A DNA stretch of 47,612 nucleotides, from NCBI GenBank assembly GCA_028817405.1, contig JAPPPS010000051.1, positions 1 to 47,612 of the forward strand, written 5' to 3'. The position numbers were made by a program, and so were the translations under genes. How positions within the stretch are numbered: the stretch's first letter is position 1; each line of letters opens with the position of its first letter. Origin of the DNA: Gammaproteobacteria bacterium (lineage in GTDB: Bacteria > Pseudomonadota > Gammaproteobacteria > Arenicellales > Poriferihabitantaceae). Positions 1-47,612 of the stretch are shown piece by piece. The notes beneath the pieces were generated by a model. It was not told the origin of the DNA and ran no database searches. It was given only the letters and a program-made list of their open reading frames with translations.

Positions 1-910
1 TGAACAACGCGCCGACATCATCAGCCAACCGTTCGCGTATCATCTCCTCGGTTTTATTCGACAGGTCGATGCCCACCCATTGGCGGCCGAGTTGTTGCGC
101 CGACACGCAGGTGGTCGCGCAACCGCAGAACGGGTCCAACACCACTTCGTCTTTGTTGCTGCTGGCGCGGATGATGCGGTCCAACAACGCCAACGGCTTC
201 TGCGTTGGGTAGCCGGTCTTTTCCGGATTCCAACCGGTGACGGTTTTAATGTCGGTCCACCAATCCGTCACCGGCGTTCCGCGTTTCAAATCGATGGCTT
301 GGCCTCCGCTCAATGTGCTGTGCTTGCCGACTTGTTGGGTGTTTTCCTTATACGCCTTTCTTTCCACATGGAAAGAGTAACTGTCGGTCTTGGTGTAACG
401 AAGAATGGTGTCGTGTTTTCGGGGAAAATCGCCCACAGGAATTCCTCCGCCGGAGTAACACCACACAATTTCATTCCTAAAATTACTCTTGCCGAAGACG
501 CGGTCCATAATCACCTTAAGATAGTGCGCGGCGGTCGGGTCGCAATGCAAATAAATGCTCCCCGTCGGCTTCAACACCCGATGCATCTCAAACAACCGCT
601 GCGCCATATACGCGATATACGCCATCATCGCCTTGCTGTGAATGCGCTCAATCGCCGTGATGTAATCGACGAGAAAAGGATGCGTCTCCGACAACCGCAC
701 CATCAACGCCGAGTCGACATCCTTCCAAGACCACATATCCTCAAACGCCGCCCCGGCCGCCTTGCTGCCCACCGGCGCCTTATACAACCGCTTGGAGTTA
801 AACGGCGGGTCCAGATAAATCAAGTCGATGCACTCGCTGTTCATGCCGTTCAACACATACAGGTTGTCGGCGGTGAACAACGCGTTGGGTTTGATGTTGA
901 TGTCGGACAT
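1..910 (-). CDS. Site-specific DNA methyltransferase (beta-class N4/N6-type), 3' end truncated by window edge
   Basis: Manual minus-strand translation MSDINIKPNALFTADNLYVLNGMNSECIDLIYLDPPFNSKRLYK...DPFCGCATTCVSAQQLGRQWVGIDLSNKTEEMI. DPPF motif IV precedes the DPFCGCATT motif I (beta order). GGAGG ribosome site before the ATG at 910. Absent from ORF track because it runs off the edge. Confidence 0.9.
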   Translation of the reverse strand, partial: MSDINIKPNALFTADNLYVLNGMNSECIDLIYLDPPFNSKRLYKAPVGSKAAGAAFEDMWSWKDVDSALMVRLSETHPFLVDYITAIERIHSKAMMAYIAYMAQRLFEMHRVLKPTGSIYLHCDPTAAHYLKVIMDRVFGKSNFRNEIVWCYSGGGIPVGDFPRKHDTILRYTKTDSYSFHVERKAYKENTQQVGKHSTLSGGQAIDLKRGTPVTDWWTDIKTVTGWNPEKTGYPTQKPLALLDRIIRASSNKDEVVLDPFCGCATTCVSAQQLGRQWVGIDLSNKTEEMIRERLADDVGALF

Positions 911-1087
911 GATTGCCTCCGGGTCGTCAAGTTGTGGTCGGCGATGGTCTTCGATTTTTCCACATGTTTGCGCGTCCATTCGTTTGAGGTCACGCCGAGC
1001 ATGGCGGGTGAACTCAACCCGCCATGCCATACTCTTTCATCAGTTCGCCGAGGGAGACGGTGTCGCCGGGTTTTTGCGCGCGCACCA

Positions 1088-1630
1088 TCATAACGCCAGC
1101 GCATCAAAATGCGGGTTCATCGGGATGAAACTGCTGGCGGTGTTTTGCAGTTCGCGGGAGGCGTGGTCCCAGAAGGTGACATTGACGGTGAATCCGTCTT
1201 CCACCAGCGTCCGCACCACCGGCACATAGTCGCCGTCGCCGGCGACCAGGGTGAACATGTCGGCCGATTTGTCGGCGCGGGTGTAGGCGTCTTTCGCCAT
1301 CGCCGTGACGATGCCGGTGTCGATTTTCTTTTCGCGGTTTTCCGCATTGCGGTCTTCGATCACCAACTCAAAACCCTCGGATTTGGCGATTGCCCACAGC
1401 GTGTCGTTGGGCGGCGGGCGCGAGCCGAACAGCACCGCGCGCCCGACCGCGGGAGCGCCGTTGCGAGCGAGGAAACGGTAGAGTTTGCCGAAGTCCATGC
1501 GGTAGCCGGTATCAAAAACGCCGCGCGTTTGCGCGTCCACCATATCCAGCGCGTTGCCATTTCGAACAGCGGCGACGCGCTGCCCTTCAATGAAAACATT
1601 GGAGTTGTCGATGTAGATGAACTTCGCCAT
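1088..1630 (-). CDS. NYN (LabA/DUF88-like) domain protein, putative PIN-like nuclease
   Basis: MAKFIYIDNSNVFIEGQR...KIDTGIVTAMAKDAY...FTLVAGDGDYVPVVRTLVEDGFTVNVTFWDHASRELQ; conserved Asp pattern of NYN domains. ATG lies 2 nt after the aprA stop. Confidence 0.85.
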   Translation of the reverse strand: MAKFIYIDNSNVFIEGQRVAAVRNGNALDMVDAQTRGVFDTGYRMDFGKLYRFLARNGAPAVGRAVLFGSRPPPNDTLWAIAKSEGFELVIEDRNAENREKKIDTGIVTAMAKDAYTRADKSADMFTLVAGDGDYVPVVRTLVEDGFTVNVTFWDHASRELQNTASSFIPMNPHFDALAL

Positions 1631-1632
1631 CG

Positions 1633-3594
1633 CTACATCTCCGGCCCCTGATGCCGCATTCCCTCCGGTTCCTTCTCGCCGACGGCGATGAGGGGTTGCC
1701 ATTTGACTTTCTTCATCTCCCATTCGCCGTTGTCGCGGTTGTATCTGGAGTTGACGAAGCATTTCCATTCATCGTCGTTGATGTCTTTGTAGTCGGCGCG
1801 GTAGTAGTAGCCGGGGTAGCGCGATTCCTTGCGGAATTGGATGTGTTTCATGTGCGCTTCGGCGGCGATGATGCGGTGGTAGTTCTCCCACGCGCGCAGC
1901 AGTTCGTGCAAATCTTTGGCGCGCATCTTGAGTGAGTCCTCTTTCAGCATTTTCATCTTGCGCTCGGCCAGTTCCAGCATCGCTTCGTTGGTTTGGTACC
2001 AAGTGGCGACGCCCGCGACATATTCGTCCATGATTTTCTGCAGGCGGAACTGCAGCATCTTCGGCGTGATGTAGTGCGGGTTGATGTCGATGGCGGTGGT
2101 GTAGTCTTTGTGCTCGATGAAAGTGCGCACCGGACGGTAGATTTCATCCACCAACTCCTCGGTGCTGCGCGACAGTTGCGGCTGCATGTCCGGGTGGTCG
2201 AGGCAGTACTTGACCATGCTCTTGGCGCAGATGCGGCCCTCGGTGAAAGAGCCGGACGAGAACTTGTGGCCGGAGGCGCCGACACCGTCGCCGGCGGTGA
2301 ACAAGCCCTTGACCGTGGTCATGCGGTTGTAGCCCCAGTGGTAGTGCTCCGGTACGCCGGGCAAATCTTCCGGGCCCGAACACCACAAGCCGGCGCAACC
2401 GGCGTGCGAGCCGAGAAGGTACGGCTCGGTCGGCATCAACTCCGACATTTCTTTGTCCGGCTCGATGTTCTCGCCGGCCCATACGCCGCACTGGCCGATG
2501 GTCATGTCGAGGAAGTCTTCCCACGCTTCGGCCTCCAGGTGTTTGATTTCTTTCGGCGTCATGGTGGCCGCGAGGTTCGCCATCGCGGTCGGCGTGTCCA
2601 TGAAAATCGGGCCGCGCCCTTCGCGCATTTCAATCATCATCAAGTGATTGCGCAGGCAAGTGCCCATCGCATGGCCGACCGCGTATTTGTCGTAGCCGTT
2701 GTCTTTCAGCGACTCGTAGTTTTTCTCCTGGTAGTCCTCGCCCATGGCGTTCATCGCTTTGGCTTTGAACAGGAGGAACCACGCGCCGACCGGGCCGTAG
2801 CCGTCTTTGAATCGCGCGGGGACGAAGCGGTTTTCCATCAGCGTCAACTCGGCGCCGCATTCGGCCGCCATCGCGTAAGTCGAGCCGGCGTTCCACACCG
2901 GATACCACGCGCGCCCGGTGCCCTCGCCGACCGAGCGCGGCCGAAACACATTGACCGCGCCGCCGCACGCCAGCAAGCAGGCTTTGAACTTGTAGATGTG
3001 GATTTTGTTGTCGCGCACCGAGAAGCCGGCCGCGCCTGCCACGCGCGTCGGGTCGTTGGCGTCGGTCAGCAGGCGCACGATGAAAACGCGCTCGCGGATG
3101 TTTTCCATGCCTAACGCTTTCTTTGCGGCCTCGGCGACAATCCATTTATACGACTCGCCGTTAATCATGATTTGCCACCGCCCGGAGCGCACCGGCTTGC
3201 CGCCGTCGCGCAACTTCTTGTCCTCAAAGCCTTTTTGCTTCCAAATCGGCAGGCCCCAGTCCTCGAAGTTGTGCACCGAGTCGTCGACATGGCGGCCGAC
3301 ATCGTAGACCAAGTCTTCGCGCGTGATGCCCATCAAATCGCCGCGCACATACCGCACATAGTCGGCCGGGTCGTTCTCGCCCATGTAGGTGTTGATGGCG
3401 GACAGGCCCTGCGCGACCGCGCCGGAGCGGTCCATCGCCGCTTTGTCCACCAGTTTGATGTTGAGGCCGGTGCCTTCGGCCCACTTCATAATCTCAAACG
3501 CGGCGCCGCAACACGCCATGCCGCCGCCGATGAGAAGAATGTCACACTCTTCTTCGACGACTTCGGGATTTACGGTTACTTCGGGTTCGTTCAT
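1633..3594 (-). CDS. aprA: Adenylylsulfate (APS) reductase alpha subunit
   Basis: FAD-binding N-terminus (ECDILLIGGGMACCGAAFEI), RSVGEGTGRAWYPVWNAGSTYAMAAECGAELTLMENRFVPARFKDGYGPVGAWFLLFKAKAMNAMGEDY; typical AprA. Start re-assigned to MNEPEV at 3594. Confidence 0.95.
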   Translation of the reverse strand: MNEPEVTVNPEVVEEECDILLIGGGMACCGAAFEIMKWAEGTGLNIKLVDKAAMDRSGAVAQGLSAINTYMGENDPADYVRYVRGDLMGITREDLVYDVGRHVDDSVHNFEDWGLPIWKQKGFEDKKLRDGGKPVRSGRWQIMINGESYKWIVAEAAKKALGMENIRERVFIVRLLTDANDPTRVAGAAGFSVRDNKIHIYKFKACLLACGGAVNVFRPRSVGEGTGRAWYPVWNAGSTYAMAAECGAELTLMENRFVPARFKDGYGPVGAWFLLFKAKAMNAMGEDYQEKNYESLKDNGYDKYAVGHAMGTCLRNHLMMIEMREGRGPIFMDTPTAMANLAATMTPKEIKHLEAEAWEDFLDMTIGQCGVWAGENIEPDKEMSELMPTEPYLLGSHAGCAGLWCSGPEDLPGVPEHYHWGYNRMTTVKGLFTAGDGVGASGHKFSSGSFTEGRICAKSMVKYCLDHPDMQPQLSRSTEELVDEIYRPVRTFIEHKDYTTAIDINPHYITPKMLQFRLQKIMDEYVAGVATWYQTNEAMLELAERKMKMLKEDSLKMRAKDLHELLRAWENYHRIIAAEAHMKHIQFRKESRYPGYYYRADYKDINDDEWKCFVNSRYNRDNGEWEMKKVKWQPLIAVGEKEPEGMRHQGPEM

Positions 3595-3628
3595 GGGAGT
3601 ATCTCTGATGTTAAAACAGTGTGATGAA

Positions 3629-3823
3629 TCAAAATTGCGGCTGAAAAATCGCCATAAAAACGAACATGACGAAAGTACCAATCGCAAAGAGAATAAACAT
3701 AGCGGGGATGAAAGCAATTGCTGCCTTCACCATGAACATAACCATGGACCAAAATCGCATGCGAATGTCTACAATGACGACTCGTTGCGATTCAGCATCG
3801 CTGTTCTGCGCTTGTTCGGTCAT
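3629..3823 (-). CDS. Small membrane protein (64 aa, about 2 TM), apr operon
   Basis: MTEQAQNSDAESQRVVIVDIRMRFWSMVMFMVKAAIAFIPAMFILFAIGTFVMFVFMAIFQPQF; hydrophobic, starts 2 nt after the preceding small ORF, co-directional with aprB/aprA. Confidence 0.7.
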   Translation of the reverse strand: MTEQAQNSDAESQRVVIVDIRMRFWSMVMFMVKAAIAFIPAMFILFAIGTFVMFVFMAIFQPQF

Positions 3824-3825
3824 GC

Positions 3826-4002
3826 TCAGGCGCCACCGTGCGCCGCCGCGGCCGCGGCCAGCCTGGCTTGCTTGGCTTCTTGCTTGGCGCGTTTCGCGGC
3901 TTTTTTCCGCTCAATCTCACGCCCCTCTTGAATCCAGCCGATGACCAGCAGCACGGTGAAAAACCCCGTGATGAGCAGCACCATCAGTAAGACATCGTTC
4001 AT
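3826..4002 (-). CDS. Small membrane protein (58 aa, 1 TM plus basic/Ala tail), apr operon
   Basis: Manual translation MNDVLLMVLLITGFFTVLLVIGWIQEGREIERKKAAKRAKQEAKQARLAAAAAAHGGA; start overlaps previous stop (ATGA). Below the ORF-track size cut-off. Confidence 0.7.
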   Translation of the reverse strand: MNDVLLMVLLITGFFTVLLVIGWIQEGREIERKKAAKRAKQEAKQARLAAAAAAHGGA

Positions 4003-4178
4003 TGTTCAGCCCTCCGTATCAGGGAAAACCACACGGCATAGAAACCGCCGACGAGAAGATACATCGCTTCCGCCGTCGGTCCATCGAAAATCACCATGCG
4101 CACGATGGCGGTGACCATCAGCGCGGCGCCGACATTGGCAACGGTGGTACGCAGTAGCGTGTAATCCAGCGCTTTCAT
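3999..4178 (-). CDS. Small membrane protein (59 aa, about 2 TM), apr operon
   Basis: MKALDYTLLRTTVANVGAALMVTAIVRMVIFDGPTAEAMYLLVGGFYAVWFSLIRRAEQ; AAGGA ribosome site; about 30 nt after the aprB stop. Confidence 0.72.
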   Translation of the reverse strand: MKALDYTLLRTTVANVGAALMVTAIVRMVIFDGPTAEAMYLLVGGFYAVWFSLIRRAEQ

Positions 4179-4208
4179 TGAAGTCCTTTTCAACATGACT
4201 ACTGCGCC

Positions 4209-4673
4209 TCACGACGCCATAAACTGACTCATATCGCAGTCATGCATCCCGTCGGTGAACAGGTTGGCATGATTGCCGAGGTCGGATTGGTTCGCGTCCG
4301 GTTTGCCGCTGAACGGGTTGACCGAGCCTTCGGTGGTGGTGCGAATCGGGAACTTGAAGCGTTTCATGTTGCCGTTGCGGAACTTAATCGTCCACATAAT
4401 CGACTCGCTGCCGCGCAGCGGCTGCACCTGCGCGCCGAGCGGCACGACATCGGCGTAGTGGCGGCATTCAATCGCCTGCTGCGGGCAGATTTTGACGCAG
4501 GAATAGCATTCCCAGCACTGCTCCGGCTCCTGGTTGTAGGCCTTCATCGCGTGGCCGGTCTCGGAGCCGTCTTTGTCGAGTTTCATCAGGTCGTGCGGGC
4601 AGATATACACGCACGCGGTTTTGTCCTGGCCCTTGCAGCCATCGCATTTGTCGGTTCGCACGTAGGTCGGCAT
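4209..4673 (-). CDS. aprB: Adenylylsulfate (APS) reductase beta subunit (ferredoxin-like)
   Basis: MPTYVRTDKCDGCKGQDKTACVYICPHDLMKLD...ECYSCVKICPQQAIECRHYADVVPLGAQVQPLRGSESIMWTIKFRNGNMKRFKFPIRTTTEGS; two 4Fe-4S motifs and AprB tail. Confidence 0.95.
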   Translation of the reverse strand: MPTYVRTDKCDGCKGQDKTACVYICPHDLMKLDKDGSETGHAMKAYNQEPEQCWECYSCVKICPQQAIECRHYADVVPLGAQVQPLRGSESIMWTIKFRNGNMKRFKFPIRTTTEGSVNPFSGKPDANQSDLGNHANLFTDGMHDCDMSQFMAS

Positions 4674-4864
4674 CGGTCTTCTCCGGTTGGCGGTTGGATT
4701 GGGTGGGCGCGAGTATAGCGCATCGGAACGGCGAACGGGAATGTAAACCACCGCGCAAGCAAAATGCCACTAAATTTTCGCGCGCAGCCATAAACGGCGT
4801 TTATGCGCTGCGACGGCTCCCGCGGCGCCGGCGCATGGCGACACCGCCGGCCGCGGCCCGCGCC

Positions 4865-5671
4865 TCACCCCACCCGCCGCCACAGCAGATACGCGCCGAG
4901 CCCAATCATCGGCGCGCTTAGCAGTTGACCCATGGTGAGCCAGTCGAACGCCACGGTACCCAGGTGCGCGTCCGGTTCGCGGAAGAATTCCACGCCGAAG
5001 CGCGCCGCACCGTAGCCCAGCAGAAACACGCCGGACACCCGCCCCACCGCGCGCCGGCGCGCCGAATACAGCCACACGATGACGAACAACGCCACGCCTT
5101 CCAGCGCGAACTCGTATAACTGCGACGGATGGCGCGGCGCGTCCGGCATGGTGTGGAACAGCACCGCCCACGGCGCGTCGGTCGCCCGGCCCCAGAGTTC
5201 TTGGTTGATGAAATTGCCGAGCCGGCCGAGGCCCAAACCCGGCGCGATGAGCGGCGCGAGGAAATCCCCGACCGCGAGGAATCGCCGCCCGGTGTGGCGC
5301 GCATACCACCACACCGCCGCCAACACGCCGAGCAAGCCGCCGTGGAACGACATGCCGCCGTCCCAGATGGCGAACGCCGCGCCCAAGTTGCCGGCGTAAA
5401 ACGCGGGGTTGTAAAACAGCACATAGCCCAGCCGCCCGCCGATGATGACGCCGCAGGCGATGTAGAACAGCAGGTCGGTGATTTCGCCGGTTTGCCAGTT
5501 GGCGTTTGCGTCGCGGCCTCGGCCGCCGCCGGCCGAGGACTGCGCGCGCGCGCGGTGGCGGCCTAACCACACGCCGATGGCGAAGCCGGCCAGGTACATC
5601 AGGCCGTACCAATGTACCGCCAGCGGGCCGATGGAGACGGCGACCGGGTCGAAGTTGGGATGTATAATCAA
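4865..5671 (-). CDS. lgt: Prolipoprotein diacylglyceryl transferase
   Basis: [33 protein letters not shown]...[12 protein letters not shown]...[11 protein letters not shown]...[14 protein letters not shown]; Lgt signature. Confidence 0.95.
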
Positions 5672-5701
5672 GGCGATTTTTGCGGCGCGGTGGTGGCTCG
5701 T

Positions 5702-5781
5702 TGATTCGGCGACTTGTCGATTCGTCGATTCGGCGACTCATCGACTCATCGATTCGTCGACTCAGCGATTCAGCGATTCAA
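5702..5781. repeat. Degenerate short tandem repeat of cgaytc(g/a)t / cgattcag (period about 8-9 bp)
   Basis: ttgattcggcgacttgtcgattcgtcgattcggcgactcatcgactcatcgattcgtcgactcagcgattcagcgattc between divergent lgt and the DUF255 gene. Confidence 0.85.
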
Positions 5782-5841
5782 CCGTCGCCATCAATTCCGC
5801 CGCGCACTTTACCAAATCCGCCACCCGATTGGACGCAACCG

Positions 5842-8079
<2,238 letters not shown>

Positions 8080-8083
8080 GGCG

Positions 8084-8788
8084 GTGAATCGACGGGAGGC
8101 GGAAACGCTGTTGCGCGCCGCGGTCGGCAACCCCGACGCGCGGTTTCGCGAAGGGCAGTGGGAGTCGATTGACGCCATCGCCAACCATCGGCAAAAGGTC
8201 TTGGTCGTGCAGCGCACCGGCTGGGGCAAGATGAAGAGAATGTGCAGAACATACTCGCTCTGTTGGAGACGGTCGATGGTTTGACCATCAGCCAAATAGA
8301 GGACAAATTGAATCTGCGCTACGGACAGATTGAAAAAGTGTTGAAGATATTGAGCGTGGAAAATCCGGCGCCGGTCATCAAGGACGAGAAACGCTGGCAG
8401 CGGACACCGGTCGACTACCGAATGGACCACGAACGCATCCAGCGCTTGACCCGGCAACGCGAAGTCGAATGGCGCGAAGTGCAGGATTACATCAACAGTG
8501 AAACTTGCCCGCGCGTTGGCGGCGCAACTCAACTTGCCCTTTCATGACGCCATCGCCAAAGTGCGCGATAATGAACCGCAGAAAATGCAGCAGAACCGAT
8601 ACCATCAGTGCCGCAATCTCGACGGTGTTTTCGAGGTGAGCGCAAACCTGCCGGAAGCGCCGGTGCTGCTGGTGGATGACATCATCGATTCGCGCTGGAC
8701 GGTGACGGTACTCGCCGCTTTGTTGTTGCGCGCGGGGAGCGGCCCGGTGCATCCGGTGGCGCTGGCATCGACAAGCGCGGGGAATTAG
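8084..8788 (+). pseudogene. Degraded RecQ-like helicase / phosphoribosyltransferase fusion with two internal deletions
   Basis: N-terminal piece RFREGQWESIDAIANHRQKVLVVQRTGWGK (Walker A) jumps at about 8230 to DEENVQNILALLETVDGLTISQIEDKLNLRYGQ in another frame, then at about 8497-8510 to KLARALAAQLNLPF...APVLLVDDIIDSRWT (PRPP-binding motif) in a third frame. Helicase motifs II-VI are missing. Confidence 0.75.
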
Positions 8789-8792
8789 AAAA

Positions 8793-10040
8793 ATGCAAAC
8801 CTCACCCAACACCCAGGCGATTTTGCTACTGACCACGCACTTTACAAAAGACCGGCGCGGCGAGGAAAAACCGTTGACGCCGAAAGAGTGGGGGCGGTTC
8901 GCCGGGTGGCTGAAGTCCCGGACGCTGACACCGGAAAGTTTGTTGAAGGAAAACCTGAATGTTCTGCTTGAGGACTGGCGCGACAAGACGGTTTCCATCG
9001 ATAGAATTAAAACGCTGCTGGAGCGCGGCGTGGCGTTGTCGCTGTCCATGGACAAATGGTTGGGCGGCGGCTTGTGGATTATGACGCGCTCCGATTCCGA
9101 CTATCCGTCGCGCCTGAAAAAGCGTCTCGGAATCGACTCGCCCGCGGTGCTGTTCGGATGCGGCAGGCGGGCGTTGTTGGGCGGCGGCGGAATCGCGGTT
9201 GCCGGTTCGCGCAACGCATGCCAAAGCGACATCGACTACAGCCGACGGTTCGGCGCGCTGGTGTCACAGTCCGGCCGCTCCGTCATTTCCGGCGGCGCGC
9301 GCGGCGTGGATGAAGCCGCGATGTTGGGCGCGCTGGACGATGACGGCACCGCGGTCGGCGTGATGGCGAATGACTTGTTGCGCGCATGCGCCAGCGCGAA
9401 ATACCGCCGCTACCTGACCGGCGGCCATCCGGGCCATCCGGCCAATCTGGTGTTGGTCTCGCCGTTCAACCCCGAAGCGCCCTTCAACGCCGGCAACGCC
9501 ATGCAGCGCAACAAGTATATCTATTGCCTGTCGGACTTGGCGCTGGTGGTTCACACCGGCAGAGAGGGCGGAACATGGAACGGCGCGATGGAGACCTTGC
9601 GGAAAAAATGGGCGCCGTTGCTGGTCAAAAAAACCGATGACCGGGAGGCGGGGAATGCGGACCTAATCGGCAAAGGCGCAACCGAGGCCCCGGCGGAAGT
9701 GGGCGACATCGACATCAAACGGCTGTTTGAATCCTGCAGCAACACGCGCAAAGCGGACAACGAAACGAACCCCAAGCCGGACGCTGCCCCGGTCGAGAAC
9801 GCCGCCGATGATGCGCCGCCATGTTCTTTTTACCGAATGTTCCTCAACCGCATTCAGCCCAAGTGTTCCAACCAACCGCAGACTCCGGACGACTTGGCGG
9901 ACTATTTCGACATCGAGAGCAACGACATCAGCAAGACCCAGTTGAACGCCTGGCTCAAGCGGGCGGTGTCGGAAAAACAAATGAAAAAATTAACAAACCC
10001 CGTGCGCTATCAATGGATAGACCAGAAGAAAATGTTTTGA
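8793..10040 (+). CDS. DprA/Smf-like Rossmann-fold protein with C-terminal winged-helix-like region
   Basis: DSDYPSRLKKRLGIDSPAVLFGCG...GGGIAVAGSRNACQSDIDYSRRFGALVSQSGRSVISGGARGVDEAAMLGAL...NAMQRNKYIYCLSDLALVVHTGREGGTWNGAMETLRKKWAPLLVK; intact ORF. Confidence 0.85.
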   Translation: MQTSPNTQAILLLTTHFTKDRRGEEKPLTPKEWGRFAGWLKSRTLTPESLLKENLNVLLEDWRDKTVSIDRIKTLLERGVALSLSMDKWLGGGLWIMTRSDSDYPSRLKKRLGIDSPAVLFGCGRRALLGGGGIAVAGSRNACQSDIDYSRRFGALVSQSGRSVISGGARGVDEAAMLGALDDDGTAVGVMANDLLRACASAKYRRYLTGGHPGHPANLVLVSPFNPEAPFNAGNAMQRNKYIYCLSDLALVVHTGREGGTWNGAMETLRKKWAPLLVKKTDDREAGNADLIGKGATEAPAEVGDIDIKRLFESCSNTRKADNETNPKPDAAPVENAADDAPPCSFYRMFLNRIQPKCSNQPQTPDDLADYFDIESNDISKTQLNAWLKRAVSEKQMKKLTNPVRYQWIDQKKMF

Positions 10041-10062
10041 CCGCCACCCGAATCAAAACGCC

Positions 10063-10833
10063 CTACTCCAGTTCATACATCCGCAGCAGCACATCGCTGA
10101 TGCGCGCGTCGAGGTATTTCTCGCAGGCGGTTTCGATGAGGGCGGCGTCGATGCCGTGCAGGGCTTCGGCGAGGGGGCCGGCGATGGCGGCGACGGTGTC
10201 GGAGTCGCCGCCGATGGAGATGGCGTTGCGAATCGCGTCTTCGACGCCGCGCGATTCCAGCGCGCAGGTGAGCGCTTGCGGCACCGTCTCCTGACAGGTT
10301 TCGTTGAATTCATACTCCGGGCGAGTCGCATCCACGCTCGCGGATAAATCGTAACCGTATTCGAGTTCAACAACGCCGCGGATGTCCGCGGCCGCATGCT
10401 CGTTCAACGCCAGCCATACCGCGTGGACGGTGGCCAGCGCGCCCTTGATGCCTTCCGGGTGGTCGTGGGTGATGGCGGTCACGCGCCGCGCGTCGCGCAG
10501 GGCGGCGTCCAAGTCGGCGCGGTTGAGATACGCGGCCGGCGACACGCGCATGGCCGCGCCGTTGCCGTAACTGTGGTAGGCGCGGTGCGGGTCGTCCCAC
10601 ACCCATTCCGAGAATCGTCCGCCGTAGCCGCGGCCGGGATAGTCGCGGCACCACGCCTGCAAGGTGGGCGCGGGATCCAAGTCGTTCATTAAGATGTCGG
10701 CCACGGCCGCGGTGCACACCGTGTCGTCGGTGAACGCGCAAGTTTCATGCCAGAACTCAAACGCTTTGTCTTTGTGGTCGTGGTCGAACTCAAACCGCGA
10801 GCCGACGATGTCGCCGATAACCGCGCCGAACAT
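10063..10833 (-). CDS. ADP-ribosylglycohydrolase family protein (DraG/ARH-like)
   Basis: MFGAVIGDIVGSRFEF...FTDDTVCTAAVADILMN...GYGNGAAMRVSPAAYL-like segment (SYGNGAAMRVSPAAYL)...AISIGGDSDTVAAIAGPLAEALHG; characteristic motifs. Confidence 0.92.
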   Translation of the reverse strand: MFGAVIGDIVGSRFEFDHDHKDKAFEFWHETCAFTDDTVCTAAVADILMNDLDPAPTLQAWCRDYPGRGYGGRFSEWVWDDPHRAYHSYGNGAAMRVSPAAYLNRADLDAALRDARRVTAITHDHPEGIKGALATVHAVWLALNEHAAADIRGVVELEYGYDLSASVDATRPEYEFNETCQETVPQALTCALESRGVEDAIRNAISIGGDSDTVAAIAGPLAEALHGIDAALIETACEKYLDARISDVLLRMYELE

Positions 10834-10941
10834 GTTTGCCTCCTTAATTAAGGTGGTTGATGAATGGTTGCGCCGCGCGCCGCGTGTTTTGCGTTTGGCG
10901 TTTTGCACCGGCGCACGCATGGTAAAGTATCGAATCGCATT

Positions 10942-12414
10942 ATGAAACCGCAAACCCATCTCGTCCCGGTTGTTTTGTGCGGCGGCGCCGGCGCGCGTCT
11001 GTGGCCGCTGTCGCGCAAGCAACACCCGAAGCAATTCGCGCCGCTGCTCGGCCTCGGCGGTGGCGATAGCGACGGCGACACGCTGTTTCGCCGCACCATG
11101 GACCGCGTCGCGCGCTTGGACTCCCGCCACAGCATCGTGGTGTGCGGCGCGGCGCACCGGTTTTTTGTCGCCGCCGGCTTGCGCGAATCGGAACGCCGAG
11201 ATTGCACCATTATCTCCGAACCGCATCAGCGCGGCACCGCGCCGGCGGCCGCGTTGGCGGCGTTGGAAGCGCGCCGACAATTCGACGATGCGCTGCTGCT
11301 GCTCATGCCGTCCGACCACATCATCGCCGATGTCGAGGCGTTTGCCGCGGCGGTTGACGCCGCGGCCAAAGTTGCCGCGGCCGAGGAAACAATCGTGTTG
11401 TTCGGCGTGCCGCCGCGCGGCGTCGAGACCGAATACGGTTACATTCAATTGCAACAACCATGGCCCGGCGATGCCGGCGCGGGCCTACAAGTCGCGGCGT
11501 TCCATGAAAAACCCGACCGCGACACCGCGGCCGATTATCTCGCGCGCGGCGATGCCTGCTGGAACAGCGGTTTATTTTTGCTCCGCGCCTCGACTTATCT
11601 CAACGCGGTCGCGCGCTTTGAACCCGGCATTCTCGAATCTTGCCAACGCGCGCTGGCGAACCGCGGCGACGATGCCGGCTTCATCGAACCGCATGCGGAA
11701 TGTTTCGCCGCTTGCCGCGCCATCTCCATCGACCACGCGGTCATCGAACGCGCCGACAACCTCACGGTGATGGCCGCCGACATGGGTTGGAGCGATGTCG
11801 GCAACTGGAAACGCTTGGCCGACGCCGGTGTATTCACCGCGGACGCCAACGACAACCGCATGCGCGGCGATGTCGTCTGCCGCGACGCCGCGCGCAACAT
11901 CGTGCATGGCGGCGGCGGCCGCTTGGTCAGCCTCCTCGGTGTCGATGACTGCATCGTGGTCGACACCGCGGATGCGTTGTTGGTCGCCGATGCCGAACGC
12001 GCATCCGACATCGCCGACTTGGTCGATGACTTGCGCGCGCAACAACGCGCCGAAGTGGACGCGCCGCGCCGGGTGCACCGCCCGTGGGGTTATTATGAAC
12101 GCATCGACCACGGCGACCACTTTCAAGTCAAACGAATCGTCGTGAACCCGCGCCAAAGTTTATCGCTGCAACTGCACCACCGTCGCAGCGAACACTGGAC
12201 CATCGTCGCCGGCCAAGCGCGCGTCACCGTAGGCGACAAAATATTCGCGTTGACCGCAAACCAATCCACCCACATCCCGGCCGAAACCCGCCACCGCATG
12301 GAAAACCCCGGCGATGAACCGGTGGTCTTCATCGAAGTCCAATACGGCGACTACTTAGGCGAAGACGACATCATCCGCTTCGACGACCGCTACGGCCGCG
12401 CGGGGAACGAATAA
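10942..12414 (+). CDS. Mannose-1-phosphate guanylyltransferase / mannose-6-phosphate isomerase
   Basis: LVPVVLCGGAGARLWPLSRKQHPKQFAPLLG...LLLMPSDHIIAD...PWGYYERIDHGDHFQVKRIVVNPRQSLSLQLHHRRSEHW; ManC/AlgA-like bifunctional enzyme. Confidence 0.94.
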   Translation: MKPQTHLVPVVLCGGAGARLWPLSRKQHPKQFAPLLGLGGGDSDGDTLFRRTMDRVARLDSRHSIVVCGAAHRFFVAAGLRESERRDCTIISEPHQRGTAPAAALAALEARRQFDDALLLLMPSDHIIADVEAFAAAVDAAAKVAAAEETIVLFGVPPRGVETEYGYIQLQQPWPGDAGAGLQVAAFHEKPDRDTAADYLARGDACWNSGLFLLRASTYLNAVARFEPGILESCQRALANRGDDAGFIEPHAECFAACRAISIDHAVIERADNLTVMAADMGWSDVGNWKRLADAGVFTADANDNRMRGDVVCRDAARNIVHGGGGRLVSLLGVDDCIVVDTADALLVADAERASDIADLVDDLRAQQRAEVDAPRRVHRPWGYYERIDHGDHFQVKRIVVNPRQSLSLQLHHRRSEHWTIVAGQARVTVGDKIFALTANQSTHIPAETRHRMENPGDEPVVFIEVQYGDYLGEDDIIRFDDRYGRAGNE

Positions 12415-12476
12415 CAAAAGTACCGCGGCCTTGGCGATTGGCGGTGGACGCGCCGGGGTTTAATGCGCGGTGGCGG

Positions 12477-13388
12477 TTATGAATCGCGGCGGTGTTTTTT
12501 GCCCGCTTCCAGGACGAAGTCGAAGAAGGCTTGGCCGGTTTGCGACAGGCGTTTGCCTTTGCGGTAGGCGACATACCATTTGCGCATGATGGGGAAGTGC
12601 CGCAGGTCGAGCGTTGCCAGGCGGCCGGCGTTCAGTTCCAACTCCACGGTGTGCGCCGACACCAGCGCCAAGTCGAGGCCGGCTTCGACGCGCTGCTTGA
12701 TGGTCTCGTCGTTGGACGACTCGGCGACGCGCGCCGGGCGCAAACCGTGTTTGTCGACCACGCGCTGGAACGCGAATCTGGCGTCGGTGCCGGCCTCGCG
12801 CAGCACGAATGATTCGTTCTCCAAGTCCTCCAGCGGAATTTTTTCTTTGCCGGCCAATGGATGGCGCGGGTTGGCGATGACGATGAACGGGTTTTCCATG
12901 AACGCCGTGGCCTCCACGCCCAAGCCCGGCGGCGGCCGGCCCATCAACGCCAAGTCCGGTTCGTTGTTCGCCAAACGCCGCGCCAACTCGGCGCGGCCCG
13001 CGACTTCCAAGCGGATGTCGACGGCCGGATAACGCGCGCGAAAACCGGACAGCAAGCGGGTGGCGAAATAGTTGACGGTCGGCGCGATGCAGATTGTTAA
13101 ACTGCCGCCGTCGACGCCGCGCATGCGGTTTACATCGACTTCGATGTCGCGCAACTTCGACAGCATCGCGCGGCTGTGCGCGAGCATCGCGCGCCCGGCT
13201 TGAGTCAAATGCACGCGCCGCCCGACCAACTCGACCAGCGGCAACTCAACCATGCGCTCGAGTTGTTTGACTTGCATCGACACCGCGGGCTGGGTGAGAT
13301 GAAGTTCCTCGGCGGCGCGGGTGTAACTCAGGTGGCGGGCCACCGCCTCGAAGACCTGAAGTTGGCGCATGGTGATGTGCAGGGGCAT
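12477..13388 (-). CDS. LysR-family transcriptional regulator (CbbR-like)
   Basis: HITMRQLQVFEAVARHLSYTRAAEELHLTQPAVSMQVKQLE HTH and LysR substrate domain. Confidence 0.93.
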   Translation of the reverse strand: MPLHITMRQLQVFEAVARHLSYTRAAEELHLTQPAVSMQVKQLERMVELPLVELVGRRVHLTQAGRAMLAHSRAMLSKLRDIEVDVNRMRGVDGGSLTICIAPTVNYFATRLLSGFRARYPAVDIRLEVAGRAELARRLANNEPDLALMGRPPPGLGVEATAFMENPFIVIANPRHPLAGKEKIPLEDLENESFVLREAGTDARFAFQRVVDKHGLRPARVAESSNDETIKQRVEAGLDLALVSAHTVELELNAGRLATLDLRHFPIMRKWYVAYRKGKRLSQTGQAFFDFVLEAGKKHRRDS

Positions 13389-13415
13389 CGGCGGCGGCGA
13401 AGAACGGTTGCGGGG

Positions 13416-14084
13416 TTAGGCGCGCGGCGGTGCGACGGTGGTTTTGGTCGCGCGCGCATCGGTTGCATTGGTTGCATTGGTTGCATTGGTTGCATTGGTC
13501 ACCGCGGTTGCCGCGGTTGCCGGCGTTGCCAACAACGCGCGCAAACGTTGCCAGTCGAAGTGCGGGCCCGGGTCGGTTTTGCGGCCCGGCGCGATGTCGC
13601 TGTGGCCGACGATGCGCTCCGGGCGAATGGCCGGATAACGCGCGCGCAACAGTTGCGCCAACTTCGACAGCGTGTCGTATTGCGCCGCGGTGAACCGGTC
13701 GTGGTCGCAGCCTTCCAACTCGATGCCGATGGAAAAATCGTTGACGCATTCGCGCCCATGCAACTTCGACTCGCCGGCATGCCACGCGCGCATGGACGCC
13801 GGCACGAATTGTAGCAACGCGCCGGCGCGGTCGACGAGAAAATGCGACGACACTTTCAGGTCCGCGATGTCCACAAACGCCGGATGCGCGCGCGGGTCGA
13901 GACGGTTGGTGAACAACCGTTCGATAAAATCGCCGCCATAACAACCGGGCGGCAAACTGATGGCGTGAATAACCAGCGCATCGATGCGCGCGCCGGGCGG
14001 TCGCGCATCGCAGTTCGGCGACGCGATAAACGCGGCCGGCGTTACCCGGCCGTCGCGCGACAGCCGGAAATCTGCGGCATTCAT
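13416..14084 (-). CDS. ampD: 1,6-anhydro-N-acetylmuramyl-L-alanine amidase
   Basis: IDALVIHAISLPPGCYGGDFIERLFTNRLDPRAHPAF...VSSHFLVDRAGALLQFVP...RAWHAGESKLHGRECVNDFSIGIELEG...IVGHSDIAPGRKTDPGPHFDW; AmpD. C-terminal (NAT)n tail. Confidence 0.94.
   Translation of the reverse strand: MNAADFRLSRDGRVTPAAFIASPNCDARPPGARIDALVIHAISLPPGCYGGDFIERLFTNRLDPRAHPAFVDIADLKVSSHFLVDRAGALLQFVPASMRAWHAGESKLHGRECVNDFSIGIELEGCDHDRFTAAQYDTLSKLAQLLRARYPAIRPERIVGHSDIAPGRKTDPGPHFDWQRLRALLATPATAATAVTNATNATNATNATDARATKTTVAPPRA
13462..13500. repeat. 9-bp tandem repeat ggttgcatt, about 4 copies, in 3' end of ampD
   Basis: catcggttgcattggttgcattggttgcattggttgcattggtcacc; encodes NATNATNATNAT on the minus strand. Confidence 0.95.
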
Positions 14085-14091
14085 GCGAGGT

Positions 14092-14712
14092 TCATCCAAG
14101 GTTGAGGCCGATGCGGCGTTTGGTCATGAGCGACGGAGTCAACGGAAACTGTCGCAGTAGCATGTCGCCGAGTTCGACCACTTTGCCGACTTCGCCGCGT
14201 TTCAGTTCCAGTTCGATTTCATACAAAGCGGTTTGCCGGTTCGACATGCGGTTGGTGATGAGCGCATCGTCGGCGCTGAGTTCGATGACGGTGTCGTCAA
14301 ACATTAAGTTGCGAATGCTGCGGCGCATGTCGACGCGCAAATATTCGACCAGCGGCGCGCGCGGCGGAATGATTTTAAGCGCCGCGCGTTTGAGTTCGCC
14401 GGGCGGCAGCGAATCGGCGCAAGTCAACGCGCCGTCGATGTCGACTTCCAGTTCGCGGCGGCGCGACAAACCGTTTTCCATCGTGCCGCGGTATTTAAGC
14501 GCGGCGCGCCACTGCGCGCCTTCACGGCGCGCGCGCAGCGAACAACGCGCGGCATCCAACGCGCGCGATTCGATGTCGTAGTAGATGCCGAGATAATGCA
14601 TCGCATCGCGGCCGCCGGCGCCGCTGTCGAGTCGCCGCACCAACTCGGATTGCAACACGCGCTCCAACACCGCGCGGTCGGCCGCGGTGAGTTTGACTTC
14701 CTGTTCATACAT
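14092..14712 (-). CDS. CYTH domain-containing protein
   Basis: MYEQEVKLTAADRAVLERVL...MHYLGIYYDIESRALDAARCSLRARREGAQWRAALKYRG...RREL EVDIDG; CYTH-like ExExK and RxR patterns. Confidence 0.75.
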   Translation of the reverse strand: MYEQEVKLTAADRAVLERVLQSELVRRLDSGAGGRDAMHYLGIYYDIESRALDAARCSLRARREGAQWRAALKYRGTMENGLSRRRELEVDIDGALTCADSLPPGELKRAALKIIPPRAPLVEYLRVDMRRSIRNLMFDDTVIELSADDALITNRMSNRQTALYEIELELKRGEVGKVVELGDMLLRQFPLTPSLMTKRRIGLNLG

Positions 14713-14747
14713 TGTTGATTCGCATGCGCTGCGCGTTGCGCCGGTTA

Positions 14748-16007
14748 TCACACCGCTTCGGCGCGCAGTTTAACGATGGCGCGCTCGGTGCTTTCTTCGA
14801 CCGTGAACCGGTAACCCATTTCCACCACGCTCTCGCCGGCCGCGGGGATGCGCCCGAGTTGCGCCATCACCAAGCCGCCGATGGTGTGCGACACGCGGCT
14901 GTTCAAGTTGATGTCCAGCACTTCGTTGACCTCGGACACCGACGACCTGGAATCGATGAGATACGCGCCGTCGCCGACTTTCTCGATGACGCGTTTGCGG
15001 CGCGGCAGGTACTCCTCAAAGTCATAACCGACATCGATGTCGCCGACCACTTCCTCGACGATGTCTTCCATGGTGATGATGCCGATGGCGGAGCCGAACT
15101 CGTCGACCACCACCGCCATGTGGTCGTCGCGCTGACGCAAAGTCGGCAGCAACTGGTCGATGGTTTGAAACTGCAGCACATAATGCGCCGGTTGAATCAA
15201 TTCTTCCAGTTGTTTGTCCGGCAATGCGGCGTCGAGCAAGTCCCATGTACTTAGCGTGACGATGCCGGAGATGTTGCTGATGTTGCCGCGGTACACCGGC
15301 AGACGGTTGTAACCCTTGCGCCGCACCGTGGCGATGGCGCGCAGAATGCCGCTGTTGCGGTCGATGGCGGTGACTTCGGCAATCGGAATCATGGCCTCGC
15401 CGACCGTGGTTTCGCCGAAGCGAATCACGCGGCGAATGCGGCCGCGGTCAAACGCATCGACCGCCGAGGCGCGCTCCGCCATGTCGACCACCGCGCGGAT
15501 TTGCTCGCGCGTCATGAACAAGTTTTGCTCGACTTTGCCGCCGCCGAAAGCGCGCGCGCACAACCTGGCGATGCGCGAGAAGATGAAGATGACCGGGTAA
15601 AACAAAAACGAGAAGATGCGCAGCGGATAAATCGCCAGAGGCGCGATGTCGTCGGCCTTCTGCTGGTAGACGCTCTTCGGCACGATTTCGCCGAGAATTA
15701 ACAGCAGCGGCGTGAGCACCAAGAAAGCGTACAAGTCGCCGCTGGCGCCGAACCATTTGATGAACACAATCGTGCCTAAAGTCGCCAACGCCACGGTGAC
15801 GATGTTGGCGCCGACCAAGGTGGTGCCGAGCAAAACATCCGGCTCTTTGTACAACTCCAACACCTTGCGCGCGCCGCCGTCGCCTTGGTTGGCGCGCGCG
15901 TTCAACTTGATTTTGTCGGAGTTCACCAGCGCGATTTCCGAGCCGGAGAAGAACCCCTTCAACAGCAGCAGAAGGACGATGAGAAGAATGATGCCGAGGA
16001 CCGTCAT
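14748..16007 (-). CDS. CNNM/CBS-domain (HlyC/CorC-like) membrane protein
   Basis: ILLIVLLLLLKGFFSGSEIALVNSDKIKLNARANQGDGGARKVLEL...FGETTVGEAMIPIAEVTAID...VVVDEFGSAIGIITMEDIVEEVVGDI. Confidence 0.92.
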   Translation of the reverse strand: MTVLGIILLIVLLLLLKGFFSGSEIALVNSDKIKLNARANQGDGGARKVLELYKEPDVLLGTTLVGANIVTVALATLGTIVFIKWFGASGDLYAFLVLTPLLLILGEIVPKSVYQQKADDIAPLAIYPLRIFSFLFYPVIFIFSRIARLCARAFGGGKVEQNLFMTREQIRAVVDMAERASAVDAFDRGRIRRVIRFGETTVGEAMIPIAEVTAIDRNSGILRAIATVRRKGYNRLPVYRGNISNISGIVTLSTWDLLDAALPDKQLEELIQPAHYVLQFQTIDQLLPTLRQRDDHMAVVVDEFGSAIGIITMEDIVEEVVGDIDVGYDFEEYLPRRKRVIEKVGDGAYLIDSRSSVSEVNEVLDINLNSRVSHTIGGLVMAQLGRIPAAGESVVEMGYRFTVEESTERAIVKLRAEAV

Positions 16008-17584
16008 GACGCGGCCTCCGTTTTTCTCCGACGCGCTTCGCCATCAACCGCATCGCGACCTTGATATACCGCACCGTCATCGGCGACGCCTTCCGCGACT
16101 TCATCCGCAACTTCTTCGGCCACTTCGGCCGCGGCCGCAACCGTGCCGCGCGCAGCACCGTCATCCGCGCCCGCGCCGACTTCCGCGCTGACTTCCCCGG
16201 CGCGCGCGAAGTCGTCGTCGTCCACGCCTTGCGCTACGCGCACCCGGGCGATGCGGTGCGCGTCCATTTCCAGCACTTGAATCATGATGTCATCCACGCG
16301 CACTTTGTCGCCCTCGCGCGGCAGGCGGTCGAGGTGACGGAAAGCCACGCCGCCGACGGTGGTCATGCGCGGGTCGTCCATGCCGAAGTTGGCGAGGTTG
16401 TCGAAGTCGTTGAGTTTCATGTCGCCGGGCACTTCGTAGATGTTGTTGTCCTTCTCGGCGTAGTAGTCGGCGGTGGCGCGGGTGCCGCCGCTGACATCGC
16501 CGAAGATGAAGTTGATGACGCCGCCCATGGTGATGAAACCTTCGACGCCGCCGAACTCGTTCAAGCATGCGGCGGCGCGCACTTCGTTGCCTTGAAAGAA
16601 GTCAAACATCTCATCGACTTTCTTGGTCAGCGGCACCACCACCGGCGGATGCATGATGTCGTGCGGCGACAACGCCTCCAAATCGCGGCCGTCCAGCACC
16701 AAGCGCAACACATCCTCGGCATGCACGAAGCCGACCAAGTTGTCGCGATGCGTTTTGAACACCGGCATGCGCGAGTGGCGGCAGGCGATAAACTTCTCCA
16801 CCATCTCCGGCACGCTCATGTCCATGTTCAAGAACGCCATGCGCGTGCGCGGCGTCATCATCTCGACGATTTCGGTGTCGGACGCTTCCAGCAGTTTATA
16901 AATCAGCGCGCGCTCGGTGGCGTCCAGCACGCCTTCTTCCGCGACTTGCTCGACCAAAGTCAGCACTTCGTCGACTTGCAAAATGTTGTCCGCGGCGCGC
17001 GGCTCGCCGACCAACCAAGTGGTGATGCGCTCGGCGACGCCGCGAATCGCCCACCGCAACGGCGCCATCAACCGCACCCAAAAACGCATCGGCGCGGCCG
17101 CGATGCGGGTGCTGTAGCGCACCGGGTTGTGAACCGCGATGGTCTTCGGTGTCACCTCGCCCAACAACAGCAGCAGCGGCACCATCACCAACAAGTTGAG
17201 CCAGCCGGCGTTCGCGCTGCCGTATAACTCGACCAAAATCGAAGTCATGTTGGCGGCGGCCGCGATGTTGACCAACTCGTTGCCGCTTAAGATGGAGATG
17301 ATTAACTTGCGCGGCTGGTCGAGCAGTTCGTGAATGGATTCGGCGCGCGGATTTTTTTCACGCCGCAGTTGCTGCAAGTCGAGACGCGAGAGCGAAAACA
17401 ACGCGGTCTCGGCGCTGGAAAAAAACGCCGAGCCCATCAACAGCAACACCTGCAGCGCGAGGCGCAGCGCCATGCCCGGCTCGGCCAACAACGCCGGGTC
17501 GAAAGCCAGGGCCGCGGCGGCCTGACAGGCCGCGGCTTGCGCCGCCTGCCAGTATGCGACGGTGAATGACAGAATCGATTCCAT
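16004..17584 (-). CDS. CNNM/CBS-domain membrane protein (paralogue of the next gene)
   Basis: LQVLLLMGSAFFSSAETALFSLSRLDLQQLRREKN...MTPRTRMAFLNMDMSVPEMVEKFIACRHSRMPVFKTHRDNLVGFVHAEDVLRLV...LNEFGGVEGFITMGGVINFIFGD; 4-nt ATGA overlap with downstream paralogue. Confidence 0.92.
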   Translation of the reverse strand: MESILSFTVAYWQAAQAAACQAAAALAFDPALLAEPGMALRLALQVLLLMGSAFFSSAETALFSLSRLDLQQLRREKNPRAESIHELLDQPRKLIISILSGNELVNIAAAANMTSILVELYGSANAGWLNLLVMVPLLLLLGEVTPKTIAVHNPVRYSTRIAAAPMRFWVRLMAPLRWAIRGVAERITTWLVGEPRAADNILQVDEVLTLVEQVAEEGVLDATERALIYKLLEASDTEIVEMMTPRTRMAFLNMDMSVPEMVEKFIACRHSRMPVFKTHRDNLVGFVHAEDVLRLVLDGRDLEALSPHDIMHPPVVVPLTKKVDEMFDFFQGNEVRAAACLNEFGGVEGFITMGGVINFIFGDVSGGTRATADYYAEKDNNIYEVPGDMKLNDFDNLANFGMDDPRMTTVGGVAFRHLDRLPREGDKVRVDDIMIQVLEMDAHRIARVRVAQGVDDDDFARAGEVSAEVGAGADDGAARGTVAAAAEVAEEVADEVAEGVADDGAVYQGRDAVDGEARRRKTEAAS

Positions 17585-17809
17585 GGAACAGTGTCGACGG
17601 GCGTTGCGCGTTCACCAAAGGAAAAGCGAAGGAAAAAAGCGGCGATGACTCGGTGTTGAAGTCCGCCAATCATCGCCCAACATCGCGGCGATTGCAAGGT
17701 ATAATGCGCCCTGTTGGCTGTTGACCGCTTGCGCGCCATCCGCCGCAACGCCATCCGCGCATCCGCGCGCTCGCACACCCGCATTGACATTCCCCATCCC
17801 GTATTCATC

Positions 17810-20089
<2,280 letters not shown>

Positions 20090-20114
20090 TGTCCGTCACC
20101 GTACAACCGCCGTT

Positions 20115-20290
20115 ACCGTACAACCGCCATCGCCGTGCAATTACTTTCGCCGTGCAATTAAGTACGGCGGCGTAAGCCGCCATTCCGGACTGGATCCGGA
20201 ATCCAGAGTCTTTAATTGGTGCGTCGCGCAACGCTGCACATGAATTAAAGACTCTGGACTCCAACTTTCGTTGGAGTGGCGGGTGGGTAG
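20115..20290. repeat. Intergenic repeat cluster (ggaatccagagtctttaatt / inverted aattaaagactctgga)
   Basis: Contains GGAATCCAGAGTCTTTAATT and ATTAAAGACTCTGGACTCC in inverted orientation plus GTGCAATTAAGTACGGCG; shared cores with 31.9-32.1 kb and 47.3-47.6 kb. Confidence 0.8.
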
Positions 20291-20476
20291 CGGTCGACGA
20301 ATTAAACCGGCCTCATCGATTCGGATAATTGCTGTCCCCGCCTCTGGATACTTGCTTCCCTGCAGGCATGATGGCGCTTGCGCGACGGCGACGATAAGCG
20401 ACTTGATTTTCACCGTCGGAGTCGCGTATAAAATCCACCAGCCAAACATCCCGCCACAACCGCCAAGACAACCGTC

Positions 20477-21211
20477 ATGAAAACCAAAATCTACATCCCG
20501 TCAGACGATGCGCTTGAGGCGCTCATCAGCACGCCCAACTTGAGTTGGGAGAAAATCGCCGACCATTATCCGCCGAGCGTCGGCGTCCGCGACTGGCGCG
20601 CACTGCACAAATCGAAACACTGGCGCAAATTTTATTCCGCTTACGAACTGGCCGTCTCCTGGGAATCCGCCGACCCGTTTTTGCCGCGGGAAATCCAAGC
20701 ATGGTTCGGGAATTCCGCGGAGTTGTTGGCGGTAATTCCGGAACACAAAACACCGTTGCCGGGCGGCCGCCGGCCCAGCCAAACCGATGCGCTGGCTTTT
20801 ATCTGCAACGAGAACAAGGTTTATGCGGTTGCGGTTGAGGGCAAAGCCCACGAATCGTTTGGCCCAACCGTGGGCGAGTGGCGGAAAGACGAATCGGACG
20901 GAAAAATAGAACGACTGAAATTTATCTGCCAAACGCTTGGGTTACCTTATCCGCCGGCCAACAAAATTCGTTATCAGTTGCTCCACCGCACCGCCTCGGC
21001 GCTCATCGAAGCGGAGCGTTTTCATGCCGATTGCGCGGCGATGTTTGTGCACTCATTCGCGTATAAACAACCGCGCGAAAATTCCGAGTCGTTTGCGGAC
21101 TTCCTTTCCTTTTTGAAGTTGTTTAACATCTCGCTCGATGACAAAAAACCCTACACCAACGCCGAGAACGGCAAGCCCTTGTATTTCGCCTGGGTTTCGA
21201 CCCAACGGTAA
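20477..21211 (+). CDS. DUF6946-like protein (244 aa), putative PD-(D/E)XK-like fold
   Basis: DWRALHKSKHWRKFYSAYELAVSWESADPFLPREIQAWF...ELLAVIPEHKTPLPGGRRPSQTDALAF...VYAVAVEGKAHESFGPTVGEW...IRYQLLHRTASALIEAERFHADCAAMFVHSF. Family name from memory. Confidence 0.7.
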   Translation: MKTKIYIPSDDALEALISTPNLSWEKIADHYPPSVGVRDWRALHKSKHWRKFYSAYELAVSWESADPFLPREIQAWFGNSAELLAVIPEHKTPLPGGRRPSQTDALAFICNENKVYAVAVEGKAHESFGPTVGEWRKDESDGKIERLKFICQTLGLPYPPANKIRYQLLHRTASALIEAERFHADCAAMFVHSFAYKQPRENSESFADFLSFLKLFNISLDDKKPYTNAENGKPLYFAWVSTQR

Positions 21212-21235
21212 CTCGTCTCGACAAGTGAAATCGCC

Positions 21236-22927
21236 ATGAACAGAACTGCAACCCTGCTGTTAGCCGGCGGCGTGGTCGCCGCCCTTGCCGTTGTCCCGGC
21301 CATCGGTTACGGGGACAGTCGCGTTTATGTTCCGCCCAAGGATTCCAAATCGCAACTGGGTTACCGGGATATTTCCGGGCTCAACTGGCGGGAAATATCC
21401 AAGCATTATGCGCCGGCTAAAAGCATCGAAGATTGGCGCAAACTTCACTCCGAGCGGCACTGGAAAAAGGGCTATTCCGCGTATCAAATCGCCCACGCTT
21501 GGGAAAACGCCAACCCGAAGTTGCCGCGCGAAATCGCCGCGTTGTTTTACGGGCCGGTCGAATTATTGGCCGCCATTCCGGAGCATAAAACGCCATTGCC
21601 GGGCGGCCGCGCGCCGAGTCAATCCGACTTGCTGGTTTTTGTCCGCATAAAGAATCGCGTTTGCGCGGTGACGGTGGAAGGCAAAAAGGACGAAGGCTTC
21701 GGCACCACGGTCGGCGAATGGTCGAAGAACGCATCGGCCGGCAAAATCAAGCGACTCAAACACATCGCCGCCAAGTTAGGGCTCGCGTATCCGCCCACGG
21801 GCGAAATTCGCTACCAGTTGCTCCACCGAACCGCGGCCGCGGTGATTGAGGCCGGGCGCTTCAACGCCGACTGCGCCGCGACGCTGGTGCATTCGTTCTC
21901 GCCGCAGCACGAATCGTTCGGCGACTTTGCGACATTCTTAAGCGCGTTTGGAATTCGCTCCGCCAAGCGCGACAAGATTTACAAAACCACCAAGCCGGGC
22001 ATCGATTTGTATCTCGGCTGGGCATCGCCGCCGGGAACGGTTGCGGTGGCGGAAGTTGCTGCGCCGCAGCCGAAACCCGCCGTGCCGGCGAAGCCTGAGC
22101 CGCAACAATCGGAACGGGCAACGGTGACCACAGAAACCGTTGCGCCGCGGCCCGAACCCGTCGTCACCGCCAAGCCCGAAATTCAACAGGTCGCCCGGGT
22201 GGCGGAGACGGCTGTGGTAACAGAAACCGCCACACCGTCACCTGAAACTGTCGCGATTGCGCCCGCCAAATCCGCAGCGCAACAGCATGAACGGCAACCG
22301 GAAACGGCCACGCCAGTTCCTTCGCCACAACCAGCCCAAACGCAAACAACCGCGTTCATCGTGGGAGGGATTGTCGCACTTGCGCTTATTGTCGGTCTTG
22401 TCGCGCTTCTCATGTGGCGACATTTTCGTCTTAATACCGAGAAAACTGACAAGAGCGACACTGTATCCGCGGCAGATGAGGGCGAAAAAGATTCAAGCGA
22501 CAAGCCGGGAAAAGTGTTTGAAAAATATGTGGAGGGTTTGTTGTGCAACCGCGAGAACGTTAAGTTAACGAAGCCGACCAATAAGTTCGACTACCCGGAC
22601 TTTGAAATGACCATCCGCGACGAAAAATGCAGAATTTTTCTGGAATGTAAGTGGACGAATAGCCTCTATCAAGGGCATTACGATGTTATTCGCAATCCGA
22701 AGCAATTGCAGAAATACAAAGACTATCAAAAAGAGTACAATCAGCCGTTCTTTATTGTGCTCGGTGTCGGCGGCACCGAGGACAACCCCGACTATTTGTA
22801 TACCATCTCGCTGAATAAATTGCCCCAAACTAAACTCAATTACGAGCAATTAAAGGACCATCTCCAAAAGCCGGGCGGCTACTGCGGGTACAGTCCAAGT
22901 AACGATACTTTGACTATTTCACGGTAA
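21236..22927 (+). CDS. Putative membrane protein: N-terminal signal/TM + DUF6946-like domain + Pro/Ala linker + TM + C-terminal PD-(D/E)XK/Mrr-like domain
   Basis: MNRTATLLLAGGVVAALAVVPAIGYGDS leader; paralogous block LLAAIPEHKTPLPGGRAPSQSD...AVTVEGKKDEGFGTTVGEW...IRYQLLHRTAAAVIEAGRF; TM TTAFIVGGIVALALIVGLVALLMWRHFRLN; C-terminal FEKYVEGLLCNRENVKLTKPTNKFDYPDFEMTIRDEKCRIFLECKW. Confidence 0.75.
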   Translation: MNRTATLLLAGGVVAALAVVPAIGYGDSRVYVPPKDSKSQLGYRDISGLNWREISKHYAPAKSIEDWRKLHSERHWKKGYSAYQIAHAWENANPKLPREIAALFYGPVELLAAIPEHKTPLPGGRAPSQSDLLVFVRIKNRVCAVTVEGKKDEGFGTTVGEWSKNASAGKIKRLKHIAAKLGLAYPPTGEIRYQLLHRTAAAVIEAGRFNADCAATLVHSFSPQHESFGDFATFLSAFGIRSAKRDKIYKTTKPGIDLYLGWASPPGTVAVAEVAAPQPKPAVPAKPEPQQSERATVTTETVAPRPEPVVTAKPEIQQVARVAETAVVTETATPSPETVAIAPAKSAAQQHERQPETATPVPSPQPAQTQTTAFIVGGIVALALIVGLVALLMWRHFRLNTEKTDKSDTVSAADEGEKDSSDKPGKVFEKYVEGLLCNRENVKLTKPTNKFDYPDFEMTIRDEKCRIFLECKWTNSLYQGHYDVIRNPKQLQKYKDYQKEYNQPFFIVLGVGGTEDNPDYLYTISLNKLPQTKLNYEQLKDHLQKPGGYCGYSPSNDTLTISR

Positions 22928-22941
22928 CAACCGCCTCTCAC

Positions 22942-23208
22942 TCACCAACCCCCAATCTGCTCGCAACCCACACTCTCCTCCTCCAGCATCACCGGCACGC
23001 CGTCGTCCACGCGGTACAGCGTGTTGCCGTTGCGCGTAATCAGCGCTTGCTGCAGCGGGGTGTTCAGTTTGTCGCCGTTTTGCGCGTGGAGTTTGCCTTG
23101 CGCGATGCATTGATTCACTTTGTCCAGTTGCGCTTGGTCGAGCGGGAACACCGGTTGCTTGGTAACCGGGCAGACCAATATCTCCAGCAGTTTTCGGTCG
23201 AGCGTCAT
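22942..23208 (-). CDS. Trm112-family (YcaR-like) protein
   Basis: MTLDRKLLEILVCPVTKQPVFPLDQAQLDKVNQ...ALITRNGNTLYRVDDGVPVMLEEE. Confidence 0.88.
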   Translation of the reverse strand: MTLDRKLLEILVCPVTKQPVFPLDQAQLDKVNQCIAQGKLHAQNGDKLNTPLQQALITRNGNTLYRVDDGVPVMLEEESVGCEQIGGW

Positions 23209-23279
23209 CAGTTTATTCCGGGGTTGTTGCGCGCCCGATTGTAGCATCGGTCGCTTCAAGTCGCGGGCGCGCCGCCGCA

Positions 23280-24056
23280 TCACCGAAACGGCTGCGTCAG
23301 AAGTTTGTCCAGCCGCGCCTCAAGAGGGTCGCGGTAGCGGCGTTGGCCGATTTGCATGTCGCGGTGGCCGTCGCGCGGCCCAGCGGTGTAACTGCCGAAT
23401 AAGCGGTCCCAAATCGACAGGTTGAAGCCGTAGTTGCTGTTGTATTCGGCGTCGTGCAGCGCGTGGTGGACGCGGTGCATGTCGGGGGTGACGAGAATTA
23501 AGCGCAATACTTTGTCCACCGCCGCCGGCAGTTTGATGTTGGCGTGGTTGAACATCGCGGTGGCGTTGAGAATGATTTCAAAAGCGACGGCCGCCAGCAC
23601 CGGCACGCCGAGCAAGATGATGACCGCGGCCTTGATGACGATGGAGATGAGAATTTCAATCGGATGAAAACGCAACGCGGTGGTCACATCGAACTCGGTG
23701 TCGGTGTGGTGCATGCGGTGAATCGGCCAGGCGCGGGGAATGGCGTGGAACAGTCGGTGCTGCCAGTAAATCGCCAAGTCGAGCAGCAGCAGCGACAGAA
23801 TGATGCTCGGCCACAGCGGCAGTTTAAGGTAAATAAACAAACCGAAATGATTGAACACCGAAAACAACGCCGCGCCGACCGCGCTGATGGGAATCAAAAA
23901 CAACATGACCGCGTTGAGCGCAACGATGCCGAGGTTGGCGGGCCAGCGCAACGCGCGCTTTTGCGTCGACCGTCGCGGCGCAAACGCTTCCCAACTCATC
24001 ATCATCAACAGCATGATGAAGAACACCGCCAAACGGAATTGGATTTCGGGGTTCAT
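23280..24056 (-). CDS. Sterol desaturase / fatty acid hydroxylase family protein
   Basis: YWQHRLFHAIPRAWPIHRMHHTDTEFDVTTALRFHPIE...PDMHRVHHALHDAEYNSNYGFNLSIWDRLFGSY; histidine-box motifs. Confidence 0.93.
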   Translation of the reverse strand: MNPEIQFRLAVFFIMLLMMMSWEAFAPRRSTQKRALRWPANLGIVALNAVMLFLIPISAVGAALFSVFNHFGLFIYLKLPLWPSIILSLLLLDLAIYWQHRLFHAIPRAWPIHRMHHTDTEFDVTTALRFHPIEILISIVIKAAVIILLGVPVLAAVAFEIILNATAMFNHANIKLPAAVDKVLRLILVTPDMHRVHHALHDAEYNSNYGFNLSIWDRLFGSYTAGPRDGHRDMQIGQRRYRDPLEARLDKLLTQPFR

Positions 24057-24124
24057 GGTTTCGTTGCCGTTGTTTCGTTGTCACCGTTGCTGTCGCGATT
24101 GTCGCCGCCGCGATTACCGTCGAC

Positions 24125-25036
24125 CTAAAACCACGCATTGCCGCGGTTGTTGGCGACAAAATCAGCCAGCATGTCGGCGTAGCGTTTTATCGCCAAGCGC
24201 GTCACTTCGCCGCCGCCATGCGGGAACTCCAACATCGCGCCGTCGGGCAAACGCAAACGCGCCACCGGCATCACTTCGCGCGTGGCGCTGGTGACGAAAC
24301 ACTCGGTGGCGCGCGCCAGTTCATCGCAATGCAACTCGCGCTCGATGGCGTCGCCGGCATAACCGGCCGCGCCGAGCAAGTCGACCAACTTCTTGCGCGT
24401 TATGCCGAGCAAGTTGCCGGTCGCCGGCGTGACCGGTTTGCCGCCTAACACAAACCATGCGTTGCTGTTCGAGCATTCGGTCACCCGGCCGTCGGCGTCC
24501 AACATCAAACAATCATCCGCGCCTAACGCGCGCGCCTGCGTCAAGCCGAGAATGTTGTTCAAGTAATTGCCGCCTTTGATGTTGGGGTTCAGCGCATCGA
24601 CCGCGTTGCGCCGCTGCTGCGGAATCGCGAGCGCCATGCCGATGCGGTAAAAGTCCCGGTTCCACTGCGGCGCCGGTTTGACGATGATAATCAAACGCGA
24701 CTGCAGTTCCGGGTCGGGATGCAAGTCAATCGCGCCCTGCCCGCGCGTGATTTGATAACGCACATAAACATCCTCGCCGGGCGCGACTTCGGCCGCGGCG
24801 ATGGTGGCGGTGATGGCGTCGATGATGTCTTGTTTGCTTTGGCGAACGGTCAGCATGCTTAACTTTGCCGAGTTCATCAGCCGCGCATGATGTTCCTCGA
24901 ACATAAACGGAATGCCCGAGTAAGTGCGAAACACTTCATAAATCGAATCGCCGTACAAAAATCCGCGGTCGAGCACCGGCACGCGGGTCTCGTCCAGCGG
25001 CGCGATAACGCCGTCGATATAGCCGGTGGGTTTCAT
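24125..25036 (-). CDS. Class IV aminotransferase (D-amino-acid/branched-chain type)
   Basis: MKPTGYIDGVIAPLDETRVPVLDRGFLYGDSIYEVFRTYSG...NPNIKGGNYLNNILGLTQARALGADDCLMLDADGRVTECSNSNAWFV. Confidence 0.9.
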   Translation of the reverse strand: MKPTGYIDGVIAPLDETRVPVLDRGFLYGDSIYEVFRTYSGIPFMFEEHHARLMNSAKLSMLTVRQSKQDIIDAITATIAAAEVAPGEDVYVRYQITRGQGAIDLHPDPELQSRLIIIVKPAPQWNRDFYRIGMALAIPQQRRNAVDALNPNIKGGNYLNNILGLTQARALGADDCLMLDADGRVTECSNSNAWFVLGGKPVTPATGNLLGITRKKLVDLLGAAGYAGDAIERELHCDELARATECFVTSATREVMPVARLRLPDGAMLEFPHGGGEVTRLAIKRYADMLADFVANNRGNAWF

Positions 25037-25098
25037 GGCGGTTGCTCAGTATGGCGCGAAGTTGTTGAGCGAATCATCGGCGTGATGATAAACGCGGT

Positions 25099-26100
25099 TC
25101 ATTCTACCGCAACGCGTCGCGCATTTTCCTCGACCAACCGCAACGCCTCGCAGACCACCTCCGCGCCGGTGCCGCGTTTGGGCGCATGCTCCGACAAGTG
25201 CCGGCGCCAGTGGCGCGCGCCGGGCTGGCCGCGGAACAAACCGAGCAGCGGCCGGGTCAAGCGCCGCAAGTACACCCCGCGCGCCAGTTGCCGCTCGATA
25301 TACGGCAGATACGCGCGCACCACAGCGGCGCGGGTGGGCGGCGCATCCGGTTGAATCCGCGCATCAAAAATCTCCCGGTCGACCGCGCTCAGCATCCACG
25401 GATGCGCGCGCGCTTCGCGGCCAATCATCACGCCGTCGACATGCATCAGATGCGCCCGCGCTTGCGCGAGCGTCGTGATGCCGCCGTTGATGGTGAAACG
25501 AATCGCGGGGAAGTCGCGCTTCAATCGATACACGCGCTCGTAATGCAGGGCCGGCACTTGGCGGTTTTGTTTCGGGCTCAAGCCGTGCAGCCAGGCCTTG
25601 CGCGCGTGAATGATGAAGTGCGCGCAGCCGCCTTGCGCCACGCGGTCGACGAATTCCGCCAAGTGTTCATAACTGTCGCGGTGGTCGATGCCGGTGCGGG
25701 TTTTCACCGTCACCGGAATGTCGGCCGCGGCGCGCATCGCCGCCACGCAGTCGGCGACCAGCGCCGGCTCGGCCATCAAGCAAGCGCCGAACCGCGCGTT
25801 CTGCACGCGCGCGCTGGGGCAGCCGATGTTGAGGTTGACTTCGTCGTAACCGGCGGCCGCGGCCAGGCGCGCGCACGCGGCCAGCCGGGCCGGGTCGGCG
25901 CCGGCCAGTTGAATCGCCAGCGGCCGTTCGCGCGGGTCGAAGTCGAGAAACCGCGCGCGCTCGCCGTGGATGAGCGCGTTGTCGACCGTCATCTCGGTGT
26001 ATAATTTCATGCGCGCGGACAACAGGCGCAGAAACATGCGGCAGTGACGGTCGGTCACATCCAGCATCGGCGCAACGGAAAATTCTTCAACCACGCTCAA
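25099..26100 (-). CDS. dusA: tRNA-dihydrouridine(20/20a) synthase (start codon uncertain)
   Basis: FSVAPMLDVTDRHCRMFLRLLSARMKLYTEMTVDNALIHG...EVNLNIGCPSARVQNARFGACLMAEPALVADCV...VKTRTGIDHRDSYEHLAEFV. Confidence 0.94.
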   Translation of the reverse strand: MSVVEEFSVAPMLDVTDRHCRMFLRLLSARMKLYTEMTVDNALIHGERARFLDFDPRERPLAIQLAGADPARLAACARLAAAAGYDEVNLNIGCPSARVQNARFGACLMAEPALVADCVAAMRAAADIPVTVKTRTGIDHRDSYEHLAEFVDRVAQGGCAHFIIHARKAWLHGLSPKQNRQVPALHYERVYRLKRDFPAIRFTINGGITTLAQARAHLMHVDGVMIGREARAHPWMLSAVDREIFDARIQPDAPPTRAAVVRAYLPYIERQLARGVYLRRLTRPLLGLFRGQPGARHWRRHLSEHAPKRGTGAEVVCEALRLVEENARRVAVE

Positions 26101-26231
26101 ACCATTTCACTCCGAAGCAATTACGAATCACCGCAAACGCGTTACATGATGCGCCCGCGCGCGCGGATTCTAAACCCAATCGGCGCGCCATCGACAACGC
26201 CCGCCACTCACCACCCACCGACAGCGACGCC

Positions 26232-27866
26232 TTGAACACCCTGCACAAAACGCTGGAGCGATTGCATGCGCGCGGTCTCGACCGCCATCTCGCGCGCATC
26301 AACCGCGGCATCGAGAAGGAAAGTTTGCGCGTCGACGAGAACGGCATATTAGCGCAAACGCCGCATCCGCGCGCGCTCGGCGCGGCGCTGACGCATCCGT
26401 CCATCACCACCGACTACTCCGAGGCGCTGCTGGAGTTCATCACGCCGACCCACACCGTCATCGAGGCGTTGCTGCAAGAGTTGTTCACCATTCACCATTT
26501 CACTTACCAAAATCTCGCCGGCGAAAAACTTTGGGTCAACAGCATGCCGTGCATCGTGCGCGGCGAAGAACACATCCCCATCGCCAAATACGGCGACTCC
26601 AACATCGGCCGCATGAAAACCGTCTACCGCCGCGGCCTGCGTCTGCGTTACGGCAGTTTAATGCAAACCATCGCCGGCATTCACTTTAACTTTTCGCTGC
26701 CGGAAGAATTTTGGCATGCACTCAACCGCGGCGATGGCGACGGTGGCAACAACGACGGCGACCACGACAACAACGAAAACGAAACGGCGGTGCGCGACTT
26801 GAAATCGGTTTATTACTTCGCGTTGATTCGCAACTTCCACCGTCATTCGTGGCTGGTGTGTTACTTGTTCGGCGCATCGCCCGCGGTGTGCAAAACCTTT
26901 TTGCAGGGCCGCGAACATTTATTGGACGACCTCGACGCGCATAGTTTCTACGCGCCGTTCGCCACTTCCCTGAGATTAAGCCACCTCGGCTACAACAGCG
27001 ACGCCCAAGCCGGCATCGACATCAACTACAACAGCGTCGACGACTTCGCCGCCTCGCTGCGCCGCGCAATTCAAACGCCGCATGCCGCGTATCAAAAATT
27101 CGGCGTCAAAGTCGACGGCGCGTACCGTCAACTCAACCCCAACCTGCTGCAAATCGAAAACGAATTCTACTCCGTCATCCGTCCCAAGCGCGTCGCAGAG
27201 TCCGGCGAGAGTCCGACGCATGCGCTGCAGCAGCGCGGCGTGCAGTATGTCGAGGTGCGCAGCATCGATTTGAATCCGTTTGCGCCGGTCGGCATCGACG
27301 CCGACTGCATCCGATTCCTCGACTTGCTGCTGTTGTATTGTTTGTTTTCCGACAGCCCCGACATCGGCCGCGAAGAATGGGAATGCGCGGCCGAGAATCG
27401 CCGCCGCGTGGTCATGAACGGCCGCCGCGACGCTCTCGAACTCTGCGATTATGCGCGACGAAGCCAAACCAAAACGCGCGCGCGTACTTTCACCGAACGC
27501 GCGCGCGAATTGTTGGGCGACCTCATGCCGCTGGCCGAGTTGCTCGACCAAGTCACCGAGTCATCCGACTACCGCGCAGCGCTGCGCGCGCAAATCGCCA
27601 AAGTGGAAGACGCCTCGCTCACGCCGTCGGCCATGATTCTGCGGCAAATGTCGGAGATGAACGCCAGTTTCTTCGAGTTCGCCATGGACACCGCCGAGCG
27701 ACACCAAGCGTACTTCAAGCAAGCGAACATGACGCCCGCCGACGCCAAAAAAATGCGCGCCGAAGCAAAACGCTCTCACCAACGACAAACACAAATCGAG
27801 TCCAACGACCGCCTCTCCTTCGACGACTTCCTCAACGACTACTTCCAACGACAAAACACGGTTTGA
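26232..27866 (+). CDS. gshA: Glutamate-cysteine ligase
   Basis: RINRGIEKESLRVDENGILAQTPHPRALGAALTHPSITTDYSEALLEFITP...IAKYGDSNIGRMKTVYRRGLRLRYGSLMQTIAGIHFNFSLPEEFW; Asp/Asn-rich insert after EFWHALNRG. Confidence 0.95.
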   Translation: MNTLHKTLERLHARGLDRHLARINRGIEKESLRVDENGILAQTPHPRALGAALTHPSITTDYSEALLEFITPTHTVIEALLQELFTIHHFTYQNLAGEKLWVNSMPCIVRGEEHIPIAKYGDSNIGRMKTVYRRGLRLRYGSLMQTIAGIHFNFSLPEEFWHALNRGDGDGGNNDGDHDNNENETAVRDLKSVYYFALIRNFHRHSWLVCYLFGASPAVCKTFLQGREHLLDDLDAHSFYAPFATSLRLSHLGYNSDAQAGIDINYNSVDDFAASLRRAIQTPHAAYQKFGVKVDGAYRQLNPNLLQIENEFYSVIRPKRVAESGESPTHALQQRGVQYVEVRSIDLNPFAPVGIDADCIRFLDLLLLYCLFSDSPDIGREEWECAAENRRRVVMNGRRDALELCDYARRSQTKTRARTFTERARELLGDLMPLAELLDQVTESSDYRAALRAQIAKVEDASLTPSAMILRQMSEMNASFFEFAMDTAERHQAYFKQANMTPADAKKMRAEAKRSHQRQTQIESNDRLSFDDFLNDYFQRQNTV

Positions 27867-27888
27867 ACCGTACGCGGGAATCCCCACC

Positions 27889-28056
27889 GTCACCACGCTC
27901 GCACATCCCATCGCCACGCCCGCGACATCCCATCGCCACGCCTGCAATTCCCTCACCGTCACGCCCGCAATTCCCTCACCGTCACGACCGCAGTCCACTC
28001 ACCGTCACGCCCACAGTCCCCCTCACCCGCTACGCCCGCAGTCCGTTAAGCGGGAG
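27889..28056. repeat. Intergenic degenerate array of about 23-bp units (caccgtcacgcccgcaattccct) ending in ..cccgcagtccgttaagcggg..
   Basis: Successive ccctcaccgtcacgcccgcaattccctcaccgtcacgaccgcagtccactcaccgtcacgcccacagtcccc...gcccgcagtccgttaagcgggag between convergent gshA and uvrB. Confidence 0.85.
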
Positions 28057-28066
28057 TCTCGCGTCT

Positions 28067-30124
28067 TTACGAATCCGCCGCGAGGAAGTTTCCGTCTCTT
28101 ATGTTTTTGATGCGGTCGCGCAGGGTGGCGGCTTGTTCGAATTCCAGGTTTTTGGCGTGCGCGTACATTTCCTTTTCCAAGCGTTTTAATATTTTGCCGA
28201 GTTGCTGGGCCGAGGCGCGGCCATAGTTGTAGGGTTCGCCGTCGTCGGCGACCGCGGCGCCGGGGCGCGCAAACGCCGGCGCGTCGCGGTCGCCGAGGCC
28301 GACGCCGAAACCGTCGCCGACGCCCTCGATGATGTCCTTGACCGGCTTGACGATGCTCTTCGGTTTAATGCGGTGGCGGCGGTTGTAGGCGCGCTGTTTG
28401 TCGCGCCGCCGTTCGGTCTCGCGCATGGCCGCCCGCATCGAATCGGTGATGCGGTCGGCGTATAAAATCACCCGGCCGTCGAGGTGGCGGGCGGCGCGGC
28501 CGATGGTTTGAATCAGCGACCGCGTCGAGCGCAAAAAGCCTTCCTTGTCGGCGTCGAGAATCGCCACCAGCGACACTTCCGGAATGTCCAATCCTTCGCG
28601 CAGCAAGTTGATGCCGACCAACACATCGAAGACTCCGGCGCGCAAGTCGCGGATGATTTCCACGCGCTCGACGGTGTCGATGTCGGAATGCAGATAACGC
28701 ACGCGCACACCGTGCTCGAATAAATATTCGGTCAAGTCTTCGGCCATGCGTTTGGTTAGCGTGGTCACCAACACGCGCTCGCCGCGTTGCGCGCGAATGT
28801 TAATTTCCGACAGCAAGTCATCGACCTGCGATTCCACCGGGCGAACTTCCAACTCCGGGTCCAGCAGCCCGGTCGGCCGCACCACTTGGTCGACCGCGTC
28901 CGGCGCGCGCTTGGCTTCGTAGTCGCCGGGCGTGGCCGAGACGAAGATGGTCTGCGGCAGCAAGTTCTCGAATTCATCGAAACGCAACGGTCGGTTGTCC
29001 AGCGCCGACGGCAGGCGAAACCCGTACTCCACCAAGTTTTCCTTGCGCGACCTATCGCCGCGGTACATCGCGCCGATTTGCGGCACCGTGGCGTGACTCT
29101 CGTCGATAAAAACGATGGTGTTGTTCGGCAGGTATTCCATCAGCGTCGGCGGCGGCTGGCCCGGTTCGCGCCCGGACAAATACCTCGAATAGTTTTCGAT
29201 GCCGTTGCAGTAGCCGAGTTCGCGCATCATTTCCAAGTCATAATGCGTGCGTTGTTCGAGACGCTGCGCTTCCACCAATTTGTTTTCACCGCGCAACGCT
29301 TTGGCGCGCGCGCGCAGTTCGTCGCGGATGCTGTCGAGGATGTTAAGAATCGTGTCCGGCGCGGTGACATAGTGACTCTTCGGATACACCGTCACGCGTT
29401 TGGCGCGCTCTTCCGCGGCCCCGGTCAGCGGGTCGAAGCGGGTTAAACTTTCGACTTCGTCGCCGAACAATTCAATCCGCGTCGCCAAGCGTTCCGACTC
29501 GGCCGGATAAACATCGATGACATCGCCGCGCACGCGAAAAGTGGCGCGGCGCAACTCCAAATCGTTGCGCGTGTATTGCATCTCCGCCAGTCGCCGCAGA
29601 ATCGCGCGCTGCTCAATGCGCTCGCCTTCCTTCAAATGCAAAATCATGCCGTGGTACGCCTGCGGGTCGCCGAGACCGTAAATCGCCGACACCGTGGCCA
29701 CGATGATGACATCCTCGCGCTCCAGCAGCGCCTTGGTCGCGGACAACCGCATCTGGTCGATGTGGTCGTTGACCGACGCGTCCTTTTCTATGTAAGTGTC
29801 GGAACTGGGGACGTACGCTTCCGGCTGGTAGTAGTCGTAGTAGGAGACGAAATATTCCACCGCGTTGTCGGGGAAGAAATCGCGGAACTCCGAATACAAC
29901 TGCGCGGCCAAGGTTTTGTTGTGCGCGAGCACCAGCGCCGGGCGGCCGCTGGCGGCGATGATGTTGGCCATGGTGAAAGTTTTGCCGGAGCCGGTCACGC
30001 CGAGCAGCGTTTGAAACGCTTCGCCGCCGGTCAGACCGCCCAACAACTCGGCGATGGCGGCCGGTTGGTCGCCGGCCGGCTGGAATGCGCTGTGCAGACG
30101 GTACGCGACGGTCGCGGTTTTCAT
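28067..30124 (-). CDS. uvrB: Excinuclease ABC subunit B
   Basis: [18 protein letters not shown]...[68 protein letters not shown]...[32 protein letters not shown]. Confidence 0.97.
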
Positions 30125-30131
30125 GCCGCGT

Positions 30132-30680
30132 TCATGCTTCGGCCCGGGCCTGCATGCGCTGCAGCAAGCGTTCCGGGTCATCGTCGACCAACAACGCGTC
30201 GCGGTGTTTCGCGCCGGTGAATCCCTCGCTCACCACGCGGTCCAACAACTCCACCAACGCGTCGTAGTAACCGCATGCGTTCAACGCCGCGCATGGTTTG
30301 TTGAGCAGGCGGAGTTTCGACCACGCGAGAATCTCGAACAATTCCTCCAGCGTACCGAGGCCGCCCGGCAGCGCGATGAAGCCGTCGGCCAAGTCCATCA
30401 TCAGCGCCTTGCGCGCGTGCATGTCGTCGACCACTTTCAACTCGGTCAGGCCGCGGTGCGCTTCCTCGGCGTCGAACAAGCCGCGCGGAATCACGCCGAT
30501 GACTTCGCCGCCGCCGCCGAGCACGCTGTCGGCGATGCGCCCCATCATGCCCGCGCCGCCGCCGCCGTACACCAAGCCGATGCCGCGCGCCACCAGCGCC
30601 CTGCCCAACGCCTCGGCCGCGCGCAGATACCCGCCGCGCGCGCCGACCCGCGCGCCGCAATAAACGCAGATTCGTTTCAT
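30132..30680 (-). CDS. LOG/TIGR00730-family Rossmann protein (lysine decarboxylase-like)
   Basis: [54 protein letters not shown]...[23 protein letters not shown]; PGGxGTxxE motif. Confidence 0.95.
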
Positions 30681-30775
30681 CGGCCGTCCTTCGTCGCTCG
30701 ATTCATGGCGCGTATTGTATGGTAAGCGGCGGCGGTTTTGCGCCCACATCCATGTCGGTTAAGCGGGCGACTTGC

Positions 30776-30918
30776 TACGCCGGCAGTTCCTCATTCGCCG
30801 CGCCGGTAGCCCCCACTCCGCCGCGCCAGTAGCCCCCCACTCCGCCACGCCGACAGTCCCCACTCCGCTACGCCGGCAGTCCCCCACACCGCCACGCCCG
30901 CAGTCTGTTAAGCGGGCG
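30776..30918. repeat. Degenerate tandem array of about 24-bp units ([c/t]acgccggcagtcccccactccgc) ending in hairpin cgcccgcagtctgttaagcgggcg
   Basis: Five or more units, then a perfect 7-bp stem CGCCCGC/GCGGGCG at 30895-30918. Confidence 0.85.
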
Positions 30919-30964
30919 CCGGCATCTTTTCCGCGGTTTATCAGCCCCGGCGATTGGCGTTATA

Positions 30965-31792
30965 ATGCCGCCTTTTCCGGCTGACAGTGGCGATGAATCT
31001 TGTGGCGTTTGCGCGGGGGCGGCGGTGACTGAAGTGGCGGAGATTCCGGTGCGAGGCGCGCGCTGCGAAGAGGAAGTCTGCAGATACTGCCTCGGCCGGC
31101 ATCCGGCCACCGGCGGGATGCTGAGCCAGGCCGAGACCGACCTCATTCACGCGCACCGGGTGCGGCGGCGGTTTCGCGCGCACGAGCGCATCTGCGCGGC
31201 CGGGCGAACGCCGGCGTTTTTTATCGGCAACCTCATCGAGGGCGTGGTGAAACTGTCGTTCGCCGCGCCGGGCGCGGTCGACGCGCTGCTGTTTCCCGGC
31301 GATTTTCTCGGCCCGTTCGGCGACGGCGGGCGGCCGACCTGCACCGCCGCGGCGCTGACCGACTGCGAATTGTGCTGCTTCCACAGCGCCGGATTGCACC
31401 GCGTTTTCGCCCGCCACCCGCGCCTGCAGGAAAACTTTCTGCAGCACTTCGCCGAAGCGGTCGAGCGCGCCCGCGAAGACGCCGCCAAACTCCGCCGCCC
31501 GCAAGCCGCGGCCCGAGTCGCGGCGCTGCTCAACATCTTCGCCGCGCGCGCGCAAACCGCGGCCGCCGCGGACCAAGCGCCCGGCGCGCCCGCCGGGGCC
31601 CCCGGCGATGCCGGCATCGAAGTGCAACTGCCGCTGCGCCGCGCCGAAATGGGCTTGCTGCTCGGCCTCAGTCCGGAGACGGTCAGTCGCGCCTTAAGCC
31701 GCCTGCGCGACCGCGGCATCATCCGCCCAATATCCCGCCGCGCCTGGCTAATCAAAAACCCCCCGCAACTGAAAGCGCAGGCAAAAGCCTAA
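30965..31792 (+). CDS. Crp/Fnr-family regulator (FNR/ANR-like, Cys-rich N-terminus)
   Basis: ESCGVCAG...CEEEVCRYC N-terminal cysteines; cNMP-binding-like core; C-terminal HTH RRAEMGLLLGLSPETVSRALSRLRDRGII. Confidence 0.9.
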   Translation: MPPFPADSGDESCGVCAGAAVTEVAEIPVRGARCEEEVCRYCLGRHPATGGMLSQAETDLIHAHRVRRRFRAHERICAAGRTPAFFIGNLIEGVVKLSFAAPGAVDALLFPGDFLGPFGDGGRPTCTAAALTDCELCCFHSAGLHRVFARHPRLQENFLQHFAEAVERAREDAAKLRRPQAAARVAALLNIFAARAQTAAAADQAPGAPAGAPGDAGIEVQLPLRRAEMGLLLGLSPETVSRALSRLRDRGIIRPISRRAWLIKNPPQLKAQAKA

Positions 31793-31844
31793 CCCGCACC
31801 ACCGACCGGCATCCCCACCGTCATGCCCTCGACTCCTCACCGTC

Positions 31845-31870
31845 ACGCCCACAGTCTGTTAATCGGGCGT
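31845..31870. terminator. Hairpin acgcccacagtctgttaatcgggcgt downstream of fnr-like gene
   Basis: Imperfect inverted repeat ACGCCC...GGGCGT with the same AGTCTGTTAA loop as other elements here; no clear U tract. Confidence 0.4.
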
Positions 31871-31915
31871 CCAGCGACTTTTCTTTCTTCGATTCCTTTG
31901 TCGGCCCAATTAAAT

Positions 31916-32085
31916 TCTGCTCCCGCCCACGAGCGGGGGATTCTGGATTCCGGGTCGCGGTCATTCGTTGCGTCTAAAGCCGCCGCAATTAATTGCACGG
32001 CGTATACAGTGACATTGCCACGGTACTTAATTGCGCTACCGAAAGACTTGGACGCCGGAATCCAGACGCCACGGATGGCAAATTA
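31916..32085. repeat. Intergenic repeat cluster (inverted and direct segments shared with 47.3-47.6 kb)
   Basis: ctgctcccgcccacgagcgggggattctgg (31916-31945) matches the reverse complement of 47495-47524 at 28/30; ggaatccagacgccacggatggcaaatta (32057-32085) is identical to 47364-47392. Confidence 0.9.
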
Positions 32086-32174
32086 GACAGCTCTCGGCGG
32101 GTGTTGACAACCGCGGTTATTATCGATTATAATTCCCGTCTCTTTTTAACATTTGTTCTTGGAGGCAAATCAGT

Positions 32175-33146
32175 ATGAACATGAAAACTTGTGCAGAAAT
32201 TGGCGTTCTTGAAAGCGTCGAAATAACAGAGATGTGGCGCCTTGAAACAGCGTTTAGCGACTGGCTTGCAGAGCCGGACAATCTCGAACTTTTCGGCGAA
32301 AAAATTGGCTTGAAACTTGCCGAATCTGAACGAGAAGTTGGCGTTGGAAAATTCTTCGCCGACATTCACTGCAGAGATGTGGAAAACGACTGCGTGGCGG
32401 TCATAGAAAACCAGTTTGGACAGACCAACCACGACCATCTTGGCAAACTGCTAACCTACGCCGCCGGCTTGGAGGCGGTAACGGTAGTTTGGATTGCGGA
32501 GGACTTCCGATTCGAGCACCGTCAGTCCATGGACTGGCTTAACGAAATTTCTCGTCCGGATATCCATTTCTTCGGCGTGGAAATCAAACTGCGCAAAATT
32601 GGCGACTCCGCCATCGCGCCCGATTTTGTCGTCGTTTCCGAGCCCAACGATTGGGCCAGAACGATGCGCACGGTGGCAAATTTAAGCGAGAAAGACCGCG
32701 CTCAGTACGAATACTGGACGGCGTTCCAAGATTTTTGCCGTAGCCGGCACGAGGGTTTGGGGCTGAATTTGAGCAAACCTTGCACCATGGATTGGATGTA
32801 TTTTCCCTTGGGGCACGGGGTAAGCGGCATTGCCCACGGAAACATCGCCCTGCGACCGCGAAAAAATTTGATTAAGGCTATCATCTTGGTGGACCACAAG
32901 AAAAATTCTTACGAGCACTTCCAACAATTGGAATCGCATAAAGAACAAATCGAGAGCAACGTTCCGAACTTGTCTTTTCAATGGAACGGCAATCCGGAAA
33001 AAACGATTCAAACTCTTTCCGTTTCCAAAGACTGCAACCCAAGCGACAAAAACGACTGGAGAAACCAGCACCAGTGGCTGGCTGACAGCATCGCGCGCAT
33101 GCGAGAAGCCGTCTATCCTGTCGTCAAAAAAATCGCCAACCCATAA
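32175..33146 (+). CDS. DUF4268-like domain protein (putative PD-(D/E)XK-type N-terminal module)
   Basis: GKFFADIHCRDVENDCVAVIENQFGQTNHDHLGKLLTYAAGLEAVTVVWIAEDFRFEHRQSMDWLNEIS...YWTAFQDFCR; compositionally less GC-rich than neighbours. Confidence 0.75.
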   Translation: MNMKTCAEIGVLESVEITEMWRLETAFSDWLAEPDNLELFGEKIGLKLAESEREVGVGKFFADIHCRDVENDCVAVIENQFGQTNHDHLGKLLTYAAGLEAVTVVWIAEDFRFEHRQSMDWLNEISRPDIHFFGVEIKLRKIGDSAIAPDFVVVSEPNDWARTMRTVANLSEKDRAQYEYWTAFQDFCRSRHEGLGLNLSKPCTMDWMYFPLGHGVSGIAHGNIALRPRKNLIKAIILVDHKKNSYEHFQQLESHKEQIESNVPNLSFQWNGNPEKTIQTLSVSKDCNPSDKNDWRNQHQWLADSIARMREAVYPVVKKIANP

Positions 33147-33548
33147 CGACCGACATGCCAAACACTAAACTCAATCGACCGAATCCGATTTATCCGAGGT
33201 GGCTCGACCCGTTCTTTGGCGTGAGTCAAGAATACCTTCTGAAAATCGGCGACGGCGATGCCAAACGCGGCTACGACAAGATGCTCGACGCGTTTATTGC
33301 GCGGTGGAATGCGAGCGCGAAAATCAACCGTTTTATCCCGCCGACCTCCAGGGAAAACGGCATGGCATGGATGCCGGACAGCGTCAAAATCGCGGCCGAG
33401 GCGCGGCGGCGTCGCGGGTTCGCCGGTTCAGTCGCTTTGGTTTCTTCGGCCCGCGTTCGAAGCGCGCGCAACCGCTGCGCCGACCATTCCGACCGTACCG
33501 TTGCGCCCGCTGTCGCAAGTCATGCGATTGGCGCGCAGGGGCCGCGCC

Positions 33549-34532
33549 ATGACCTGGTTCATTTTCATCGGCGACTTGGTGGTCATGGCGGCGCTATTCG
33601 GCGTCGCCGCGTATCTGTTCCTGCGCGCCAACCCCGCGCCGTGGTGGTGGTTTGCGCTGCTGCTCGGGCTGCTGGTTTTCACCGTGCTCTACCTGATTTT
33701 GTATCCCGGCCTCGGCGACTACCCCGGCATGCTCAGATGGACGCAGGAGACGCAAATCCAGCAAAGCGCGGCCCGCGACCAAGATAAAAACGCCGCCCGG
33801 CGCGCCCGGTGGCAGGGCATGACCGCCGCCGAACTCGCCGCCGACGCCGCCGCCATGCGCACCGCCGGCCGCCTGTTCCGCCACAACTGCGCCGCCTGCC
33901 ACGCCGAAGACGCCGGCGGCATCCCCGGCATCGCCCCCGACCTCACCGACCACGCCTGGAACTGGGGCGGCAGCGAAGCACAAATCCGCCAAACCATCAC
34001 CGCCGGCCGCACCGGCCTCATGCCGCCCCTCGGCGCGGCCCTGGGCGAAGAAGGCATAACGGAAGTCGCCGAATTCGTCCTGCACGGCCTCGACCGCGCG
34101 GCTGGCGATGGCGGGGACGGCGCCGGCGGCGCTGGCGGCGATGCAGGCGGTGTCGATGGCGCAGATTCCGGCAGGGGCGGCGGCGGCGGCGGCGATGCGG
34201 ACGGTGCCGGTGGCGTTGGCGGCGATGCGGGTGGTGGTGACATCGATGGCGGTAGCGATGCGAGCGGCGGTGTCGGCGACGAAACCTTGGCCGCCGGCCG
34301 CACAAAATACGCGCAATTCTGCGCCGCCTGCCACGGCCCCGGCGGCAAAGGCAACCCCGCCCTCGGCGCCCCCGACCTCACCGACGCCGTATGGTTCTAC
34401 GGCAACACCCCCGCCGCCATCCGCGCCGCCATCCGCCACGGCCGCAGCAACCAAATGCCGGCCCAAGGCCAACGCCTGACCGAAACCCAGTTGCGCCTGT
34501 TAGTCGCCTACCTGCTACGCCACACCGACTGA
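33549..34532 (+). CDS. ccoP: cbb3-type cytochrome c oxidase diheme subunit (CcoP)
   Basis: MTWFIFIGDLVVMAALFGVAAYLFLR...YLILYPGLGDYPGMLRWTQETQ; two CAACH haem motifs followed by APDLTDHAWNWGG / APDLTDAVWFYG. Long G/D-rich spacer between haem domains. Confidence 0.9.
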   Translation: MTWFIFIGDLVVMAALFGVAAYLFLRANPAPWWWFALLLGLLVFTVLYLILYPGLGDYPGMLRWTQETQIQQSAARDQDKNAARRARWQGMTAAELAADAAAMRTAGRLFRHNCAACHAEDAGGIPGIAPDLTDHAWNWGGSEAQIRQTITAGRTGLMPPLGAALGEEGITEVAEFVLHGLDRAAGDGGDGAGGAGGDAGGVDGADSGRGGGGGGDADGAGGVGGDAGGGDIDGGSDASGGVGDETLAAGRTKYAQFCAACHGPGGKGNPALGAPDLTDAVWFYGNTPAAIRAAIRHGRSNQMPAQGQRLTETQLRLLVAYLLRHTD

Positions 34533-34563
34533 CCGCCCTTCCCGCGCACCGCACAACGCCGCC

Positions 34564-35928
34564 CTACCCCGCTTCCTCCGGCAGCGCGAGGTTCAGGACG
34601 ATGGCGATGACGGCGGCCGGGAGGAGGCCGGAGGTGAGCAGGACGCGGGCGGTGTCGGGCAAGTGTTGCACCGCCTCCGGCACCAGTTGCAAGCCCAATC
34701 CGACCGACAGCGCGACCGCGAAAATCAGCATGTTGCGGCGGTTCCAGTCGACCGCCGACAGCAGCGACACGCCGGCCGAGGCGACCATGCCGAACATGAT
34801 GATGACGCCGCCGCCGAGCACTTCGATGGGGACGGTGGAGATGGCCGCGCCGATTTTCGGAATCAATCCGCACAGCAGCAGAAACACCGCGCCGCAGGTG
34901 ACCACATGCCGGCTCATCACGCCGGTGAACGCCACCAACCCGACATTCTGCGAGAACGAGGTGTTCGGCAGCGCGCCGAACAAGCCCGCGGCCGCGCTGC
35001 CCAAGCCGTCGGCGAAAGTCGCGCCGCGGATTTCCGCGTCGGTGGCCTCGCGCCCGGCCCCGCCTTTGGTGATGCCGGACACATCGCCGACCGTCTCAAT
35101 CGCCGAGATGAACGACATCAAAACGAAGCCGATGACGGCCGCGGCGCTGAACTCGAAACCGAAGTGCAACAGGTTCGGCAGCGCAAACGGCGCGGCGCGG
35201 CCGATGTTGCCGAAGTCGACCAAGCCGAGCGCCAGCGCGACCGCGTAGCCGGCGATGAGGCCGAGCAGCACCGCGGCCAAGGACAGCATGCCGCGGGTGA
35301 AGAATTTCAGCGCCAAGGTGACCGCGATGACGACCAGCGCCAGCGACCAGTTCAGCAGACTGCCGAACTCCGCGGCGCCGGATTGCAGCGCCGGCACGCC
35401 GCCGGCCGCGTAGGTGATGCCGACGCGAATCAACGCCAAGCCAATCATCACCACGATGAGGCCCGTGACCAGCGGCGGCAGCGCGAAACGAATGCGCCCG
35501 ACGAACGGCGCCAGCGCGGCGTGGAACAAACCGCCGACCAGCACCCCGCCCATCAGCGCCGCCATGCCGTCCACGCCCTTGCCCGCGACCAACGGGAGCA
35601 TCACCGGAATGAACGCGAAACTGGTGCCTTGGACGACCGGCAACCTCGCCCCGACCGGCCCGGCGCCGATGGTCTGCAGCAGCGTGGCCACGCCGGCGAA
35701 CAGCATCGACATTTGAATCATGTAAATCAAACTGGGGAAGTCCGGCGAGTTGGAGCCGAAGCCGAAACCGGCCGCCCCCGCGACGATAATCGCCGGCGTG
35801 ACATTGCTGACAAACATCGCCAGCACATGCTGAATGCCGAGCGGCACCGCCAGCGACCACGCCGGCATGTAATCCGGGTCGCGCAGTTGCTCAGGGCTGC
35901 CGATTACGCTTTCGTTTTGATGGGACAT
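34564..35928 (-). CDS. NCS2 family xanthine/uracil permease
   Basis: MPAWSLAVPLGIQHVLAMFVSNVTPAIIVAGAAG...LPVVQGTSFAFIPVMLPLV...SAIETVGDVSGITKGG...GALPNTSFSQNVGLVAFTGVMSRHVV. Confidence 0.94.
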   Translation of the reverse strand: MSHQNESVIGSPEQLRDPDYMPAWSLAVPLGIQHVLAMFVSNVTPAIIVAGAAGFGFGSNSPDFPSLIYMIQMSMLFAGVATLLQTIGAGPVGARLPVVQGTSFAFIPVMLPLVAGKGVDGMAALMGGVLVGGLFHAALAPFVGRIRFALPPLVTGLIVVMIGLALIRVGITYAAGGVPALQSGAAEFGSLLNWSLALVVIAVTLALKFFTRGMLSLAAVLLGLIAGYAVALALGLVDFGNIGRAAPFALPNLLHFGFEFSAAAVIGFVLMSFISAIETVGDVSGITKGGAGREATDAEIRGATFADGLGSAAAGLFGALPNTSFSQNVGLVAFTGVMSRHVVTCGAVFLLLCGLIPKIGAAISTVPIEVLGGGVIIMFGMVASAGVSLLSAVDWNRRNMLIFAVALSVGLGLQLVPEAVQHLPDTARVLLTSGLLPAAVIAIVLNLALPEEAG

Positions 35929-35943
35929 GGTGGCCTCCGGGGT

Positions 35944-36003
35944 TTTCGGTGGGTTTCGCTGAGGTTTCGCTGATGTTTCGGTGGATTTCGGTGAATTTCG
36001 GTC
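35944..36003. repeat. Short tandem repeat tttcggtgg/tttcgctgagg (period 10-11 bp, about 6 copies)
   Basis: tttcggtgggtttcgctgaggtttcgctgatgtttcggtggatttcggtgaatttcggtcgg just upstream of the NCS2 permease. Confidence 0.9.
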
Positions 36004-36038
36004 GGGCGCGCGCTGGACGGTCTCTCGGCCGCGCGGCT

Positions 36039-36581
36039 TTACCACATCCGTCGCAGGATTGGGTTGTGGTCGATGAGGTGGTGTTTGGCGGTGGCGGTGG
36101 CGTGGAGGGCGGCCAAGGCGGCGAGGGTGTATGCCGACCAGTAGTGCGCGGTGGTGGCGAGGTCGCGGAGGGGGGCGTTGATGGCGGCGATGGCGGGGAG
36201 TTGCAGGCCGCCGGGCAGCGGCACCGCGGCGCCGGCGGCGGTGGAAATGAGGTAGCCGCTGATTGGGATGAGGAACATGAGGAGAAGGAAAGCGCGGTGT
36301 GTGACGGCGGCCGCGCGTTGTTCCCACGGCGCGCCGGCGGCGGGCAGTTCGGCGCGGTGGCGGCGACGCTGAAAGCGGCAGGCGAGTTGCCCGGCGGCGA
36401 TGAGCGGCGCCAACAAGCCCAGCGCGCGATGCCAGAACAGCGCGTCGTTATACCATCTGTCGTAGTAATCCAAACCGGTGAGATACCAGCCGAGCGCGAC
36501 CAAGCCGAGCAGTAGCGAGGCATGCAGCCAGTGCAGCGCGCGGGTGGTACGGGTGTGGCGCGACGGTGGCGGCGACATCAT
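36039..36581 (-). CDS. Cytochrome b561 family protein
   Basis: TTRALHWLHASLLLGLVALGWYLTGLDYYDRWYNDALFWHRALGLLAPLIAAGQLACRF...HYWSAYTLAALAALHATATAKHHLI; start at MMSPPP. Confidence 0.88.
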   Translation of the reverse strand: MMSPPPSRHTRTTRALHWLHASLLLGLVALGWYLTGLDYYDRWYNDALFWHRALGLLAPLIAAGQLACRFQRRRHRAELPAAGAPWEQRAAAVTHRAFLLLMFLIPISGYLISTAAGAAVPLPGGLQLPAIAAINAPLRDLATTAHYWSAYTLAALAALHATATAKHHLIDHNPILRRMW

Positions 36582-36712
36582 GCGTGGGGCGACGGTGACG
36601 GTGTATGCGATGGTGACGGTGTATGCGACGGCGACGGTGACGGTGGATGCGACGGTGACGGCATGCGCGGCGGCGACATCATGCGTGGGGTGACGGTGAC
36701 GGTGTATGCGGC
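36568..36712. repeat. GACGGTG/GTGTATGCG simple-sequence region containing a 42-bp direct repeat
   Basis: ggcggcgacatcatgcgtgggg[c/t]gacggtgacggtgtatgcg at 36568-36609 and 36669-36710 with one mismatch. Confidence 0.92.
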
Positions 36713-36771
36713 GGTGGCGGCCGGCGCGCGGCGGGGTCACCGTCGCCATCGCCATCGCTGAGCGCCGGCGG

Positions 36772-37350
36772 TTACTGGCGGATGCCTTCGATGTACAGAC
36801 TGAGTTCCACCTTCTCCGCCATGGGTCCCAGGTTGTAGTCGATGCCGAAGTCGCTGCGGGCGATGACCGTGCTGCCTTCAAAGCCGACGCGGTAGCCGCC
36901 CCACGGGTCGTCGCCCTCGCCGATTTTGCGCATGGTGATGACGATGGGTCGGGTGACACCGTGCAGTTCCAAGTCGCCGCGCAACTCGCCGCCGTCGGCG
37001 TCGCCGCTGTAGGCGGCGCCGGTGAACACCGCGCGCGGGTAAGCGTCGGTGTCGAGGAAGTCGTCGCCGCGCAGGTGTTTGTCGCGCTCGGCGTGGTTGC
37101 TGTCGATGGAAGCGGTGTCCAATTCCACGCGGATGTTGGTGGGGCCGTCGGCGTTGGCGGCGTCGTATTCAAACCGGCCGCTGAATTTGTTGAATCTACC
37201 GATGAGCCAACTGAAGCCGAGATGCTGGGTGCGGAATTGCACGAACGAATGCGCGAGGTCGACGCGGTATTCGGCGGCGTGTGCGGGCGTAGTTAAGAGT
37301 GCGGCGGCGGCGATGAGCATGGCGACGGTGACGGTGACGGTGGTTTTCAT
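36772..37350 (-). CDS. YceI-family periplasmic protein
   Basis: MKTTVTVTVAMLIAAAALLTTPAHAAEYRVDLAHSFVQFRTQHLGFSWLIGRFNKFSGRFEYD...GDLELHGVTRPIVI; signal peptide plus YceI fold. Confidence 0.93.
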   Translation of the reverse strand: MKTTVTVTVAMLIAAAALLTTPAHAAEYRVDLAHSFVQFRTQHLGFSWLIGRFNKFSGRFEYDAANADGPTNIRVELDTASIDSNHAERDKHLRGDDFLDTDAYPRAVFTGAAYSGDADGGELRGDLELHGVTRPIVITMRKIGEGDDPWGGYRVGFEGSTVIARSDFGIDYNLGPMAEKVELSLYIEGIRQ

Positions 37351-37416
37351 GGTTGAATTCCGGATGTAGGTTTCGGGTCGATGGAAAGGATTTGCGCGCG
37401 CCCGCTTAACACGTCA

Positions 37417-37440
37417 CCCCCGCAGTGTTTTAAGCGGGGG
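37417..37440. terminator. Hairpin cccccgcagtgttttaagcggggg between acs and yceI
   Basis: 7-bp perfect stem CCCCCGC/GCGGGGG; loop resembles the repeat family; no U tract. Confidence 0.45.
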
Positions 37441-37499
37441 CTGCGGGCGTGGCGGTGGGTGGGCCTGCGAGCGTGACGGTGATGGGGCCGGGTTTCGAG

Positions 37500-39437
<1,938 letters not shown>

Positions 39438-39503
39438 GACGGTTCTCCGTGGGTGATTGGCGGAAAGAAACGGCGTAAAGAAATTGATGCAAGGCGCGCG
39501 CGC

Positions 39504-40928
39504 TCAATGCAACTGGCTGCTAACGCCCGGCGACTGGCCGGACAGCACTTCGACCATTTTCTCCGCGTGTTCGAGTTGCGCGCAATCCAGCGGTGTCATG
39601 TCGTCGCGGGCGCGGGCGCGCACATCCGCGCCGTGGCGCAGCAGCAGCAGCGCGCTCTCGACGCTTTCTTCGCCGGCCGCCAGGTGCAGCGGCGTGTAGC
39701 CCTCCTCTTCGCGCGCGTCCACTTTGGCGTCGTGCGCCAGCAGTAATTCGACCATTTCAAATGCGTTGTCGTACGCGGCGATGTGCAGCGGCGAACAACC
39801 GTCGGCGCGCTTCAAGTTCACTTTGGCGCCGCGCTTCAGCAGCAACGCCGCGCTCTCGCGCGCGTCGGAGGAGACCGACATGTGCAGCGGCGCGCGGCCG
39901 GAAACATCGCGCGCGTTAATGTCGGCGCCGCGCTGCAGCAGCAATTCCACCGCCGCGGCGTCGCCGCCGCCGGCCGCGTTGTGCAGCGGCGAATGGTTGA
40001 GCGAATCGCGCGCGTTGACATCGGCGCCGCGCGCGATGAGTTGTTCGAGCATGTCGGTCGCGCCGTTCAGCGCCGCCCGGTGCAGCGGCGTGTGGCCAAA
40101 TTCGTTGCGCGCGCGCGCATCCGCGCCGCCCTGCAACAACAACGCGGCAACCTCGACCGCCGCGCGTTCGCCCGCGGCCATGTGCAGCGGCGTGTCGCGG
40201 TAGTCGTCGCGCGCATCGACTTTCGCGCCGCGCTGCAGCAGCAACGCGGCCGCTTTGCGCGCGCGGTTGTCGGCCGCGAGGTGCAGCGGCGTCTTGCCTT
40301 CGTCGTCGGCCGCGTTCACATCGGCGCCGTGGTCCAGAAGCAGCGCGACGGTTTTGCGCGAGTCGCCTTGCGCCGCTTCGTGCAGCGGCGTGCGCTGCTC
40401 GTCGTCGCGCGCTTCGATATCCGCGCCGCCCGCCAACAGCAGCGCGGCGGCGGCGCGGGTGTCGTTCAGGGCCGCGGTGTGCAGCGGCGCGCGGCCGTCC
40501 GCATCGCGCGCGTTGGCGTCGGCGCCGCGCTCCAGCAGCAGCGCGGTCACGGCGCTGGACTCGCTCTCGGCCCAGTGCAGCGGCGTGCCGCCTTCGTTGG
40601 TGCGCGCGTTGACATCGGCGCCGCCGTCCAGCAGCGCCTCGACGATGTCGATGTCGCCTTCTATCGCCGCCACATGCAGCGGTGTCTGGCCTTCGCCGTC
40701 GGCCGCGCTCGCATCCGCGCCGTGCTTCAGCAACTCCTCGGCCACCTCCAAATGCCCTTCCGCCGCCGCCAGATGCAGCGCGCTCCAGTTGTCTTCCGGC
40801 GCGCGCGCGTTGGCGTCCACGCCGCGCGCCAGAAGATTCTGCACCACGCGCAGCGCGCCGCGGCTCGAGGCTTTGAACAAGGCCGCGGCATCGGCGTCGA
40901 GACCGCGTTTTGGCTTGGGCGCGCTCAT
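39504..40928 (-). CDS. Ankyrin-repeat protein (474 aa, about 13 repeats)
   Basis: Serial GxTPLHxAAxx...LLLxxGADVNARD units, about 99-bp periodicity; no signal peptide or other domain evident. Confidence 0.95.
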   Translation of the reverse strand: MSAPKPKRGLDADAAALFKASSRGALRVVQNLLARGVDANARAPEDNWSALHLAAAEGHLEVAEELLKHGADASAADGEGQTPLHVAAIEGDIDIVEALLDGGADVNARTNEGGTPLHWAESESSAVTALLLERGADANARDADGRAPLHTAALNDTRAAAALLLAGGADIEARDDEQRTPLHEAAQGDSRKTVALLLDHGADVNAADDEGKTPLHLAADNRARKAAALLLQRGAKVDARDDYRDTPLHMAAGERAAVEVAALLLQGGADARARNEFGHTPLHRAALNGATDMLEQLIARGADVNARDSLNHSPLHNAAGGGDAAAVELLLQRGADINARDVSGRAPLHMSVSSDARESAALLLKRGAKVNLKRADGCSPLHIAAYDNAFEMVELLLAHDAKVDAREEEGYTPLHLAAGEESVESALLLLRHGADVRARARDDMTPLDCAQLEHAEKMVEVLSGQSPGVSSQLH

Positions 40929-41025
40929 GATTCGGTCTCCCGGTTCGCGTTCATGGTTGGTTTGGCGGCGACGGTTTCGATGTCGGTTTTGGGTTGGCGC
41001 GGCGACAAGCCGAGCAGTTTGTCGG

Positions 41026-41373
41026 TTACATTTGTTGCCATCGAAGTCTCGCTTCGGTCGGTTCGTCTTTTATCTCGTCGATTGACGGATGCGCGCGGTC
41101 CACCGGAATTCTGTCGTACACGACCGAACGGTGCGCAGCGTATACCGAAATGATGACTCTTTCTTCATCGTAAATCCGGCACAACACCCGATACTCGCCG
41201 ACCCGGTAACGCCACAAACCTTCGTAGCCTTCCACGCCTTTGAGTCGAATCTGCGGATGAGGCGTTTTTGCCAGCGTATTGCGCAGTTTGTCGTCGATTC
41301 TGGCGACAACCGCGCGCGGCAGTTTCTTCGCCTGTTTCCGGAAACTGGCGCTGTATCTAATCGTCCAGTCCAA
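41026..41373 (-). CDS. Type II toxin, RelE/ParE superfamily
   Basis: MDWTIRYSASFRKQAKKLPRAVVARIDDKLRNTLAKTPHPQIRLKGVEGYEGLWRYRVGEYRVLCRIYDEERVIISVYAAHRSVVY. Confidence 0.9.
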   Translation of the reverse strand: MDWTIRYSASFRKQAKKLPRAVVARIDDKLRNTLAKTPHPQIRLKGVEGYEGLWRYRVGEYRVLCRIYDEERVIISVYAAHRSVVYDRIPVDRAHPSIDEIKDEPTEARLRWQQM

Positions 41374-41581
41374 GTTCCGCCCTCAACTCTTCCGAGGAGC
41401 AGGTCGATTCCTTTCCCTGCTCTATTTTCCTGCTGATGGCGCGCGCCTCTTGCGCTTCCTCCATCGCCTCCAGCCCGGCGTTCATGACAAACTGTATGTA
41501 CCGCTCAGGCGGATGCCCCGACTCGACCGCGAGTTGCCGAACTCGCCGCTCAAATTTTCCCGGCACGGTGACGGTTAACAT
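41357..41581 (-). CDS. Putative antitoxin of the RelE/ParE-type pair
   Basis: MLTVTVPGKFERRVRQLAVESGHPPERYIQFVMNAGLEAMEEAQEARAISRKIEQGKESTCSSEELRAELGLDD; overlaps the toxin start by 17 bp, RHH-like N-terminus. Confidence 0.82.
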   Translation of the reverse strand: MLTVTVPGKFERRVRQLAVESGHPPERYIQFVMNAGLEAMEEAQEARAISRKIEQGKESTCSSEELRAELGLDD

Positions 41582-41753
41582 GACATTCTCCTGTGTTGAA
41601 AGATGACGCGACCCTACCACGCCCGCCGGCAGCTTTCAACAAGATGCCTGTTCGACAAATTGCGGTTGGATGAGCCGATGGGCCGGTATTTGGTGTAGAA
41701 TTGACCAGTTTACCGCGTTTCTTTTCCCGCCATTCAAGCCGCTCCCGCTGGCC

Positions 41754-43055
41754 ATGTCCCGCCCGGTCAAAACCCGCTTCGACACCCTGGCCCTGCACGC
41801 CGGCCAGCGCCCGGACCCGTTGACCGGGGCGCGCGCCGCGCCGATTTACCAGACCGCCAGTTATGTGTTTCAGGACAGCGACCACGCGGCCGCGCTGTTC
41901 AACATGGAGCGGCCCGGGCATGCGTATTCGCGGTTGTCGAACCCCACTTGCGCGGTGCTGGAGGAGCGCGTGGCGGCGCTGGAGGATGGCGTCGGCGGCC
42001 TCGCCACCGCCAGTGGCCAAGCGGCGCTGCACTTGGCGGTGGCCACGCTGATGGGCGCGGGTGCGCATATCGTCTCCTCAGCCGCGATTTACGGCGGCTC
42101 GCACAACCTCCTGCAATACACGCTGCCGCGATTCGGCATCGACGCCACCTTCGTGCCGCCGCGCGACTTGGACGGCATCGCGGCCGCGATTCGACCGAAC
42201 ACGAAGTTGATTTTCGGCGAAGTGGTCGGCAACCCCGGCGGCGATGTTCTCGATGTGCCGGCGGTGGCCGAACTGGCGCATGCGCACGGCATTCCGCTGC
42301 TCATCGATTCCACTTTCACCACGCCGCATCTGTTCCAGCCGTTTCACCACGGCGCCGACCTCATCATGCATTCGGCGACCAAGTTTTTGTGCGGCCACGG
42401 CACCGTCATCGGCGGGGTGTTGGTTGAGCGCGGTCAGTTCGACTGGAAGGCAAGCGGCCGTTTCGACACGCTGGCGGAACCGTATTCCGGCTTCCACGGC
42501 ATGACCTTCGACGAGGAATCATCGCAGGGCGCGTTTCTGTTGCGCGCGCGCCGGGAAGGCTTGCGCGACTTCGGCGCGTGCATGAGTCCGACCACCGCGT
42601 TTTATATTTTGCAGGGGTTGGAGACACTGTCGATTCGCATGCAGCGGCATCAGGAAAACACGCGCAAGGTGGTGGAGTTTTTGCGCGCCTCGGAGGCGGT
42701 GGAAGACATCAGTTACCCGGAACTGGAGGAACATCCCGACCACCAACTGGCGCAAAAGTTGTTGCCGAAAGGCGCGGGCGCGGTGTTTTGTTTCACCTTG
42801 CGCGGCGGCCGCGAAGCCGGGCGCGCGTTCACCGAGGGCTTGGAGATTTTCTCCCACCTCGCCAATGTCGGCGACGCCAAATCCTTGGTGATTCACCCGG
42901 CAAGCACCACGCACTACCGCATGAGCGACGCCGACCTCGCGGCCGCCGGCATCAACCAAGGCACGATTCGTTTGTCCATCGGCTTGGAAGACGCCGACGA
43001 CCTGTTGGAAGATTTGTCGCGCGGCATTCACTTGGCGAACAAGGTTGCGGGTTGA
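41754..43055 (+). CDS. Cys/Met metabolism PLP enzyme, O-acetylhomoserine (thiol)-lyase-like
   Basis: FDTLALHAGQRPDPLTGARAAPIYQTASYVFQDSDHAAALFNMERPGHAYSRLSNPTCAVLEERVAALE...DLIMHSATKFLCGHG...HPASTTHYRMSDADLAAAGI. Confidence 0.93.
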   Translation: MSRPVKTRFDTLALHAGQRPDPLTGARAAPIYQTASYVFQDSDHAAALFNMERPGHAYSRLSNPTCAVLEERVAALEDGVGGLATASGQAALHLAVATLMGAGAHIVSSAAIYGGSHNLLQYTLPRFGIDATFVPPRDLDGIAAAIRPNTKLIFGEVVGNPGGDVLDVPAVAELAHAHGIPLLIDSTFTTPHLFQPFHHGADLIMHSATKFLCGHGTVIGGVLVERGQFDWKASGRFDTLAEPYSGFHGMTFDEESSQGAFLLRARREGLRDFGACMSPTTAFYILQGLETLSIRMQRHQENTRKVVEFLRASEAVEDISYPELEEHPDHQLAQKLLPKGAGAVFCFTLRGGREAGRAFTEGLEIFSHLANVGDAKSLVIHPASTTHYRMSDADLAAAGINQGTIRLSIGLEDADDLLEDLSRGIHLANKVAG

Positions 43056-43118
43056 GTCGCAAATTGAATTGCGATTTCAATTCCGAGTTGTGGCCGCGGT
43101 TGAAACGGTGATAACGCC

Positions 43119-43967
43119 ATGCGAATCCAACTGAACGACGCCGACTATTACCTTTACACCGCGGGCCACACGCCGCGCGCCGACCGCGACACCGTGGTGT
43201 TCGTGCATGGCGCGGCGATGGACCACAGCGTGTGGAGTCATCAGAGTCGATACTTCGCGTACCACGGTTACAACATCGCGGCGGTGGATTTGCCGGGCCA
43301 CAACTTAAGCGGCGGCGAATTGTTAACCGACATCGAGTCGATGGCGAACTGGCTGCGCGACCTCATCGCGCGCATCGACGGCCGCGCGATTCACTTGGTC
43401 GGCCACAGCATGGGCGCGTTAATCGCGCTGCAAGCGGCCGCGGATTTTGGAACGCCGGCATCGCCATCGACGGCGCCGGCATCAAACAACACCGTCACCG
43501 CGCCGTTGCAATCGCTCGCCTTAATTGGTTTCAGTTATCCCATGGCGGTGACCCCGCGCTTGTTGGAGGCCGCGCGCGACGACCCGCCGGCCGCGTATTC
43601 GATGATGACGCAGTGGAGTCACGCCTCCAAAATCGGCGGCGAACCGGTGCCGGGGTTTTGGTCGCCGGGCATGCAGTTCAGTTTGATGAACAACAGCGCG
43701 GCCGGCGCGGTGTTCGCCGACTTGAGCGCCTGCAACAAATACACCGGCGGCGAAGAGGCATTTACGCGCATCGAATGCCCGCTACTGTTTTTATGCGGCC
43801 GCCTGGACCGCATGGCGCCGGCCAAGTTGGCGCAATCGCATGCCGACCGTCACGCCAACGCCGACATCGTGTTCCTGCCGGACTGCGGCCATAGTTTGTT
43901 GTCGGAAGCGCCGCACGGTGTATTGCGCGAACTGAAAACTTTCATCGGCCGCGAATCTCGCGCATAA
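43119..43967 (+). CDS. Alpha/beta hydrolase
   Basis: VVFVHGAAMDHSVWSHQSRYFAYHGYNIAAVDLPGHNLSGGE...HLVGHSMGALIALQAA...ADIVFLPDCGHSLLSEAP. Confidence 0.92.
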   Translation: MRIQLNDADYYLYTAGHTPRADRDTVVFVHGAAMDHSVWSHQSRYFAYHGYNIAAVDLPGHNLSGGELLTDIESMANWLRDLIARIDGRAIHLVGHSMGALIALQAAADFGTPASPSTAPASNNTVTAPLQSLALIGFSYPMAVTPRLLEAARDDPPAAYSMMTQWSHASKIGGEPVPGFWSPGMQFSLMNNSAAGAVFADLSACNKYTGGEEAFTRIECPLLFLCGRLDRMAPAKLAQSHADRHANADIVFLPDCGHSLLSEAPHGVLRELKTFIGRESRA

Positions 43968-43971
43968 AACA

Positions 43972-45348
43972 ATGAACGAATCGAACGACACCAACGCCAA
44001 CGCCGGGAACAACGGCGCGCGCATGCAAAGCGTCGACCAAATCATTAAACCGCGGTGGTTGATTCCCATCGACGACGATGCGACGGTGTTGGAAAACCAT
44101 GCGGTGGCGATTGCCGGCGAGCGCATCGCCGCGGTCGATTCATGCGCAGCCATCGACGCGCGTTACCGTACCGCAAACACAATCACAATCACGTTGGCCG
44201 ACCATGCGCTAATGCCCGGCTTCATCAACGCGCACACCCACGCGCCCATGACTCTGCTGCGCGGTTACGCGGACGACTTGCCGCTCATGGAATGGCTCGC
44301 CGAACATATCTGGCCCGCCGAATCGAAGTGGGTCGACGCCGAGTATGTCGAAGTCGGCGCCGACTTGGCGCTGGCGGAAATGATTCGCGGCGGCACCACC
44401 TGCTTCAACGACATGTACTTCTTCCCCGACATCGTCGCGGCGCGCGCCGAAGCGGCCGGCATGCGCGCTTGCGTCGGCATGATTGTTCTCGATGCGCCGA
44501 CGGTGTGGGCGCAGGATGCGGACGAATACATCGGCAAAGGTTTGGAGTTGATGGACGCGGTGCGTCACTCGCCGCTCATCACCACCGCGTTCGCGCCGCA
44601 CGCGCCGTATACCGTCTCCGACCAACCGCTGGAGCGCATCCGCACGCTGGCCGACGAACTGGAATGCGGCGTTCACACCCATGTTCATGAGACCGCGCGC
44701 GAAGTTGAAGAGTCGATCGAGCGGCATGGCATGCGTCCGCTGCAGCGCCTCGAACAACTCGGCTTGCTCGGCCCGCGCTTGGTCGCGGTGCATCTGACGC
44801 AACTGTTGCCGGATGAAATCGACTTGGTTGTCGAGCGCGGCGTCAAAGTCGCGCACTGCCCGCAGTCCAACCTGAAACTGGCGAGCGGCATCTGTCCGGT
44901 GGCGCGCCTCACCGCGGCCGGCGCGAGCGTCGCCATCGGCACCGACGGCGCCTCCAGCAACAACGACCTCGACATGCTGTCCGAGATGCAAACCGCCTCG
45001 CTACTGGCAAAAGGCGCGAGCGGCAACCCCGCGGCGCTGCCGGCGCATGCCGCATTGCGCGCCGCCACCATGGGCGGCGCCGAAGCGCTCGGCTTGGCGC
45101 ACCTCACCGGCGCCATCGCCGCCGGCAAACAAGCCGACCTCGCGGCCATTGACCTGTCGGCCCCCGCCACCCAGCCGCTCTACCACCCCTTGAGCCAAAT
45201 CGCATACAGCGCGGCCCGCGACCAAGTCACCGATGTCTGGGTCGGCGGCCGCCGCCTGCTCGAAAACCGCCGCCTGACCACCCTCGACGAAGCGGAAATC
45301 GTACGCCGGGCCGCGGAATGGAGCCGCCGCATCGCGGGGAATTCCTAA
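43972..45348 (+). CDS. TRZ/ATZ-family amidohydrolase (MTA/SAH deaminase-like)
   Basis: LMPGFINAHTHAPMTLLRGYADDLPLMEWLAEHIWPAESKWVD...GGTTCFNDMYFFPD...VKVAHCPQSNLKLASGICPVARLTAAGASVAIGTDGASSNNDLDMLSEM. Confidence 0.93.
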   Translation: MNESNDTNANAGNNGARMQSVDQIIKPRWLIPIDDDATVLENHAVAIAGERIAAVDSCAAIDARYRTANTITITLADHALMPGFINAHTHAPMTLLRGYADDLPLMEWLAEHIWPAESKWVDAEYVEVGADLALAEMIRGGTTCFNDMYFFPDIVAARAEAAGMRACVGMIVLDAPTVWAQDADEYIGKGLELMDAVRHSPLITTAFAPHAPYTVSDQPLERIRTLADELECGVHTHVHETAREVEESIERHGMRPLQRLEQLGLLGPRLVAVHLTQLLPDEIDLVVERGVKVAHCPQSNLKLASGICPVARLTAAGASVAIGTDGASSNNDLDMLSEMQTASLLAKGASGNPAALPAHAALRAATMGGAEALGLAHLTGAIAAGKQADLAAIDLSAPATQPLYHPLSQIAYSAARDQVTDVWVGGRRLLENRRLTTLDEAEIVRRAAEWSRRIAGNS

Positions 45349-45461
45349 GCCGACCGCCGGCCGCGGCGCCTCCACCCGGCGTTGCGGTTTTGGCGGAGCG
45401 GTGTGCCGGGGCCGCCACCGTCACGCGCCGCCACCGCCACCGTCACGCGATTACCGTTATC

Positions 45462-46769
45462 ATGCGCGGCGTGAAATTCACCGCCCAAGAAAATTTCGAC
45501 CATGCGCGCGCCGGGCGCACCGGGGTGCTGCTCGCCAATCTCGGCACGCCGGATTCGTGCCGGGCCGCGGATGTGCGCCGCTATTTGAAGGAGTTTTTGT
45601 GGGACCGCCGCGTGGTCGAGATGCCGCGGCCGCTGTGGTGGCCGCTTCTGAACGGCGTCATTCTCAACACCCGCCCGCGCCGCACCGCGCGCGCGTACCG
45701 CAAAATTTGGGGCGACGACGGCTCGCCGCTGCTGGCGATTTCGCGGCGGCAGCAGCGCAAACTGCAGGCGGCATTGGCGGCCGAGGGCGACGGTGATTTT
45801 GATGCCGACACCGTCGCGGCCGCCGGCGACGGTGATTTTGATGCCATCGAAACCGCGGACCCCGGCGACGGTGATTCTGCTGCCGGCAAGTTTGACACCG
45901 GCGCGACCACCGGCGACGGTGATGTCGCCAACCCCAACACCGGCGAAACCGCGGCCACCGATGCCGCCGCGCACCCCAACCCCAACGCCGCCGAAAACCC
46001 CCCACCGTTAGTCGAACTCGGCATGCGCTACGGCAACCCGTCCATCGCCGCCGCGCTCGGCAAACTGCGCGCCGCCGGCATGCGCCGCCTGCTGGTGCTA
46101 CCGCTGTACCCGCAATACTGCGCCGCCACCACCGCCTCGACCTTCGATGCGGTGAGCGCGGAATTATCGCGCTGGCGGTGGCTGCCGGCGTTGCGATTCG
46201 TCGCCCACTACCACGACCACCCCGCCTACATCGGCGCGCTGGCGGCGAGCGTGCGCGACTACCGGCGCGCGCACGGCCGCGGCGAAATGCTCCTCATGTC
46301 GTTCCACGGCATCCCGCAGGCGTATTTCGACGCCGGCGACCCGTATCACTGCGAATGCTTGAAAACCGCGCGCTTGCTGGCGGAAGCGCTCGGCCTCGGC
46401 GACGCCGAATGGCGGGTCAGTTTCCAGTCGCGGCTGGGGCGCGCGCGGTGGCTGCAGCCGTATACCGACCGCGTCTTGGCCGACTTGGCGCGCGCCGGCG
46501 TGCGCGATGTGCAGGTCATCTGCCCGGGTTTCAGCGCCGACTGCTTGGAGACGCTGGAGGAGATGGCGCTCGCCAACCGCGACTTGTTCCTGCGCGCCGG
46601 CGGCCGGCGCTACGCCTGCATTCCGTGCCTGAACGACGGCGCGCGCCACATCCGCGCGCTGGCATCCATCGCGCGCGAAAACCTCAGCGGCTGGCGCGAC
46701 CGGCCGGAAACAAACGCCGACCGTACCGCGCAAAAACAACGCGCAACGGCGCTCGGCGCCGGGGCTTGA
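45462..46769 (+). CDS. hemH: Ferrochelatase
   Basis: TGVLLANLGTPDSCRAADVRRYLKEFLWDRRVVEMPR...KIWGDDGSPLLAISRRQ...VELGMRYGNPSIAAALGKLRAAGMRRLLVLPLYPQYCAATTASTFDAV...LLMSFHGIP; long GDGD-rich insert before VELGMRYGNPSI. Confidence 0.94.
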   Translation: MRGVKFTAQENFDHARAGRTGVLLANLGTPDSCRAADVRRYLKEFLWDRRVVEMPRPLWWPLLNGVILNTRPRRTARAYRKIWGDDGSPLLAISRRQQRKLQAALAAEGDGDFDADTVAAAGDGDFDAIETADPGDGDSAAGKFDTGATTGDGDVANPNTGETAATDAAAHPNPNAAENPPPLVELGMRYGNPSIAAALGKLRAAGMRRLLVLPLYPQYCAATTASTFDAVSAELSRWRWLPALRFVAHYHDHPAYIGALAASVRDYRRAHGRGEMLLMSFHGIPQAYFDAGDPYHCECLKTARLLAEALGLGDAEWRVSFQSRLGRARWLQPYTDRVLADLARAGVRDVQVICPGFSADCLETLEEMALANRDLFLRAGGRRYACIPCLNDGARHIRALASIARENLSGWRDRPETNADRTAQKQRATALGAGA

Positions 46770-46852
46770 GGCGCGTCTGTCCGCTGTTGCCGATGATTTC
46801 GCTGATTTTCGCCGCGGGGTCGCCGCCGGGTTCAGCGTAAAATCATCGCCCC

Positions 46853-47215
46853 ATGAAAGCCCTGCTGCTCATCGCGCACGGCAGTCGCCGCGAATCGTCC
46901 AACGACGAAATCCGCGCCTTGACCGCGCGCGTCCGCGCCGCCAGCCGCCGCTTCGAGTTGGTGCGGCACGCCTTCCTCGAAATGGCGCAGCCGGACATCG
47001 GCGCGGCCGCCGCCGAATTGACCGCGGCCGGCGCCACCGACATCGTCGTCCTGCCCTATTTCCTCGCCGCCGGCAACCACCTGCGCGTCGACATCCCCGA
47101 ACAATTATCGCGCCTGAAAGCGCAACACCCGGCCGCAAACTTCACCCTCGCCCCCCACCTCGGCGCCGCCCCCAACATGCCGCGCTTGATTCACGAACAC
47201 CTGGATGATGTGTAA
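46853..47215 (+). CDS. CbiX/SirB-like sirohydrochlorin chelatase (short, single domain)
   Basis: MKALLLIAHGSRRESSNDEIRALTARV...VRHAFLEMAQPDIGAAAAELTAAGATDIVVLPYFLAAGNHLRVDIPEQL. Confidence 0.9.
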   Translation: MKALLLIAHGSRRESSNDEIRALTARVRAASRRFELVRHAFLEMAQPDIGAAAAELTAAGATDIVVLPYFLAAGNHLRVDIPEQLSRLKAQHPAANFTLAPHLGAAPNMPRLIHEHLDDV

Positions 47216-47280
47216 ATCGCTCCGCCGCCGAATACCCTTACCGACGCGCAGCGCCGACGATGGCCAGAAAACGCCGGGAG

Positions 47281-47562
47281 CCGTCATTCCCGCAGGTTTT
47301 TAAGCGGGAATCCAGAGTCTTTGATTCCGCGGCGCGAAGCGCCGCAATTCCTGTTTGGAAACAGGAATCCAGACGCCACGGATGGCAAATTATCCGACTC
47401 GACGATGCCGATTTGAATCGCCAGCGCCGCCCCTCACTCGTCACCCCCGCACGGCGCGAAGCGCCGTCATTCCCGCAGGTTTTTAAGCGGGAATCCAGAG
47501 TCCCCCGCTCGTGGGCGGGGGCAGGCTTTTTTTTGATTCCTCGCCAGGTCAATTAAAGACTC
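47281..47562. repeat. Intergenic repeat cluster with two identical 39-bp copies of ccgtcattcccgcaggtttttaagcgggaatccagagtc
   Basis: Copies at 47281-47319 and 47464-47502, plus inverted gaatcc segments and ggaatccagacgccacggatggcaaatta. Confidence 0.93.
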
Positions 47563-47612
47563 TGGATTCCGTATCGGTGAGGAATAGTGGCGCTACGCTT
47601 CCTTATTCCTCT

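Follow-up and report, generated by a model that had tools for sequence, protein, structure and literature searches.

A tandem pair of DUF6946 genes

The window, by which we mean the whole 47,612-nucleotide stretch of DNA analysed here, contains two adjacent genes on the same strand that are separated by 24 bp (Table 1), and for which the coordinates and reading frames given in a first-pass annotation proved to be correct. Both products belong to the DUF6946 family, with bit scores in a Pfam profile search of 223.8 for gene 1 and 237 for gene 2 against a gathering cut-off of 27. The first-pass annotation had described the two genes as paralogues and the first product as soluble, and both descriptions hold. 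Gene 1 and gene 2 share 54% identity across 237 aligned codons, they are placed as sister sequences (support 100/99) on a long stem in a tree of 62 DUF6946 sequences, and the highest Kyte-Doolittle value anywhere in the gene 1 protein is 0.75. The paralogous stretch is evidently under purifying selection, because dN between the copies is 0.40 and dS is 1.42 (dN/dS of about 0.28), and these values, together with the identity and the sister placement on a long stem, show the pair to be an old tandem duplication that has been kept under constraint.

Table 1. Features of the gene pair and of the stretch immediately upstream, with positions in the window.
Feature	Position	Strand	Evidence and remarks
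Upstream intergenic stretch with palindromic repeat, arms 20198-20228 and 20232-20262	20090..20476	.	Within the segment missing from relatives
Gene 1, soluble DUF6946 protein, 244 aa	20477..21211	+	PF22187, E=2.2e-66; without hydrophobic segment; family-invariant residues
Gene 2, predicted membrane-anchored two-nuclease fusion, 563 aa	21236..22927	+	PF22187, E=2e-70
N-terminal hydrophobic segment of gene 2, residues 5-23, signal peptide or signal anchor	21248..21304	+	Kyte-Doolittle mean 2.33
DUF6946 domain of gene 2, residues 60-264 (Pfam match)	21413..22027	+	PF22187; pLDDT mostly >90; predicted extracytoplasmic
Linker of gene 2, 104 aa, rich in Ala, Pro, Thr and Val, residues 267-370	22034..22345	+	Composition; low-confidence and structureless in the model; predicted to span the periplasm
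Transmembrane helix of gene 2, residues 374-392, then basic WRHFR (positive-inside)	22355..22411	+	Kyte-Doolittle mean 2.96; helix 371-401 in the model
C-terminal PD-(D/E)XK-type domain of gene 2, residues 425-563, no Pfam entry	22508..22924	+	Family alignment; predicted cytoplasmic

The DUF6946 domain

DUF6946 (PF22187) was built by Durairaj et al. in 2023 from their component 6,732, was assigned to the PD-(D/E)XK clan CL0236, and was named as a putative restriction endonuclease family, its precise function being left unassigned there (PMC10584680). By structure comparison it resembles type II restriction endonucleases, and most of all the mismatch endonuclease EndoMS, the published fold match having come mainly from DALI (PMC10584680). 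The link between DUF6946 and nucleases was thus already published in 2023 and is not new here.

Both window proteins, which are members of the family by profile, retain the published (E/D)-Xn-(E/D)XK active-site motif. In gene 2 the core comprises E116, D131, E148-x-K150, and E153, and in gene 1 the corresponding residues are E89, D104, E121-x-K123, and E126; the five positions are invariant in all 62 of the sequences aligned, which come from many phyla and include both window copies. The D...VEGK pattern to which the first-pass annotation drew attention is this same invariant core. In the structural model of gene 2, residue D131 starts one strand and E148-x-K150 ends the next, after which comes a helix, and this is the order expected of PD-(D/E)XK enzymes. 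From its sequence, we predict that gene 1 encodes a cytoplasmic PD-(D/E)XK nuclease.

Anatomy of the gene 2 protein

The second protein had been proposed to begin with a signal or transmembrane segment, and to continue, beyond its DUF6946 block, with a Pro/Ala/Thr-rich linker, a transmembrane helix near residues 371-393 and a run of basic residues. Each of these elements is borne out, by hydropathy peaks for the two hydrophobic segments, by composition for the Ala/Pro-rich linker, and by the WRHFR that follows the second segment (Table 1); the region of the transmembrane helix is also modelled as a helix, in a block with pLDDT of 70-89. A fold computed from the single gene 2 sequence was uninformative (mean pLDDT 42) and was set aside. 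Foldseek searches of the PDB and viral libraries with the full, alignment-based model of gene 2, which is largely unstructured and dominated by the linker and the unmodelled C-terminus, returned nothing significant, and the published DUF6946 fold match was therefore not reproduced here.

We infer from the order and charge of these segments that the DUF6946 domain of gene 2 is periplasmic and that the C-terminal nuclease domain is cytoplasmic. The anatomy of gene 2 in itself, apart from any mechanism, we consider highly probable, and the architecture appears to be undescribed.

A family of C-terminal nuclease-like domains

The C-terminal sequence of gene 2 on its own has no match in either Pfam or the PDB. 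A second seed was provided by Riemerella phage proteins, which match at a borderline E value of 0.05 and align over the motif, and the resulting two-sequence profile finds relatives in Bacteroidota with E values of 1e-13 to 1e-17. With an enlarged profile, two Bacteroidota families yielded 12 and 13 positives among 150 genomes. The family is rare nonetheless, with two positive genomes among 300 sampled evenly across the Bacteroidota phylum, and among 249 genomes of the window's own phylum the domain was found only in the genome from which the window comes. Searches of phages, plasmids, and viral contigs gave nothing significant beyond the borderline Riemerella phage lead. Two apparent matches were rejected, one (G177, locus L018) being a chance match in a peptidase-like reading frame and the other (G144, locus L017) containing internal stops.

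An alignment of 22 members shows conserved points at FE, PD, E-C-K, Q...Y, and F..LG.GG..P, and the domain thus has a PD...(E)xK core together with a glutamate in the preceding helix. FE is present in all 22 sequences, the proline in 21, the aspartate in 20, the glutamate in 21, and the lysine in 19, and the window copy has all of them, as FE428-429, PD454-455, and ECK470-472; the FDYPDFEM...FLECKW motif picked out in the first-pass annotation is accordingly the conserved core of a real family. Individual members match PDDEXK_11 (E=5e-4), RestrictionMunI (8e-3), and PDDEXK_15 (0.17) in Pfam. The PDDEXK_11 and MunI-type families share the same order of motifs, although these weak profile matches come from the relatives and none from the window sequence. 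The family profile has no match in the PDB, and PDB sequence searches with either window protein or with the profile gave nothing meaningful. We take the domain as a PD-(D/E)XK family with no entry in the copy of Pfam that was searched. Comparison of its profile with that of DUF6946 detects no relationship between the two.

A layout that recurs in Bacteroidota

A transmembrane helix precedes the nuclease in about 15 of the Bacteroidota relatives of the C-terminal domain and is absent in about 11. Six of those with the helix have a full plan comprising a signal peptide, an exported domain, a transmembrane helix, basic residues, and the C-terminal nuclease, and basic residues lie on the nuclease side of the helix in all ten membrane members checked. 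The exported slot is occupied by SH3b in two of the six (PDB matches 2krs, 2kq8, and 8b2g) and by a shared domain of about 150 aa in the other four; the latter looks NTF2-like, and a search with it found nothing. Gene 2 follows the same plan, with the DUF6946 domain in the exported slot. The nuclease core is partly lost in two of the four NTF2-like members and in one other relative. In the Bacteroidota loci L115 and L117 the exported domain and the transmembrane helix are kept and the ExK core is degenerate (ECIY and KCFY), and these proteins are possible pseudo-enzymes in the same layout.

These sequences point to an unnamed family of membrane-tethered nucleases with exchangeable exported domains that recurs in Bacteroidota. 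The first-pass annotation had proposed for gene 2 a sensor/effector-like layout with a nuclease-like domain on each side of the membrane, and this stands in so far as two different PD-(D/E)XK-type domains flank the membrane helix and the plan recurs in Bacteroidota with other exported domains; for the C-terminal fold it holds as a prediction, drawn from the motif, weak profile matches, and the predicted order of strands and helices.

Genomic setting of the pair

The pair is flanked by ppk1 and by a run of housekeeping genes that lie mostly on the opposite strand, coding for a Trm112-like protein, a fatty-acid hydroxylase, a class IV aminotransferase, Dus, glutamate-cysteine ligase, and UvrB. 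The Trm112-like gene comes immediately after ppk1, with no DUF6946 gene between them, in a genome from the same genus and in several others from the same family, and a search of 59 relatives turned up no DUF6946 gene; the empty site and this absence together indicate that the cassette, of about 2.8 kb, was gained. The C-terminal segment of gene 2 has a GC content of 44%, the DUF6946 segment of 59%, and the neighbouring genes of about 60%, with GC3 values of 0.59, 0.73, and about 0.80 respectively, and the lower values of the C-terminal segment are consistent with a fusion of parts from different sources.

The palindromic repeat directly upstream of the pair is one copy of a dispersed repeat with the core CGGAATCCAGAGTC, found in the window at 20150-20290, near 31940-32002, and at 47307-47575, far above chance; the copies near 31940 and at 47310-47575 are diverged. 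Upstream of ppk1, at 14748-17584 of the window, lie two adjacent genes, in tandem, for CNNM/CorC-type transporters with CBS domains.

Distribution and neighbourhoods of DUF6946

The survey covered 81 DUF6946 loci, drawn from one viral contig and from genomes that span many phyla. The proteins are soluble, almost always of a single domain of about 220 aa, and nearly always one to a locus, whereas gene 2 is predicted to be exported, anchored in the membrane, and fused to a second nuclease. There is no convincing transmembrane helix, no fusion to the C-terminal domain seen in gene 2, and no tandem partner among the 81 loci, and the architecture in the window is thus unique in this sample. Of 45 genomes searched in full, 41 contain a single copy and the other four an additional one that is non-adjacent or partial; plasmid-borne copies are also single. 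Six of 399 genomes of the phylum have a DUF6946 match above the cut-off, the window's own being counted.

A few loci depart from this pattern in other ways. The large N-terminal extensions at L054, L055, and L070 are likely to be spurious upstream reading frame and were not accepted as extra domains. In a metagenome-assembled genome labelled Euryarchaeota (L092:2098-3240) the DUF6946 protein is extended at its C-terminus by about 138 aa, which do not resemble the C-terminal domain in the window. On one Mesorhizobium plasmid (L015:8001-14746) two halves of DUF6946 are separated by about 6 kb of DNA that carries IS21-type and integrase genes, and on another (L013:8097-10684) DUF6946 is broken, with pieces on both strands.

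No defence genes were seen beside the pair in the window, and neither protein matches a PADLOC 2.0 model at E values up to 1. Among 127 immediate neighbours of DUF6946 genes elsewhere, strong matches to defence models are seen for some (GajA, type II restriction endonuclease and methyltransferase, IetA, PDC-S11, and PDC-S15) but not for most, and by Pfam the neighbours are a mixture of metabolic and DNA genes; a claim of defence-gene enrichment was dropped, the scans having had no matched control set. The only directly adjacent neighbour family that recurs is a small gene downstream of DUF6946 in four Mesorhizobium loci (L033:1879-2394, L040:6152-6604, L056:6645-7121, and L083:6645-7127), with a GYDVIA...VSVKSR motif. 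Its product looks PD-(D/E)XK-like, and it may be a second nuclease-like gene beside DUF6946. At loci of the C-terminal family, type IIG restriction-modification genes are present in three of the 20 surveyed.

A conserved paired DUF6946 system is not what the survey finds, as homologues occur almost always singly and in mostly unrelated contexts, an outcome that the first-pass annotation had named as counting against its reading, and there is thus no general DUF6946 pair system. A defence role for the pair, which the first-pass annotation had also suggested, we treat as a possibility; its neighbours in the window are housekeeping genes.

A possible mechanism and its alternatives

Tethered interception of foreign DNA by the cassette, considered as a whole mechanism, seems to us plausible but somewhat short of probable. 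The two-gene cassette would have been gained horizontally, and gene 2 would derive from a tandem copy of gene 1 that acquired an export signal and was linked, by the long flexible linker and one transmembrane helix, to a membrane nuclease domain of the Bacteroidota type. In the periplasm, the exported DUF6946 domain would engage DNA or a structure that delivers it; the inner nuclease, which its tether would keep off the chromosome, would cut DNA as it emerges at the membrane; and gene 1 would act on DNA that reaches the cytoplasm. In this we infer catalysis, the substrate, the anti-phage purpose, and the division of labour between gene 1 and gene 2.

We count in favour of the interception model the domain and motif evidence for both folds, the Bacteroidota layout, the clean insertion, the low GC of the C-terminal segment, the type IIG genes near the C-terminal family, those neighbours of DUF6946 that match defence models, and the precedent of SNIPE, discussed below. 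Against it we count the lack of defence neighbours in the window and of a PADLOC match, the single and unrelated DUF6946 loci, the occurrence of the fusion only once, the C-terminal fold without a confident model, and the null result with Foldseek; moreover, none of the published membrane systems compared has a nuclease active site that faces the periplasm, and this too weighs against the model. A further reading, in which gene 2 is a one-protein, two-compartment nuclease whose domains are both catalytic and strike incoming DNA from both sides, and behind which stands an unnamed family where the exchangeable exported domain sets the response, we regard as possible but doubtful.

It is rather unlikely, in our judgement, that the DUF6946 domain of gene 2 senses DNA, a phage tail component, or envelope stress without cutting, and switches on the cytoplasmic nuclease with resulting damage to phage or host DNA and abortive infection. 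SH3b in the Bacteroidota exported slot looks like a binding module, which makes the slot likelier to serve recognition than catalysis, and the loss of the nuclease core in some relatives suggests that the layout tolerates non-catalytic roles; however, gene 2 keeps all of the DUF6946 core residues, as a pure sensor need not, and the ratio of dN to dS between the copies indicates constraint.

A role in DNA metabolism, either in processing of DNA taken up or in mismatch or damage repair of the EndoMS kind, would fit with the standing of EndoMS as the closest published structural relative and with the housekeeping genes on either side of the pair. DUF6946 is nevertheless sparsely and patchily distributed, being absent from the 59 relatives and above the cut-off in six of the 399 phylum genomes, it occurs on plasmids and on a viral contig, and the cassette is a clean insertion; these are traits of accessory genes and not of repair genes, and we consider such a role improbable.

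The topology might also be the opposite of that described above, with segment 5-23 no export signal and both nuclease domains cytoplasmic and anchored by helix 374-392. There is one basic residue before segment 5-23 and there are several after it, so that the orientation cannot be read from the first segment alone, and no clear signal-peptidase site is apparent by eye. Helix 374-392, however, is immediately preceded by uncharged residues and followed by WRHFR, a pattern that puts the linker outside, and the Bacteroidota relatives with clear signal peptides share the arrangement; we regard the opposite topology as distinctly improbable. That the fusion is an assembly artefact, with the C-terminal domain wrongly joined to a DUF6946 gene, is very improbable, for although the assembly is a draft of 160 contigs, the C-terminal part is much lower in GC, and a second instance of the fusion was not found, the gene is one uninterrupted frame in which the linker and transmembrane helix make a sensible join, the same layout is present in unrelated genomes, and on the downstream side the flank agrees with the syntenic neighbours in relatives.

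Comparison with known membrane-located systems

Zorya, Kiwa, and SNIPE are grouped in a 2026 review as DNA-targeting systems located at the membrane (PMC12904381). Zorya and Kiwa resemble the arrangement predicted here in tying membrane-embedded sensing to components that act on DNA, but they are multi-protein systems, built on the ZorAB motor and on KwaA respectively, and we see neither genes of this kind next to the pair nor any domains in common.

The closer likeness is to SNIPE (formerly PD-lambda-1), an inner-membrane nuclease that cuts phage DNA as it is being injected. SNIPE does no harm as long as it is tethered but becomes toxic when its transmembrane segment is removed, and its N-terminal regions are variable and may govern phage specificity (PMC13190303). 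Gene 2 would share with SNIPE a tether to the inner membrane within one protein, a cytoplasmic C-terminal nuclease, and a variable N-terminal region, and a SNIPE-like membrane-tethered nuclease is the best mechanistic model that our analysis offers for it. The two differ in that SNIPE combines a GIY-YIG nuclease with DUF4041 and has little of its mass in the periplasm, whereas gene 2 is predicted to have a PD-(D/E)XK domain inside and a full nuclease-type domain outside. As neither GIY-YIG nor DUF4041 is matched by Pfam in gene 2, it is not a member of SNIPE, though it may work alike.

The plan seen in Bacteroidota, of an exported domain, a linker, a transmembrane helix, and a C-terminal PD-(D/E)XK domain, may constitute an undescribed and testable family with exchangeable outer domains, and DUF6946, until now a matter of structural prediction only, would gain a second setting, one suggestive of DNA entry as its theme. 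If the layout of gene 2 is as predicted, the recently described principle of telling self and non-self apart according to location at the membrane, known from SNIPE, would extend to another nuclease superfamily and to a construction in which a nuclease-type domain lies outside.
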